From Longimicrobium sp. (GTDB taxonomy: Bacteria > Gemmatimonadota > Gemmatimonadetes > Longimicrobiales > Longimicrobiaceae): 56,961 bases of DNA. The notes beneath the pieces are model-generated. The model made no database searches, had not been told where the DNA came from, and saw nothing but the letters and a program-made list of their open reading frames with translations. This document shows positions 1-56,961 of this stretch, one piece after another. Positions within the stretch are counted from its first letter, which is position 1, and each line of letters starts with the position of its first letter. The DNA is taken from positions 1 through 56,961 of the forward strand of contig DASVWD010000117.1 in NCBI GenBank assembly GCA_036389795.1. Reading direction: 5' to 3'. Made by a program: the position numbers and the translations under genes.

Positions 1-266
1 GGGGCGAGGCATGCCTCGCCCGCTGCCAGTTGCAACGTCAAAGTTCGTCGAAGCGGGCCGGGCATGTCGCCGCGTGATGGCCTTCGGCCATCCGGGCGAG
101 GCATGCCTCGCCCCTACGGGAACTTCGATCGCGAATACCGAGCAAGATCGTCAATCAGCATCAGCCGCTCGCGGCCCCCCGCACTCGCGCGCGGCGCTCG
201 CCAACGAAACAGCCGGGGCCCTCGCGAGCCCCGGCTGTCGTCGTATCCGCCTGCTCCCGAAGACGA
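1..266. repeat. Intergenic stretch with two GGGCGAGG palindromes
   Basis: No gene is supported here. A perfect 20-bp palindrome, GGGCGAGGCATGCCTCGCCC, occurs near positions 2-21 and again near 98-117, separated by about 77 bp. Diverged relatives occur at 5329-5360 and 20037-20056 in this window, so it is a dispersed intergenic element. The rest of the gap up to the protease stop holds one terminator-like hairpin, listed separately. Confidence 0.6.
209..238 (-). terminator. Hairpin terminator downstream of the protease gene
   Basis: A strong stem (ACAGCCGGGG pairing with CCCCGGCTGT) with a short GC-rich loop lies about 30 bp beyond the stop codon of the minus-strand protease. On the minus strand it is followed by a short TTTCG tract, so it is a plausible but U-poor intrinsic terminator. 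Confidence 0.5.
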
Positions 267-1394
267 TCAGCGGCTGGCGATCGGGTCGGGGTTGCCGTCG
301 GGGTCGCACTTGGCGGAGCCGCTGGTGCGGATGCTCCCCAGCAGCAGGATCCCCGCCACGTGCGGCGCCGCCATCGAGGTGCCGCTCATGCTGGTGGTGC
401 CGCCGCCCTTGCGGGTGGAGACGATGCTCACGCCCGGCGCGGCGTAGTCCACCGGCGGGTTCCCCCAGTTCGACCAGCTGGGCATGCAGTCGCTGCTGTT
501 GATGGCCGAGATGGTGTAGACGTTCGCCGCGTTCAGGCGGGCCGGCGTCTCGTTCCCCGCGAAGTCGCCGCTGTTGCCGGCGGCCAGCGCGAACTTGATC
601 CCCTTGCCGGCGGCGTCGCGCACCGCGTTCTCCAGGGTGGCGTTGGAGCCGATGCCGGTGAGGCTCATGTTGGCCACGTCGCCGTTGGCGCCGTGCGCGG
701 CCACGTAGTTGACGCCGTTGACGATCCCCTCGTAGCTGCCGCTGCCGCTGTTGCCCAGCACGCGCACCGAGCAGACGTAGGCGTTGGCCGCCACGCCCAC
801 CACGTCGATGCCGTTGTTCTTCGCCGCGATGGTGCCGGCCACGTGCGTGCCGTGCCCGTTGCCGTCGGCGGGGCTGGTGCCCGCGAAGTAGGTGTGGCAG
901 GCCTTGCTGGTGTTCAGGTCGGCGTGCGCCATGTCGATCCCGGTGTCCAGGATCCACGCCGTCTTCCCCGTGCCGTCGCCGGCGCCGCCCACGCGGGTGA
1001 TCCCCCACGGCGTCACCTGGCCGCCGCTCCCGCCGCCGCCCGGCCGCGCCTGGATCTCGATCGGCCGGATGAGCTGCACGAAGCCGTCCCGCTCCACCAG
1101 CTTCACCCGCGGGTCGCTGGCGATGGCCGCGACGCGGTGCTCGGGGATGGCGGCCGAGAAGCCGCGCGCCGCGAACTCGCGGACGAAGCGCACCCCGAAG
1201 CCGTGCTCGCGGGCCAGCTCGCCGGCCGTGCCGGCCACGTCGGCCACGTTGTCCTGGAAGGTGACCAGGTAGATCGGCGCGTTCTCGGAGCGGGCGGCCA
1301 GCGGGCCGCCGGGCGCGGCCACGGGGGTGCCGCCTTCGCAGGCGGCCAGGCCGACGGCCGCGGCGAGCGCGGCGAGCGGGATGGAGCGGCGCAT
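267..1394 (-). CDS. S8 (subtilisin-like) serine protease, secreted lipoprotein
   Basis: This 375-aa protein is a subtilase with an intact catalytic set: Asp150 (ILDTGID), His181 (HGTHVAG), oxyanion Asn274 (AAGNSG) and Ser340 (SGTSMAAPHVAG). Residues 1-18 form a signal peptide ending in a lipobox (LAA-Cys19), so the enzyme is probably lipid-anchored on the envelope. Residues about 40-110 resemble an inhibitor-I9 propeptide that would be removed on maturation. The ATG at 1394 is preceded by a strong GAGGAGGAG ribosome-binding site. It is transcribed divergently from the MprF gene. The substrate is unknown; a general extracellular or periplasmic endopeptidase role is inferred from the family. 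Confidence 0.93.
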   Translation of the reverse strand: MRRSIPLAALAAAVGLAACEGGTPVAAPGGPLAARSENAPIYLVTFQDNVADVAGTAGELAREHGFGVRFVREFAARGFSAAIPEHRVAAIASDPRVKLVERDGFVQLIRPIEIQARPGGGGSGGQVTPWGITRVGGAGDGTGKTAWILDTGIDMAHADLNTSKACHTYFAGTSPADGNGHGTHVAGTIAAKNNGIDVVGVAANAYVCSVRVLGNSGSGSYEGIVNGVNYVAAHGANGDVANMSLTGIGSNATLENAVRDAAGKGIKFALAAGNSGDFAGNETPARLNAANVYTISAINSSDCMPSWSNWGNPPVDYAAPGVSIVSTRKGGGTTSMSGTSMAAPHVAGILLLGSIRTSGSAKCDPDGNPDPIASR

Positions 1395-1626
1395 GGACGT
1401 TCTCCTCCTCTGCGGTGTCGCCGTGCGGCAGGGAGACGGGATGCCCGGGCCCCGCGCGGGGGTGCACCGGTGCCGCTCGCTGCCGCGGGAACGCCCGCCG
1501 CGTGCGGCAACCGCGGTGCCCGCGCGCCGTCTTTTCGCAACAGGAAGCGGTCAAAACACTTGGCACTTTCCGGGGCGCCGGGGGCCGCGCACCCGGCTGC
1601 ACCAGAACGGTGCGGGCGGTAACGAG

Positions 1627-4320
1627 ATGATGCACGCCGCGCGGCTTCCTCGCCGGTTGCGGCCCGCAGCTTGCCGCTCCCCGGGCCGACGCCTCCGACC
1701 CAGACCCGCCGTGGACCACGCCGCCCCCGCCCCCGAGCCGCTCGCCGCCGAGCAGCCCGCCCCGCCGCCGCGCTGGGGCGCGCTGCGCCGGTGGCTGCCG
1801 CCGCTGATGGGGCTCGCCCTGTTCGCGGCGGGGATCGCGGTGCTGCACGCGGACCTGCGCCAGGTGAGCTACGCCGAGGTGCGCTCGACGCTCCGCACCC
1901 TGCACCCGTCCGCGCTCCTCCTGGCGGCGCTCTTCACCGCGCTCAACTTCGCGGTGCTGGTCGGATTCGACTGGCTGGCCTTCCGCTACATCGGGCGGCG
2001 GGCGGCGGCGTGGCGGGTGGCGGTGGTCTCGTTCACCGGCTACGCCATCAGCAACGCCGTGGGGTGGGCGCTCGTCTCCGGCACCAGCGTGCGCTACCGC
2101 TTCTACTCGCGCTGGGGGCTCACCGCGGGCGAGATCTCGCGCATCATCGTCTTCTACTCGGCCTCGTTCTGGCTCGGCCTCCTGGTCCTGGGCGGCTACG
2201 GGCTGGCGTTCGACCCCCACCCGGGGATGGCGGAGCTGGCCGGCGGCACGGCGGTGAGGCTCCTGGGCGCGCTCCTGCTGGCGCTGGCCCTCGCCTACGC
2301 GGCGCTCGTGCTGATCCGCCGCAAGCCGGTCCGCGCCGGCCCCGTGGAGCTGCCGCTGCCGCCCGCGTGCACGGTCTTCCTCCAGTACCTGCTCTCGACG
2401 GTGGACTGGGCGCTGGCCGGGGCGGTGCTCTACGCGCTGCTGCCGGAGACGGGGCTCACCTTCCCGGAGCTGCTCTCGGCGTTCCTGGCGGCGCAGCTCG
2501 TCGGGCTGGTGAGCCACGTCCCGGGCGGGGTGGGCGTCTTCGAGGGGACGATGGCGTTCCTGCTGCGGGGGCACCTGGCGCCGGAGCAGCTGGTCTCCTC
2601 GCTGCTCCTCTACCGCCTGGTCTACTACGTGGCCCCGCTGGCCCTGGCGCTCGCCATCCTAGTGGCCGACGAGGTGCGGCTCCGGCGGCACGTGCTGGCG
2701 CGCTGGGGGAGCGCGTTCGGGGCGCTCACCGGGCAGGTGACGCCCAAGGTGCTGGCCGTCTTCACCTTCCTGGCCGGCGTCGTCCTCCTGGTGTCGGGCG
2801 CCACCCCGGCCGAGCGCGAGCGGATGCAGGTGCTCGACCGCTTCCTCCCGCTGGTGGTGCTGGAGGCGTCGCACTTCCTGGGGAGCGTGGCCGGGGTGGG
2901 GCTGCTCTTCATCTCCAACGGCGTCTTCCGGCGGCTCGACATCGCCTGGTACATGGCGGTGGGGACGCTCGTGGCGGGGATCGCGGCGTCGCTGCTGAAG
3001 GGGGCGGACTACGAGGAGGCGGCGTTCCTGGCCGTCGTCCTGGGCGGGCTGGTGGTGAGCGGCCCGGCGTTCGACCGGCGGGCGCGCTTCTGGGCGGCGC
3101 GCTTCTCGGTGGGGTGGCTGCTGGCGGTGGTGGCCGTGGTGGGCGCGTCGATCTGGCTGGGGACGTTCGCCTTCAGCCACGTGGAGTACTCGAGCGACCT
3201 GTGGTGGCGCTTCGCGCTCAACCAGGACGCGCCCCGCACCCTGCGCGCGTCGGTGGGGGCCACGGTGGCGATCCTGGTGTTCGGGGTCCTGCGCCTGATG
3301 CGTCCCGCGCCGCCCGACGAGGTGCAGCCGACCGACGGGGAGCTGGAGGAGGCGGGGCGGCTCCTGGCCAGCCAGTCCTCCACGCCGCCGTACCTGGTGT
3401 ACCTGCGCGACAAGGCGCTCCTCTTCAACCCCGAGCGCACGGCGTGCCTGATGTACGCGGTGCAGGGGAAGACGTGGGTCGTCTACGGCGACCCGCTGGG
3501 CGACCCCGCGGCCACCCCCGGGCTCATCCGCCAGTTCTTCGGCCGCTGCGACGACTTCGGCGCGATCCCCGTCTTCTACCAGGTGCCCAAGGAGAGCCTG
3601 CACCGCTACGCCGACTTCGGGCTCACCTTCGTGAAGCTGGGCGAGGAGGCGTGGGTGCCGCTGGACGCCTTCTCGCTGGACGGGGCGGAGAACAAGCCCT
3701 TCCGGCTGGTGCTGAACCGCTTCGCGCGCAGCGGGATGACGTTCCGCGTGGCGCCGCCCGGGGAGGTGCCGGCGCTGCTGGCGCGCGCGCGCGAGGTGTC
3801 GGACGACTGGCTGCGCGGCAAGGCGGCGGGCGAGAAGGGGTTCTCGCTGGGGTTCTTCGCCGAGGACTACCTGCGGCGCTTCCCGATGGCGCTGGTGGAG
3901 GACGGGGACCGGCTGGTGGCGTTCGCCACGGTGTGGCCGGGGCCGGACGGGACGGAGCTCTCGGTGGACCTGATGCGCTACCGCTCCGACGCGCCGAAGA
4001 ACGTGATGGAGGTGCTCCTGCTGCAGCTGATGCTGTGGGGGAAGGAGCGCGGCTTCCGGCGCTTCAACCTGGGGATGGCGCCGCTGTCGGGGCTGGAGAT
4101 GTCGGCGCTGGCGCCGGTGTGGACGCGGGTGGGGAGCTGGCTCTTCGAGCGGGGGGGCGCGCTCTACAACTTCCAGGGACTCCGGACCTACAAGGAGAAG
4201 TTCCACCCCGTGTGGGAGCCGCGCTACCTGGCCTACCCCGGCGGCCTGAACCTGCCGCGCATCATGGCCGACGTGTCGGCGCTGATCGCGGGCGGGTACC
4301 GGCGGATTTTCAGGAGATGA
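1627..4320 (+). CDS. mprF: Bifunctional lysylphosphatidylglycerol flippase/synthase (MprF-like)
   Basis: The first half has about a dozen hydrophobic membrane segments matching the MprF flippase region. The last 300 or so residues match the soluble aminoacyl-phosphatidylglycerol synthase domain (DUF2156/GNAT-like), including RFNLGMAPLSGL and the terminal YKEKFHPVWEPRYLAYPGG. The family moves lysine from Lys-tRNA to phosphatidylglycerol and flips the product outward, lowering envelope negative charge and giving resistance to cationic peptides. The length (897 aa from the ATG at 1627) is slightly above the usual 840-880. A GTG at 1711 would give 869 aa, and the residues between the two starts are Pro/Arg-rich low complexity, so the start is uncertain. 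An AcvB-like gene follows. A heptamer repeat array begins just after the stop. Confidence 0.92.
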   Translation: MMHAARLPRRLRPAACRSPGRRLRPRPAVDHAAPAPEPLAAEQPAPPPRWGALRRWLPPLMGLALFAAGIAVLHADLRQVSYAEVRSTLRTLHPSALLLAALFTALNFAVLVGFDWLAFRYIGRRAAAWRVAVVSFTGYAISNAVGWALVSGTSVRYRFYSRWGLTAGEISRIIVFYSASFWLGLLVLGGYGLAFDPHPGMAELAGGTAVRLLGALLLALALAYAALVLIRRKPVRAGPVELPLPPACTVFLQYLLSTVDWALAGAVLYALLPETGLTFPELLSAFLAAQLVGLVSHVPGGVGVFEGTMAFLLRGHLAPEQLVSSLLLYRLVYYVAPLALALAILVADEVRLRRHVLARWGSAFGALTGQVTPKVLAVFTFLAGVVLLVSGATPAERERMQVLDRFLPLVVLEASHFLGSVAGVGLLFISNGVFRRLDIAWYMAVGTLVAGIAASLLKGADYEEAAFLAVVLGGLVVSGPAFDRRARFWAARFSVGWLLAVVAVVGASIWLGTFAFSHVEYSSDLWWRFALNQDAPRTLRASVGATVAILVFGVLRLMRPAPPDEVQPTDGELEEAGRLLASQSSTPPYLVYLRDKALLFNPERTACLMYAVQGKTWVVYGDPLGDPAATPGLIRQFFGRCDDFGAIPVFYQVPKESLHRYADFGLTFVKLGEEAWVPLDAFSLDGAENKPFRLVLNRFARSGMTFRVAPPGEVPALLARAREVSDDWLRGKAAGEKGFSLGFFAEDYLRRFPMALVEDGDRLVAFATVWPGPDGTELSVDLMRYRSDAPKNVMEVLLLQLMLWGKERGFRRFNLGMAPLSGLEMSALAPVWTRVGSWLFERGGALYNFQGLRTYKEKFHPVWEPRYLAYPGGLNLPRIMADVSALIAGGYRRIFRR

Positions 4321-4325
4321 CCGAC

Positions 4326-4380
4326 GAGTGCGAAGTGCGAAGTGCGAGTGCGAAAGTGCGAAAGTGCGAAAGTGCGAGAG
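4326..4380 (+). repeat. GTGCGAA heptamer array
   Basis: About seven degenerate tandem units of GTGCGAA / GTGCGAAA start a few bases after the MprF stop codon and read GTGCGAA in the direction of that gene. Similar arrays occur at six other gaps in this window. Confidence 0.8.
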
Positions 4381-4440
4381 TGATCGGATGAGCGCGTGAG
4401 ACAGGCTCGGGCCGAACGAGGGACCCGCGATCCGCATCGG

Positions 4441-4490
4441 CGTCATCCCGAGGGGCGCGGTAGCGACCCGAGGGATCTACTCGCCGCCGC
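4441..4490 (+). repeat. Half copy of the GTCATCC...GGATCTACTC inverted-repeat element
   Basis: The segment beginning GTCATCCCGAGGGG and ending GGATCTACTCGCCG matches the left arm of the two full-length large inverted repeats at 38871-39105 and 47927-48170. Only one arm is present. It lies just upstream of the most plausible start of the AcvB-like gene, so open reading frame extending through it is probably not coding. Confidence 0.55.
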
Positions 4491-4497
4491 GCGTGGG

Positions 4498-5328
4498 TTG
4501 CTCCCGGCGCGAGAGCTTGCTCGCCACCGATCCGTCACCCGGCGCGGACGCGGGTTCGTCGCGAGGCGGCTCGGGGGCGCCGCGGCGGCGGCGGCGCTGT
4601 CCGTGGCGACGGGGTGCAGCAGCGTGCGCGTCCCCCTGGTGCCGGGGGACTCCGCGGCGCCGGTGCGCTCGCTGCCGGTGCGCGAGATGCCGGCGCGGCG
4701 CGGGGCGGGCGAGGGGGCGGTGTTCGCCGTCGTGCTCACGGGCGACGGGCCGGTGCGCGGGCTGGGCGACCGGCTGGGGCGGGAGCTGGCGCGGGAGGGC
4801 TTCCCCGCGGCGGTGTGGAGCAGCCTGCGCTACTACTGGAGCCCGAAGACGCCGGAGGAGGGCGCGGCGGACCTGGACCGGCTGATCCGCCACTACGCGC
4901 GGGTCTGGGGGAAGGCGCGCGTGGTGCTGGTGGGGTACTCGATGGGCGCCGACGTGCTCCCCTTCCTGGTCAACCGCCTCCCGCCCGACACGCGCGCGCG
5001 GGTGGCCGGCGTGGCCCTGCTGGCGCTGGCGGGCGACGCGGTGTTCCAGTTCCGCGTGGAGCAGTGGTGGGGCCCCACCAGCGCGCCGACGCTGCCCACG
5101 TGTCCCGAGCTGGAGGGCCTCGCGGGCCTCCACGTGCTCTGCGTCTACGGCCGCGGCGACCCGATGACGGTCTGCCCGGCGCTGCGCGGCACCCCGGTGA
5201 CCGTGGTCGAGCTGAGGGGCGGCCACCACTTCACCGCGGACCACCGGCGCCTGGAGCACGTCGTCGTCCGCCTGGCGCGCGAGGCGGAGGCGGCGGGCGG
5301 CCCCGAGCGCGATCCCACGCTCCCGTAG
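4498..5328 (+). CDS. AcvB/VirJ-like alpha/beta hydrolase lipoprotein (candidate lysyl-PG hydrolase)
   Basis: Several motifs match the VirJ/AcvB family: GYSMGADVLPFLVNRLP containing the nucleophile Ser148, LLALAGDAVFQFRVEQW, CVYGRGDP with a candidate acid, and GGHHFTADH with the catalytic His. From the TTG at 4498 (276 aa) the N-terminus is a signal peptide ending in a Cys40 lipobox-like site, so a periplasmic lipoprotein is likely. In Agrobacterium and Rhizobium, AcvB is encoded beside the MprF homologue LpiA and hydrolyses lysyl-phosphatidylglycerol. The position behind MprF suggests the same synth/turnover pair here, which is an inference. The frame is open back to 4396, but that part runs through a dispersed repeat, so I prefer the later start. 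Confidence 0.82.
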   Translation: MLPARELARHRSVTRRGRGFVARRLGGAAAAAALSVATGCSSVRVPLVPGDSAAPVRSLPVREMPARRGAGEGAVFAVVLTGDGPVRGLGDRLGRELAREGFPAAVWSSLRYYWSPKTPEEGAADLDRLIRHYARVWGKARVVLVGYSMGADVLPFLVNRLPPDTRARVAGVALLALAGDAVFQFRVEQWWGPTSAPTLPTCPELEGLAGLHVLCVYGRGDPMTVCPALRGTPVTVVELRGGHHFTADHRRLEHVVVRLAREAEAAGGPERDPTLP

Positions 5329-5363
5329 GGGCGAGGCCTGCCTAAGGCCTGCCTCGCCCGTTT
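5329..5363 (+). terminator. Hairpin terminator after the AcvB-like gene
   Basis: GGGCGAGGC pairs with GCCTCGCCC right after the stop codon and is followed by GTTTCG. It is a variant of the dispersed GGGCGAGG palindrome, so a repeat may be doing the terminating. Confidence 0.5.
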
Positions 5364-5425
5364 CGGGCGGCGAAGCCGCCGGGAGGCCCCCTCCCCCGCG
5401 CGACTGACAAGGTGGAGCGAGACGC

Positions 5426-5460
5426 GGTTGAAGCCTCGCGGGATTCGCGAGGCTTTCCGT
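5426..5460 (+). repeat. GCCTCGC hairpin repeat, copy 1
   Basis: GAAGCCTCGCGGGATTCGCG followed by AGGCTTTCCG forms a GAAGCCTCGC/GCGAGGCTT hairpin. Related copies occur at 8455-8540 and 13889-13947. The gap 5364-5596 holds nothing else I can support. Confidence 0.5.
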
Positions 5461-5596
5461 GGTTCCAGCGGGTGTCTTCAGGCACCCGCGCGTCGGGCGG
5501 CCGCGATGGGACCGGGGGGCGCACGAAGCTTGCATTGCCCGCGGGCGCTGTGTGCCCTCGGGGTGATCGTACAAATCTTCAGAACCGGGAGGACCC

Positions 5597-5911
5597 ATGC
5601 GGAAGGTGCTGATCCTGGCCGCCGCGCTCGTGCTGTGCGCGGGGCCCGCTCTCGCCCAGCAGCAGGCGGACGCCGCGGCCACGCCCGCCCAGGTGGCCGT
5701 GAAGGCCGCGCAGGCGCCGGTGGCCGACGCGCCCACGCAGCCGGTGCCGCAGCCGTCGCTGTTCCTCACCACGGAGCAGATCCGGCAGCAGGTGCAGGCC
5801 GCCCAGGCGGAGCGCGAGGGGCGCGAGGCGCAGCTCGGCAGCACGAGCTGGTGGTACCTGGTCGCCGCCATCGCGATCGGCGTCATCGTCGCCCTGCTGA
5901 TCCTCGACTGA
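5597..5911 (+). CDS. Small secreted protein with C-terminal membrane anchor, unknown function
   Basis: The gene encodes 104 aa. Residues 1-21 form a signal peptide (MRKVLILAAALVLCAGPALA) followed by an Ala/Gln/Pro-rich stretch, a short amphipathic helix around residues 57-75 (TTEQIRQQVQAAQAEREG) and a hydrophobic C-terminus (WWYLVAAIAIGVIVALLILD). It is probably anchored in the cytoplasmic membrane with a periplasmic body. GGGAGGA lies 4-9 bp before the ATG and a clear terminator follows, so it is a single-gene unit. I do not recognise a family. Confidence 0.8.
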   Translation: MRKVLILAAALVLCAGPALAQQQADAAATPAQVAVKAAQAPVADAPTQPVPQPSLFLTTEQIRQQVQAAQAEREGREAQLGSTSWWYLVAAIAIGVIVALLILD

Positions 5912-5921
5912 AGCACGCGGG

Positions 5922-5957
5922 AGGCCCCGCCGGTGCCCGGGCCCGGCGGGGGCCTTT
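5922..5957 (+). terminator. Rho-independent terminator after the small secreted protein
   Basis: AGGCCCCGCCGG pairs with CCGGCGGGGGCCT around a short loop, followed by TTT. It is 10 bp past the stop codon, and it may also serve the convergent M23 peptidase gene. Confidence 0.8.
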
Positions 5958-5993
5958 CGCGTCTGCCTCGTCTTCTGCCCCGGGCCCGTCCGC

Positions 5994-6992
5994 TCAGCGC
6001 GGGCGGATCGTCTGCCCCTTCACCGGCTCGCCGCGCTCGACGGGGCGGCCGTCGGCCACGTAGCCGGTGAACTGGGCGGGGAGGCCTTCGCCGCGCCCGA
6101 ACTCGCCCGCGTTCTGCAGGTGGTAGTGCAGGTGCGGCTCGCTGGTGTTGCCGCTGTTGCCGCACTCGCCCAGCTTCCGCCCCGCCTCGACCCGCTCTCC
6201 CGCCCGCACGGCCACGCTCCCCCGCTTCAAGTGCGCCAGCAGCGAGAACTCGCCGCCTCCGTGGTCCAGGATCACGTGGTTCCCCGCCGGGTGCGCGCGG
6301 TCCATCCGCCCCGGCGCCTGGTCCGCCAGGCTGTCGACTGCGGTGACGACGGTGCCCGCGGCGGGCGCCAGGATCGGCCGGCCGAAGCAGTAGTACTGCT
6401 CCAGCGCGCTCCCGTCGCCGTCGTGCGTCTTGCCGCCCCGCATCACCACCAAGTCGTAGGCGAAGCGCTGGTCGGCGGCGATCACGTGGTAGTTCTGCTC
6501 CTCGGTGCGCCCGCCCCAGAAGACGTACCACTCGCCCTCGAACGGCAGCCGCAGCGTCGTCTTCGTCGCGTAGTCCAGGAAGCGGCTGGGCGCGGCGTCG
6601 CGGTGGGGGCGCACCATGAAGCCGGCGATGCGGCCCTCGCGGTCGGTGGACCAGCGGAGCTGCAGCTGCGGCCCCTGCTGGAAGCGGACCACGCGCACGT
6701 AGGTGACGATGCCGTCGTCCTCGCGCGCGCTCTCGCGCACGACGGCGGCCTCGGCGCCGAGCTGGCCGGCGAGCTGCTCGCGGGCGGCGGCGAGCTGTGC
6801 AGCCGTGGGGACGGCGGCGCGCATGGCGGGGGTGAAGAGCGCCCACAGGGTGTCGGTCTTCCCCTCGTAGAACCACTGCGTGTAGGTTCTGCCCGTGCGC
6901 ATCCGCGCGGTGTCGGCGGCGGCGCCGTCCTGGGCGGCGGCGGGGGCCGCGGCGAGCAGGGCGGCCAGCAGGCAGGGGGTCACGTGGCGCAT
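5994..6992 (-). CDS. M23 family metallopeptidase (LytM-like), secreted
   Basis: The protein has 332 aa with a signal peptide (residues 1-20, cut after AAA). Residues about 25-130 look like an NTF2/DUF3887-type region of the kind often seen before exported peptidases. Residues about 200-330 are the M23 fold, with GNHVILDHGGGEFSLLAHL and the metal-binding PHLHYHLQ (His287/His289). Asp180 in RFAYDLVV is the likely second-position ligand. M23 enzymes cut glycyl or D-Ala peptide bonds in peptidoglycan; some members are inactive regulators, but the motifs here look intact. The ATG at 6992 has a GGGAGA ribosome-binding site. Confidence 0.88.
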   Translation of the reverse strand: MRHVTPCLLAALLAAAPAAAQDGAAADTARMRTGRTYTQWFYEGKTDTLWALFTPAMRAAVPTAAQLAAAREQLAGQLGAEAAVVRESAREDDGIVTYVRVVRFQQGPQLQLRWSTDREGRIAGFMVRPHRDAAPSRFLDYATKTTLRLPFEGEWYVFWGGRTEEQNYHVIAADQRFAYDLVVMRGGKTHDGDGSALEQYYCFGRPILAPAAGTVVTAVDSLADQAPGRMDRAHPAGNHVILDHGGGEFSLLAHLKRGSVAVRAGERVEAGRKLGECGNSGNTSEPHLHYHLQNAGEFGRGEGLPAQFTGYVADGRPVERGEPVKGQTIRPR

Positions 6993-7149
6993 CGGCGTCT
7001 CCCGGTGGATTCGGTCCCGGTCTTCCTCTACAGTACGTCCGTTCCTCCTCGCCGGGGAACGGTCTCGTTCGCCGCCCGGCGGAAGGACACGCCGTTTCGT
7101 CCGCTTCCTGCGCCCGGCCTCTCCTTCTCATGCCCGAAAACCCCCGGGC

Positions 7150-7214
7150 CTCACGCAGAGTCAGCAGAGTTAGCTGAGAAAACCCTTCCCGTGACTCTGC
7201 TGACTCTGCGTGAG
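7150..7214. repeat. Tandem-repeat hairpin, copy 1 (CTCACGCAGAGTCAGCAG)
   Basis: The left arm CTCACGCAGAGTCAGCAG and the right arm CTGCTGACTCTGCGTGAG are reverse complements, and each arm contains 9-bp tandem units (AGTCAGCAG-like). The hairpin ends in AAAAAGCTTTT. Six related hairpins lie at 21710, 28839, 43207, 43388, 47728 and 51452. Confidence 0.85.
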
Positions 7215-7243
7215 AAAAAGCTTTTGCCGGCTTCTGGTGGCGG

Positions 7244-8461
7244 ATGCCGGTGAGCGCGCGGGAGGCCTCGCCGCCGCGGGGCGGGGTGCTGCGCGGCAAC
7301 GTGCTGTGGCTGAGCGTGGTCTCGTTCCTGAACGACGCGGCCAGCGAGATGATCTACCCCCTGCTGCCGCTGTTCCTGACCGGGACGCTGGGCGCGGGGG
7401 CGGCGTTCCTGGGGGTGGTGGAGGGGGTCGCGGAGAGCGCGTCGAGCCTGCTGAAGCTGGTGAGCGGGTGGGTGGCGGACCGGGTGGGGCGGCGCAAGGC
7501 GCTGGTGGCGTGGGGGTACGGGATCGCCGCGGTGGGCCGCCCGCTGATCGCGGTGGCGGCGGCGCCCTGGCAGGTGCTGGCCGTCCGCTTCGCCGACCGG
7601 GTGGGGAAGGGGCTGCGCACCGCCCCGCGCGACGCCATGCTGGCCGAGTCGGTGGCGCCGGAGGTGCGCGGCCGCGCCTTCGGGGTGCACCGCGCGGCGG
7701 ACCACGCGGGCGCGGTGGCCGGCCCCCTGCTGGCCGCCGGGCTCCTGCTGCTGCTCCCCGGGCGGCTGCGCCTGGTCTTCGGCCTGGCGCTGGTCCCCGG
7801 GCTGGTCACCCTCCTGGTGGTGCTGTGGAAGGTGCGCGAGCCGCCGCGCGCGGTGGCCGCGGCCGCGGGGGCGGACCGGCCGCCCCTGCCGAAGCTGAAG
7901 GACCTGGGGCCGGTGCTGCCGCGCTACCTGGGGGTGCTCGTCCTCTTCACGCTCGGCAACGCCTCGGACGCCTTCCTCCTCCTGCGCGCGAGCGACCTGG
8001 GGGTGGCGGCGGCGCTGGTGCCGCTGCTGTGGGGGGTGCTGCACGTGAGCAAGGCGGCGTGGAGCGTGGTGGGCGGGCGCCTCGCGGACCGGGTGGGGCC
8101 GCGGCCCGCCATCGCGGCGGGGTGGCTGGTGTACGCGGCCGTCTACGCCGCCTTCGCCGTGGCGGGCGCCGAGTGGCACGCGTGGGCGCTCTTCGCGGTC
8201 TACGGCCTCTTCTTCGGGCTCACCGAGGCGCCCGAGAAGGCGCTGGTGGCGGCGCTGGCGCCCGTGGGCGCGCGGGGGAGCGCCTTCGGGGCGTACCACT
8301 TCGCCATCGGCCTGGCGGCGCTGCCGGCCAGCATCCTCTTCGGCGCGCTCTGGCAGGGGGTGAGCCCCGAGGCGGCCTTCCTCACGGGCGCCGGACTGGC
8401 GCTCGCGGCCGCCGCCCTGCTGCCGCTGGCGGTGCCGGCGGCGCGGGTCGAAGGCGGCTGA
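7244..8461 (+). CDS. Major facilitator superfamily transporter
   Basis: This 405-aa protein has about 12 hydrophobic segments. The MFS loop 2-3 motif is present as DRVGRRKA near residue 80, with a second copy (DRVGPRP) in the loop between helices 8 and 9 of the second half. Near the N-terminus, WLSVVSFLNDAASEMIYPLLPLFLTG resembles MFS members of bacterial drug or metabolite efflux groups. The substrate cannot be read from the sequence. The start is preceded by a weak GGTGG. A GCCTCGC repeat follows the stop, and no partner gene is evident. Confidence 0.9.
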   Translation: MPVSAREASPPRGGVLRGNVLWLSVVSFLNDAASEMIYPLLPLFLTGTLGAGAAFLGVVEGVAESASSLLKLVSGWVADRVGRRKALVAWGYGIAAVGRPLIAVAAAPWQVLAVRFADRVGKGLRTAPRDAMLAESVAPEVRGRAFGVHRAADHAGAVAGPLLAAGLLLLLPGRLRLVFGLALVPGLVTLLVVLWKVREPPRAVAAAAGADRPPLPKLKDLGPVLPRYLGVLVLFTLGNASDAFLLLRASDLGVAAALVPLLWGVLHVSKAAWSVVGGRLADRVGPRPAIAAGWLVYAAVYAAFAVAGAEWHAWALFAVYGLFFGLTEAPEKALVAALAPVGARGSAFGAYHFAIGLAALPASILFGALWQGVSPEAAFLTGAGLALAAAALLPLAVPAARVEGG

Positions 8462-8540
8462 AGCCGCGGCTACAACGGCAGAAAGCCTCGCCGGCCGGCT
8501 CGGTGCCGCCGTGGGTTCGGCGCGCGCGAGGCTTCAACCG
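8455..8540 (+). repeat. GCCTCGC hairpin repeat, copy 2
   Basis: The segment starts with GGCGGCTGAAGCCGCGGCTA, continues with GCAGAAAGCCTCGC and ends with GCGAGGCTTCAACC. The same order (GGCGGCTAAAGCCGCGGCTA, then AAAGCCTCGC, then GCGAGGCTTCAA) is present at 13889-13947, so this is a composite dispersed element. Nothing else is evident in 8541-8712. Confidence 0.65.
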
Positions 8541-8712
8541 ACCCGGGGCGGGCACCGGCGCCGACCACCGGCCGCCGCTCGACACGACCAGGCGTGAGGC
8601 GGAGACGGCGCGGGCTCCGGAGCTGCGCAGCCGTCCGCCGGTGTCCATCAATTGACAGGCAGGCTCCGTCCACCGCGTTCATGCGCCGCTCCTCTCTTTC
8701 CCGGAGGTCCCT

Positions 8713-10096
8713 ATGCCCCGGCTCCCTCTCTTCGGCAAGCTGAAGGCGAACGTCGTCGACCTGGCGAATCGGACCGCCAGCCTGTTGCGCCCGCCACGGG
8801 AGCAGCGCGTGGACAGCGGCCCGCGCCCCGACGCGCTCACACCGGAGCTGGAGGCCGCGCTCCGCAGCGTGGACGTACGGGACCGCATCGACTACGTCCT
8901 GCGCCCCGCCGTCGGGACCGCGCTCATGGTGGCCTCGGCCGTCCGGAAGGTGCTGGCTCCCGGAGACGCGGACCCGGAGTGGCTGGGGGTCAGCCGCGGC
9001 GACACCGGAGTGATGCAGTGGCACCTTCCGCACGTGGAAGAGAAGGGGAATACGGGCTTCCACGTGTGGCTGCGGAACTGGAAGGAAAAGCGCCGGGATG
9101 CCGTCCTCGTCAGGCTGGCCGACTTTTCGCTCGAGGCGGCCGAGGCGATCGAGCGTGCGACCAAGACCGACGGCATCAAGCTCGTCCCTCCGAACTTCAC
9201 CCTCGACGGGCCCGTGCTGAACCCCGGCGAATTCCCGTCCGGGGAGCGCGCGGTGCTGCTGATCCACGGCTTTTTCGACCGGCTGTTCGGGTTCATCTTC
9301 CTCCCGCTGTACGACCCGCGGAACGGCGCCCCTGCTGAAGTTCCTGCACCAACATTACCCGGGGCGGGTGTTCGGATACGACCACTACACGGTCACGGTC
9401 GATCCCGTCACGAACGCAACGAGGCTCGTCGAACTCCTCCCGCGGCGCGCGCAGCTCGACATCATCTGCCACAGCCGGGGCGGGCTGGTGACGCGCGCGC
9501 TACTCGAACATCCCCAGGTCCGCCCTCAACTCGATGCGAAGGAGATCACCATCCACAAGGTGGTCTTCGTTGGCTGTGCGCTGCAGGGCACGGAGCTCGC
9601 CCGCAGGGAAAAGCTGGCCCACCTGCTGACGATGTTCTCCACCCTGACGCTGCAGCGGCGGGACGCGGCGGCGCCGCCGGAAACCCACAGGACCCACGTC
9701 ATGCAGCTGCTCCTGAGCGTGGCGCAGTCCGCCGTGGCGCCGGTAGTGGGGCTACCCGGCGTCGAGACGCTGCGGCCCGGGAACCGGTTGATCGAAATCC
9801 TCAACGCGTCGGCGGCGGAGCGGATGGGCCGCTATTCCTACGTCCGGTCGAGCTTCGGCGCGGGAGCGGGCTTTCCCGACAAGGAGCTGGCGCGCATCGC
9901 CGGCCTGGTGTTCGGCGAGAAGGCCAGCGACCTGGTGGTCCCCTTCGACGGGATGGCGAGCCTCGGCCCCGCGCGCTCCGATCCCGAGCCCGACTGCTGC
10001 GACCTGGGCGACACGGACGACTGCAACCACCTGGAGTACTTCTGCTTCCCGAAAGTGCAGGCGTTCGTCCAGGACAGGCTCTCGAGGGGGGATTGA
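8713..10096 (+). pseudogene. Lipase-like alpha/beta hydrolase, interrupted by a frameshift
   Basis: One protein of about 460 aa is split over two frames. The first frame from the ATG at 8713 (CGGAGGT ribosome-binding site) runs to LLIHGFFDRLFGFIFLPLYDPRNGA. Coherent sequence then resumes one base later as LLKFLHQHYPGRVFGYDHYTV and continues through the nucleophile elbow ICHSRGGLVTRALL to the TGA at 10096. Removing one C from the CCCC run near 9317-9320 restores a single frame. The chemistry (HG oxyanion motif, CHSRGG elbow) fits an esterase/lipase fold; residues 1-175 have no family I recognise. It could be a true pseudogene, a phase-variable C tract, or a sequencing error. The next gene overlaps its stop. 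Confidence 0.75.
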
Positions 10097-10905
10097 CCGC
10101 ACGGGCGGCGGCGGTGAGGGAGGACGGCTTCCTCCGCGCCGGGGGGAAGCGGCTGGAGTACGCGCGCTGGGCGGCGGCCGGCGAGGGGGCGCCCACGCTC
10201 GTCTTCCTGCACGAGGGGCTGGGCTCCGTCTCGCTCTGGCGCGACTTCCCGGCGCGGGCGGCACAGGCCACCGGGTGCGGCGCGCTCGCCTACAGCCGCG
10301 CCGGGTACGGGCGCTCGGACCCCGGGCCGGGCCCCTGGGGCGTGGACTTCATGCACCGCGAGGCGGAGGTCCTCCCCGAGGTGCTGGACGCCGCGGGGGT
10401 CGGGGACGCCGTGCTGGTGGGGCACAGCGACGGGGCGTCGATCGCGCTCATCCACGCCGGGAGCGCCCCCTCGCCGCGCCTTCGCGCGCTCGCGCTCCTG
10501 GCGCCGCACGTGTTCGTGGAGGACGTAACGGTGGCGAGCATCGCCCGGCTGGCCGAGGCGTGCCGCACCACGGACCTCCCCGCCCGCTTCGCCCGGCACC
10601 ACGGCGCCAACACCGCCGCCCTGCTGGACGCCTGGACCGGGATCTGGCTCGCGCCGGAGTTCCGGGCCTGGAACATCGAGGAGCACCTCCCCCGGATCGA
10701 GGTCCCCGTCCTGGTGGTCCAGGGCGAGGCCGACGAGTACGGCACCGCGCGGCAGGTGGAGGCGGTGCGGCGCGGGGTGTCCGGTCCCGTGCGCGCGCTC
10801 CTCCTCCCCGGGGCGGGGCACTCGCCGCACCGCGACGCGCCGGAGGCGGTGCTGGCCGCGCTCGCCGCCTTCGTGGCGGAGCCCGGCGCACGGGAAGTGC
10901 CCTGA
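10093..10905 (+). CDS. Alpha/beta hydrolase
   Basis: About 270 aa with the classic fold landmarks: LVFLHEGLGSVSLW (oxyanion HEG in place of HG), VLVGHSDGASIAL (nucleophile elbow GHSDG), VLVVQGEADEYG (acid) and LPGAGHSPHRDAP (His). It resembles small esterase or C-C bond hydrolase family members; the substrate is unknown. The proposed TTG start at 10093 shares TTGA with the stop of the preceding hydrolase and has GAGGGGGGA just upstream, suggesting translational coupling. A GTG at 10114 is an alternative. Two adjacent hydrolases may be functionally linked, but nothing shows this directly. Confidence 0.87.
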   Translation: MTARAAAVREDGFLRAGGKRLEYARWAAAGEGAPTLVFLHEGLGSVSLWRDFPARAAQATGCGALAYSRAGYGRSDPGPGPWGVDFMHREAEVLPEVLDAAGVGDAVLVGHSDGASIALIHAGSAPSPRLRALALLAPHVFVEDVTVASIARLAEACRTTDLPARFARHHGANTAALLDAWTGIWLAPEFRAWNIEEHLPRIEVPVLVVQGEADEYGTARQVEAVRRGVSGPVRALLLPGAGHSPHRDAPEAVLAALAAFVAEPGAREVP

Positions 10906-11118
10906 ACAACCGTTCCCGGGGCGCGCGCCCAAGCGGTCCATCCGGGGGGCGGGGAACGTTTGACGGGTGCGGGGAGCCGTTTCCTGGACAAACTGCTGCC
11001 CGCGGCGGATCGACAGACTTGCGACGCCCTTGCGGGCCGACCATATTCGACACTCCTCCCCGCCGGGCCTGCCGTTCGGCCCCCGGCGCCTTCCGTCCCG
11101 CTGGCTTCCTCCTGGCCT

Positions 11119-13545
11119 ATGCGACCCAACCGCCAAGCCGGCCTGAACCGACTGCTCTTCGTGGCGCTCGCGTTCGGGGCCGCCGTGTTCGCTGCGTGCA
11201 GCGACCGCAACCCCCTGCTGCGCGACGGCGCCGTCGGGCCCCCGCCGCCCGTGCTGGCGGCGGTCCAGTGCCACGTGAGCGTGGCCTCCAAGCGCTTCAC
11301 CTGCGACGTGCCCGTGGCCAGCTCCAACGCGCGGGGCGACGTGATCGTGGGCGGCCAGAACCTGTTCGTGCGGCTGACCTCCACGAACGTGTCGTTCGAC
11401 GTCGACACGCTGCGCGCCGACGTCACGCTGCAGAACCTGATGTTCCAGCCGATCGGCACCACCGACAGCACCACCATCGACGCCGGGGGGAACAAGATCT
11501 TCTTCCACTCCGGGCCCACGGTGACGGCCGGCTCGGGGACGGTGGAGGTGGTGACTCCCGACACCGGCACCTTCACGGCCACCAACCAGCCGTTCTACCG
11601 CTACGTGGGGATCCTGCGGCAGAACGAGACCAGCGGGCCGGAGGAGTGGAAGTTCCACCTCTCCCCCGGCGTCGAGGGCTTCTCCTTCATCGTGTACGTC
11701 TCGGCGCCGATGCCGCGCGAGGACGGCTACATCGACGTGACCCCCGCGCACCCTTCGCGTCCGGTGGGCGGCACCGTGCAGCTCACCGGGGTGCCGCGCA
11801 CCGCGGCCGGCACGCTGTGGACCGACACCATCACCTGGAGCTCGCAGGACCCGTCCATCGCCACGGTGAACCCCACCACGGGGCTGGTGACGGCGGTGGC
11901 GGTGGGGACCACCCGGATCATCGCCACCAGCACCTCGCGCCCGGGCCGCACGGGGTACACGCAGTTCACCACCAGCCCGGCCGGCGCCGCCGACCAGACG
12001 CCGCCCACGCTCACGACGCTCTCCATCACGCCGCGGGTGGTGGCCGGGGCGGACTCGTCGTCGACGGTGGTCGTCACCTTCTCGGCTACCGACGCGGGCG
12101 GCACCACCCCCTCGGGGATGGCCACGGTGATCAGCGCCGTCACCTTCATCACCCCCAGCGGCTTCTTCGTGGGCGACGCGGGATGCCTGCGCACCGCGGG
12201 GACCGCCAGCAACGGCACCTGGCAGTGCACGGTCAGCGTGCCGCAGTTCAGCGACCCGGGGAGCTGGAAGATCTACTCGCTGGTCCTCACCGACCAGCAG
12301 AGCAACGTGCGGGTGTACTCGGCCGAGGACCTGCGCGCCGCGGGCTTCCCGCAGACCGTCCTGGTGAGGGGCGTCACCGACGCGGCGGGGCCGTCGCTCA
12401 CGGCCTTCTCCTTCGCCCCCGACACGGTGGACGTGACCTCCACCCCCGACACCACCATCGTGACGCTCTCGGTGACGGACCCGATCGCGGGCGTGGGCTC
12501 GCTCTCGATCTTCCTCACCAGTCCCACCGACAAGAACTCCGCCGTGAACTCCGCCTGCACGCTCGCCAGCGGCACCGAGAAGAACGGCACCTACACCTGC
12601 CCGGTGGTGATCCCGCAGTTCGTGGAGGCGGGCGACTGGACCGTGACCGAGGTGGCGCTCCAGGACAAGGCGGGCAACGACTCGATCTTCGACACGGCCG
12701 CGCTGCAGGCCCGAGGGTTCGAGACCGACCTGCACGTGCTCAGCAACGAGGACGACACCGCGCCCTCGCTCACGGCGTTCTCCTTCGCGCCCGACTCGGT
12801 GGACGTGCAGAACGCCCCCGACACGGTGACCGTGACCCTGACGGCCACCGACGCGCAGGCGGGAGTGGGCAGCGCCTCGGTCGAGTTCCAGAGCCCGGGC
12901 GGCGGCGGGGTGATCCTGTCCAGCGGCGCCTGCACCCTCACCAGCGGCACCGCCCAGAACGGCACCTACTCCTGCCAGGTGATCGTGCCCGAGGACGCGC
13001 TGGACGGTACCTGGACGGTGCGGCAGGTGACGCTCACGGACAACGCGGACAACACCGCCGTCTTCAACACCGCCGCGCTCACGGGGGCCGGCTTCTTCGT
13101 GGAGCTGGAGGTGGTGGGCTCCGCCGAGAGCTCGCCGCCGTCGCTGGTCGACTTCAGCTTCTCGCCGGACACCGTCTTCGACATCGACGTGGCGCCCGAC
13201 ACGGTGACCGTGCTGGTCACGGCGAGCGACCCGGGCTCCGGGGTGGACAGCGTCTCGGTGTCGTTCACCAGCCCGAGCGCCGCCACCACGATCACGGTGG
13301 CCGACTGCCCGCGGATCAGCGGCACCGACGCCAGCGGCACCTGGGAGTGCCTGGTGGTGATCCCGCAGGGCTCGGAGAACGGGAACTGGACCGTGAGCTC
13401 GCTGCGGCTGAAGGACTTCTCCGGGAACATCGCGACGTTCGGCACCGCCAGCCTCACGGGGCGGGGCTTCGAAACGGTCCTGGTAGTCACCAACAACCCG
13501 GCGCCACCGCCCCCCGCGGCCCTGCGGGCCAGCCGGCAGCGGTAG
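11119..13545 (+). CDS. Large surface lipoprotein with BIG2-like and repeated Ig-like domains
   Basis: The 808-aa protein starts at the ATG at 11119, which gives a clean signal peptide ending at a Cys lipobox (FAACSD). Residues about 205-285 match a BIG2-type Ig fold (VGGTVQLTGV, WSSQDPSIATVNPTTGLVTAVAVGTTRI). Four tandem repeats of about 110-125 aa follow, each with a variant of LTAFSFAPDTVDV, a Cys pair (for example ACTLASGTEKNGTYTC) and GSWTVxxVxLxDxxGN. The paired Cys in each repeat could form intradomain disulfides in an exported adhesin-like stalk. The product is probably cell-surface; a ligand cannot be inferred. The frame is open upstream to 10960, but that part lacks a signal. A strong terminator follows. 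Confidence 0.85.
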   Translation: MRPNRQAGLNRLLFVALAFGAAVFAACSDRNPLLRDGAVGPPPPVLAAVQCHVSVASKRFTCDVPVASSNARGDVIVGGQNLFVRLTSTNVSFDVDTLRADVTLQNLMFQPIGTTDSTTIDAGGNKIFFHSGPTVTAGSGTVEVVTPDTGTFTATNQPFYRYVGILRQNETSGPEEWKFHLSPGVEGFSFIVYVSAPMPREDGYIDVTPAHPSRPVGGTVQLTGVPRTAAGTLWTDTITWSSQDPSIATVNPTTGLVTAVAVGTTRIIATSTSRPGRTGYTQFTTSPAGAADQTPPTLTTLSITPRVVAGADSSSTVVVTFSATDAGGTTPSGMATVISAVTFITPSGFFVGDAGCLRTAGTASNGTWQCTVSVPQFSDPGSWKIYSLVLTDQQSNVRVYSAEDLRAAGFPQTVLVRGVTDAAGPSLTAFSFAPDTVDVTSTPDTTIVTLSVTDPIAGVGSLSIFLTSPTDKNSAVNSACTLASGTEKNGTYTCPVVIPQFVEAGDWTVTEVALQDKAGNDSIFDTAALQARGFETDLHVLSNEDDTAPSLTAFSFAPDSVDVQNAPDTVTVTLTATDAQAGVGSASVEFQSPGGGGVILSSGACTLTSGTAQNGTYSCQVIVPEDALDGTWTVRQVTLTDNADNTAVFNTAALTGAGFFVELEVVGSAESSPPSLVDFSFSPDTVFDIDVAPDTVTVLVTASDPGSGVDSVSVSFTSPSAATTITVADCPRISGTDASGTWECLVVIPQGSENGNWTVSSLRLKDFSGNIATFGTASLTGRGFETVLVVTNNPAPPPPAALRASRQR

Positions 13546-13566
13546 GGTAGCCGGAGCGCAGTTTCG

Positions 13567-13602
13567 GCGGAGCCCCGCTTCCCGGCGGGGCTCCGCTTTT
13601 TT
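13567..13602 (+). terminator. Rho-independent terminator after the large lipoprotein
   Basis: GCGGAGCCCCGC and GCGGGGCTCCGC form a perfect 12-bp stem followed by TTTTTT. This is the strongest intrinsic terminator in the window. Confidence 0.92.
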
Positions 13603-13604
13603 CA

Positions 13605-13703
13605 GTGCGCGAAGTGCTAAGCGCGAAGTGACCAGCTTCGGCGCACTTCGCACTTCGCACTTCGCACTTCGCACTGCGCACTTCGCACTTCGCACTTCGC
13701 ACT
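13605..13703. repeat. GTGCGAA heptamer array, both orientations
   Basis: The stretch begins with AGTGCGCGAAGTGC-type units and switches to about ten CACTTCGCACTTCGC-type units in the opposite orientation. The two blocks could pair with one another. It is the longest array of this family in the window and lies directly after the terminator. Confidence 0.8.
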
Positions 13704-13888
13704 GCTGTTTGGGCGTGTCCCTCCGCTGCGCTCCGGGCCGGGCTGCGCGCGCGGTAGGGCACGATACGACTGTGCCCAACCGCGCCGGGCCGCCGCCGCC
13801 ACGAAACCCCTGTGGCGGCGGCGTCCCGGCCCTGTCGGGCGCGCATCCCTCACGCGGGGTTCCGTCGCGCATGCGCCGCACCGAGAAA

Positions 13889-13947
13889 GGCGGCTAAAGC
13901 CGCGGCTACAACTACAGAAAGCCTCGCAAACCCCGCGAGGCTTCAAT
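13889..13947 (+). repeat. GCCTCGC hairpin repeat, copy 3
   Basis: GGCGGCTAAAGCCGCGGCTA, then AGAAAGCCTCGC, then GCGAGGCTTCAA, in the same order as at 8455-8540. The flanking gap 13704-14221 also holds a CCCTCCCCCAG/TGGGGGAGGG hairpin near 14000-14029 and another heptamer array, but no gene. Confidence 0.65.
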
Positions 13948-14101
13948 CGCGCACCCACTCCGCCCCGCGCCCGGTTTCGTCGCGCGCAGCGCCGAAGTCC
14001 CTCCCCCAGGTTGTTTTGGGGGAGGGACAGGCGCCTCAGGCGCCAGGGAGAGGGCCCCCCGCCTCCGCGCCTCCGCCGATCGAAGCACACGATCTCCGCC
14101 G

Positions 14102-14140
14102 CCACTTTCGCACTTTCGCACTTCGCACTCCGCACTTCGC
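14102..14140. repeat. GTGCGAA heptamer array (short)
   Basis: About five units of CACTTTCGCA / CACTTCGCA upstream of the formate-dehydrogenase-like gene. Confidence 0.75.
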
Positions 14141-14221
14141 CCCACCCCCTTGCGACCCCCGCTCCGCGCGGACACCTTTCGTGGCAACCCCTTACGAGCC
14201 TTTCGCCCGCGTGGTCCGCCG

Positions 14222-16611
<2,390 letters not shown>

Positions 16612-16615
<4 letters not shown>

Positions 16616-17499
16616 CGGAGCGCAGGGCGAGCACCGTCCGCCGCACCGTCGAGCGGGTCTCCGTCGGCGAGGACGGCGGCCCCACGCGGCGCGCGCGCAC
16701 CGACGCGCTCGCCACCGAGGAGCCGCTGGAGATCCGCGTCGTCCGCGCCGAGGACGCGCGCGGCGGGCGTATTCCGGAATCCGCCGCGACTCGCGTCGCG
16801 GTGACCATGCGGACCCCGGGGGCGGACTTCGAGCTGGCGGCCGGGTTCCTCTTCTCGGAGGGGCTCGTCGACGGTCCGGAATCCATCTCCGCCATCCGCT
16901 ACTGCGTGGAGGCGGAGCAGCGCTATAACGTCGTCAACGTGGTGCTGGCCCCGGGCGCGGCGTTCGACCCCGCCCGGCTGGCGCGCAATTTCTACGTGGC
17001 GTCCAGCTGCGGCGTCTGCGGCAAGGCCTCCATCGAGGCGGCATTGGGGCCCGCATGCGCGCGCGTGGAGAGCGACGTCTCCGTAGCCCCCGAGGTGCTG
17101 GTCTCCCTGCCGGAGAAGCTGCGCGCCGCGCAGGACGTGTTCGAGCGCACGGGCGGGCTGCACGCGGCGGCGCTCTTCACCCCCGGGGGCGAGCTGCTCG
17201 CCGTGCGCGAGGACGTGGGGCGGCACAACGCCCTGGACAAGCTGGTGGGCGCCTCGCTCCTGGCCGGCGGGCTGCCGTGGACGGAGCGCGTGGTGCTGGT
17301 GAGCGGGCGGCTCAGCTTCGAGCTGGCGCAGAAGGCCGCGCGCGCCGGCGCCGCCGTGCTGGCGGGGGTCTCGGCGCCGTCGAGCCTGGCCGTCGAGCTG
17401 GCCGAGGACGCGGGGGTCACGCTCGTGGGCTTCCTGCGCGGCGGGCGCTTCAACGTCTACGCCGGGGGGGCGCGCGTGGCCCCCGCGGTGCACACCTGA
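16612..17499 (+). CDS. fdhD: Formate dehydrogenase accessory sulfurtransferase FdhD
   Basis: At 295 aa the length is typical. The catalytic CxxC is present (SSCGVCGK, Cys133 and Cys136), as are [16 protein letters not shown] and [16 protein letters not shown], all hallmarks of FdhD. The family passes sulfur from a cysteine desulfurase to the molybdenum cofactor of formate dehydrogenase. The start ATG overlaps the oxidoreductase stop by ATGA. This tight pairing supports the oxidoreductase as its client. Confidence 0.96.
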
Positions 17500-17513
17500 G
17501 CCGGGGGAGGCGG

Positions 17514-18182
17514 ATGCGGGCACGCTCGAGCGGGTGGTGGGCGGCGGCGATGGGGATCGTGGCCCTGGCGGCGTGCGGGAGCGGCGGCGAGCTGAAGGAG
17601 GCCACCGAGCGGCGGCGCCTGCAGCAGGCCGGCGCCGACAGCGCGGGCGACTCGGCGTCCGCGCGCGACGAGGGGCGGCTCCCCGCCTTCTCCAGCGACT
17701 CGCTCCCGGCCGCGGCGGCGCGCGACACCCAGCCGAGGGCGCCCACGGGGCAGTGGACGACGGGGGAGCTGGACTTCCAGCGCCCGGAGGTGGTGGCGAC
17801 GGTGCGCGGGATGCGCGCGGCCCGGAACGAGGGCTTCGACCGCATCGTGATCGACTTCGGCCCCGGCGCGCCGCTCCCGGGGTGGCACGTGGAGTACCTG
17901 GACGGCCCCGCCACGCAGTGCGGCTCGGGAGAGGAGGTCGCCGTGGCGGGCGAGGGGCGGCTGCTGGTGCGCCTGCGCACCGCCCAGGCCCACGACGACG
18001 ACGGCAACGCCACCATGTCCATGCGCGAGGGCGATTACAACCTCCCGGTCCTGCGCCAGATGGCCTTCACCTGCGACTTCGAGGGCGACGTGGACCTCGT
18101 CTTCGGCGTCGCCGCGCGCAGCCCCTTCCGCGTGCTGGAGCTGCAGAACCCGTCGCGGCTGGTGGTGGACGTGCGGCACTGA
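17514..18182 (+). CDS. Lipoprotein with AMIN-like C-terminal domain
   Basis: A 222-aa product. The signal peptide ends in a lipobox (ALAACGSG), followed by a disordered Ala/Asp/Ser/Glu region to about residue 75. The C-terminal 140 or so residues resemble the AMIN-like domain, with GFDRIVIDFG, PGWHVEYLDG and a terminal FRVLELQNPSRLVVDVRH. Such domains are exported and bind peptidoglycan or partner proteins. The ATG is 15 bp after fdhD behind GGGGGAGG, so it may be cotranscribed, although no functional link to formate metabolism is known to me. Confidence 0.78.
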   Translation: MRARSSGWWAAAMGIVALAACGSGGELKEATERRRLQQAGADSAGDSASARDEGRLPAFSSDSLPAAAARDTQPRAPTGQWTTGELDFQRPEVVATVRGMRAARNEGFDRIVIDFGPGAPLPGWHVEYLDGPATQCGSGEEVAVAGEGRLLVRLRTAQAHDDDGNATMSMREGDYNLPVLRQMAFTCDFEGDVDLVFGVAARSPFRVLELQNPSRLVVDVRH

Positions 18183-18217
18183 AGTGCGAAAGTGCGTGAG
18201 TGCGAAAGTGCGAAAGT
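18182..18217 (+). repeat. GTGCGAA heptamer array
   Basis: About four units (AAGTGCGAAAGTGCGTGAG and on) start at the stop codon of the AMIN-like lipoprotein and read GTGCGAA in that gene's direction. Confidence 0.75.
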
Positions 18218-18417
18218 GGTGGCGATGCTGAACCTGTCCCGATCTTCGTCAGTCGACCGTTCTCGTACTTGAGCCTTCAGGCGCGGACCGGACCCCGCGT
18301 CCGCTGGTCGTGCCGTCCCGAAGGCAGTCCGTTTTTCGGCGAGCTCGCAGGGTCCATTTTGCCGCGGGCTGTCCTGCCGCTCACCGCGTTCCCGCCCATT
18401 CCGTGTTCTCGATCTCG

Positions 18418-18930
18418 ATGAAGCCGCGATTTTCGGCCCTCGCCCTCGCGCTCTTCGCCGCCGTCCCGGCCGCCGCGCAGCAGCGTACGACGCCGCTCGA
18501 GACCGCGCCCGCCGCGCCGGTCCTGCGGGCCGACACGGTGCCGGACACCGCCGCGGTCAGGCCGATGCGGCGGGGCGAGCGGCTGGCCATCCGCACCGCG
18601 GGCGGCAGCCTGGGGTGGCTCCTGGGAGGGGTGGGGGGCGTCTTCGCCGGGCTCGCGCTCGAGGGCGAGAGCGAGGGCGAGTGGGACGGGCTGGACGATG
18701 CGGCCATCGGCTTCCTGGTCGGCACCACCGTGGGAGGCGCGGTGGGCGCGGCGCTCCCCAGCTACCGCGGCGAGTGCAGGTTCGGCGCGCGCTTCGCGCG
18801 GGGGCTGCTGGGCTCGGCCGTGGGGACCGCCGTCGGCCTGGCGTTCGCGAGCAGCGCGGACGACGCCGTGCCGCTCCTCTTCATCCCGGTCACCGGCGGG
18901 CTCGGCGCCGCGCTGGGGGCGGACTGCTGA
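18418..18930 (+). CDS. Secreted glycine-rich protein, tandem paralogue 1
   Basis: A 170-aa product with a signal peptide ending AAAQQ. The mature start RTTPLETAP is shared with the two following genes. The body alternates glycine-rich hydrophobic segments (SLGWLLGGVGGVFAGLAL, FLVGTTVGGAVGAALP) with a conserved GECRFGARFARGLLGSAVG block and ends in GADC. This resembles glycine-zipper outer-membrane or periplasmic proteins. Two Cys (one in GEC, one C-terminal) are conserved in all three copies except that the third has RCGHG. Function unknown. Confidence 0.8.
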   Translation: MKPRFSALALALFAAVPAAAQQRTTPLETAPAAPVLRADTVPDTAAVRPMRRGERLAIRTAGGSLGWLLGGVGGVFAGLALEGESEGEWDGLDDAAIGFLVGTTVGGAVGAALPSYRGECRFGARFARGLLGSAVGTAVGLAFASSADDAVPLLFIPVTGGLGAALGADC

Positions 18931-18935
18931 ATCCC

Positions 18936-19451
18936 ATGAGCCTCCGCGTCCTCCCCCTGGCCTGCGTCCTCCTGGCCGCCGCCCCCGCCGCCGCGCAGCA
19001 GCGGACGGCGGCGCTGGAGACCGCCCCGCGCGTCCGGCTCTCCTCGGGCGACACGGTGCTCTCGGGCGACACGGGGCTCTCCGGCGACACCCTGCCGGCC
19101 AGGGCGGGGCGCTCGCAGCGGATGGCCGTCCGCGGCCTCGCGGGGAGCCTGGGGTGGGCGGCGGGCGCCCTCGGCGGCGGGTACGCGGGCGCCGCGCTCA
19201 CCGGCAACGGGATCGACGGCGACGTCGAGGATTTGACGGGCGCCATCTTCGGCGCGGCGCTGGGCGGCCTCTTCGGCGGGGCGCTCGGCGCGGCGATCCC
19301 CGAGTACCATCGCGAGTGCGGCTTCGGCGCGCGCTTCGGGCGGGGGCTGCTGGGCTCCCTGGTGGGCAGCCTGGCCGGGGGCGCCACCCGGTCCATGGTG
19401 CTCGTCCCCGTCATGGGCGGCGTCGGCGCCGCCTACGCCGCCGACTGCTGA
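18936..19451 (+). CDS. Secreted glycine-rich protein, tandem paralogue 2
   Basis: A 171-aa paralogue starting 5 bp after the first. The signal peptide ends AAAQQ, the mature protein starts RTAALETAP, and the glycine-rich segments and CGFGARFGRGLLGSLVG block are conserved. A short SGDTVLSGDTGLSGDT internal repeat follows the mature N-terminus and is absent from the other two copies. The C-terminus is AADC. It is probably cotranscribed with its neighbours. Confidence 0.8.
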   Translation: MSLRVLPLACVLLAAAPAAAQQRTAALETAPRVRLSSGDTVLSGDTGLSGDTLPARAGRSQRMAVRGLAGSLGWAAGALGGGYAGAALTGNGIDGDVEDLTGAIFGAALGGLFGGALGAAIPEYHRECGFGARFGRGLLGSLVGSLAGGATRSMVLVPVMGGVGAAYAADC

Positions 19452-19488
19452 CGCGCCCGCCGGGCAACCCTTCCGTCGAGGTCCTCCC

Positions 19489-20001
19489 ATGCGCCTCCGG
19501 CTCCTCCCCCTCGCCTTCGCCCTCCTGGCCGCCGCCCCCGCCGCCGCGCAGCAGCGGACCGCCGCGCTGGAGACCGCTCCCCGCGCCACGCTCCTCCCGG
19601 GCGACACGGTGCCGGACAGCGCGGGCGTGAAGCGGAGGCCGCCGGCCGAGCGGATCGCCGCGCGCAGCGCCACCGGCAGCCTGGGGTTCGTGGCCGGGGC
19701 GGTGGCCGGCGCGTACGCGGGCGGCACCGCGCTGAACGAGGGGGGTGAGGACGGCGGGCTGGTGGGGGCGGTCCTCGGCTCCGCGCTCGGCGGCGTCGTG
19801 GGCGGCGGGCTCGGCGCGGCGATGCCCCGGTACCGTGGCGGAAGGTGCGGCCACGGCGAGCGCTTCGGCCGCGGCCTGCTCGGCTCCCTCGTGGGCGTGC
19901 TGGTCGCCAGCGGCGTGGCCGGGGACCCGGACAACGAGGCCAACCTGGCGCTCTTCCCCCTCTTCGGCGGCCTCGGCGCCGGCCTCGCCGCCGACTGCTG
20001 A
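19489..20001 (+). CDS. Secreted glycine-rich protein, tandem paralogue 3
   Basis: A 170-aa paralogue with signal peptide AAAQQ and mature start RTAALETAP. GSLGFVAGAVAGAYAGG and GSALGGVVGGGLGAAMP are the glycine-rich segments, followed by RCGHGERFGRGLLGSLVG and the C-terminal AADC. A ribosome-binding site (GAGG) precedes the ATG. It is closer to copy 2 than copy 1 over the signal peptide, which suggests stepwise duplication. Function unknown. Confidence 0.8.
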   Translation: MRLRLLPLAFALLAAAPAAAQQRTAALETAPRATLLPGDTVPDSAGVKRRPPAERIAARSATGSLGFVAGAVAGAYAGGTALNEGGEDGGLVGAVLGSALGGVVGGGLGAAMPRYRGGRCGHGERFGRGLLGSLVGVLVASGVAGDPDNEANLALFPLFGGLGAGLAADC

Positions 20002-20278
20002 AGCTCTTCGCGATCCTGATCGGGTGATCCGCAGGGTCGAGGCATGCCCCGACCGGCGGATGCCGGCTCGCGCGCGGCAGGCGGTCTTTCGCGCGGACGC
20101 TGTCAGCGCTCGGACTCGCATGCTCGCCCCTACAAAACACGTCGCGCCGAGATTACCCGGGCCCGGATCTGCTCCCCCGCCGTCTTCCTTCCGCATTCTC
20201 CCGCAACACCTTATCTTCCTTCCGGCCTCGACCCGCCTCTCCCCTTCGCGCTCCACGACCGCCGTCTCTCCGAAGGCA
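20002..20278. repeat. Gap with a GGTCGAGGCATGCC palindrome relative
   Basis: GGTCGAGGCATGCCCCGACC at about 20037-20056 is a diverged relative of the GGGCGAGG palindromes, followed by CATGCTCGCCCCTAC near 20119. I see no gene in this gap. Confidence 0.45.
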
Positions 20279-20917
20279 ATGAACGGTCTGCGCATCTCCC
20301 GGCCGCCCGAGTCCGCCGCGCTGCGCTCCGGCACCCCCGAGACCGGCTCGCCGCCGACGCGCGGCTCCGGCGCCACCTTCGTGTCGGCGGGGGTGTCGGA
20401 CTTCGCGAGGTGGTTCGCGCCGCTCAAGCCGCACTTCCGGCGCTGGCGGTGGGTGCTGCACGCCGAGCCGCACGTCTTCCGCTTCCCGGACGACTGGTAC
20501 CGCGACTACGACGAGGCGCGCGGCGACTTCGCCAGCCCCGAGCTGAGGGCCGCCGAGCGGGCGGTGCTGGAGGAGCGCGACGACTGGCGCCTGGTGGAGG
20601 GCGCCTACCTGGAGGCGGTGGCCGACACGCTGCTGGACGACTGGGCCGACTTCTTCGCCCTGGCGGCGCCGGTGGGCGGGCTCGACGCCTTCCTGGAGCG
20701 CTACTGGGCCGCCCGGTCGCCCGAGGCCGCCCACGCGCTGCTCTCCTCGGCGGCGGCGCTCCACTTCTCGTGCGTGGACGGCGCCGTGTGGGAGGTGCAC
20801 GCGGCCGACGACGCGCTGCTGGACCTGGTCCGCCGCCACCTGGAGGGCGTCCCCGGCGCCCGCGCCGCCGACAGCTCGCTGATGCAGAGCCTCAAGCGCT
20901 ACGACGCCGGCGCCTGA
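20279..20917 (+). CDS. Conserved-looking cytoplasmic protein of unknown function
   Basis: A 212-aa acidic protein rich in Trp and Asp (SDFARWFAPLKPHFRRWRWVL, FPDDWYRDYDEARGDF, DTLLDDWADFFAL). It has no signal peptide or membrane segment and appears mostly helical. The ATG at 20279 is the first start that excludes the repeat-derived upstream sequence. I do not recognise the family. Confidence 0.65.
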   Translation: MNGLRISRPPESAALRSGTPETGSPPTRGSGATFVSAGVSDFARWFAPLKPHFRRWRWVLHAEPHVFRFPDDWYRDYDEARGDFASPELRAAERAVLEERDDWRLVEGAYLEAVADTLLDDWADFFALAAPVGGLDAFLERYWAARSPEAAHALLSSAAALHFSCVDGAVWEVHAADDALLDLVRRHLEGVPGARAADSSLMQSLKRYDAGA

Positions 20918-21029
20918 GCGCCGGGCCATTCACTCTTTGCACGCGCCGAAACCCGGGGCGCGGGCGGGCCGTACGGGCCGCACCGCCGCGCCGGAGGGGC
21001 GAGTGGATTTCGAAAAGCTGGGAGGAGAG

Positions 21030-21428
21030 ATGCTCGAGGAACGCCACGTGTCGTCGCCGCTCGTGCTGGTGCGCGACGCCGCCATCTTCTACGTCAAGCT
21101 GCTGCTGGACGGCCTCAAGGACGTCGTCCTCATCCAGGTGGGGCTGCTGGCGTTCTGCGTCGACCTCATCTTCATGCTGTTCACCGGCAGGCGCCGCAGC
21201 CGCTTCTTCTACTCGGTGCTGGCGCTGGGCGAGAAGATCGACCTGTGGCTGAACCTGTACGGCGCGGCCAAGGGCGCGGGCACCAACCCCGACGGCCTCT
21301 TCGGCGAGAGCCGCGCGGGCGACGACACGCTGCTGGGCGAGCTGGAGCTGCTGGCGCGCAAGGAGGAGCGCGCCGCCGCCCGCCCCGCCGCCCGGATCCG
21401 CCCGCGACCGGGCATCGGCGGCGCGTAG
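21030..21428 (+). CDS. Small membrane-associated protein, unknown function
   Basis: From the ATG at 21030, preceded by a strong GGGAGGAG, the product is 132 aa. A GTG at 21003 behind GGAGGGG is the alternative. The N-terminal third carries hydrophobic stretches (PLVLVRDAAIFYVKLLLDGL and VVLIQVGLLAFCVDLIFML) followed by RRRSRFF, a helical DLWLNLYGAAKGAG region and a charged tail. It is likely a small inner-membrane protein with a cytosolic tail. No family is recognised. Confidence 0.72.
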   Translation: MLEERHVSSPLVLVRDAAIFYVKLLLDGLKDVVLIQVGLLAFCVDLIFMLFTGRRRSRFFYSVLALGEKIDLWLNLYGAAKGAGTNPDGLFGESRAGDDTLLGELELLARKEERAAARPAARIRPRPGIGGA

Positions 21429-21451
21429 CCGGCGACACCATCGGACGAGAC

Positions 21452-21485
21452 AGGGCTCCCGCATTGTCGCGGGGGCCCTCTTTTC
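21452..21485 (+). terminator. Rho-independent terminator
   Basis: AGGGCTCCCGC pairs with GCGGGGGCCCT and is followed by CTTTTC, 24 bp past the stop of the small membrane protein. Confidence 0.82.
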
Positions 21486-21567
21486 GTAGCTCCGCGTCGT
21501 ACGAGATCCGGATGGACGACGGTTGGTGAAGCGAGCGGGCATCCGCGCCGCTACCGCGCCCAACCCA

Positions 21568-21646
21568 CCTGCCGGGGTGAGAAGATTCTTCGGCCCTGCG
21601 ACGATCCGTGCGGATGCTGGTCCGGTGTGGCCGGGCCTCAGAATGA
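21568..21646 (+). repeat. Half copy (right arm) of the large inverted-repeat element
   Basis: GGTGAGAAGATTCTTCGGCC followed about 45 bp later by GGGCCTCAGAATGAC matches the right arm of the elements at 38871-39105 and 47927-48170. The left arm is missing. Confidence 0.45.
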
Positions 21647-21709
21647 CGCCGGATACCAACTGATCTTCCGGATCTGGCGTCAGTCATCCAAGACCGGAAA
21701 ACAGCCGGC

Positions 21710-21775
21710 CTCACGCAGAGCAGCGGAGTCAGCGGAGAACACGTCGTTCTCCGCTGACTCTGTTGCTCTGCGTGA
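21710..21775. repeat. Tandem-repeat hairpin, copy 2
   Basis: CTCACGCAGAGCAGCGGAG pairs with CTCTGTTGCTCTGCGTGA, and AGCGGAGAAC with GTTCTCCGCT. The arms differ in sequence from copy 1, but the changes remain complementary. The remainder of the gap (21776-22423) is about 650 bp of lower-GC sequence in which I see no supported gene; it should contain the promoter of the next gene. Confidence 0.8.
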
Positions 21776-22423
21776 TTCTGGTCTTCTCAATATGGATCTT
21801 CCGCCGCCGCGGGCCGTCCGGAGCCGCTGCCGTGGATTGCGGCGGTTCGTGCAAAACACGGCGGCGTCCTGCAATCCACCGGCGGCGAAGCGCGGCACGG
21901 CCGCGTCGAAAGCTCGCACCCGGGAGAAAAGGATGGGAACATCCGTCGTAGCGCTGTATCGAATCTTCCTGCATTGGAAAAAAACCGAACGGAGCCGCCG
22001 GGGAGAGCGCCTCCCGATCTTGCTGTCCCCGCGCGGATCCCGCCGTGCGCGCACCCTGGCCGGCCGTTTGCTCTACAGCGCCCCCGTTTCACCGGAACGA
22101 CCCATCGACCGACACGACGGACGCCGGCCCGGCGGTATGACACGGGGTCGGCGTCGGAAGCCGTCCGCAGCTGGTGGAAGTCGTTTCCGTCCAAGCGGTT
22201 GCTGCACGCCACGCGGTCGCGGTCCCGCAGTGCACTTCAACCCCGAATGTCGTCTTTCGGGCTGCAATCCGTATACGGTATTCACCAGCGTGTGACGCGG
22301 CGCCGGACCGAGTCGTCAGCCCCACCGCATCACCCTGACAGAGCGATCCACCGGCGCCCGAGCTCCGGCCGGCGTCCGCGTCCGCAGCACTGCCGGGACG
22401 TGATCCCCCACACCGCCGATCCA

Positions 22424-24628
22424 ATGTCCGTCACGAGCCCCGAAGCGATCCGCATCCCCGCGCTCGGCCCGCACGCCCCCGCGTCGCAGGCCACGCTGGA
22501 GCGGCTGGCCGCCTTCGCCGAGCGGATGCTGGAGGTCCCCGTCTCGCTGATCTCCCTGGTCGACGGCGAGCGCCCCGTCTCGAGCCCCGAGGGCAACGGC
22601 GACGCCTGGAGGGCGCGGCGCCAGGCCCCGCTCGCTCGCTCGCTCGACCAGTACGCGGTGCGCTCGGGGCGGCCGCTCCTGATCGAGGACGCGCGCATCC
22701 ACCCGCTGGTGCGCGAGAACCCGGTGGTGTGGATGGGCGAGGTGGCGTACGCCGGGGTGCCGATCCGCGCCGCCGACGGGAGCGTCACCGGGAGCTTCTG
22801 CGCCATCGACACCCGCCCGCGCGCCTGGACCGACGAGGAGATCGACCTGCTGGACCACCTGGCCGACTTCGCCGCGCTGGTGATCGAGCGGCGGGCGAAC
22901 CCGGGCGCGTCCGAGGCGACGTTCGTGGGCGCGCTGGGCCCCACGCGCGGCCGGCTCAGCTTGCGCATGCTGGAGAAGGCGGTGGAGACGATGCAGATCG
23001 GCGTCACCATCACCGACGTCGAGGGGCGCATCCTCTACACCAACCCGGCCGACGCGCGGATGCACGGCTACCGCATCGAGGAGCTGCGCGGCAAGCACGG
23101 CCGCATCTTCGCCCCGCCCGAGAACGCCCGGCCGATCGAGCGCACCCGGCTGGAGGAGGTCACCAGCTGGAGCCGCGAGACGGTGAACCTGCGCAAGGAC
23201 GGCTCGCTCTTCCCCGTGCTGCTGCGCTCCGACGTGGTGAAGGACTCGCGCGGCCGCCCCGTGGGGCTGGTCACCTGCTGCGAAGACATCACCAGCCGCA
23301 AGGAGCTGGAGCGGCAGCTGCTGCGCAACGCCTTCTTCGACTCGCTCACGGGGCTGCCCAACCGCGGCCTCTTCACCCACCGGCTGGAGATGGCGGTGGA
23401 GCGCGCCCGCCGCGGCGAGGCGAGCTTCGCGGTGGTGATGGTGGGGCTCGACCGCTTCAAGGTGGTCAACGAGGGGCTGGGCCGCCGCGCCGGCGACGAG
23501 CTGCTGGGGAAGGTGGCCGAGCGGCTGCGCTGCTGCGTGCGCCACGCCGACGACCTGCTGGCGCACATCGGCGGCGACGAGTTCGCGCTGCTCCTGGACG
23601 GGATCGAGGGGATCGGCGAGGCCACGCGCGCGGCCACCTGCGTGCAGGAGGCGCTGGCGAGGCCGTTCGACGTGGGCGGCACCGAGGTGTTCACCGGGGC
23701 CAGCATCGGGATCGCGCTCAGCTACTCGGGCTACGAGCGCGCCGAGGACGTGATGCGCGACGCCAACCTGGCCATGTACCGCTCCAAGGACGCGCACAAG
23801 GGGCAGTACGAGGTGTTCGACCGCGACATGCACGCGGCGGCCATGACGCGCCTCAGGCTGGAGATGGACCTGCGCCGGGCGCTGGAGCGCGGCGAGCTGA
23901 GGGTGCACTACCAGCCGATCGTGTCGCTGGAGACGGGGCGGATCGCGGGGTTCGAGGCGCTGGCGCGCTGGGAGCACCCCGAGCGCGGGCTGATCCTCCC
24001 CGACGACTTCATCCCCCTGGCCGAGGAGACGGGGCTGATCCTGCCGATCGGGATCTGGGTGCTGGAGGAGGCGTGCCGCGAGCTCAAGCGCTGGCAGGAT
24101 CGGGCCGGCGCGCGCCGGGCGCCGCTCACCATGGCGGTGAACCTCTCGGCCAAGCAGTTCGCGCAGCCGGACCTGGTGGACCGGGTGGAGCGGGTGCTGC
24201 GCGGGACGGGGGTGGCGCGCGGGACGCTCAAGCTGGAGATCACCGAGAGCGTGATCATGCAGCACACCGACTCGGTGACCGACACGCTGCACCGGCTGAA
24301 GGCGCTGGGGGTGCAGATCCACATCGACGACTTCGGCACCGGCTACTCGTCGCTGGGCTACCTGCACCGCCTCCCGCTGGACGCGCTCAAGATCGACCGC
24401 TCGTTCGTGCGCCCGGGCGCGGGCGAGGACGCGCTGCACCTGGTGCGCACCATCGTGGCGCTGGCGCACGCGCTGGGGGTGGCGGTGGTCACCGAGGGGG
24501 TGGAGACGGAGGAGCTGCTGAAGGAGCTGCGCACGCTGCGCTGCGAGTACGGGCAGGGCTACCTCTTCTCCCGGCCCCTCTCGAAGGAGGCCGTGGAGGC
24601 GCTCTTCGCGGAGGATCCGCGCTGGTAG
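22424..24628 (+). CDS. GAF-PAS-GGDEF-EAL cyclic-di-GMP signalling protein
   Basis: A 734-aa cytoplasmic protein. The domains are GAF (about 20-157), PAS (about 183-295), GGDEF (about 300-465; intact GGDEF at 383-387) and EAL (about 480-725; EALARW at 511, NLSAKQF, EITES, DDFGTGYSSLGYL and TEGVET all present). Both the cyclase and phosphodiesterase active sites look complete, so it may be bifunctional or one half may be regulatory. The inhibitory RxxD site before GGDEF reads HADD, so product inhibition may be lost. The sensory input is unknown. The frame is open farther upstream, but that part has no domain homology, and the ATG at 22424 begins the coherent protein. Confidence 0.93.
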   Translation: MSVTSPEAIRIPALGPHAPASQATLERLAAFAERMLEVPVSLISLVDGERPVSSPEGNGDAWRARRQAPLARSLDQYAVRSGRPLLIEDARIHPLVRENPVVWMGEVAYAGVPIRAADGSVTGSFCAIDTRPRAWTDEEIDLLDHLADFAALVIERRANPGASEATFVGALGPTRGRLSLRMLEKAVETMQIGVTITDVEGRILYTNPADARMHGYRIEELRGKHGRIFAPPENARPIERTRLEEVTSWSRETVNLRKDGSLFPVLLRSDVVKDSRGRPVGLVTCCEDITSRKELERQLLRNAFFDSLTGLPNRGLFTHRLEMAVERARRGEASFAVVMVGLDRFKVVNEGLGRRAGDELLGKVAERLRCCVRHADDLLAHIGGDEFALLLDGIEGIGEATRAATCVQEALARPFDVGGTEVFTGASIGIALSYSGYERAEDVMRDANLAMYRSKDAHKGQYEVFDRDMHAAAMTRLRLEMDLRRALERGELRVHYQPIVSLETGRIAGFEALARWEHPERGLILPDDFIPLAEETGLILPIGIWVLEEACRELKRWQDRAGARRAPLTMAVNLSAKQFAQPDLVDRVERVLRGTGVARGTLKLEITESVIMQHTDSVTDTLHRLKALGVQIHIDDFGTGYSSLGYLHRLPLDALKIDRSFVRPGAGEDALHLVRTIVALAHALGVAVVTEGVETEELLKELRTLRCEYGQGYLFSRPLSKEAVEALFAEDPRW

Positions 24629-24651
24629 CGAGTAGAACAAGTGCACGCATC

Positions 24652-24690
24652 AAAAGCCCGCCTCCGCGATGTGCGCAGGCGGGCTTTCTC
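24652..24690 (+). terminator. Rho-independent terminator after the GGDEF-EAL gene
   Basis: AAAGCCCGCCT and AGGCGGGCTTT form an 11-bp stem ending in a T-rich tract, 24 bp past the stop. It marks the boundary at which base composition drops toward 50% G+C. Confidence 0.88.
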
Positions 24691-24925
24691 GTTCCTTCAT
24701 GTGAGGATATTGAACTCACTAGGCCCACGGTCCTGTTTAACCACCACTATCCCACTCCGACAGCCAAAGGGGGAGACAAAGGTCCTCTAACGAGAGAGGC
24801 TTCGCGCTCGTGAAAAATCGGTGAGAAGATTACCACCTGTCTTGCTTACGCGGATACGTGAATGCTATCCTTACGCACCAGCAAGACTGGTCGAGGTCTA
24901 CCTTGTGAGCGAGAGAGAGCTGACT

Positions 24926-25663
24926 GTGAGTTATGTTAAGCCGATCCTTATCGAAATCTATTCTGAAACCCACTTTGAGTCTGGTAGCTTTCCTCCCGAT
25001 CAATTCTTCGATGTTGTACCACGACTGAAGGAGATCGGGTTTTCCGAGGTCGAGATTGGAGAGGTCGGACTCATTGCCGTTGATGCCGAAGAGCAACAAG
25101 TTACCCACTCGAATGTGCCGCGGATTCGCTGCTGGACTAAGGATCGGTCACGGCTCGTTCAACTCTCCGAAGATGTGGTTGTTGTAAATCTAGTAGGTGA
25201 ATATCCCGGCTGGGATGCTTTCAGGGACCTGTTTTCCTCAGCACACGACACTCTCCCCGACCCGCTCGTATCTCGAAAAGTCGAGTCCCTATCTCTAAAC
25301 ACGATTGACAGACTTCGTGTGCCTCGACAAGGCTATAGGCTTGGTCGATACCTCGCTTGCGGGGGTAAATTCCTTCCGGAGTGGTACAGTGAGTCCACGG
25401 AGGCAGTTGATATCACCTTAGGACGCGGGATTCTACAAGAAGATGGGTTCAATCGACAGTTTCGGTTCAAAGTTCGAGTGAAAGCGGAGGTCTCAGCCGA
25501 GATCCGTTCTACTTTTCACGATCTCGTTCAAGCGCAGTTGAGTCTACATAAGGCACTCGAGAAACTTCACGATGAATCCTCGAGAGCCTTTGAGGAGATG
25601 ATCACTAACGAGACCCGGCATTCCGTCATGGGAGGAGAGAAGAGCTATGCCAATAACCGCTGA
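24926..25663 (+). CDS. TIGR04255-family-like protein, first gene of a low-GC cassette
   Basis: A 245-aa product from the GTG at 24926 behind GAGAGAGAG. The frame is open to 24821, but the chosen start places the family's characteristic Pro-x-x-x-Glu beta strand (KPILIEIYSETHFES) at the N-terminus, as in TIGR04255 proteins. Later landmarks are RIRCWTKDRSRLVQLSEDVVVVNLVGEYPGWDAF, then VESLSLNTIDRLRVP, and a C-terminal helical FHDLVQAQLSLHKALEKLHDESSRAFEEMI. The family is sporadic and functionally uncharacterised. Codon use is much less G/C-ending than in neighbouring genes. The stop overlaps the next start by 17 bp, implying coupled translation. Confidence 0.72.
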   Translation: MSYVKPILIEIYSETHFESGSFPPDQFFDVVPRLKEIGFSEVEIGEVGLIAVDAEEQQVTHSNVPRIRCWTKDRSRLVQLSEDVVVVNLVGEYPGWDAFRDLFSSAHDTLPDPLVSRKVESLSLNTIDRLRVPRQGYRLGRYLACGGKFLPEWYSESTEAVDITLGRGILQEDGFNRQFRFKVRVKAEVSAEIRSTFHDLVQAQLSLHKALEKLHDESSRAFEEMITNETRHSVMGGEKSYANNR

Positions 25664-26198
25664 GCCTAAAACCGACGTGGCGATCCACGATTTCATTGAG
25701 GAGCTACCAGTTTCCTACGCTCACCTACCCGGTGAACTGACTATACAAACTCCTCATGATCTCTCGATCACTACTCCGTTGCTTAGCGCTACGATCAATT
25801 TCCACTCCGAATCGATAGCCGCAGCGCGATTGGAGCAGATGAAGTCCGCTGCAGTGGCTGAGTTGGAGCGTTACGCCCGGTATCGGCGCGGGTGGGATGG
25901 CTATTCGGGGGAGCCATTTGCGCGTAAGCTGATCGACGATAGCATCAGGATTATCAGAGTAGCAGCAGCCTTCTTTGCAGAGGCTGGAGTACTTCCGACA
26001 GAGTTGACGACCGGGCCCGCAAGTGATGGATCCTTGGATATCGAGATTAGGACAGAGTCGAAGCGGCTGATTCTCACACTCTATCCTAACAGCCGAGAGG
26101 TTTACGTCTACCGAGAGGACGATGGAAACGCATCCGAGGAAGTCCGCAGCTTTTCACGGCCTCTTTTGGTCGAACAGCTTCTTTGGCTGGTTAGTTAG
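25647..26198 (+). CDS. Unknown protein with GWDGY motif, second gene of the cassette
   Basis: A 183-aa protein with GGAGGAG about 9 bp before the ATG. Residues 57-115 are a predicted helical block with a YRRGWDGYSGEPF motif (82-91) followed by a helix. Residues 117-155 form a probable beta region with DGSLDIEI and LYPNSREVYVY. This arrangement (GWDG, then Pro, then DGxIxxE, then a C-terminal strand) recurs in uncharacterised bacterial proteins in my memory, but I cannot name a Pfam family. The low-GC codon use matches genes 1 and 3. No catalytic motif is visible, so a structural, antitoxin or adaptor role is only speculation. Confidence 0.65.
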   Translation: MPITAEPKTDVAIHDFIEELPVSYAHLPGELTIQTPHDLSITTPLLSATINFHSESIAAARLEQMKSAAVAELERYARYRRGWDGYSGEPFARKLIDDSIRIIRVAAAFFAEAGVLPTELTTGPASDGSLDIEIRTESKRLILTLYPNSREVYVYREDDGNASEEVRSFSRPLLVEQLLWLVS

Positions 26199-26202
26199 GC
26201 GT

Positions 26203-26601
26203 GTGTTTCAACGCCTATGGAAAGAGGTTCCTGGACCGATTCCTGATCGAGAAATACTTTGGAGATCAATCTACAAACGAGACCAGTTATATGCTGACGG
26301 AAGCATCAAACCAGCGTTCTTTCGTGATCGTAAGGGACTGTCGTGCGATCTTGCGCGGTTCAGTACGGTTGAACGGTCACGGAGAGGCTACGGCCATCCA
26401 CCGCAATGGCCAGATGAGTCTGGGTTGGTGGAGTTTACCGTAAAGGCGGTTCGGAACAATGATAGTGATGTTGAGCATCGTCCCACTCGCGAGCCCTTCA
26501 TAAATTATTCGCATTGCCAATTCACGTCACAACTCGGAAGCGGTCAAGCAGAGAATTTAGCTAAATCGGTCGAATTTCGCGTTCGGCCACGACTAAGGTA
26601 A
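26203..26601 (+). CDS. Unknown protein, third gene of the cassette
   Basis: A 132-aa protein from the GTG at 26203, only 4 bp after the preceding stop. An in-frame start at 26122 would overlap the second gene by 77 bp. The body, DREILWRSIYKRDQLYADGS then IKPAFFRDRKGLSCDLARF and a later VEHRPTREPFINYSHCQF, follows a pattern (Ile/Leu, DGS, AFxDxxGLS, then V-H-P, then N-x-x-H) seen in small uncharacterised proteins encoded next to similar partners. No catalytic site is evident. Overlapping frames make the start uncertain, but the motif-bearing frame is convincing. Confidence 0.6.
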   Translation: MFQRLWKEVPGPIPDREILWRSIYKRDQLYADGSIKPAFFRDRKGLSCDLARFSTVERSRRGYGHPPQWPDESGLVEFTVKAVRNNDSDVEHRPTREPFINYSHCQFTSQLGSGQAENLAKSVEFRVRPRLR

Positions 26602-26619
26602 AGTCTTCGAAGAAACCGG

Positions 26620-27666
26620 TCAGTGAGACTTGCCAGGTAAGTCTCCATTTCTATGCAACCCGGGTAACGAGATCACCCACGCTCCCTCCAGTACCACCTC
26701 CCCCAGCTCCGACGGCGACAGCGGGTCGTCGCGGTCGATGACGACCCAGGCGGAGGCGTCGCCGCGCGGCAGCACGCCCTCCACCTTCCCGTCGAACGCC
26801 GTCCCGTCCTCCCGCGTCACCGGTGCCCAGCGGCCGCCGTCCGAGTCCAGCACGCCGAGCGCGGAGCCCACGACCGGGCCGTCGCGCACGGCGTCGGGCG
26901 AGTCCTCGGCCGCCGCGGAGAAGAGGACCGCGCCGCCCAGCGCCGCCGCGTCGGTGAAGGTGAGCGGCAGCCCGCCGAGCCCGCCCAGATCGTACTGGAC
27001 GACGTCTTCCGGCGCGGGCGGCGGCGAGGCGGCTGGGTCGCGCAGGTAGGCGAGGAGCGCGGAGAGGCCGAGGTCGCACGAGGCGTTCACCGGGATGAGC
27101 CCGCCCCGGGGCGCGCCGTTGCCGCGGTTGAACAGCCGCAGCACGCCGCCGAGCGCCACCGCGCCCTCGACGTTCAGCTCGCTGCCGGAGAAGCCGCGCG
27201 CCGCGCGCAGGCCGGCATAGAGCGCGGAGGCGTCGACCACCCGCACCCCGGGCCCGGCGCCCCCCGCGTCGCGCAGGACGGCGATCCGCTCGCGCAGGGG
27301 CGTGGAGCCGGAGCCGAAGGCGAGCAGCAGTTCCTCCCCGCCGTCCGCGACGGCGACGCACGCCTCCAGGTCCAGCTTGAAGCGCTTGTTGCCGCGCAGG
27401 TCGTCGAACTGCCGCAGCCCGCCCTCGCCCGCCGGCAGGGTGACGACGTCCGCGCCGCCGCCCGCCGGGTCGAGGAGCACCACGAAGTTGGCGTCGTCCT
27501 GGATCACCGCGATGCGGCCGCCGAAGCGCGTGAGCCCCGAGGCCGCCCGCACGTGCGCCGGCCGGTCGAGCGACGGGTCGGCGCCGGCCGCGTAGCGCAG
27601 CGGCTCTGTGCGCACGAGGCGGGCGGCGAGCGCCGGGTCGCGGCGGACGGGGATGCGTGGCGGCAT
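26620..27666 (-). CDS. DUF6929-like protein, probable beta-propeller
   Basis: A 348-aa product from the ATG at 27666; a GTG at 27720 would add 18 residues and has GAGGAG immediately upstream, so the start is open. The sequence has repeated short beta-rich blocks (SGLTRFGGRIAVIQDDANFVVLLD, KLDLEACVAVADGGEELLLAFGSG, NVEGAVALGGVLRLFNRGNG, GKVEGVLPRGDASAWVVIDRDDP) resembling DUF6929 proteins, which look like propellers. There is no signal peptide. High-GC composition returns here, marking the right edge of the low-GC island. Function unknown. Confidence 0.65.
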   Translation of the reverse strand: MPPRIPVRRDPALAARLVRTEPLRYAAGADPSLDRPAHVRAASGLTRFGGRIAVIQDDANFVVLLDPAGGGADVVTLPAGEGGLRQFDDLRGNKRFKLDLEACVAVADGGEELLLAFGSGSTPLRERIAVLRDAGGAGPGVRVVDASALYAGLRAARGFSGSELNVEGAVALGGVLRLFNRGNGAPRGGLIPVNASCDLGLSALLAYLRDPAASPPPAPEDVVQYDLGGLGGLPLTFTDAAALGGAVLFSAAAEDSPDAVRDGPVVGSALGVLDSDGGRWAPVTREDGTAFDGKVEGVLPRGDASAWVVIDRDDPLSPSELGEVVLEGAWVISLPGLHRNGDLPGKSH

Positions 27667-27784
27667 GGCTGGGCGCGGGTCGATTGCGGCGTCGGCGAGG
27701 GGAAGGTAGAACGGGCGCACGCTCCTCGCATCATCCGAACCCGGCGCAGGCCACGGACGGCGGAGCGAGCCAGGTGATCGGGGG

Positions 27785-28528
27785 ATGACGATGGACGGCG
27801 CGGAGGGGCCGGCGGTGCGCGTGGGGTGCGCGGGGTGGACCGTCCCGCGCGATCACGCGGCGCGCTTCCCCGGCGAGGGGAGCCACCTGGAGCGCTACGC
27901 GCGGGTGTTCGGCGCGGCGGAGATCAACTCGTCGTTCCACCGGCCGCACCGCCGCTCCACCTACGAGCGGTGGGCCGCCTCCACGCCGCTGGATTTCCGC
28001 TTCTCCGTCAAGCTGCCGAAGGAGATCACGCACAAACGGAAGCTGGTGGGCGCCGCGGAGCCGCTGGAGCGCTTCCTGGCCGAGGCCGGCGGGCTGGGGG
28101 AGAAGCTCGGCCCGCTCCTGGTGCAGCTTCCGCCCAGCCTGGCGTTCGATCCGACGACCGCCCCGGGCTTCTTCGCCCTCCTGCGCGGCCGCTGCGGCGG
28201 CGACGTGGTGCTGGAGCCGCGGCACCCGTCGTGGTTCGGGGCGGAGCCCGAGGCGCTGCTCGCGGCGCAGCGGGTCGCGCGCGTGGCGGCCGACCCCGCG
28301 CCGGTGCCCGAGGCTGCGGCGCCGGGGGGCTGGGCCGGGCTCGCCTACTTCCGCCTGCACGGCTCGCCGCGGACGTACTATTCGGCGTACACGCCGGACT
28401 TCCTCGACGCGCTCGCGGCCCGGCTGCGGCCGCTCTCGCGCGCGGGGCCGGCCTGGTGCATCTTCGACAACACCGCCGCGGGCGCCGCCGCCGGCGACGC
28501 GCTGCAGCTGCTGCGGCGCCTGGCGTAA
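27785..28528 (+). CDS. DUF72 domain protein
   Basis: A 247-aa TIM-barrel-type protein. The DUF72 landmarks are the N-terminal VGCAGWTVP, EINSSFHR, FRFSVKLPKEITHKRKL, LGPLLVQLPPSLAFD, VVLEPRHPSWF and AYFRLHGSPRTYYSAY. The family is widespread and the enzyme activity is not established, although the fold suggests hydrolase or nuclease relatives. The gene is divergent from the DUF6929-like gene. The small Cys-rich peptide gene follows 29 bp later. Confidence 0.9.
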   Translation: MTMDGAEGPAVRVGCAGWTVPRDHAARFPGEGSHLERYARVFGAAEINSSFHRPHRRSTYERWAASTPLDFRFSVKLPKEITHKRKLVGAAEPLERFLAEAGGLGEKLGPLLVQLPPSLAFDPTTAPGFFALLRGRCGGDVVLEPRHPSWFGAEPEALLAAQRVARVAADPAPVPEAAAPGGWAGLAYFRLHGSPRTYYSAYTPDFLDALAARLRPLSRAGPAWCIFDNTAAGAAAGDALQLLRRLA

Positions 28529-28557
28529 TCCCCATCACCCATTTCCGCGAGGCACCG

Positions 28558-28800
28558 ATGCGCAAGCTGACGCTGGACCTGGACGCCCTCACCGTCGAGA
28601 CGTTCGAGACCACGGAGGACGCAGGCGCGCGCGGCACCGTGCGCGCGCAGGAGACGCTGGAGAGCGAATGCCAGTGCCCGTCGGCGAGCTGCCCGGGGTG
28701 CGGGAGCGTGGAGAGCTGCACCATCTGCGGCTGCGACACGCCCGGCTACACCTGCGAGGAGCGCTGCTGGCCGCAGACCGAGGTGCAGGCCGCCGTCTGA
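28558..28800 (+). CDS. RiPP-like precursor peptide with pinensin-type leader and Cys-rich core
   Basis: An 80-aa peptide starting MRKLTLDLDALTVETFET, which matches the leader pattern of pinensin-family lanthipeptides (KLxL....LxVExF). The C-terminal half carries nine cysteines within about 35 residues (CQCPSASCPGCGSVESC, then TICGCDTPGYTC and RC), interspersed with Ser and Thr that could be dehydrated. GAGG precedes the ATG. No LanB, LanC, radical SAM or transporter gene is nearby, so any maturation would act in trans. A second peptide with the same leader is at 43025. It could instead be a metal-binding miniprotein. Confidence 0.7.
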   Translation: MRKLTLDLDALTVETFETTEDAGARGTVRAQETLESECQCPSASCPGCGSVESCTICGCDTPGYTCEERCWPQTEVQAAV

Positions 28801-28838
28801 TAGTGCTTTGCCGGGAGTCGTTCGAAATCGAGATCCGA

Positions 28839-28935
28839 ATACCGAAAAGCCTCACACGCAGTCAACGGAGTCAACGGAGGATCTCTGGTGTTCTCCGTTC
28901 CCTCCGTTCCTCCGCGTGAGGCTTTTTTCGGTATG
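28839..28935. repeat. Tandem-repeat hairpin, copy 3, with extended stem
   Basis: ATACCGAAAAGCCTCA pairs with TGAGGCTTTTTTCGGTAT outside arms built of GGAGTCAAC-type units. With the T-run on the plus strand and the A-run on the minus strand, it is a plausible bidirectional terminator between the peptide gene and the convergent phosphoesterase. Confidence 0.82.
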
Positions 28936-28963
28936 GGCCGGAGATGACGTGAGCGGGGCGGCG

Positions 28964-29719
28964 TCATCTCCCGGCCGCGACTTCCACCACCAGCGCGGGG
29001 TCGAAGCCGGCGACGGGCTCGTCGGGGTAGCCGCGCTGGTTGCTGAGCACGCGCGTGCCGCCCAGCTCGTAGTCCACGCAGTAGTGCGTGTGGCCGTGGA
29101 TCCAGAGCGCGGCCGAGCCGTCCAGCATCCACTCCAGGTCGCTGGCGTACGCGGCGGTGACGGGGTGGTCGCGGTACGCCGGGTTGACCGAGCGCAGGCT
29201 GGGGGCGTGGTGGGTGACGACCACGGTCGGCCCGGCGAACGGCATCTCCAGCACCTCGCGCAGCCAGCGGACGCTCTGCAGGTTCAGGCTGCGCGCGTCG
29301 CCGGGGTGGAAGCGGCGGAACTCGGGGCTCTTCCGGATCAGCCGGAAGTCGTTCATCGCGGCCCGCGCCTGGGCGGCGCAGTACATCCGGTCGCCGTACA
29401 GGTCGAAGTCCGTCCACAGGGTGCACCCCAGGAAGCGCGCGCCGCCCAGCTCCACGGCGCGGTTCTCCAGGAAGTGCACGCCCGACCCTTTCGCCTCCGC
29501 CGCCAGGCGCTCGCCCAGCTTCGGGATCGCGTCGCGGTAGTACTCGTGGTTCCCCGCCACGTACAGCACCGGCCGCCCGCGCGCCCACTCCCGCGCGAGC
29601 GCCAGCCCCTTCGTCCCCGTGCCCACGTCGCCCGCCAGCACCAGCACGTCCGCGTCCGTGTGGGGCGGGTCGAACGGCGCGAACTCGGTGTGCAGGTCGC
29701 TGAGGACGTGGAGCTTCAT
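28964..29719 (-). CDS. Calcineurin-like metallophosphoesterase
   Basis: A 251-aa protein with all family motifs: DLH (residues 8-10), GD (30-31), GNHE (56-59), THHAP and a C-terminal GHTH. There is no signal peptide, so it is cytoplasmic. The family hydrolyses phosphomonoesters, phosphodiesters or nucleotides with a dimetal centre; the substrate is unknown. The ATG at 29719 lies 30 bp from a REP unit. Confidence 0.93.
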   Translation of the reverse strand: MKLHVLSDLHTEFAPFDPPHTDADVLVLAGDVGTGTKGLALAREWARGRPVLYVAGNHEYYRDAIPKLGERLAAEAKGSGVHFLENRAVELGGARFLGCTLWTDFDLYGDRMYCAAQARAAMNDFRLIRKSPEFRRFHPGDARSLNLQSVRWLREVLEMPFAGPTVVVTHHAPSLRSVNPAYRDHPVTAAYASDLEWMLDGSAALWIHGHTHYCVDYELGGTRVLSNQRGYPDEPVAGFDPALVVEVAAGR

Positions 29720-29748
29720 CGGGCTCGGGCCGGATCGGCAGGTGGATC

Positions 29749-29800
29749 GGGCGAATGAATTCGCTGCAACGACCACACGAAGTTCGCCTTCGCGGACTAC
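29749..29800 (+). repeat. REP unit A (RAYT-associated), 2 mismatches to B and C
   Basis: This 52-bp unit matches the identical units at 30565-30617 and 31141-31193 except at two positions. Two potential hairpins are present: GCGAATGAATTCGC and GTTCGC-CTTC-GCGGAC, the latter keeping a G-T pair. It has the same orientation as unit B and overlaps the 3' end of the membrane protein gene. Confidence 0.9.
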
Positions 29801-30528
29801 GGACTGTCGCGCTGACGGGGGAGTGGTGCGCGCAGGCCACATCCGTGCACGGGGGCCGGACCCGGCGGCGGCGAGGGGTCCGGCGCGGTGGCGACGCTCG
29901 CGGCCGGGCCGAGCGTGCGCACTCCGGCCCGCGCCGCGGCGTCGGCCACGGCCGCGGCGACCTCGGCGCCGTTGTGCAGGAACCGCAGGTTGATCGACCG
30001 CTTCCTGCCGCCGGCCAGGTGGAAGCGGAGGCGCGCGGGCTCGAGGGCGACCGACTCCACCTGGCTCCACTGCAGGTCGAAGCGGCGCAGCGGCCCGGCG
30101 CGGTAGGCGACTCCCTCCCCGTCCATCCGGATCAGCCGCTTCCGCGCCCGCCGTTGCACCAGGCGCGGCTGGACGAAGCCCATCAGCAGCGTGATCACGC
30201 CGGTGAGGAAGGTGGGGCGCGAGAACTTCCCGCCCGCGTCCACGCGCTGCCACACCTCGACGAAGATCACCGCGGCCGCGAAGAGGTTCACCCAGCTCAC
30301 CGCCGCGTCCTGCCCCTCGCCGCGGCGCAGCGCGCGCACCTCGCGCACGATGGCGCCCAACAGCAGCACGCCCGCCGCGAGCTCGACGTAGCCGAGGGTG
30401 CGGTCCGCCCCCGCCGCGCGCAGGGCGTCGAGTCCCGCACTGAGGATGGTGAACGCGGCGAACCCCTGCGTCAGCAGCTCCAGCGCCGCGGCGAAGTGCT
30501 CGCGCCTGTCGCGCAGGGGGATGACCAC
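29797..30528 (-). CDS. Membrane protein with C-terminal PH-like region
   Basis: The longest frame begins inside REP unit B at 30594 (MWLLQRIHS...), which is unlikely to be native. A GTG at 30528 begins a conventional protein of 243 aa. Residues about 12-130 contain four hydrophobic segments, followed by a soluble part (IRMDGEGVAYRAGPLRRFDLQWSQVESVALEP) of the bacterial PH/YcxB style. The C-terminal Pro-rich tail ends inside REP unit A, so REP insertion may have changed the terminus. Function unknown. Confidence 0.7.
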   Translation of the reverse strand: MVIPLRDRREHFAAALELLTQGFAAFTILSAGLDALRAAGADRTLGYVELAAGVLLLGAIVREVRALRRGEGQDAAVSWVNLFAAAVIFVEVWQRVDAGGKFSRPTFLTGVITLLMGFVQPRLVQRRARKRLIRMDGEGVAYRAGPLRRFDLQWSQVESVALEPARLRFHLAGGRKRSINLRFLHNGAEVAAAVADAAARAGVRTLGPAASVATAPDPSPPPGPAPVHGCGLRAPLPRQRDSP

Positions 30529-30564
30529 GGGCTCGGGAGAGGGCAAGGCTCGACCTGCGGTGAA

Positions 30565-30617
30565 GGGCGAATGAATTCGCTGCAACAACCACACGAAGTC
30601 CGCCTTCGCGGACTACC
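30565..30617 (+). repeat. REP unit B, left flank of the RAYT transposase
   Basis: A 53-bp unit, 62 bp before the transposase start. Its reverse complement is identical over all 53 positions to unit C at 31141-31193. It contains the GTCCGC-CTTC-GCGGAC hairpin and the GCGAAT/ATTCGC hairpin. Confidence 0.95.
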
Positions 30618-30679
30618 AGCTCATGCGCGTGGTCGGGTTCCGGCGCGCGCCATCGGGCATCCTCGCACCCTGACTTCCG

Positions 30680-31081
30680 ATGCGCGAACCGTTTACCCAG
30701 CTCTACGTGCACCTGGTGTGGGCGACGTGGGACCGCTTGCCGCTGCTCGACGCGGAGCTGCGGCACGTGGTGGACGCCGCCATCCGGCGCGAGTGCGTGG
30801 ACCTGAAGGTGGAGGTGGTCGCGTTCGGCGCCGTGGCGGACCACGTGCACCTCCTCGCGCGCATCCCCACGACCCTTTCCGTCGCGGCCCTGGTGAAGCA
30901 GGTCAAGGGCTCCACCTCGCACCTGATCACCCAGAAGCTGCGGGTGCCCTTCAAGTGGCAGGGTGGCTACGGCGCGTTCACGGTATCCAGGAGGCTGGTC
31001 CCGCAGGCGCGCGACTACGTCCTCAACCAGGAGCGGCACCACCGCGACGGCACCCTCGTCCCCGCCGCCGAGCCCGGCTGA
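30680..31081 (+). CDS. REP-associated tyrosine transposase (RAYT, IS200-like Y1)
   Basis: A 133-aa protein of the Y1 transposase family. The HUH metal motif is intact (DHVHLLA, His55 and His57), the catalytic tyrosine is Tyr113 in YVLNQERHH, and VKGSTSHLI and WQGGYGAFTVSRR match conserved family positions. The length is typical of single-domain RAYT/IS200-like proteins. Enzymes of this class bind and cleave single-stranded REP hairpins. The two flanking REPs have the hairpin pairs they recognise. No frameshift or truncation is visible, so the enzyme may be active. Confidence 0.92.
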   Translation: MREPFTQLYVHLVWATWDRLPLLDAELRHVVDAAIRRECVDLKVEVVAFGAVADHVHLLARIPTTLSVAALVKQVKGSTSHLITQKLRVPFKWQGGYGAFTVSRRLVPQARDYVLNQERHHRDGTLVPAAEPG

Positions 31082-31140
31082 GCACAATCGCAGACACGGA
31101 TGCCGGATCCGCGCACGACACCCCCTCCCACACGACAGCC

Positions 31141-31193
31141 GGTAGTCCGCGAAGGCGGACTTCGTGTGGTTGTTGCAGCGAATTCATTCGCCC
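31141..31193 (-). repeat. REP unit C, right flank of the RAYT transposase
   Basis: An exact 53-bp reverse-complement copy of unit B, 59 bp after the transposase stop codon. Beyond it, GATCCCC is shared in reverse complement with the flank of unit A. Confidence 0.95.
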
Positions 31194-31255
31194 GATCCCC
31201 CGGCACCCGCGCCGATCCCGGTCCGAATCCACCACCGCCCGGCCGTCCTTCTCCC

Positions 31256-32314
31256 CTAATTCTCGAGCACCGTCGCGAAGGCGATGGCGAAGGGGCAGAT
31301 GCCCGTCGCGACCGTGCGCTCCAGGGTGCCCGAGGGGGTGAGCCGGTGCGCGGCGCCCGCGGTGCGGCAGTCGCCGGGGTTGGTCGTGTGCAGCTTGCCG
31401 TTGGCGTCGAACGCCACCGCCGACACCGGGGGCGAGCCGCCGGGGACCAGCGGGTTGTTCAGCCCGCGGACGAACGTCCGCGTGTCGGGGTCCCACACCA
31501 GGACGCCGGTGCCGTAGACGCCCACGTACAGGTTCCCGTCCGGCCCCACCGCCAGCGAGCCCGGGAACTCGCCGAAGCCCGTCACCAGCCGCTCCTCGCG
31601 CAGCGTGGCCAGATCCACCACCGAGAGCGAGCCGTCGCCCTGCCCGAAGCGTCCGGAGTTCAGCACGTACAGCCGGTTGCCGCGGATCACCGCCGCGGAG
31701 GGGTTGAGGCCCGTGAGCGGCGCCGTGCCCACCACCTGGAACTGGCTGGTCAGCACCGTCACGCTCCCCGGCCCCGCGGGCGAGAAGTTCACCAGGTTGG
31801 CGTTGACCACGTAGACGCGGCTCCCGTCCGACGCCACCGCCTGCGGGTACGTCCCCACCGCCACCTCGGGGCTCGCCGTGCCGGCGACGACGTCGATCGG
31901 CGAGACGGTGTTGCGGTTCGGGTTCGCCACCACGGCGATGCGGTCGGTCACGAACGCCGCGCCCGTGGCGCCGGAGTTGGCCGGGAGCGGTACCTGGCGC
32001 AGCACCGCGCCGACCCCCAGGTCCACCACCGCCGCGAACGGGTAGACGCCCATCGGCACCACGGCCACGGAGCCGCGCGCCGCCAGCCCCACGGGCGAGC
32101 CCTGCGGCCCCAGGCCGATGGTGCGCACGCTCGCCGGCGCCGGTCCCTCGGCGGGGAAGATGGTCAGCGAGTTCTCCACGCTGTTGAGCACCACCTCCAG
32201 GTAGCCGGGGTCCGGGGTGTTGTCCACCGGGTTGTCGCAGGCGGCGGAGAGCGCGAGCGCCGGGACGGCGAGCAGTCCGGCGAGGCGGCGGCGGAGGCTT
32301 CTGGCGATCTTCAT
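31256..32314 (-). CDS. Beta-propeller lipoprotein of the cobalamin uptake operon
   Basis: A 352-aa product with a signal peptide ending in a lipobox (ALSAACDN). The body is a repeated YncE/NHL-like propeller: motifs such as GSPVGLAARGSVAVVP, DRIAVVANPNRNTVSPIDVV, GSRVYVVNANLVNFS and GRFGQGDGSLSVVDL. It is the last gene of an operon with a B12 TonB receptor, 17 bp after it. Other propeller lipoproteins are encoded with cobalamin receptors in other bacteria, so a role as a surface or periplasmic B12-handling partner is inferred, not shown. Confidence 0.83.
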   Translation of the reverse strand: MKIARSLRRRLAGLLAVPALALSAACDNPVDNTPDPGYLEVVLNSVENSLTIFPAEGPAPASVRTIGLGPQGSPVGLAARGSVAVVPMGVYPFAAVVDLGVGAVLRQVPLPANSGATGAAFVTDRIAVVANPNRNTVSPIDVVAGTASPEVAVGTYPQAVASDGSRVYVVNANLVNFSPAGPGSVTVLTSQFQVVGTAPLTGLNPSAAVIRGNRLYVLNSGRFGQGDGSLSVVDLATLREERLVTGFGEFPGSLAVGPDGNLYVGVYGTGVLVWDPDTRTFVRGLNNPLVPGGSPPVSAVAFDANGKLHTTNPGDCRTAGAAHRLTPSGTLERTVATGICPFAIAFATVLEN

Positions 32315-32330
32315 CTTCTTCCCGGTCGTT

Positions 32331-34493
32331 TCAGGGAGTGGGGAGGTCCGCGCGGCGGACGCGCAGGTCCAGGCGGAGCCGGCGCCCGGGCTCGGGGAAG
32401 CCGGCGATCAGCGACGAGGTCTCGTCGAAGAGGCGGTCGACGTGCAGCGCGGCTTCGGCGGCCCAGCGGCCGATCCGCCACTCGCGCGCGAGGTCCAGGT
32501 CCACGCTCCAGAAGCCGGGGAGCGCGTTGACGCGGGCGGCCGCGGGGTAGCGGAGCCCCGTGTAGCGCGCGGCCGCGCCCGCCCGCCACGCGCCGGGCGA
32601 CCACTCGGCGGAGAAGAAGCCGAAGTGGCGCGGCCGGTAGGCGAGTTGCACCGCCTCGCCCGCCCCGGTGGAGTCGTAGACGATGCGGGCGGCCGACCAC
32701 GAGCCCACCAGCCGCAGGTCCGCGGCGGGGAGGGCCGCCTCGGCGCGCGCGTCGAGGCCGCGGCGGTCCACGTCCACGTTGCGCGGGCTCCAGCGGAAGG
32801 CGAAGTCGGGGAGCCAGACGATCATCCCCCGCACGTCCCCCGTGTACGCGGCGACGGACGCCGTCAGGTCGAGGCCGCGGAGCGACGGCGACCAGGAGGC
32901 GCCCAGCTCCCACTCGCCGGGGACGCGCTCGGGGCCGAGGTCGGGGTTGGGGCGCACGCCCACCCCCTCGCGGAAGAACTGGTCGCCGAGGGAGGGCGGG
33001 CTGTAGCTGCTGCGGTTGGCGAGCTGGAGCCGGAGCGCGCCGGCGCCCGCGCCGAGCGTCAGCGACCGGCTGAGGTACCAGTCGTCCGTCACCCCGTCGC
33101 GGTCGATGCGCCCCTCGGCGGAGAAGGTCACGTCCGCCGCGCCGGCGGTCCGCCCCGCCAGCAGGTGGACGAAGGCGCCGAAGTCGCGGCGGGTGCGCGG
33201 GGCCTGTCCGCCGAGCGCGCCGGCGTCCACCCGCTGCAGCGAGCCCTCGACACCGCCGCCGAGGCCGCGCAGCCACCCGTCTCCCGCGGGCGCGTGGTCC
33301 GCATCCAGGCGCGCGGTGAGCGAGCGGACGCGGGTGGTGTCGTCGTACGCCAGGCCGAACGGCGGCTGGGGGTCGGCGTAGCGCACGCGCTGCACGGCGC
33401 CGGTCACGAGCGCGCCGAGAGACGAGCTCCCGGCCGCGCGCCGCCAGCCGAGCGAGCCGCGCCCGCGCCCCATCTCCTGCCGCGCGTGCGGCGACGGCGT
33501 ATGCCCCATCCCCGGCAGCCCGCGCTCCAGCGCGTCCCACCCGCCGCGCGCGCGCAGCTCGCCCCCGCCGGTCCGGGCCGACAGCGCGCCGAACGCGCTC
33601 CACTCCCCCAGGTCCGCGTTCTCGCGCCGGACCACGGTGGGGTCGTTGACGTCGCGCGGGTGGTCGAACTCGCCGCCCACGCGCCGCAGGTGCCCGCCCG
33701 CGCTCCAGCCGAGCCCGCCCGTGCGCGCGCCGACGTCCAGGCGCCCGGCCCACTCGCCCAGCGTCCCCGCCGAGACCTCGGCCGACTGCCGCGCGCCGGC
33801 CGCGCGCGTCTCGATCAGCACCACGCCGGCCTGGGCGCGGGGGCCGTAGCGCGCGGCGCGGGCGCCGGGGAGCACGGCCAGGCTCTCGATCGACCCCGCG
33901 GGGACGGCGCTCAGGTCGGCCTCGCCGCTCACCGGGTCGTTGAGCGGCGCGCCGTCCACCAGCACCAGCACCGCGTCCGGCGCGCTCCCGCGGATGCTGA
34001 TCGTCCGCGCCCCCGTCGGCCCCGCCTCCCGCACGACGACGCCCGGCGCGCGCTCCGCCACCTCGGCCGCCGTCCGCGCCCCCGACGCCTCGATCTCCGC
34101 CCGCGTGAAGCGCGTCCCCTCCGCCGTCTCCCGCGCGGCGGAGACGCGCAAGGGGTCGAGGGCGACGGGGAGCGGGTGCAGCGCGACGTCCAGCCGCGCC
34201 GTCCGCCCGTTCTCGACCTCGATCCCCACTTCCCGGCCCGCGTAGCCCGCCCGGCGGACCAGGACGCGCCAGGCGCCGGGCTCCAGGCCGCGGATACGGA
34301 AGGCGCCGGAGCCGTCCGTGCGCGCCGCCTGCCCCGTCGCCGGCAGCTCGACGGAAGCCGCCTCCACGGGCGCGCCGGTCGCCGCGTCGCGCACGGTGCC
34401 CGCCAGCTCGCCGGGGAACTGCGCTGCGGCGGGGATCGGCGTCGTCGCGACGAGCGCCATCGTCAGCAGGAGGAGGAGGCCGCTACGCCGCAT
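32331..34493 (-). CDS. TonB-dependent cobalamin receptor (BtuB-like)
   Basis: A 720-aa outer-membrane receptor. Residues 1-24 are a signal peptide. Residues about 26-105 form a carboxypeptidase-regulatory (transthyretin-like) domain (GELAGTVRDAATGAPVEAASV, GSGAFRIRGLEPG). The plug follows (DPLRVSAARETAEGTRFTRAEI, APGVVVREAGPTGARTISIRGS, VLVLVDGAPLNDPVSGEADLSAVP). The rest is a beta barrel with alternating Gly/aromatic strands and a C-terminal strand ending in VRRADLPTP. The riboswitch and BtuFCD genes upstream assign vitamin B12 as the likely cargo. The start overlaps the ATPase end by 11 bp. Confidence 0.9.
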   Translation of the reverse strand: MRRSGLLLLLTMALVATTPIPAAAQFPGELAGTVRDAATGAPVEAASVELPATGQAARTDGSGAFRIRGLEPGAWRVLVRRAGYAGREVGIEVENGRTARLDVALHPLPVALDPLRVSAARETAEGTRFTRAEIEASGARTAAEVAERAPGVVVREAGPTGARTISIRGSAPDAVLVLVDGAPLNDPVSGEADLSAVPAGSIESLAVLPGARAARYGPRAQAGVVLIETRAAGARQSAEVSAGTLGEWAGRLDVGARTGGLGWSAGGHLRRVGGEFDHPRDVNDPTVVRRENADLGEWSAFGALSARTGGGELRARGGWDALERGLPGMGHTPSPHARQEMGRGRGSLGWRRAAGSSSLGALVTGAVQRVRYADPQPPFGLAYDDTTRVRSLTARLDADHAPAGDGWLRGLGGGVEGSLQRVDAGALGGQAPRTRRDFGAFVHLLAGRTAGAADVTFSAEGRIDRDGVTDDWYLSRSLTLGAGAGALRLQLANRSSYSPPSLGDQFFREGVGVRPNPDLGPERVPGEWELGASWSPSLRGLDLTASVAAYTGDVRGMIVWLPDFAFRWSPRNVDVDRRGLDARAEAALPAADLRLVGSWSAARIVYDSTGAGEAVQLAYRPRHFGFFSAEWSPGAWRAGAAARYTGLRYPAAARVNALPGFWSVDLDLAREWRIGRWAAEAALHVDRLFDETSSLIAGFPEPGRRLRLDLRVRRADLPTP

Positions 34494-35325
34494 GGGAGTC
34501 CTCCCGGAAGTGCTCCATCCCCGCGCACGCCTCGCCGGAGAGGGGGACCACCTGCGGCGCGCCCTCGTCCGGCCCCGGCCCGGGGTGGGGGACCACGCGC
34601 ACGGGCCAGCCGTAGACGCGCTCCACCGTCTCGCGCGTGAGCACCTCGGCCGGTGAGCCCTGCGCGGCGACGCGGCCGCGGTCCATCAGCACCAGGCGGC
34701 CGGCGTAGCGCGCGGCCAGGTTCAGGTTGTGGGTGACCAGGAGGACGGTGGTGCCCGCGCGCGCCAGGTCGCGCAGCAGCTCGAACATCGCCATCTCGTG
34801 GCTCACGTCGAGCGCGGCCGTGGGCTCGTCGAGCGCCAGCGCCGCCGGCTCCTGCGCCAGCGCCCGCGCCAGCCGCGCCCGCTGCTTCTCGCCGCCCGAG
34901 AGCGTCGACAGGGGACGCCCGGCGAAGGCCAGCACGTCGCAGCGGCGCATCGCGCGCTCCACCGCCTGCCGGTCCGTGTCGCGCTCGCGGCGCCAGGGGC
35001 CCAGGTGCGGGTAGCGCCCCATCGCTACCAGCTCGCGCACCGTCACCGGGAACACCGTCTCCTCCCCCTGCGGCACCACGCCCACCGCGCGCGCCATCTC
35101 CTCGCGCCCCCACTCGCCCACCGGCCGGTCCTGGAAGACGACGCTCCCAGAGTCCGGCCGCAGCACGCCCAGCAGCAGCCGGAGCAGCGTCGACTTCCCC
35201 GAGCCGTTCGGCCCCAGCACGGCCGTGCACGCGCCCGCCGGCACCTCCAGCGTCACCCCGTCCACCGCGGGGCGCGAGGCGCCGGGGTAGCCGTAGCGCG
35301 CGCCCTGGCAGCTCCACCCGCTCAA
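34483..35325 (-). CDS. btuD: ABC transporter ATP-binding protein for cobalamin (BtuD-like)
   Basis: A 280-aa FecE/BtuD-type ATPase. Walker A is GPNGSGKST (residues 38-46), the signature is LSGGEKQ (142-148), Walker B is ALALDE (around 162-167) and the switch His is in VTHN (His199). The TTG start shares TTGA with the permease stop and is preceded by GGAGG at ideal spacing, indicating tight coupling. The C-terminal extension beyond residue 240 is short and Pro/Gly-rich. It powers the permease in B12 import. Confidence 0.92.
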   Translation of the reverse strand: MSGWSCQGARYGYPGASRPAVDGVTLEVPAGACTAVLGPNGSGKSTLLRLLLGVLRPDSGSVVFQDRPVGEWGREEMARAVGVVPQGEETVFPVTVRELVAMGRYPHLGPWRRERDTDRQAVERAMRRCDVLAFAGRPLSTLSGGEKQRARLARALAQEPAALALDEPTAALDVSHEMAMFELLRDLARAGTTVLLVTHNLNLAARYAGRLVLMDRGRVAAQGSPAEVLTRETVERVYGWPVRVVPHPGPGPDEGAPQVVPLSGEACAGMEHFREDSHAA

Positions 35326-36308
35326 CTCGTCCTCCGGCGCAGCAGGTAGACGAAGAACGGCACGCCCACGAACGCCGTCACCACCCCTACCGGCAGCTCC
35401 GTCGGCGCGGCGACGGTGCGGGCGAGCGCGTCGGCCAGCACCAGGAAGGCGGCGCCCAGCAGGAGCGAGGCGGGGAGCAGGAAGCGGTGGCCGCCGCCCC
35501 ACAGCATGCGCACGACGTGGGGGACCACGAGCCCCACGAAGCCGATCACCCCGCTCACCGCCACCGACGCCGCGGTGAGCAGCGACGCCGTCCCGTACGC
35601 CAGCAGCTTGGTGCGCTCGACGCGCGTCCCGAGGTACGCCGCGGTTTCTTCCCCGACGGCGAGCAGGTCGAGCGGGCGGGCGAGGGTGAAGAGGACGACG
35701 ACGGCGGGGACGAACGCGGCGGCCAGGACGCCGATCGAGCGCCAGGTGGCCCCCGACAGGCTCCCCATGATCCAGAACATCGCCGAGCGGAAGGCGTCGG
35801 CCTCGGCGAAAGTGAGGGCGAGGAGGATGCAGGCGTTGAAGAAGGCGCCGGCGACGACGCCCGCCAGCAGCAGGATGCGCGTGTCGAGCGTGCGGCCGAC
35901 GGAAGCGGCGATGCGGAAGACGAGGACGACGGCGAGCACCGCGCCCAGGAAGGCGAAGAGCGCCACCACGCCGCCCGAGGCGAGCGACCCGGTGAGCACG
36001 ATCGCCGCCACCGCGCCCACCGCAGCCCCGCCCGAGACGCCCATGATGTACGGCTCGGCCAGCGGGTTCCGGACCAGCGCCTGGAAGGTGGCGCCGCTCG
36101 CGGAGAGGCTCCCGCCCACCAGCGCCGCCAGCACCGCGCGCGGGAGGCGCAAGCCGCGGACGATGGCCACGGTGGCCGGGTCGCCCGCGCCGCGCACGCC
36201 GTCGACCACCTCGCGCACGGAGAGCGGCACCGCGCCGACCCGGACTCCGACCAGGAGCGCGAGCGCGGCCGCGGCGGCCAGCAGCAGCAGGCGGAGCGCG
36301 GGCCTCAT
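35322..36308 (-). CDS. btuC: Cobalamin ABC transporter permease (BtuC-like, FecCD family)
   Basis: A 328-aa protein with about ten hydrophobic helices and the FecCD/BtuC landmarks: RLPRAVLAALVGGSLSASGATFQALVRNPLAEPYIMGVSGG and GVIGFVGLVVPHVVRMLWGGGH (the cytoplasmic loop contacting the ATPase). Its ATG overlaps the BtuF stop by ATGA and its stop overlaps the BtuD start by TTGA, so the three are translationally linked. Confidence 0.94.
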   Translation of the reverse strand: MRPALRLLLLAAAAALALLVGVRVGAVPLSVREVVDGVRGAGDPATVAIVRGLRLPRAVLAALVGGSLSASGATFQALVRNPLAEPYIMGVSGGAAVGAVAAIVLTGSLASGGVVALFAFLGAVLAVVLVFRIAASVGRTLDTRILLLAGVVAGAFFNACILLALTFAEADAFRSAMFWIMGSLSGATWRSIGVLAAAFVPAVVVLFTLARPLDLLAVGEETAAYLGTRVERTKLLAYGTASLLTAASVAVSGVIGFVGLVVPHVVRMLWGGGHRFLLPASLLLGAAFLVLADALARTVAAPTELPVGVVTAFVGVPFFVYLLRRRTS

Positions 36309-37273
36309 CGCGGCGCCGCTTCCGGGTGCAGGGCGTCGCGCAGCGCCCGCGCCGCCTCGCCGATGCGCGGGCCCGGGCGGTTGACCACGCGGTCGGGGAT
36401 CGTCACCGCCCGGCCCTCACTGAACGCCCGCAGCTCGCGCCACCCGGGCGTACGGCGCAGCTCCGCCACCCGCGCGCCGCCCGCGCCCGCGTCGGGGACC
36501 ACCAGGAAGTCCGGCTGGCGGCGCACCAGCTCCTCCAGCGACACGTTCGGCCAGAGCGCCGTCGCGTCGGGGAACGCCGGGCTCCCGCCGGCCGTCTCGA
36601 TCAGCTGGGTGATGAAGGTCTTCGGCCCGGCGGTGGTCGGCGGGTCGTACCAGGCCACGTAGAACACCGTCGGGCGCGGCCGGCCCTCGACCGAGCGGCG
36701 CACGGCCTCCAGCTCGCCGCGCAGGGAGGCGGAGACCGAGTCGGCCGCGCGCTCCAGCCCGGTGAGCCGCCCCAGGTTGCGGATGGCGCGGAAGACGTCG
36801 GTGGTGTCCTCCGTCTTCACCGCGAACACGGGGATCCCCACCCCGGTGAGGCGGTCGCGCAGCGCGGCCGGGCCCTCCGTCTCCCACCCGATCACCAGGT
36901 CCGGCCGCAGCGAGACGATGGTCTCCACGCTGGGGGTGAGCCCCCCGCCCACGGAGGGGAGCGAGTCGATCCCCATTCCCGCGTCGAAGTCGGTGCGCCC
37001 CGCCAGCCGGTCGCGGGCGCCCAGCGCCAGGAGCGTCTCCGTCGCGCTCGGCATCAGCGCCACGATCCGCCGCGCCGGCCGGGGGAGCGTCACCGTCCGC
37101 CCCGCGTCGTCGACGACGGAGACCGCGCCCTCGGCCGCGGACTCCGCCGCCGGACGCTGCCGGTCGTCCGAGCACGACGCGAGCGCGAGCACCGCCGCGG
37201 CCAGGAAGGCGGCGGCGTGCGCCGGGCGTCGGAGGTGGGACCAGGGTGGCAACAAGAAACCCGTCCTTCCCAT
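36305..37273 (-). CDS. btuF: Cobalamin-binding periplasmic protein (BtuF-like)
   Basis: A 322-aa product. The signal peptide ends with a lipobox-like ALASCSDD, so it is probably lipid-anchored. The BtuF/HutB fold is recognised by DDAGRTVTLPRPARRIVALMPSATETLLALG, DFDAGMGIDSLPSVGGGLTPSVETIVSLRPDLVIGW and PVFAVKTEDTTDVFRAIRNLG. It should bind B12 or a related corrinoid and deliver it to BtuC. First gene of the operon, downstream of a cobalamin riboswitch. Confidence 0.92.
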   Translation of the reverse strand: MGRTGFLLPPWSHLRRPAHAAAFLAAAVLALASCSDDRQRPAAESAAEGAVSVVDDAGRTVTLPRPARRIVALMPSATETLLALGARDRLAGRTDFDAGMGIDSLPSVGGGLTPSVETIVSLRPDLVIGWETEGPAALRDRLTGVGIPVFAVKTEDTTDVFRAIRNLGRLTGLERAADSVSASLRGELEAVRRSVEGRPRPTVFYVAWYDPPTTAGPKTFITQLIETAGGSPAFPDATALWPNVSLEELVRRQPDFLVVPDAGAGGARVAELRRTPGWRELRAFSEGRAVTIPDRVVNRPGPRIGEAARALRDALHPEAAPR

Positions 37274-37404
37274 GGCTCACGGGAGGAACGGGTGCGATTT
37301 GCGGAACGGGCGCCCGGAAAACGGACCGGGAAGAGAGGAGATGCGCCGCCTGCCGCCGGATCGACCCCGCTCCCCTCCCGCGAGGGGTTGTGTGCGCGGG
37401 AGCG

Positions 37405-37585
37405 AAAGGGGCCGGTCTCCTGGCTCGAGGCAGCTGCCGCTCGCCTTCCCGGGAGGATCTCCCAGTGGCGGTTGAGCGGGCCGGGCCGGCGGAACACTTC
37501 GCCGGGCCTCTTACAGTGGCGGGGCCGCGCCGGACTCACACCGGCTTCCGAATGGCCCCCCTCGCTTCTGTGTCGGGCAAGCTAG
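37405..37585 (-). ncRNA. Cobalamin (B12) riboswitch
   Basis: On the minus strand the leader contains GGAAGCCGGTG, then GAGTCCGGCGCGGCCCCGCC and ACTGTAAG, and 100 or so bases later the B12 box AGCCAGGAGACCGGCC (37410-37425). These blocks match the conserved core of the cobalamin riboswitch in the right order and spacing. It lies about 130 bp upstream of btuF. Between it and the gene, CTCCCGCG and CGCGGGAG can pair and may form the expression platform. It should repress the operon when adenosylcobalamin or related corrinoids are abundant. End positions are approximate. Confidence 0.93.
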
Positions 37586-38037
37586 CCCCGGGCGTCCGTC
37601 CCTGCAAGCCCGTCGTTCGGACGGGACCACCCTCCCTCAGCGCGCCGGGACCGGATCACGAGGGTTTCGGGGGAAACGCGAACGGTCGGTTCCCTGGGAA
37701 AGTCTACAACGCTCGCCGGCAGCGACGAGCTCGCCGGCCCACGGCCGGGCTGAACGAAATCGGCACCGCGCCCGCGAGAAGGGGCGCGGCCCTCTCCTCG
37801 TGTCCGCCCGTGTCCACCCGGAGAGACAACTATGGCGCTGTGAACGACTTCAGCCGCCCCCGCCGGGGCGCCGGCGCCCCTGCCCCGGTACACTCGCCCC
37901 GCGATTCGCGTCCGTCCGCTCCATGGAACGGCACGTTCGCCCCTTCGTCCTACGCCCGCCGCGCGCGGAAGGCCAACTTCTATCCACGGCCGGCGACGGC
38001 CGCACCGACCCACCACGCCCCACCCAGGAGAAGGCCC

Positions 38038-38694
38038 GTGACCCTCCCAGAGGCCCGGACGGGCACGCCAGCACCCGAACCGACGCCGGCGCGCTCGCCG
38101 GGCGTCCTCCACTTCGGCGCGCGACCGGCCCAGCCGCCCTCGGCGGCCGCGCGCTTCACCCCGCGCGGCCAGGGCGACGCACCGCGCCTGTCCGCCGATG
38201 TCTCCCGTTCACCCGAATCCGCGCGGAGCGCCCGCGCCGCCCTGGCCGCCGCGCTGCGCCAGGCGGGACACCTCCCCCCGCGGCTGCGCCAGGCGCTGGC
38301 CCTGGCGTGCGAGAACGAGCGGCCGATCTGCACGGTCGGCCGGCTGGCGAGCTTGAGCGGCTGCGACCGCCGCACGCTCTGGAACCAGTGGCGCACCGCC
38401 GTGGGCCGCGAGGCGCCGGTGCGGCTGGAGGACTTCCTCCACTGGCAGCTCCTGCTGCGGGCCACGGCGCTCAAGGAGCCGGCGCTCGCCTGGGCCGACG
38501 TGGCCGACCGGCTGGGCGTGCACCCCCACACCGTCGCGCGGCTGGCGCGGCAGCTCACCGGCCGCACGCTGCGCGAGCTGAGCGCGTGCACCGAGGCAGG
38601 GATCGCGGCGGAGTTCGAGCGCGGCTTCCTCCCGCACCTGCTGGGCGCGGAGCCCGATACCCCTTTTGAGGCCCCCGCCCGCCGGGCGAGCTGA
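38038..38694 (+). CDS. Helix-turn-helix transcriptional regulator
   Basis: A 218-aa product starting at the GTG at 38038 behind AGGAG. Residues 1-70 are Pro/Ala-rich and disordered. Residues about 72-215 are helical with two HTH-like units: GRLASLSGCDRRTLWNQWR and WADVADRLGVHPHTVARLARQLTGRTLREL. The spacing of the second unit resembles the AraC/XylS DNA-binding domain, but no ligand domain is visible. It is divergent from the cobalamin operon, but the sequence gives no proof that it regulates it. The segment 37590-38037 has no other supported gene. Confidence 0.7.
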   Translation: MTLPEARTGTPAPEPTPARSPGVLHFGARPAQPPSAAARFTPRGQGDAPRLSADVSRSPESARSARAALAAALRQAGHLPPRLRQALALACENERPICTVGRLASLSGCDRRTLWNQWRTAVGREAPVRLEDFLHWQLLLRATALKEPALAWADVADRLGVHPHTVARLARQLTGRTLRELSACTEAGIAAEFERGFLPHLLGAEPDTPFEAPARRAS

Positions 38695-38760
38695 AGCCGG
38701 GGTCCGGCAGGCGGAAGCAGCCGGCGGAGCACGACGGACGGTCAGGACGGACGGACGAAG

Positions 38761-38834
38761 AGCCGGCGTGGGGTGTGTGGCCGCTCCCGGGAACTGGGTG
38801 AGGGGCCCGGAGCACCACCCCCGCCGGCTTTTCT
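38761..38834 (+). terminator. Rho-independent terminator after the HTH gene
   Basis: AGCCGGCGTGGGGTG pairs with CACCACCCCCGCCGGCT around a long loop, followed by TTTTCTT. Confidence 0.75.
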
Positions 38835-38870
38835 TGTCGATGGGAAGCCATTCCAGATTCTGCGATTGAT

Positions 38871-39105
38871 TGTGCAAAGGAGATGTCATCCTGAGGGAGC
38901 CGCTGCGCCGAACCTGCCCTCGGCAACGATGTTTGGCAGCGACCGAAGGATCTACTCACCCCAGAGCGAGGCCGGCTTCTGCGCACTGCATCTGGCCACC
39001 AGACACGCGGAGTAGATCCTTCGGTCGCGTCCCACCATTGGTGCGGGAGCAAATCACGCGCGGACGCTCCCTCAGGATGACTTCGTGTGTGGCATGGAAT
39101 GCACA
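38871..39105. repeat. Large inverted-repeat (MITE-like) element, full copy 1
   Basis: Starts TGTGCA, then GTCATCCTGAGGGAGC, then CGACCGAAGGATCTACTC; the reverse complement follows as GAGTAGATCCTTCGGTCGCG, GCTCCCTCAGGATGAC and TGCACA. It is about 235 bp with a central unpaired region. The same order of blocks occurs at 47927-48170. It codes for nothing I recognise. Confidence 0.8.
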
Positions 39106-39237
39106 GTCGATTTCGGAAGGTCGTATCAGATCACACTTCTCCACCGCGCAGCGGGGGAGGGAGCGCGCCCTCTGGCTGCGACGAACGAGCAGCCGAGGGT
39201 CGCGCGGGGAGGGGGCCTCCCGTCGGCCCACGAAGAA

Positions 39238-39276
39238 CGGCCCCTCTCCCGTCGCCGGGAGAGGGGCCGCGCTCTT
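39238..39276 (-). terminator. Hairpin terminator beyond the 271-aa membrane protein gene
   Basis: CGGCCCCTCTCCC and GGGAGAGGGGCCG form a 13-bp stem about 47-85 bp past the minus-strand stop codon. A CTTTC tract follows on the plus strand and a CCGTTCTTC tract on the minus strand, so it could act in both directions. Confidence 0.6.
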
Positions 39277-39280
39277 TCAT

Positions 39281-39320
39281 TCACGCACTTCGCACTCAGG
39301 ACTTCGCACTTCGCACTTGC
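39281..39320 (-). repeat. GTGCGAA heptamer array
   Basis: About four units, ending 3 bp from the stop codon of the minus-strand membrane protein gene, and reading GTGCGAA in that gene's direction. Confidence 0.75.
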
Positions 39321-39322
39321 AG

Positions 39323-40138
39323 TTACGGCAGCATCCCCTCGCGCGGGCCCAGGAAGCCGAGCACCAGCAGCGTGGCGACGACGGCCCAGATGCAGGCGTA
39401 GAGCACGGCGACGATCTTCCGCTTCTCCAGGATCTGCGGGTAGAGGATCGGCTTGCCGGCGAACTTGCCGCGCGGCTTGTTGGGGAAGAAGAACGTCTTG
39501 TACGTCTCGATGGTGGCCACCGTGTAGCCGATCCCCGCCAGCCCGATGAACACCCAGTTGTCGGTGAAGAAGGCCATCACCGCGCTCCAGGTGGTGGCGA
39601 TGGCCGGGCTGCGGAAGAACTTGAAGGTCTCGAACCCCTCCAGCGGCGCGTCCTTCCACGCCCCCCCGAACGCGCTGAACCACCCGCCCGCGCTGGCCAG
39701 CAGCAGCACCGCCCACTTCGGCGCGTTTGGGTACGCCGCCTGGAGACGCGTCACCCCCCAGACGGTGAGCGCGATCACGGCGACCACGGCCAGCAGGATC
39801 GACCAGCGCACCGGCCGGCTCCGGACCGGCTTGCCGAAGACGCCGAACTGCATGGGGATGAAGTACTTGCTCTGGTCTTCCTCGCGGATGAAGGTCTTCC
39901 ACAGCTCCACCACGAGCCGCTCCAGCGCGTAGACGATCCCGAAGAAGACGGCGGCGTGCGCGGCCGTGTCCACCGGGAAGCCGGTCGCGCGCTGCAGCGC
40001 CGCGGCCACCAGCGCGGCCACCACGATGCTGCGGAAGTACTTGAGGAAGGTGAAGCCCTCGTGCGGCGCGTCCTTGTACATCCCCCACGAGGAGGTGTGG
40101 GCGCCCGCCAGCAGACCGATCAGGATCGACATGGCCAC
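39323..40138 (-). CDS. Integral membrane protein with internal duplication, unknown function
   Basis: A 271-aa product. Two related halves are visible: the first includes TSSWGMYKDAPHEGFTFLKYFRS and the second GGAWKDAPLEGFETFKFFRS, each followed by hydrophobic segments. About six membrane helices are expected, with a conserved polar W-x-KDAPxEGFxxxKxFRS motif in each half, perhaps placed in a two-fold pseudosymmetric pore or active site. It is 4 bp downstream of the Gfo/Idh-like gene, so it is probably the last gene of that operon. I do not recognise the family. Confidence 0.75.
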   Translation of the reverse strand: MAMSILIGLLAGAHTSSWGMYKDAPHEGFTFLKYFRSIVVAALVAAALQRATGFPVDTAAHAAVFFGIVYALERLVVELWKTFIREEDQSKYFIPMQFGVFGKPVRSRPVRWSILLAVVAVIALTVWGVTRLQAAYPNAPKWAVLLLASAGGWFSAFGGAWKDAPLEGFETFKFFRSPAIATTWSAVMAFFTDNWVFIGLAGIGYTVATIETYKTFFFPNKPRGKFAGKPILYPQILEKRKIVAVLYACIWAVVATLLVLGFLGPREGMLP

Positions 40139-40142
40139 GGGT

Positions 40143-41129
40143 TCAGAGGGATCGGAGGCCCGGGACGGAGAGGTCCCGGCCGAGTGAGCGGTAGGCGGCC
40201 TCCAGCAGCACCAGGTCGCGCCGGGCCGCCTCGAAGCCGAAGCGCGGCTCGCGGTTCTCGCGGAGCGCGGGGACGAAGTCGCGCCACATCCCCGCGTAGC
40301 CGGCGATGTCGGCCGAGGGCCCGCGCAGGCGCCTCCGGCGGCCGCGCACCAGCACGAAGACGCCGTTGGTCTCGAAGGTAGCCGTCCCCTCCGAGCCGTA
40401 GACGGCCGAGAGGTGCAGCCCCTTGAGCGCGGAGGCGATCTCCCACGAGTAGTACAGCGTCCCCACCGCGCCGCCGGCGTAGCGGAAGGCGACGACCATC
40501 GTGCGGTCGGGCCCCGCCTGGCTGCCGGGGCGGAAGGCCTGGAGCCCGTCGACCTCCAGCCCCAGGTTCGCCATGAAGTTGATCCAGTGGATCCCGCCCT
40601 CGAAGAGCGCGCCGGGGCCGGAGAGCGCGGGGTCGCCCCGCCAGTCGGCGACCTTCTGCTCCTTGAGCGCGTTGACGGTGACGATCTTCACCTCGCCGAG
40701 CGCGCCCGAGGCGATCACCTCGCGCAGGCTCTCGGCGAGCGGCTTGTAGAAGTAGTTCTCGGCCACCAGCACCCGCCGCCCCGCCGCGTCGCGCGCCGCG
40801 CGCACCGCGTCGAAGTCCGCCGCGCGCAGGAAGGGCGGCTTCTCCACCACCGCGTGCTTCCCCGCCTCCAGCGCCGCGAGCGTCAGGTCGAGGTGCGAGC
40901 TGGGCGGCGTGGCGACCACGACGGCGCCGACGCGGGGGTCGCGGACCGCCTCCTCGTACGAGCCGAACGCGCCCGCGCCGCCGAAGCGCCGACCGTACTC
41001 CTCCGCCTTCGCCCGGTCGCGGCTGGCGAAGAAGAGCGAGACGCCCTCATGGGATTTCAGCCGCTTGGCGTGGATGCGCGTGGCGAAGCCGCACCCCAGG
41101 AAGGCGATCCCCAGTCCGTCCCCCGCCAT
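40143..41129 (-). CDS. Gfo/Idh/MocA-family oxidoreductase
   Basis: A 328-aa protein with the N-terminal Rossmann dinucleotide-binding GIAFLGCGFATRIHAKRLKS, AVVVATPPSSHLDLTLAALEAGKHAVVEKPP (conserved EKP) and the C-terminal GGIHWINFMANLG (catalytic His). The family oxidises or reduces sugars, inositols or related polyols with NAD(P). The stop of the GMC gene and the ATG here overlap, so the two enzymes probably act on related substrates. Confidence 0.92.
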   Translation of the reverse strand: MAGDGLGIAFLGCGFATRIHAKRLKSHEGVSLFFASRDRAKAEEYGRRFGGAGAFGSYEEAVRDPRVGAVVVATPPSSHLDLTLAALEAGKHAVVEKPPFLRAADFDAVRAARDAAGRRVLVAENYFYKPLAESLREVIASGALGEVKIVTVNALKEQKVADWRGDPALSGPGALFEGGIHWINFMANLGLEVDGLQAFRPGSQAGPDRTMVVAFRYAGGAVGTLYYSWEIASALKGLHLSAVYGSEGTATFETNGVFVLVRGRRRRLRGPSADIAGYAGMWRDFVPALRENREPRFGFEAARRDLVLLEAAYRSLGRDLSVPGLRSL

Positions 41130-42751
41130 CAGGCCGCCCCCGCGTCCACGGACGACAGCGAATCCGCCGTGACCCCCCGCGCGAGCGCCCGGCCCACGCG
41201 CAGCGCGTTGGCGGCGATGGTCAGGCTCGGGTTCACCCCGGCGGAGGTGGGGAAGACGCTGCCGTCGGTCACGTAGAGGTTCTCCAGCCCCCGGAAGCGG
41301 CAGAGCGGGTCGAGGGCCGACGTCCGCTCGTCGTCGCCCATCCGCACCGTCCCCACGGCGTGGGAGAAGGTGGAGACGGGCCAGGTGACGGCGAAGCGCG
41401 CGCCGGCCCGCCGCAGCACCTGCTTCGCCTTGCGGACCAGGAAGGCGCGCGCCGCCAGGTCCCGCGGCGTGTAGCGGTGCTCCACGACCAGCCGCGGCAG
41501 GCCGAAGGCGTCGCGCTCGGCCGGGTGCAGGCGCACACGGTTGCCCGGCCGCGGCTGGTCCTCTGCGATGGCGAGCAGGCCGGTGAGGTGCGCGGCCGCG
41601 GGGGCGCCGATGCGGGCGAGCGGCTTCGGCAGCACGTACTGGAGGAGTCCCGGCGCGGGCCCCATCACCTGCTGCAGGTTCCCCAGCTTCCCCGCGGGCG
41701 CGCCGGGCTCGCTCGCGCCGAAGTAGAAGTCGTGGATGGCGAGCTGCTTGTGGTGCTCGTCGGCCGGGTTCGGCCGGCGCGCGAACACGCCGAAGGTCAT
41801 CGCGTTGCAGTGCCGCATCAGGTAGCGCCCGACCGCGCTCCCACCCGGGTTCAGCCGCTCCAGCCCCGACGCCAGCAGCAGGTGCGGGCTCGCCAGCGCG
41901 CCCGCCGCGAGCACGAAGGCGCCCGCGCGGAAGGCGACCCGCGTGCCCGTCTTGCGGTCGACGCACTCCACCGCCGCCACCCGGTCGCCCTCGGCGAGGA
42001 GCCGCACGGCCGCCGTGTCGGTGACGAGCGTCATCCCGCGCGCGACCAGGGTGGGGATCACGCGCGTGGCCAGGTCGTTCTTCGCCCCGATGGCGCAGGC
42101 GAAGGTGTCGCAGGTGGTGCAGCGCCGGCAGACGGCGCCGATCTCGGCCGCGTGGTTGATGGCCAGGGGGATGCGGAACGGGTGCAGCCCCAGCGACTCG
42201 GCGGCGCGCCCGATCCGCCGCGAGGTCTCGCTGAGCGGGGCGGGGGGCTGGGGATAGGGGGCGCTGCGCGGCGGCTCGGTGGGGTCGCGCCCGGCCTCGC
42301 CGGAGACGCCCAGGAGCCGCTCGGCGCGGGTGTAGAACGGCTCCAGCTCCGCGTAGCCGAACGGCCAGGCGGCGCCGCTGTCGTCCACGATCTCGCGCCC
42401 GGGGTGGAAGTCGCCCTCGCGGAAGCGGAAGCTCGCGCCGCCGTAGAAGACCGACGGGCCGCCCACGCAGGTGCACAGGTTCTGGCGCCCGGCGCGGCGG
42501 CCGCCCAGCACGTCGTAGGCGCTGTCGGCGGCGTAGAAGGGGGTGAGCGTGAACGCGCCGTCGCCGGCCCAGTTGTGCGGCCCGCGCTCCACCCAGCCGC
42601 CGCGCTCCACCATCAGCACGCGCCAGCCGGCCTCCACCAGCTCCAGCGCCGCGAACGCCCCGCCGAAGCCGCTGCCGATGACCACGGCGTCGTACTCGGT
42701 GCGGGCTGCGTCTGTGGGGGGCGTGCTCGGGTACGGCTGGAACTGCGGCAC
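41129..42751 (-). CDS. GMC-family oxidoreductase (FAD-dependent)
   Basis: A 540-aa protein. FAD-binding N-terminus DAVVIGSGFGGAFAALELVEAGWRVLMVERGGW and C-terminal HAVGTVRMGDDERTSALDPLCRFRGLENLYVTDGSVFPTSAGVNPSLTIAANALRVG are diagnostic of GMC oxidoreductases. CRRCTTCDTFACAIGAKND in the middle has a CxxC-x-C spacing like that of some bacterial cholesterol-oxidase-type and sugar-dehydrogenase relatives. The start is a GTG at 42751 with no strong ribosome-binding site. It leads an operon with the Gfo/Idh-like and membrane genes. Confidence 0.92.
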   Translation of the reverse strand: MPQFQPYPSTPPTDAARTEYDAVVIGSGFGGAFAALELVEAGWRVLMVERGGWVERGPHNWAGDGAFTLTPFYAADSAYDVLGGRRAGRQNLCTCVGGPSVFYGGASFRFREGDFHPGREIVDDSGAAWPFGYAELEPFYTRAERLLGVSGEAGRDPTEPPRSAPYPQPPAPLSETSRRIGRAAESLGLHPFRIPLAINHAAEIGAVCRRCTTCDTFACAIGAKNDLATRVIPTLVARGMTLVTDTAAVRLLAEGDRVAAVECVDRKTGTRVAFRAGAFVLAAGALASPHLLLASGLERLNPGGSAVGRYLMRHCNAMTFGVFARRPNPADEHHKQLAIHDFYFGASEPGAPAGKLGNLQQVMGPAPGLLQYVLPKPLARIGAPAAAHLTGLLAIAEDQPRPGNRVRLHPAERDAFGLPRLVVEHRYTPRDLAARAFLVRKAKQVLRRAGARFAVTWPVSTFSHAVGTVRMGDDERTSALDPLCRFRGLENLYVTDGSVFPTSAGVNPSLTIAANALRVGRALARGVTADSLSSVDAGAA

Positions 42752-43024
42752 GGCGCGTCTCGCGGGGAATCATCAGGGAGAAAGACGGCGGAAGATGCCG
42801 GTTGCGGCGCCTCCGCACAAGCCCCGGGCCCACCCGGCGAGGCGCCGCGCCGGACCCGGCCGGAGGCGGACGCCGCCCCCCGCTGGTCCAGGGATGCGGC
42901 CCTGGCACGAGCATTGACGCAGGGCAGGATCGCGCCGCGAGAACCGCTTCACGACGGGAGATGGTGGGACCGCGGCGAGCCGCGGCGGCCGTGCACCGCG
43001 GCCATCTCGCAAAGGAGGGACAAG

Positions 43025-43174
43025 ATGAAGAAGCTGCAGCTGAAGCCGGAGGACCTGCGCGTGGAGTCGTTCCCCGTCCCGGACCTGCCCTCGGAGGAGA
43101 GCGCGATGACGCCGACCGGGCTTCCGCATACCTGCCCGGAATGTCCGCGGACCCGCAACGTCCTCTGCTACTGA
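43025..43174 (+). CDS. RiPP-like precursor peptide with pinensin-type leader (short core)
   Basis: A 49-aa peptide, MKKLQLKPEDLRVESFPVPD at the N-terminus, matching the leader of the 28558 peptide at M(R/K)KLxL....LxVE(S/T)F. The C-terminal third has three cysteines (HTCPECPRTRNVLCY) and several Thr/Ser. A near-perfect AAAGGAGGG ribosome-binding site lies 7 bp upstream. No maturation enzyme is adjacent. It is transcribed divergently from the GMC operon. Confidence 0.7.
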   Translation: MKKLQLKPEDLRVESFPVPDLPSEESAMTPTGLPHTCPECPRTRNVLCY

Positions 43175-43206
43175 CGGACGCAGGCCGGCGATCCTCCGGC
43201 GCAAAG

Positions 43207-43288
43207 CCTCACACGGAACTAACGGAGTCAACGGAGTCGACAGAGAACCCCGCAGTTCTCCGTTAACTCCGTTGACTCCGTGTGAGAC
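43207..43288. repeat. Tandem-repeat hairpin, copy 4
   Basis: CTCACACGGAACTAACGGAG pairs with CTCCGTTGACTCCGTGTGAG with GGAGTCAAC-type units in both arms. It sits right after the peptide gene. Confidence 0.82.
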
Positions 43289-43387
43289 ATTCAGTTACGG
43301 ATCTCGATCTCCGGACGATCCTCTGCAGGATGGTGTCATACCACAGTGCAGAGCGTAGTTCTGGTTCCAAACAGAAACAGATTGAGA

Positions 43388-43455
43388 TCTCACAGAGGAC
43401 ACGGAGGACACAGAGAGCTTCGATCTCCCTGCTGTTCCTCCGTGTCCTCCGTGAG
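43388..43455. repeat. Tandem-repeat hairpin, copy 5
   Basis: CTCACAGAGGACACGGAGGA pairs with TCCTCCGTGTCCTCCGTGAG. The unit here is GGACACGGA-like instead of GGAGTCAAC-like, yet the arms remain complementary. Confidence 0.8.
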
Positions 43456-43502
43456 GGACCCTTTCAGAGCCGGGTACCCGAACAATCCTCTGCGAAATGG
43501 TA

Positions 43503-43648
43503 TCACACCCGCACCACGATCTTCCCCACGCTCCGCCGCGACTCCATGAGCCGATGCGCCTCGGCCATCTTGTCGAAAGGGAAAGTCGCCCTCACCACCG
43601 GCCGGATCCCGTGCCGCGACGAACGCCGTCAACTCCTCCCACGCCCGA
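43503..43648 (-). pseudogene. Decayed duplicate of the quinone-oxidoreductase 3' end
   Basis: This segment is nearly identical to the last 145 or so bases of the intact dehydrogenase gene (44958-45103). On the minus strand it encodes RRAWEELTAFVAARD and then loses frame, so it is a remnant of the gene's C-terminus. It ends at the GH5-like gene, whose last codons and TGA stop lie within this remnant. It is best explained by an old partial duplication or recombination that inserted the glycosidase region. Confidence 0.85.
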
Positions 43649-44858
43649 CGTCCGCACGTCCGCTCCAGCCTCTCCTGATCACCGCCTCCAGCCGGTTCCC
43701 CGGCGCGTCTACGTGGTTCCTTGGGTTCGGCCCATGACGGTAATTCATCTCGTCCCAGCCAAGGCATTTTGCCGGGTCCCATAGCCACAGCGCGTGATTG
43801 ACACCGAGCTCTTCCAGGCGCTCGAAGTGTCGCTCCAGGAAAGCCTCCGCTCCCGGCTGCCACCGGTGTACACCGAACTCGTTGACGGCCAGTGGAGCTC
43901 CGGTGTCGCGTTTCCATGCGGCGATGCTGTCGTACATGGTGTCGAGCGCACGAAGCACATCCGGAGGCAGCGGTCCCGGCGGGACAGGGGTGTCCGACGA
44001 TGGGCCTGGACACTCGAAGTCGGCATCGGCCGACTCGCCGTAGACGTAGTCGTTCGGCGCGTACAGGTGGATCGTGAAGACGAGACGGTCCCGGTACACG
44101 TCGAATGAATCCAGGGGGAGCCCCCGCAGTGCTTCCGGATCCCCGCCGGACGCCACGCTGACGAGAATGGGGGTGGTGGAGTCTACGCGCCGAATCGCGC
44201 GCACTATCCGTCGAGCGAGCCGATACCACCGCTCGCTGGGCACACGGCGCGGATTGTCCGGACCCAGCAGAGGCTCCACCATCAGGTCGTATCCCACGAC
44301 AGATGGGCGGCCACGGTACCTGGTCGCGGCTTCCGCCCACATCCGGACCCACGTGGATTCCGCCTCGGCTCTCTGCCACAGGTCCGTGATCTTCGGCTCC
44401 TCCGAAGGGTCGAATACGAATTCGCTGCGGCCGGGCCCCGTACGGAACGAGATCACCACCTTCAGGCCAACGCGCTCCGACCACGCAACCATCGAGTCCA
44501 GCGACTGCCAGACCCGGGAGTCGGGGTGATACCGCCGCGGGCGTCCGGTCAGCCGCTCACCGTACGGGCCTGGGACGGAGAGATTCACGTAATTGGCGCC
44601 CCAGGCCGCAAGGGAGCGCAGGTCCTCCGCCGAGTATCGCGGGAACACGGATCCGGTGTCGGTCTGTGGGCGCCGCTGCCACGTGTTGGCCCCGTGGAGC
44701 TGCGTAGGCCCGGTCCACAGATCCCATTTCGCGGACCCGGTGCTCCCGGCTCGCAGGGTTGCGCTGTCGTTCACGGCACCGGGACCCGGGGCGGTTCCTC
44801 CGCCGCAGCCCAACCATGCGCCGAGTGCCAGCACAAACGCCGAAGTACGCAGGCTCAT
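43629..44858 (-). CDS. GH5-like glycoside hydrolase, exported
   Basis: A 409-aa TIM-barrel-type protein. The candidate acid/base is Glu195 in GYDLMVEP and the nucleophile is Glu327 in LAVNEFGVHRW, the spacing and context expected for GH5/GH-A enzymes. Further landmarks are FTIHLYAPNDY and NHALWLWDPA. An N-terminal signal (possibly lipobox-like WLGC) sends it to the envelope. Codon use is a little less GC-biased than in neighbours. The last residues (about 398-409) and stop are borrowed from the dehydrogenase remnant, so the native C-terminus may be altered. The substrate is unknown. Confidence 0.83.
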   Translation of the reverse strand: MSLRTSAFVLALGAWLGCGGGTAPGPGAVNDSATLRAGSTGSAKWDLWTGPTQLHGANTWQRRPQTDTGSVFPRYSAEDLRSLAAWGANYVNLSVPGPYGERLTGRPRRYHPDSRVWQSLDSMVAWSERVGLKVVISFRTGPGRSEFVFDPSEEPKITDLWQRAEAESTWVRMWAEAATRYRGRPSVVGYDLMVEPLLGPDNPRRVPSERWYRLARRIVRAIRRVDSTTPILVSVASGGDPEALRGLPLDSFDVYRDRLVFTIHLYAPNDYVYGESADADFECPGPSSDTPVPPGPLPPDVLRALDTMYDSIAAWKRDTGAPLAVNEFGVHRWQPGAEAFLERHFERLEELGVNHALWLWDPAKCLGWDEMNYRHGPNPRNHVDAPGNRLEAVIRRGWSGRADVGRGRS

Positions 44859-44957
44859 GCTACACTCCTGGACAAGTTTCCGAGACTGCTCTGGTCGATT
44901 CGCCTCCGGGACGCGCGGAGCGCCCCCCGCGGCTGCTGCATGAAGCTGCCGTCATAC

Positions 44958-45974
44958 TCACACCCGCACCACGATCTTCCCCACGCTCCGCCGCGACTCC
45001 ATGAGCCGGTGCGCCCCGGCCATGTCGTCGAAGGAGAAGGTCGCTCCCACCACCGGCCGGATCCCGTGCGCCGCGACGAACGCCGTCAGCTCCTCCCACA
45101 CCCGCGCGAGCCGCGGCGGGTCGTCGAGGAGGTAGCCGATGTGCGTCGCCAGGAGGCCGTGCGACGCCGGCGCGAGGGAGCGGATGTCGGCCCTGGGGAG
45201 GTCGCGCCAGGTGCGCAGCCAGGAGAGCGGGTTCCACCGCTGCAGCGCCAGGCTCGCGAAGCCGGCGACCACCACCCGGCCGAACGGGGCGAGCACCGGC
45301 CAGACGGCGCGGAAGACCTCGCCGCCGACCACCTCCAGCGCCACGTCGAAGCGGCCCGGGCCGGCGGCCGCCCGGAGACGCTCCTCGAAGCCGGGGCGGC
45401 GGTAGTTCACCGCCTGCTCGGCGCCGAGCGCGCGGATCGCCTCGAGCTTCGCGTCGCTCCCGGCCAGGCCCACCACGGCGCAGCCGAAGCGGGCGGCGAG
45501 CTGGACAGCCGCGGTGCCCACGCCCCCGGCGGCGGCGGTGACCAGGACGCGGTCGGTGGGGCGGAGCCGCGCCATCTCCATCAGCGCGACCCACGCGGTG
45601 AGGTAGTTCACGGGGAACGCGGCGTTCTCCTCGGTCGAGAAGCCGGGGATGGCGGGGAGCGCCTGCCGCTCCGGCACCACCACCTTCTCCGCGTACGCCC
45701 CGTGCTGCGCGCCGACGACGACCCGTTCGCCGGCCGCGCGCCCCTCGACGCCAGCGCCGAGCGCGTCGATCGTGCCGGCCGCCTCCATCCCCAGCGTGTA
45801 CGGCATCGGCGGCGCCCAGCCGTAGAGGCCCTTGCGGGAGAGGATCTCGGCGTAGTTCACGCCGACCGCCGCGACGCGCACCCGGACCTCGCCCGCGCCG
45901 GGCGCCGGGTCGGGGACCTCGCGCACGCGCAGCACCCTGGGGCCGCCGTGCCGGTCCAGGACGATCGCCCTCAT
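44958..45974 (-). CDS. Medium-chain zinc-independent quinone oxidoreductase/alcohol dehydrogenase-like
   Basis: A 338-aa MDR-family protein with an NADPH-binding AAAGGVGTAAVQLAARFG and the N-terminal RVRVAAVGVNYAEILSRKGLYGWAPPMPYTLGMEAAG region typical of quinone oxidoreductase. The catalytic Zn Cys/His ligands of alcohol dehydrogenases are missing, so it is zinc-free. The ATG lies downstream of the toxin gene. Its 3' end has been duplicated at 43503-43648. Confidence 0.92.
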   Translation of the reverse strand: MRAIVLDRHGGPRVLRVREVPDPAPGAGEVRVRVAAVGVNYAEILSRKGLYGWAPPMPYTLGMEAAGTIDALGAGVEGRAAGERVVVGAQHGAYAEKVVVPERQALPAIPGFSTEENAAFPVNYLTAWVALMEMARLRPTDRVLVTAAAGGVGTAAVQLAARFGCAVVGLAGSDAKLEAIRALGAEQAVNYRRPGFEERLRAAAGPGRFDVALEVVGGEVFRAVWPVLAPFGRVVVAGFASLALQRWNPLSWLRTWRDLPRADIRSLAPASHGLLATHIGYLLDDPPRLARVWEELTAFVAAHGIRPVVGATFSFDDMAGAHRLMESRRSVGKIVVRV

Positions 45975-46145
45975 TCCGCGCTCGTTGGTGCAGGCCCGAG
46001 GTTCGGGGCGATCTGCCGGAAGACCCGCTTCGCTTCCGGAGTGAACGTCGTGCCCATGAACACGTGGAAGCCGCCCGGTGTCAGCCCGGGCTGGAAAAGC
46101 AAGTGCCCACGGGACGGATCCGCGGGCGTCGGCGGCTCTTCAGGT

Positions 46146-46424
46146 TCAGCTCATTCGCGCATGCACCACGCGAAAGACCGTAACCAGACCGGGTGACACG
46201 CGATACATCACGCGGTAGTTGTAGACGATGATCTCGCGGACGTCGGGATCCTGCCATTCCGCGAACATCCGTCCCGAGTAAGGGAAGTCGGCCAGCCGCT
46301 CGGTGGAGTCGAGCAGCTTGCTGGCGACGATCTCCGCACGCCTGGGGGAATCTTCCGCGATGTACCTGGTGATGGACTCGAGATTGGTCTGCGCCGAGGC
46401 AGCCCAGATCACCCGGTGAGCCAC
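46146..46424 (-). CDS. ParE/RelE-superfamily toxin
   Basis: A 92-aa protein with the ParE-like order: N-terminal IWAASAQTNLESITRYIAED, LLDSTERLADFPYSGRMF and C-terminal VREIIVYNYRVMYRVSPGLVTVFRVVHARMS. The family targets gyrase (ParE) or mRNA (RelE); this one looks closer to ParE. It overlaps the antitoxin gene by 16 bp, which is typical of operonic toxin-antitoxin modules. Confidence 0.9.
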   Translation of the reverse strand: MAHRVIWAASAQTNLESITRYIAEDSPRRAEIVASKLLDSTERLADFPYSGRMFAEWQDPDVREIIVYNYRVMYRVSPGLVTVFRVVHARMS

Positions 46425-46645
46425 CGCTTCACCTCGGCCCTCATCTCCTCCTGCGTCCGGTACGGCCCGGCATCGGCCGACTCGAGGCCCGACTTCACCT
46501 GCTCCAGCACGTAAATGTGGTAGCGGATGTCTTCGAGGGTGACGTTGTCCGGCAGGCGCCGGAGCAGGTCGATCACCTCTTCCTTGGCGGAGACGGTCGT
46601 CGTGGTGCTCATGGAGGGTTCGCGCGGGGTGGACCGGTCGCTCAT
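46409..46645 (-). CDS. Antitoxin partner of the ParE-like toxin
   Basis: A 78-aa acidic protein; the ATG at 46645 has GGAGGT 8-9 bp upstream. The middle AKEEVIDLLRRLPDNVTLEDIRYHIYVLEQVKSGLESAD resembles short antitoxins with a toxin-binding helix. A typical DNA-binding fold is not obvious, so autoregulation is inferred from genetics of the family. The gene precedes and overlaps the toxin. Confidence 0.85.
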   Translation of the reverse strand: MSDRSTPREPSMSTTTTVSAKEEVIDLLRRLPDNVTLEDIRYHIYVLEQVKSGLESADAGPYRTQEEMRAEVKRWLTG

Positions 46646-46715
46646 CGGAACTCTACCTCCGCGGCAGGTTCGGGGAAAGCCTCCGCCACGACTCCGCCAC
46701 CGGCCGAACGCTTCC

Positions 46716-47657
46716 TCACGGCAGCTTGCACGCCAGCCGCGACAGGGAGCCGGGGAGGTGGTGGCCGCCGCCCTCGCTGGTCAGCGTCACCGCGCCGTCG
46801 TTCTCCAGCTCCACGGCCTCGCCCTGGGGCTCGCCGAGTGGGGTGAGGTCCACCTGCGCCGCCGGCTGGCCGCCGCCGAGCAGGTCCGGGGTGCGGTAGA
46901 AGGCGAGCGTCGAGTAGGTGCGCACCGCCACCCACCGCCCGTCGGGCGAGGCGCTGGCGCCGGTGACGCGGTCGCCCGGCTGCCGCGGGCGGGGGGCCAA
47001 CCGCCGCACCCGCTGCAGCGTGGCGGCCTGCCCCGCGGCGAGCGGCGTGGGCCAGCGGTAGAGCTCGATCGGGTCGCGGGTCCCCTTGGTGACCAGGTAC
47101 ACCTCGCCGCCGGGGAGGACGAACAGCGCCTCGGTGTCGGGGCTGCCCTGGGGGAACCTCGCCGTGAAGCGCTCGGCCGGCGCCGACTCGCGGTCGGTGG
47201 GGGCCGGCTCGGGGACGCGCCAGAGCGCGACCACGTCGTCGTCGCCGTCGTTGTTCCCCGTGTCGGCCAGGTACAGGCAGTCGCCGCCGGGGCAGGGGCC
47301 CAGCGCCGCGTCTTCCCAGTCGCGGTTGGTAGCGCCCGTGACCTGCACCGCCGCGAGGTTCTGACCCGACGCGTCCACCGCGAACACCACGGGCTGGTTG
47401 CCGGAGTCGTCGTGCGTCCAGTAGACGCCCGCGTGGCGGCGGCTGGCGGCCAGCCCGCTCGTCTCGTCCGCCGCGTCCGGCAGCGTCACTTCCTTCGCCA
47501 CCACCTGGCACGCCGCCTCGGCCACGGTCTCCTTCGCGGGCGCATCGTTGCAGCCCGACGCGGCGAGCGCGGCCAGCACGGAGAGAAGAACGCCGGCTCG
47601 CTTCGCGGGCGGCGGAAGGTGCGGGATCGTCGAGGTCGTCGCCGTGGGGCGGGTCAT
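46716..47657 (-). CDS. Lipoprotein of unknown function, probable propeller
   Basis: A 313-aa product with a lipobox (LAASGC, Cys36). The body contains a likely beta-propeller or esterase-like region: DETSGLAASRRHAGVYWTHDDSG, TNRDWEDAALGPCPGGDCLYLADTGNN and SPDTEALFVLPGGEVYLVTKGTRDPIELYRW. Two internal Cys (PCPGGDC) may be disulfide-bonded. It is transcribed ahead of the toxin-antitoxin pair with a 70-bp gap, so cotranscription is possible but not supported. Confidence 0.78.
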   Translation of the reverse strand: MTRPTATTSTIPHLPPPAKRAGVLLSVLAALAASGCNDAPAKETVAEAACQVVAKEVTLPDAADETSGLAASRRHAGVYWTHDDSGNQPVVFAVDASGQNLAAVQVTGATNRDWEDAALGPCPGGDCLYLADTGNNDGDDDVVALWRVPEPAPTDRESAPAERFTARFPQGSPDTEALFVLPGGEVYLVTKGTRDPIELYRWPTPLAAGQAATLQRVRRLAPRPRQPGDRVTGASASPDGRWVAVRTYSTLAFYRTPDLLGGGQPAAQVDLTPLGEPQGEAVELENDGAVTLTSEGGGHHLPGSLSRLACKLP

Positions 47658-47727
47658 GCAAACTCCGGTTGATCAGGATCGGTGCCGTCTGCCCCGGGCC
47701 GCACGTGCAAGGTCGGCACCGCCAGAA

Positions 47728-47820
47728 TCTCACGGAAGACACAAGAGGGCACGGAGAACTTCATCCGCTGTTCCTCCGTGTCCTCCGTGTCCTCTGTGTC
47801 CTCTGTGTCCTCTGTGAGAA
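47728..47820. repeat. Tandem-repeat hairpin, copy 6
   Basis: Left arm TCTCACGGAAGACACAAGAG and right arm CCTCTGTGTCCTCTGTGAGA, with six GTGTCCTCT/CCGTGTCCT-type units in the right arm. Its arms are unequal in length, so slippage may have expanded one side. Confidence 0.78.
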
Positions 47821-47926
47821 TCGAGCCGTTTCTCTGGTATTCTCTCACGGCACCGGGGGAGGAGAGTACGCGGCCGCGCCGGCCCCGGTTCCGGACCGCG
47901 CCCTCATACCGTTTTTCGAGATTCGC

Positions 47927-48170
47927 TGTGCATCGGGAAGCTGTCATTCCGAGTGGAGCCCGATGCGCTGAGCTCACGTTCGCCACCGAAGTCGGCCGGG
48001 CTCCCGAGGAATCTACTCGCGGCCGGCAGGAGGCCGGACCGATGCATGGAGCCAGCGTCCGGGCGGGGTGAGTAGATTCCTCGGGCACCGCCCAGCTGAG
48101 GTGTGAAATCCGGATCGGTGCCGCGGCGCCGCTCGGAATGACATGGTTCGCGAAAGGACCGGATTGCACA
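47927..48170. repeat. Large inverted-repeat (MITE-like) element, full copy 2
   Basis: TGTGCA, GTCATTCCGAG and CCCGAGGAATCTACTCG are followed by GAGTAGATTCCTCGGG, CTCGGAATGAC and TGCACA in inverted order. The arms differ in sequence from copy 1 yet pair with each other. It ends near the PPK1 stop codon (48191). Confidence 0.8.
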
Positions 48171-48190
48171 CCGATTCCTGGAATCCGGTA

Positions 48191-51100
48191 TCACAGCTCG
48201 TGGGTGAGGATCGGGCGGCGGCCGGGGTCGGGGGGCGGGACGACGGAGTCGCGGGGGGCGCGGTCGGGGCGCTGGTAGTAGGTGCCGTCGGAGCCCAGCT
48301 CCCAGGCGTCGGGGTCGTTCAGCTGCCGGTCGAGGATGGCGTCCAGCTCGGCGCGGTGGGCGGGGTCGCGCACGGGGGCGGCCACCTCCACGCGCCGCGA
48401 CAGGTTGCGCGTGCGCCAGTCCGCCGAGCCGATGTAGTACTCGGGGTCGCCCGCGTTGGCGAAGCGGAAGATGCGCGCGTGCTCCAGGTAGCGCCCCAGG
48501 ATGCTGAAGACGCGCACGTTCTCCGACAGCCCCGCCACCCCCGGGCGCAGCGCGCAGATGCTGCGCACGATCAGCTCCACCTGCACCCCGGTCTGCGACG
48601 CCTGGTAGAGCGCGGCGATCAGCTCCCGGTCGGCCAGGCCGTTCATCTTGGCCACGATGTGCCCGCCCATCCCGGCCCGCGCGTGGGCCGCCTCGCGCTC
48701 GATCATCTCCAGGAAGCGCCGCCGCATGTTGTACGGCGCCACCAGCAGGCGGGCGAAGCGCGGCTCGCCGCCGGCGCCGGTCAGCACGTTGAAGAGGTCG
48801 CTCACCTCCTCGCCCAGCGACGGGTCGGCCGAGAGGAGGCCCAGGTCGGTGTACGCGCCCGCCGTGGCGGCGTTCAGGTTCCCCGTCCCCACGTAGACGT
48901 AGCGCCGCGCCGCCTTCCCCTCGCGGCGGACGACCAGCGCCGTCTTCGCGTGCACCTTGAACCCCGGGATGCCGTAGACCACGTGGATCCCCGAGGAGCG
49001 CAGGTAGCGCGCCCACTCCACGTTGCGCTCCTCGTCGAAGCGCGCGGTCAGTTCCACCAGCGCGACGACCTGCTTGCCGCGGGCGCTGGCGCGGCGCATG
49101 GCCTCCACCAGCCGCGAGCGGCGGTTGGTGCGGTAGAGCGCCAGCTTGATGGCGGTGACGTCGGGGTCGTCCGCCGCCTCCAGCACGAAGCGCTCGACGG
49201 TGGCCTCGAACGAGTCGCGGGGGAAGCGCACCAGCACCTCGCGCTCGCGCAGCACGTCCACGATCGGCACCCCGGGGTCCAGCGGCTCGGCCGGCTCCTC
49301 GGGGGGGAAGCGCAGGTCCGGCGCTTCGAGCGAGGCCAGCTCGCGCACGCCGCGCAGGTCGATCAGCCACTCCACCTCGTAGACGTCCTCCTCGCCCAGC
49401 GCCACCGCCTGGTCGGGCGCCTCGTACTGCAGCTCGCGCAGGAGCAGGGCGCGCAGCCGCCCGGGCATGCAGTCCTCCACCTCCACCCGCACGACGGGGC
49501 GGAAGCGGCGGCGGCGCACCTCCTCCTCCACCGCCTGCAGGAGGTCCGCCGTGCGGGAGTGGTCCAGGTGCAGCTCGGCGCTCCGGGTGACGCGGAAGGT
49601 GCAGGCGCCCTCCACCTCCATCCCCGGGTAGAGCCGGTGCAGGTTGGCGATGATCACCGCCTCCAGGGGGAGGAAGCGGCGCCCGCCCTCGATGGCCACG
49701 AAGCGCGGCAGCCCGTCGGGCAGCTCCAGGATCCCCAGCCGCTCGCCCCCCGTGAGCGGCTCGCGCAGGATGGCGATGAGCGAGGGCCGCTGGTTGCGGA
49801 TGTGGGGGAAGGGGTGCCCGGGGCCGGCGGCCTGCGGGGTGAGCAGCGCGTGCACCTCGCGGTCGTAGTACTCGCGCAGCCACGTCCGCTCCCGGCGCTT
49901 GAGGTCCGCGGGGCGGACGACCTCGATCCCCTCCCCGGAGAGCGCCGGGAGCAGCTCGTCGAACAGCAGCCGGTAGGCGCGCTCCTGCAGCCGCCGGGCG
50001 CGGGCGCCGATGGCGTCGAGCTGCTCGCGCGGCCCCACGCCGTCGATGGTGCGCTCGTCGCTCCCGGCGTACGCCTGGCGCTTGAAGGCGGCCACGCGCA
50101 CGCGGAAGAACTCGTCCAGGTTGCCGCCGAAGATGGAGAGGAAGCGCACCCGCTCCAGGAGCGGCAGCCGCCCGTCGGCGGCCAGCTCCAGCACGCGCCG
50201 GTTGAAGGCCAGCACGGAGAGCTCCATGTTGAGCAGCGTCCCCGGCGGCAGCTCGGCCGCGGCCTCCTCGTCGGCCGGGGCGGCGGACGGGGCGGTGAGG
50301 AGCGCCTCCCGCGCGGCCGCGCCCTCGTCGCCGTCGGCCGCCGGCGGGGTGGCGGGGAGCCCGGAGCGGGCGAGGACGTGCAGCGCGGCCAGGGTGGCGC
50401 CGTCGCGCAGGGCGGGCGATCCCACCGCGTCCAGCAGCTCGCCGGCGTCCGCCCAGGCGACCGCCTCGGGGTCGGGCGGGCGGGCGTCGCCCAGCTCCTC
50501 GGCGATCCACACCTCCGTGGCGGGGCGGCGGGGGGAGCCGGGGCCGGTCCCCAGGAGCCGCACCCGGCCGTCCGCGCCCTCGAAGGCGGCGCGCAGCACC
50601 CGGCGCGCGGCGTCGATCCCGCTCCCCGCGCCGCCGGGGAAGCGCAGCAGAGCGCCCTCCTTCACCAGCGCCACCCGCCCCGCGCGCCAGGGGACCACCG
50701 CCACCCGGCGGGCGGAGCGCACGGCCTCTTCCAGCCAACCGGCCTCGGCCTCGTCCAGCTTCTGCCGCCAGCGGTGCAGGGGGTCGCCGGTGAGGAGCCG
50801 CAGCGCGAAGACCTCCTCCAGCGCCCGCACCGCGTCGCGCCCCTCGCGCGGGTCCTCGGCGAGGCGCACCTCCACCTCGTACAGGTCCGCCGCCAGGTCG
50901 CCCTCGCGCACGGTGCGGACGGCGCACTCGATCTCCACCGCCACCTCGCCGTCGTCCAGCGCGATCGCCGCCGGGCGCAGGCGCCGCCGCGTCTCCACCT
51001 CCAGCCCGGCGACCAGGCGCGCGGGGTCCACCAGCGCGCGCAGGAGCTGCGCGGGCTCGGAGAGGCCGGCGAAGAGCTCGCGGGGGTCGCCCGGGCCGGC

Positions 51101-51424
51101 GCTCACCTCGGCGCGGCGCGGGGGGCCGTCGCGGGGGTCGGAGACCTGGACGGCGAGCGTCTGCCCGTGGGGGCGCAGGCGCAGGCGGACCAGCGCGCCG
51201 CGCCGGGCCAGGTCGCCGTCCTCGGTGTCGTAGTAGACGTCGCGGAAGGTCTCGTCCTGGGCCTCGCCGCCCCGCAGCGGCTCGGGGAGGGTGCCGGCGG
51301 CCAGCGCGTCCAGGGTGTCGGGGTCGGGCGCCTCGAAGCGCACCACCAGCGCGCCCGGCCGCGCGCCCCAGGACGGCAGGAGCGGGCGGCGCGGGGCGGA
51401 AGCGGAGCGGGGGGCGCGCGCCAT
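48191..51424 (-). CDS. ppk1: Polyphosphate kinase 1 fused to N-terminal CYTH and Nudix-like domains
   Basis: A 1077-aa protein with three parts. About 25-215 is a CYTH (triphosphate-tunnel-like) domain (RDVYYDTEDGDLARRGALVRLRLRPHGQTLAVQ). About 219-355 is a Nudix-like region (VALVKEGALLRFPGG, later ATEVWIAEELGDARPPDPEAVAWADAGELL), but the canonical REVxEE catalytic box is not intact. About 385-1077 is a complete PPK1: NMELSVLAFNRRVLELA, HAKTALVVRREGKAARRYVYVGTGNLN (catalytic His), and HARIFRFANAGDPEYYIGSADW. PPK1 makes polyphosphate from ATP reversibly. The CYTH domain may bind or cut polyphosphate. I use the ATG at 51424; a GTG at 51457 lies inside a repeat. It is the fourth gene of a polyphosphate-themed block. 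Confidence 0.9.
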   Translation of the reverse strand: MARAPRSASAPRRPLLPSWGARPGALVVRFEAPDPDTLDALAAGTLPEPLRGGEAQDETFRDVYYDTEDGDLARRGALVRLRLRPHGQTLAVQVSDPRDGPPRRAEVSAGPGDPRELFAGLSEPAQLLRALVDPARLVAGLEVETRRRLRPAAIALDDGEVAVEIECAVRTVREGDLAADLYEVEVRLAEDPREGRDAVRALEEVFALRLLTGDPLHRWRQKLDEAEAGWLEEAVRSARRVAVVPWRAGRVALVKEGALLRFPGGAGSGIDAARRVLRAAFEGADGRVRLLGTGPGSPRRPATEVWIAEELGDARPPDPEAVAWADAGELLDAVGSPALRDGATLAALHVLARSGLPATPPAADGDEGAAAREALLTAPSAAPADEEAAAELPPGTLLNMELSVLAFNRRVLELAADGRLPLLERVRFLSIFGGNLDEFFRVRVAAFKRQAYAGSDERTIDGVGPREQLDAIGARARRLQERAYRLLFDELLPALSGEGIEVVRPADLKRRERTWLREYYDREVHALLTPQAAGPGHPFPHIRNQRPSLIAILREPLTGGERLGILELPDGLPRFVAIEGGRRFLPLEAVIIANLHRLYPGMEVEGACTFRVTRSAELHLDHSRTADLLQAVEEEVRRRRFRPVVRVEVEDCMPGRLRALLLRELQYEAPDQAVALGEEDVYEVEWLIDLRGVRELASLEAPDLRFPPEEPAEPLDPGVPIVDVLREREVLVRFPRDSFEATVERFVLEAADDPDVTAIKLALYRTNRRSRLVEAMRRASARGKQVVALVELTARFDEERNVEWARYLRSSGIHVVYGIPGFKVHAKTALVVRREGKAARRYVYVGTGNLNAATAGAYTDLGLLSADPSLGEEVSDLFNVLTGAGGEPRFARLLVAPYNMRRRFLEMIEREAAHARAGMGGHIVAKMNGLADRELIAALYQASQTGVQVELIVRSICALRPGVAGLSENVRVFSILGRYLEHARIFRFANAGDPEYYIGSADWRTRNLSRRVEVAAPVRDPAHRAELDAILDRQLNDPDAWELGSDGTYYQRPDRAPRDSVVPPPDPGRRPILTHEL

Positions 51425-51451
51425 CGGGTTCAATTCCGGAAAGACATCAAG

Positions 51452-51516
51452 CCTCACGCAGAGTCAGCAGAGTCAGCAGAGAAACCCCTCCGCTGACTCT
51501 GCTGACTCTGCGTGAG
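51452..51516. repeat. Tandem-repeat hairpin, copy 7
   Basis: CTCACGCAGAGTCAGCAG pairs with CTGCTGACTCTGCGTGAG. It is nearly identical to copy 1 at 7150 and sits just upstream of the PPK1 gene. Confidence 0.85.
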
Positions 51517-51589
51517 AAAATTCTCTTGCCGGACCCGGCAGAAGTCTCGGGCTCGAAGATCATCCATCTCTCATCCAGTGTGGGTCCAG

Positions 51590-51638
51590 CACTTCGCACT
51601 TCGCACTTCGCACTCAGGACTAAGGACTAAAACACCAA
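51590..51638 (-). repeat. GTGCGAA heptamer array
   Basis: About four CACTTCGCACTTCGCACT units followed by GGACTAA-type heptamers, 5 bp from the stop of the minus-strand OMP gene, and reading GTGCGAA in that gene's direction. Confidence 0.75.
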
Positions 51639-51642
51639 GGAC

Positions 51643-54219
51643 TCAGAACGGCATCCCCACCTTGAAGTGGACGCGCCCCACCTCGCCGTGCGCGTAGGCC
51701 ACGGAGACGGTGCGCGCGTGGTCGAGGAACGAGAAGAAGAGCCCGCCGCCCACCGCCGTGTGCCAGTCGCCGTCGGAGTCGCCCTCGAACCACACCCGGC
51801 CCGCGTCGGCCAGCGCGAAGGCGCCGAGCGTCCCCTTCACCACCAGCTCGACGCGCGCCAGCGGCTGGCGCAGCTCGGCGCTCCCGTACGCGGCGGCGTC
51901 GCCCGCGAAGCGCTCGCCGCGGTGCCCGCGCACGGTGGAGCTGCCGCCCAGGAAGGCGGCGTACTGCAGGGGGAAGTCGCCCCACAGCCGCTCGCCCCCC
52001 GCCCGCAGCGCCAGCGTGGGCCCCCGCCCGGGGGGCGAGAGGTACGCCGTCCCCACCGCCCGCACGTCGCCGAAGGCGCCCGCGTCGCCCGTGGCCAGCG
52101 GGTAGCCGGCGCCCACCAGCTCCAGCGTGAAGCCGTGGCGGGGGAAGCCGGAGGTGTCGCGCGCGTCCACGTGCACCCCCGCGCGCGCCCCGGCGAGCCC
52201 GAACGAGTGGTCGCCGGAGGGGGCGAGAGTCGCGGGGGCGAGCGGCTCGGGCTGCGGGTCGGTCCAGCGCAGCTCGGTGCCGAACGAGGCCTCCGCGTCC
52301 GGCGAGAGCGTCCAGCGGTGCTCGGCGTCCAGCAGGAGCTGCCGCTCCCAGACGCGCGCCAGGTCGGTGTCCACCTCCGGCGCGTCGTTGCCGAAGCCGT
52401 GGAAGGAGACGGCCGCGATCTCGGTGGCGCGCAGGAGCACCGACAGGCTCCGCCGCGAGCCGACGGCCACGTAGTCGCCCTGGTACTCCGCCCCGAAGCG
52501 CGTGTGCTGGGGCGCCCAGAGGAGGGCGACGCTCCCCTTGGCGGCGTACGGGAAGCGGCGGAACCCCCAGCGCGTCCAGCTCGGCCCGAACCCCACCACC
52601 GGCCCCGCGTGCCGCCGCCACGCGAGGGTGGGCGAGAAGAGCGAGGAGCTCCTCCCCCACTCGCGCGGCGGGGTGCGCCCCTGCCCGCGCTCGAACTTCG
52701 GCGGGTCCCAGCGGCTGCGGTCGATCCGGGTGCCGGAGCGGGGGAAGAAGCGGTCGTCGCCCTGGTAGTCGTAGAACGCCACGTGACCGCCCGTGCGCGT
52801 CTCGTCGCGCAGCTCGTCGTCGCCCTGGCCGCCGATCAGGCGCACGATCGTCTCGTCGGGCCCCGCGCCGAAGACGCGCGCCCGGTCCTCGCCGCCGTAC
52901 AGGAAGAGGCGCACCTCGCGCGTCTCCGCGGGGACGAAGCGGCGGCGGAAGTACTCCGGGCCCTGCTCGCCGCCCGAGCGGAGCACCACCTCCACGCCGC
53001 CGTCGGCCAGGCGCTCCACCGCGGCGAAGTCGGCCGCCTCCTTCGCGTGCACCTCGGCCTCGCGCGCCAGCTCGGCGTAGAAATCGCCCGCCAGCCCGGG
53101 GAGGAGGTCGCGCCGGCCGCGCAGCGTCGCGCGCAGCTCCGCCCCCTCGCGCGCCACGTACGGGGCCGGCAGCCGGGCGAGCGCGTCGTCGATCACCCGG
53201 TCGGTGAGCCGGGCCTTCAGCGACGCGGCCACCGAGTCCCACACGGCGCGGGGGAGCTCGCCCAGGAGCCGGCGGTCCATCAGCTGGGCGTTCAGCATCA
53301 GCCCGCGCAGCTGGCCGCCGTAGTGCGGGAGGAAGCGGACGGCGTTGGGGACCTGCGAGCGGGCCAGGTCGATCAGGAAGCCGTCGTAGTCGGCGAAGAC
53401 GTAGTCGCGGTCGCGGGGGATCGGCCGCCACCGGTGCGCGCCGGCCGAGTCGAAGCGCGCCCAGTTGTACTGGTCGTCGTGGCGGTCCCAGTCGCCCAGG
53501 AACATGTCCATCAGGCGCACCGCCAGGTACTCGCGGGCGTCCATGCGGTGCCCGGCGCCCGAGCCCAGCGCCTCCAGGAACTCGTCGGTGTCCTCGATGG
53601 CGGCCGCGCGGGCCAGCACGGGGTGGCCGGTGCGCCCCGCGGCCGGGCGCTCCTCCACGGTCCCCAGCATCCCCGCGAACTCCTGGCGGAACTCGCCCAG
53701 GCGGGGGTCGTCGGGCATCAGGTAGAGCCGGGCGCTCGGGTGCAGGATCCCCACGGCGTCCAGCAGCACGTCGGAGGCGAGCTGGCCGGCGGGGACCAGC
53801 GAGGAGACCTGGTCGTCGAGCACCGACTCGACCAGGGTGCCCTTGAAGTCGGCGTGCAGCGAGCGGCCGGGGTCCTTGTTGACCGAGCGGAAGGCGTACT
53901 CGCGTCCGTCGCCTCCCTGGAAGCGGAGCGAGATCGTCTGGTTGCCGCCGCCCCGGCGCGTGGGCGTGAGCCCGCCTGCGAACGCGCCCAGGTCCAGCAC
54001 CTCCACCTGCACCGGCTCGGTCCACAGGGGGCGGTACTCGCGCCCCAGCAGCCAGCGCTTGAGGGGGCCCGCGCGGTACTCCTCGCCCGCGACGACGGAG
54101 GTGGTGCCGGAGGACGGGGTGCCCGACTGCGCGAGGAGCGCGGCGGGGAGGCAGAGCGCCGCGGCCAGCGCGGCCGCGGCGGGTCGGGTCGTGGCGAGCC
54201 GGACGTCGGCGATGGTCAT
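51643..54219 (-). CDS. Outer-membrane barrel protein with kinase-like N-terminal region
   Basis: An 858-aa product. A signal peptide (1-30) is followed by a soluble part to about residue 400 containing a region that resembles the catalytic core of atypical kinases (FAM20/HipA-type): AFRSVNKDPGR, MFLGDWDRHDDQYNW (GDWDRH, 242-247) and PIPRDRDYVF (PRDRD, 268-272). The rest looks like a BamA/TamA-type beta barrel, with many alternating aromatic strands, GSSTVRGHRGERF and a C-terminal VGRVHFKVGMPF ending in Phe. Kinase activity is speculative. In some bacteria a related protein is fused to a metallophosphoesterase; here that enzyme is encoded just upstream and overlaps by ATGA. Confidence 0.8.
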   Translation of the reverse strand: MTIADVRLATTRPAAAALAAALCLPAALLAQSGTPSSGTTSVVAGEEYRAGPLKRWLLGREYRPLWTEPVQVEVLDLGAFAGGLTPTRRGGGNQTISLRFQGGDGREYAFRSVNKDPGRSLHADFKGTLVESVLDDQVSSLVPAGQLASDVLLDAVGILHPSARLYLMPDDPRLGEFRQEFAGMLGTVEERPAAGRTGHPVLARAAAIEDTDEFLEALGSGAGHRMDAREYLAVRLMDMFLGDWDRHDDQYNWARFDSAGAHRWRPIPRDRDYVFADYDGFLIDLARSQVPNAVRFLPHYGGQLRGLMLNAQLMDRRLLGELPRAVWDSVAASLKARLTDRVIDDALARLPAPYVAREGAELRATLRGRRDLLPGLAGDFYAELAREAEVHAKEAADFAAVERLADGGVEVVLRSGGEQGPEYFRRRFVPAETREVRLFLYGGEDRARVFGAGPDETIVRLIGGQGDDELRDETRTGGHVAFYDYQGDDRFFPRSGTRIDRSRWDPPKFERGQGRTPPREWGRSSSLFSPTLAWRRHAGPVVGFGPSWTRWGFRRFPYAAKGSVALLWAPQHTRFGAEYQGDYVAVGSRRSLSVLLRATEIAAVSFHGFGNDAPEVDTDLARVWERQLLLDAEHRWTLSPDAEASFGTELRWTDPQPEPLAPATLAPSGDHSFGLAGARAGVHVDARDTSGFPRHGFTLELVGAGYPLATGDAGAFGDVRAVGTAYLSPPGRGPTLALRAGGERLWGDFPLQYAAFLGGSSTVRGHRGERFAGDAAAYGSAELRQPLARVELVVKGTLGAFALADAGRVWFEGDSDGDWHTAVGGGLFFSFLDHARTVSVAYAHGEVGRVHFKVGMPF

Positions 54220-55508
54220 GGGCGCGTCCCGGAGCCGGGTGGCGGGGCGGGGGCGGGGGCCGGCGCGGGGCGCTCGGCGGCGCCCGGGACCACCGGCGCC
54301 GCGCGCTCGATGCGCTCCTCCTCCACCCACGTCGAGAAGTCCTCCTGCGCCTTCCCCTCGGCGTCGACCACCTGCACCGAGAGCCGCACCCGGCCGTCGC
54401 GCAGGAAGCTGAGCCGCATGTAGCCGCTGGCGCGGCGGGTGTAGCGGGTGCCGGTGATGGCCCGCACCCGCGTGGTGTGGTTGTAGATCCCCCCGCCGCT
54501 CACCAGCTGGTAGCGCGCGGGGTCGCGCCGGAACACCTGCAGGTTGTGCTCGTGCCCGGCGGCGTAGAGCATGGGCGGCGAGGCGGCGAAGGCGCGCTCG
54601 AACGACCTGATCAGGGTGCGGTACTCGCGCCCCGACACGTCCTGCCGCGCGAAGAAGCCGCCGAGGCGCGCCCAGGGGTGGAAGGGGAAGAGGTAGGTGG
54701 GCCAGTCGAAGTACCCGCCGTGCTCGCCCCCCGTCGCGATCGGGTGGTGCCCCACCACCACGGTGCGGCGCGTCCCCGCGCTCGCCAGGTCCACCCGGAG
54801 GGAGTCGATGATCTCCTCCTCCGTGCGGGCGCGGCAGTGGGAGCCGCTCCCGTACGGCTTGCCGGGCGCCGGGCCGTGCAGCCACCACTGCGTGTCCATC
54901 ACGATCAGCCGCAGGTAGTCGTCGAAGTCCAGCACCGTGGGCCCCGGGCACGCCTCGCCGGGGAAGAAGCGGATCAGGTCGCGGCCGTGCGCCTCCACGA
55001 AGCGCTCCTCGCGCAGGATGGCCGCCCACCCCTGCGGGCTGCCGGCGTCCCAGTCGTGGTTGCCGGGGATGAAGATGCCGCGCGTGCCGGTCTCCAGCAG
55101 CGGCTCCATCTGCTCGCGCAGGATGCGCTCGCCCTCGGCGCGCTCGGCCGTGGCGCTGTCGACCAGCCCGCGGGGGTAGACGTTGTCGCCCAGGTAGACC
55201 ACCAGCGTGCGCTGGGGGTCCCATTTCAGCTCCTCGCGCAGCGCCTCGAGCACCGGCTCGCCCCCGGGCGCGGGGAGCCCCGCGTCGCCGATCAGCACCA
55301 GCCGCATGGCCACCGAGTCGTCGGGGACGCCCTCGATCACGTCGCCGATGCCGAGCATCGGCCTGGCGCACGCCGCCAGCACGGCCAGCCAGAACGCGGC
55401 GGCCAGCCCGGCCAGCCGCCGGAGCCTGCCCCTCCCGGCCGTCGTCTTCCTCCCGATCTCCCCCGACACTCCTCCTCCCGTCGCCCTGGCTCCCGTCGCC
55501 CGCCTCAC
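54216..55508 (-). CDS. Exported metallophosphoesterase
   Basis: A 430-aa product. The GTG start shares GTGA with the stop of the DUF4956 gene and has GGAGG upstream. An N-terminal signal with a lipobox-like LAACARP places it on the envelope. Motifs of the calcineurin-like family are all present: VLIGDAGLP, VYLGDNVYPRG, IPGNHDWDAG, VVVGHHPIATGGEHGG and YAAGHEHNLQVF. The C-terminal 40 residues are Pro/Ala-rich. Substrate unknown; polyphosphate or nucleotide is plausible given the neighbours, but this is inference. Confidence 0.92.
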   Translation of the reverse strand: MRRATGARATGGGVSGEIGRKTTAGRGRLRRLAGLAAAFWLAVLAACARPMLGIGDVIEGVPDDSVAMRLVLIGDAGLPAPGGEPVLEALREELKWDPQRTLVVYLGDNVYPRGLVDSATAERAEGERILREQMEPLLETGTRGIFIPGNHDWDAGSPQGWAAILREERFVEAHGRDLIRFFPGEACPGPTVLDFDDYLRLIVMDTQWWLHGPAPGKPYGSGSHCRARTEEEIIDSLRVDLASAGTRRTVVVGHHPIATGGEHGGYFDWPTYLFPFHPWARLGGFFARQDVSGREYRTLIRSFERAFAASPPMLYAAGHEHNLQVFRRDPARYQLVSGGGIYNHTTRVRAITGTRYTRRASGYMRLSFLRDGRVRLSVQVVDAEGKAQEDFSTWVEEERIERAAPVVPGAAERPAPAPAPAPPPGSGTRP

Positions 55509-56662
55509 GAGTCCTCCTTCCCCTGCTTGCGCTTCTTGCGGCGGGTGCGGAAGGGGAAGTACTCGGCCGCGTCCACCTGCACGCTCCAGCGCTCGTCGAG
55601 CGCCCCCACCAGGTCGGGGGGCGTGGTGCGCCGCTTGAGCCGCACGAGGTATTCCAGCGTGTGCATCCCGTCGCCGCGCGGCACCACGTCCACCAGCCGC
55701 CAGTCGCTCGCCAGGTCGGCCAGGGCCTCCTGCACGGTCATGCGGGCCACGTCGGGCTCGCCCGAGTGCACCAGCAGCACGCCGTCGGTCTTCATGTCGC
55801 CTTCGTGCTGGAGCATCTTGCGGCGGATGGCGCGCTGGGCGGTGGGCTGCTCGGCCACCAGGAACTCCGAGGGGCCCACGCTGAGCACGCCCGTCCTCCC
55901 GAAGCTGCCGCTGTAGATGGAGCCGATGTTGTACTTCCAGACGGTGAGCACCACGTAGTTGAAGGCCAGCGACATCATGAGCGCCACGTCGAGCGCCTGC
56001 ACCCCCGCCGAGAGCCCGATGCCGATCACCAGGAAGATGTAGACGGCGTCGCGCGGGTCCTTGAGCGTGTTGCGGAAGCGCACCGCGGCCACGATGCCGG
56101 CCAGCGAGAACGCCAGCGCCAGCGACCCCTTCACCACCAGGGCGATCCCCGCCACCACGATCGGGAGGATGATGACCGAGGCCACCAGCGCGGGGTCGTA
56201 GCGGAAGCGCTTGGTGACCATGTACACCCACGCCACCGGCAGCACCAGCGAGAGCGCGCCGGCGATCACCAGCAGGGTGGTGAGCGAGCGCTCCAGCGCC
56301 TCGCGCAGCGAGAGCCGGGCGCCCACCTCGTCGGCGGTCATGGGCCCGGCGGTGAGCGGGGCGCCGTCGCGGCTGGGGAGGATGGTGGGCGCCACGAAGG
56401 CGTCGCGCACGGGGGGGATGAAGTAGACCAGCAGGGTCATGATCCCCACCAGCACCAGGTAGTACGCCAGCAGCTGCAGGTACGGCGCCTTGCGCCCGCC
56501 CTCCAGCATCCGCTGCATCGCGCCGGGGCGCTCCCCGTCGCCGTGCGGGGTGCGGATCGCGCCCGACGCGGTGGACGAGCCGCCCTGCGGGTAGGGGCGC
56601 GCCAGCAGCGTCTCCGACTCGTCTTCCGGCGCGCGGCGCGCCGGGGCCTGCCTGTTCGCCAT
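55505..56662 (-). CDS. DUF4956 membrane protein
   Basis: A 385-aa product starting at the ATG at 56662. After a charged N-terminus there are about five hydrophobic segments (YLQLLAYYLVLVGIMTLLVYF, LTTLLVIAGALSLVLPVAWVY, VASVIILPIVVAGIALVVKG, ALAFSLAGIVAAVRFRNTL, YIFLVIGIGLSAGVQALDVALMMSLAF). The FRNTLKDPRDAVYIF motif is characteristic of DUF4956. The C-terminal 150 residues are soluble (FLVAEQPTAQRAIRRKML, RRKKRKQGKEDS). DUF4956 proteins are usually encoded beside VTC-type polyphosphate polymerases. No VTC is present here, but PPK1 is three genes downstream. First gene of the operon. Confidence 0.86.
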   Translation of the reverse strand: MANRQAPARRAPEDESETLLARPYPQGGSSTASGAIRTPHGDGERPGAMQRMLEGGRKAPYLQLLAYYLVLVGIMTLLVYFIPPVRDAFVAPTILPSRDGAPLTAGPMTADEVGARLSLREALERSLTTLLVIAGALSLVLPVAWVYMVTKRFRYDPALVASVIILPIVVAGIALVVKGSLALAFSLAGIVAAVRFRNTLKDPRDAVYIFLVIGIGLSAGVQALDVALMMSLAFNYVVLTVWKYNIGSIYSGSFGRTGVLSVGPSEFLVAEQPTAQRAIRRKMLQHEGDMKTDGVLLVHSGEPDVARMTVQEALADLASDWRLVDVVPRGDGMHTLEYLVRLKRRTTPPDLVGALDERWSVQVDAAEYFPFRTRRKKRKQGKEDS

Positions 56663-56961
56663 CCTCGCGGGAATTCTAAGTGACGGTAGCAACTGCGGTT
56701 TCGGGCCCGTTGAACCGCCGTCCGCGCGCGAAGGTTCCCCGCGCGGGCGGCGGCGGCGAGGTTCAGCAGGAAGCACGCCGCGGCGGGGGAAAGTGCGAAG
56801 TGCGGGGTGCGAAGTGCGAAGTGAGAGTGCGTGAGTGCGTGAGTGCGGAAGTACGGAAGTACGAACCTGCTCGGGTCCGGCTCCGAATCCTGCTTCCGCG
56901 ATATGTTCTCCCTCTCCCGCGCAGCGGGGGAGGGCCGGGGAGGGGGCACCCACCCGCGGGC
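56663..56961. repeat. Upstream gap with heptamer array; window edge
   Basis: Positions 56790-56864 hold about eight GTGCGAA-type units passing into GTGAGTGCGTGA and GTACGGAA variants. Near 56910-56945 is CTCTCCCGCGCAGCGGGGGA, a CT-rich element that also appears near 39143. The region should contain the promoter for the DUF4956 operon, but I cannot identify one. No gene is supported before the window ends. Confidence 0.6.

Follow-up and report, generated by a model that had tools for sequence, protein, structure and literature searches.

A divergent low-GC three-gene module combining a TIGR04255 protein with a predicted ADP-ribosyltransferase-like protein in Longimicrobium sp.

Organization of the locus and its insertion site

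The analyzed window comprises the whole stretch of 56,961 nt of Longimicrobium sp. contig DASVWD010000117.1. It contains three small ORFs on the forward strand, which form one unit between a GGDEF/EAL gene (21974-24628) and a gene on the opposite strand (27720-26620). The G+C content of this trio is 51.3% compared to 73.5% in the remaining window, in agreement with the low-GC stretch named in the original prediction. The strong terminator proposed to precede the trio was also found. An intrinsic-terminator-like hairpin is located at the end of the GGDEF/EAL gene (24653-24687, + strand), with a folding energy of −25.7 kcal/mol and a z score of −3.88 against shuffled sequences. In the interval between this terminator and gene 1, the + strand yielded no sigma-70-like promoter.

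Gene 1 (24821-25663, + strand) encodes 280 amino acids if translated from the GTG at 24821. The start codon is probably the GTG at 24905, which is favored by a GAGG sequence with a spacing of 8 nt and by the resulting protein length of 252 aa, identical to that of the TIGR04255 model. Gene 2 (25647-26198, + strand) encodes a protein of 183 aa, which was recognized by a profile match (A4). Its WDGY motif is invariant in the gene 2 alignment (A9). Gene 3 (26203-26601, + strand) encodes 132 aa from the GTG at 26203. An alternative in-frame ATG at 26122 would result in 159 aa and an overlap with gene 2, but the GTG located 4 nt past gene 2 is the likely start according to the sequence. The last 17 bp of gene 1 are shared with gene 2, and with the GTG start the gap between the genes 2 and 3 amounts to 4 bp. 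The arrangement of overlapping or nearly contiguous genes and the protein motifs quoted before are thus present as described.

The trio occupies a variable accessory site (24629-26697) that is flanked on either side by a gene conserved in the genus, as determined from the alignment of the flanks and the sequences of the gaps. The gene downstream of the trio is conserved throughout the genus. Three congeneric genomes (G004, G005 and G006) have the two flanking genes as well, with VapBC-type genes in place of the trio between them. The interval equivalent to window positions 24584-26698 consists of one or two VapBC-type pairs in these genomes (L068 in G004, L069 in G005, L067 in G006); G005 and G006 have two copies in tandem. 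The pairs of antitoxin and PIN-domain genes were recognized by reading the sequence, without a profile. The presence of VapBC pairs in the same interval identifies the site as a spot for accessory modules, with the trio as one occupant. In the 60 genomes nearest to this one, no close relatives of gene 1 or gene 2 were found. The assignment of the trio as an accessory module, as suggested earlier, is well supported by its foreign composition and by the VapBC modules that congeners carry in its place.

Conservation of the trio and its alternative partners

Gene 1 is a true member of the TIGR04255 family, as predicted. It matches model TIGR04255.1 with 60.8 bits (E-value 1.8e-16; cut-off 30 bits) over model positions 2-250 of 252. 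The distribution of this family is sporadic; among 249 genomes of the phylum, 31 contain a member. For the genes 2 and 3, nothing above chance level was obtained in NCBIfam, Pfam, PHROGs and PADLOC. Single-protein searches with the window proteins yielded no match in viral contigs, and those with the gene 2 and gene 3 proteins no match in plasmids. Phage records contained no TIGR04255 match for the query used.

Within the phylum, the gene 2 profile gave matches in 17 of 249 genomes, and 14 of the 24 matches adjoin a TIGR04255 gene. A genome of the same order and another family (G220) carries the complete set of TIGR04255 gene, gene 2 and gene 3 in the same order. Since the window copy of the trio is divergent, other phyla were searched with a DNA pattern for the gene 2 motif [ND]WDGYGA in 84,980 species genomes. 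At least 80 loci were obtained, about half of which are chance matches within unrelated proteins and were left out. At least 37 genuine relatives of gene 2 were identified, at least 25 of them directly downstream of a TIGR04255 gene. For at least 22 of those 25 loci, one of them partly masked, a gene 3 relative follows directly downstream and completes the trio; since the scan selects on gene 2, these co-occurrence figures are conditional on its presence. According to the record titles, the full trios span at least nine phyla in the same gene order, including Bacteroidota, Chloroflexota, Desulfobacterota, Campylobacterota, Acidobacteriota, Cyanobacteriota, Nitrospirota and Gemmatimonadota as well as alpha-, beta- and gammaproteobacteria. 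The original prediction was to be abandoned if the genes 2 and 3 did not accompany TIGR04255 proteins in other genomes. They do accompany them, so the cassette reading survives, and the expected conservation of the set in unrelated phyla was found as well.

The protein distances of the three genes co-vary among 23 trios (Mantel r of 0.79, 0.78 and 0.80; p = 1e-4), which indicates a common history rather than contact, since shared vertical descent would yield the same correlation. Among the matches listed, the G+C content of the trio is lower than that of its own flanks at 24 of 25 loci, by 6.4 points on average. It is nearly certain that the unit is real, conserved and mobile. It is apparently an unstudied unit, and no mention of the name TIGR04255 was found in the literature searched.

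The gene 2-3 pair is also combined with other partners. In Hymenobacter plasmids (L111 and L112) it is located directly behind a DUF4209 gene, a family described as a predicted HEPN RNase (PMC3710099). The DUF4209 genes of both loci appear HEPN-like with an RNxxxH motif; in L112 this gene and gene 3 both look frameshifted. In a Rhodococcus plasmid, an unrelated N-terminal domain is fused to gene 2, which corresponds to the PADLOC candidate PDC-M32. Gene 2-3 pairs were also found alone, behind unrelated housekeeping genes. In two Bacteroidales loci (L160 and L190) such pairs lie in or beside capsule-type loci with genes for a CDP-glucose 4,6-dehydratase and an UpxY antiterminator.

Likewise, TIGR04255 genes were found with unrelated partners. 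In G044 (L055:4935-6792), a TIGR04255 gene is followed by an ORF of 188 aa and then by a RES-domain toxin gene (45 bits, cut-off 23), the only RES-domain gene of that genome. In the Vibrio parahaemolyticus plasmid CP063527.1 (L238:158-2105), the order is TIGR04255, an ORF of 179 aa and a zeta toxin. The RES and the zeta triad are represented by one example each, and a zeta-toxin search over the genomes gave matches in all 14 controls too. A triad on a Crinalium plasmid, which appeared right by annotation, was rejected, as neither its second nor its third gene is related to the genes 2 and 3. In several Gemmatimonadota, the TIGR04255 gene is followed by a gene for an HTH protein and one more ORF. 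An HTH gene follows TIGR04255 in the loci L048, L049, L050, L078, L081 and L082. The third gene in four of these (L049, L050, L078 and L081) encodes a protein that contains a Q/H-x-C-D motif and is about 300 aa long, so that this is another TIGR04255 triad that recurs. The genome of the window itself (G000) contains 11 RES-domain genes, which is a large number for one genome; none of them adjoins the trio.

Predicted folds and conserved residues

In pairwise searches, the gene 3 family divides into several groups. The gene 3 of the window forms one group with those of G220, L123 and L128. Local profile comparison links this group to the main group with an E-value of 3.6e-5 and to three further groups with 1.3e-5, 1.3e-7 and 3e-6. 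The family shares only about 20% identity, and three residues are nearly invariant in 27 sequences: Arg17 (26 of 27), Ser46 (26 of 27) and His102 (27 of 27), numbered according to the ortholog of locus L157. In the single exception for Arg17, the respective stretch is missing from the sequence. The gene 3 of the window retains all three residues in alignment A8, with the Arg codon at 26263-26265 (LWRSI), the Ser codon at 26341-26343 (GLSC) and the His codon at 26512-26514 (YSHCQF), all on the + strand. By eye, they are also kept in the relatives from the Hymenobacter and Rhodococcus plasmids. The near-invariance of exactly these positions in such a diverse family suggests that an active or binding site has been retained.

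The structure of the L157 ortholog was predicted with high confidence (pLDDT 93.7, pTM 0.86). In VIA-align, this model was most similar to Tpt1/KptA, a tRNA 2′-phosphotransferase (Z 8.3, 3.0 Å, 96 residues), followed by AvrPphF ORF2 (6.7), a RES toxin (4.5), the heat-labile enterotoxin A chain (4.2) and NarE (3.6). The best 20 rows all belong to the ADP-ribosyltransferase (ART) superfold, whereas the next row had a Z of 2.5 and unrelated folds did not exceed 2.5. An ART-like core fold is thus predicted for the ortholog, and the gene 3 of the window is linked to it by the profiles. A Foldseek search with gene 3 gave no match below 0.001 in the PDB or in viral models, and sequence-profile searches of solved structures yielded nothing usable for any of the three families.

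The R-S-E and H-Y-E catalytic triads were not found in the gene 3 family. The conserved set is R-S-H, with His in the place where ARTs usually have Glu. The three residues fall on strands 14-19, 45-49 and 102-106 of the L157 model. From the order of the elements, without superposition, we infer that these correspond to the active-site strands of ARTs. Based on the model, gene 3 is the likely ART-like effector of the unit.

The predicted structure of gene 1 (pLDDT 75) is poorly modelled before residue 35 or so, and its fold is ambiguous. The top Foldseek match was an AdoMetDC prozyme (6.8e-5, TM 0.27). The top VIA matches were guanido kinases, but a guanido-kinase-like fold was not adopted, since the Z of 8.6 is too little above the background of about 6.9.

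Proposed function and related systems

The layout of small coupled genes fits that of toxin-antitoxin systems. In two TIGR04255 triads the third place is taken by a known toxin family, which together with the predicted ART-like fold points to gene 3 as the effector, to gene 2 as its partner and to gene 1 as the controlling component. Gene 3 would use NAD+ to ADP-ribosylate a cellular target, or would deplete NAD+. Gene 2, encoded directly upstream, may be the cognate neutralizer (antitoxin) or an adaptor. The TIGR04255 protein may sense a trigger, e.g., phage infection, and release the effector, a role analogous in layout to that of CmdC in CmdTAC. The predicted ADP-ribosyltransferase-like nature of gene 3 makes the unit look like a toxin-antitoxin-type or phage defence system, and this fold and the triads ending in RES or zeta tilt the balance somewhat toward a toxin-antitoxin-like or defence function. 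In its full form, the reading of a horizontally acquired three-gene toxin-antitoxin-like module, probably anti-phage, with an ART-like effector is considered probable, if only just.

The closest working analogue is CmdTAC, which combines a chaperone that senses the phage capsid with an ART toxin that modifies mRNA (PMC11618068). The two share a layout of three genes with an ART-fold effector, an antitoxin and a third controlling component (PMC11618068), roles that are predicted or proposed in the present case. The window system is nevertheless not a member of CmdTAC. The gene order differs, the controlling gene belongs to TIGR04255, and a SecB-like chaperone is lacking: gene 1 has no SecB match in Pfam, and the Pfam matches of the three genes include no SecB-like family. 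RES toxins likewise have an ART fold and deplete NAD+ (PMC12204516). The trio resembles Xre-RES modules in its small downstream protein with a predicted ART fold (Z 4.5 for the ortholog model), and the TIGR04255 triad of G044 ends in a real RES gene. It differs in the number of genes (three, not two), in the lack of a Pfam RES (PF08808) match for gene 3 and in the lack of an HTH or DUF2384 match for gene 2.

The fold similarity to Tpt1/KptA, whose solved structures are the nearest, could also mean that gene 3 handles RNA, as an enzyme akin in fold to tRNA 2′-phosphotransferase, and that the trio is an operon for RNA repair or processing, not a toxin module. The similarity is confined to the C-terminal lobe; with 132 aa, gene 3 is too short for the N-terminal lobe of KptA. 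Profile comparison with KptA (hhalign) gave an E-value of 0.29 or worse, i.e., no sequence similarity, and there was no match to the Pfam family PTS_2-RNA. Furthermore, the patchy low-GC distribution and the exchange with RES and zeta toxins are unlike housekeeping RNA repair, and this explanation is regarded as improbable. A similarly small probability is given to an ART-like fold without catalysis, in which the three proteins would form a structural or regulatory complex. The His at the position of the catalytic Glu and the ambiguous fold of gene 1 are consistent with it, but it is precisely Arg, Ser and His that are nearly invariant in a family of about 20% identity.

The toxin-antitoxin-like character could also be the entire function. 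A chromosomal, self-maintaining three-part addiction unit without an anti-phage role would fit the site shared with VapBC modules, the related units on plasmids and the lack of TIGR04255 matches in phage records for the query used. Against this stands that triggered control can be indicated where a toxin is coupled to a third component, as in CmdTAC (PMC11618068), and that restriction-modification (RM) or BREX-type genes lie beside some trios. A purely selfish unit is thus considered unlikely. In L134 a type IIG RM gene is located directly upstream of the trio, and in L186 a PglZ gene lies beside it. In total, 152 PADLOC families were matched in 108 genes flanking trios and 87 in 108 control genes, which is not claimed as an enrichment since both lists contain generic families. 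Proximity to known defence genes, named as a check in the original prediction, holds for individual loci, but general enrichment is uncertain compared to the control, and a role of the trio in phage defence is plausible.

As a tentative extension of the preferred reading of a toxin-antitoxin-like module, TIGR04255 proteins might be the common controllers of a whole class of toxin modules that have three parts and interchangeable effectors (an R-S-H ART-like enzyme, RES or zeta, among others). Gene 3 might found a new Arg-Ser-His ART clade that occurs in most bacterial phyla and acts in phage defence. For the TIGR04255 family, leading a conserved trio, and sometimes triads with known toxins, suggests a role that can be tested. 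An active gene 3 would be an NAD-using effector of wide distribution, with Arg-Ser-His as its unusual signature.

The earlier description of the system as undescribed biology applies to the window proteins, which match no PADLOC model, but not fully to their relatives, which overlap with PDC-M32. In the core of this phage defence candidate, which consists of two genes, the C-terminal part of PDC-M32A is related to gene 2 and PDC-M32B to gene 3. A gene 2 relative (P0006) matches the C-terminus of PDC-M32A with 8e-13, and that of G220 matches its C-terminal third only. A full-length match to PDC-M32A including the N-terminal domain was not found, and the genes 1-3 of the window gave no match to it. 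PDC-M32B was not matched by the gene 3 of the window, its closest relative (P0005) reaching 7e-4. In PDC-M32A an own N-terminal domain is fused to the gene 2 part, whereas the window contains a separate TIGR04255 gene. The best reading of these sequence comparisons is that the trio is probably related to, yet different from, PDC-M32, to which an active gene 3 would add substance. The literature mentions PDC-M32 in prophages of Sinorhizobium (PMC12429752), and the Rhodococcus PDC-M32B likewise shows the Arg, Ser and His.
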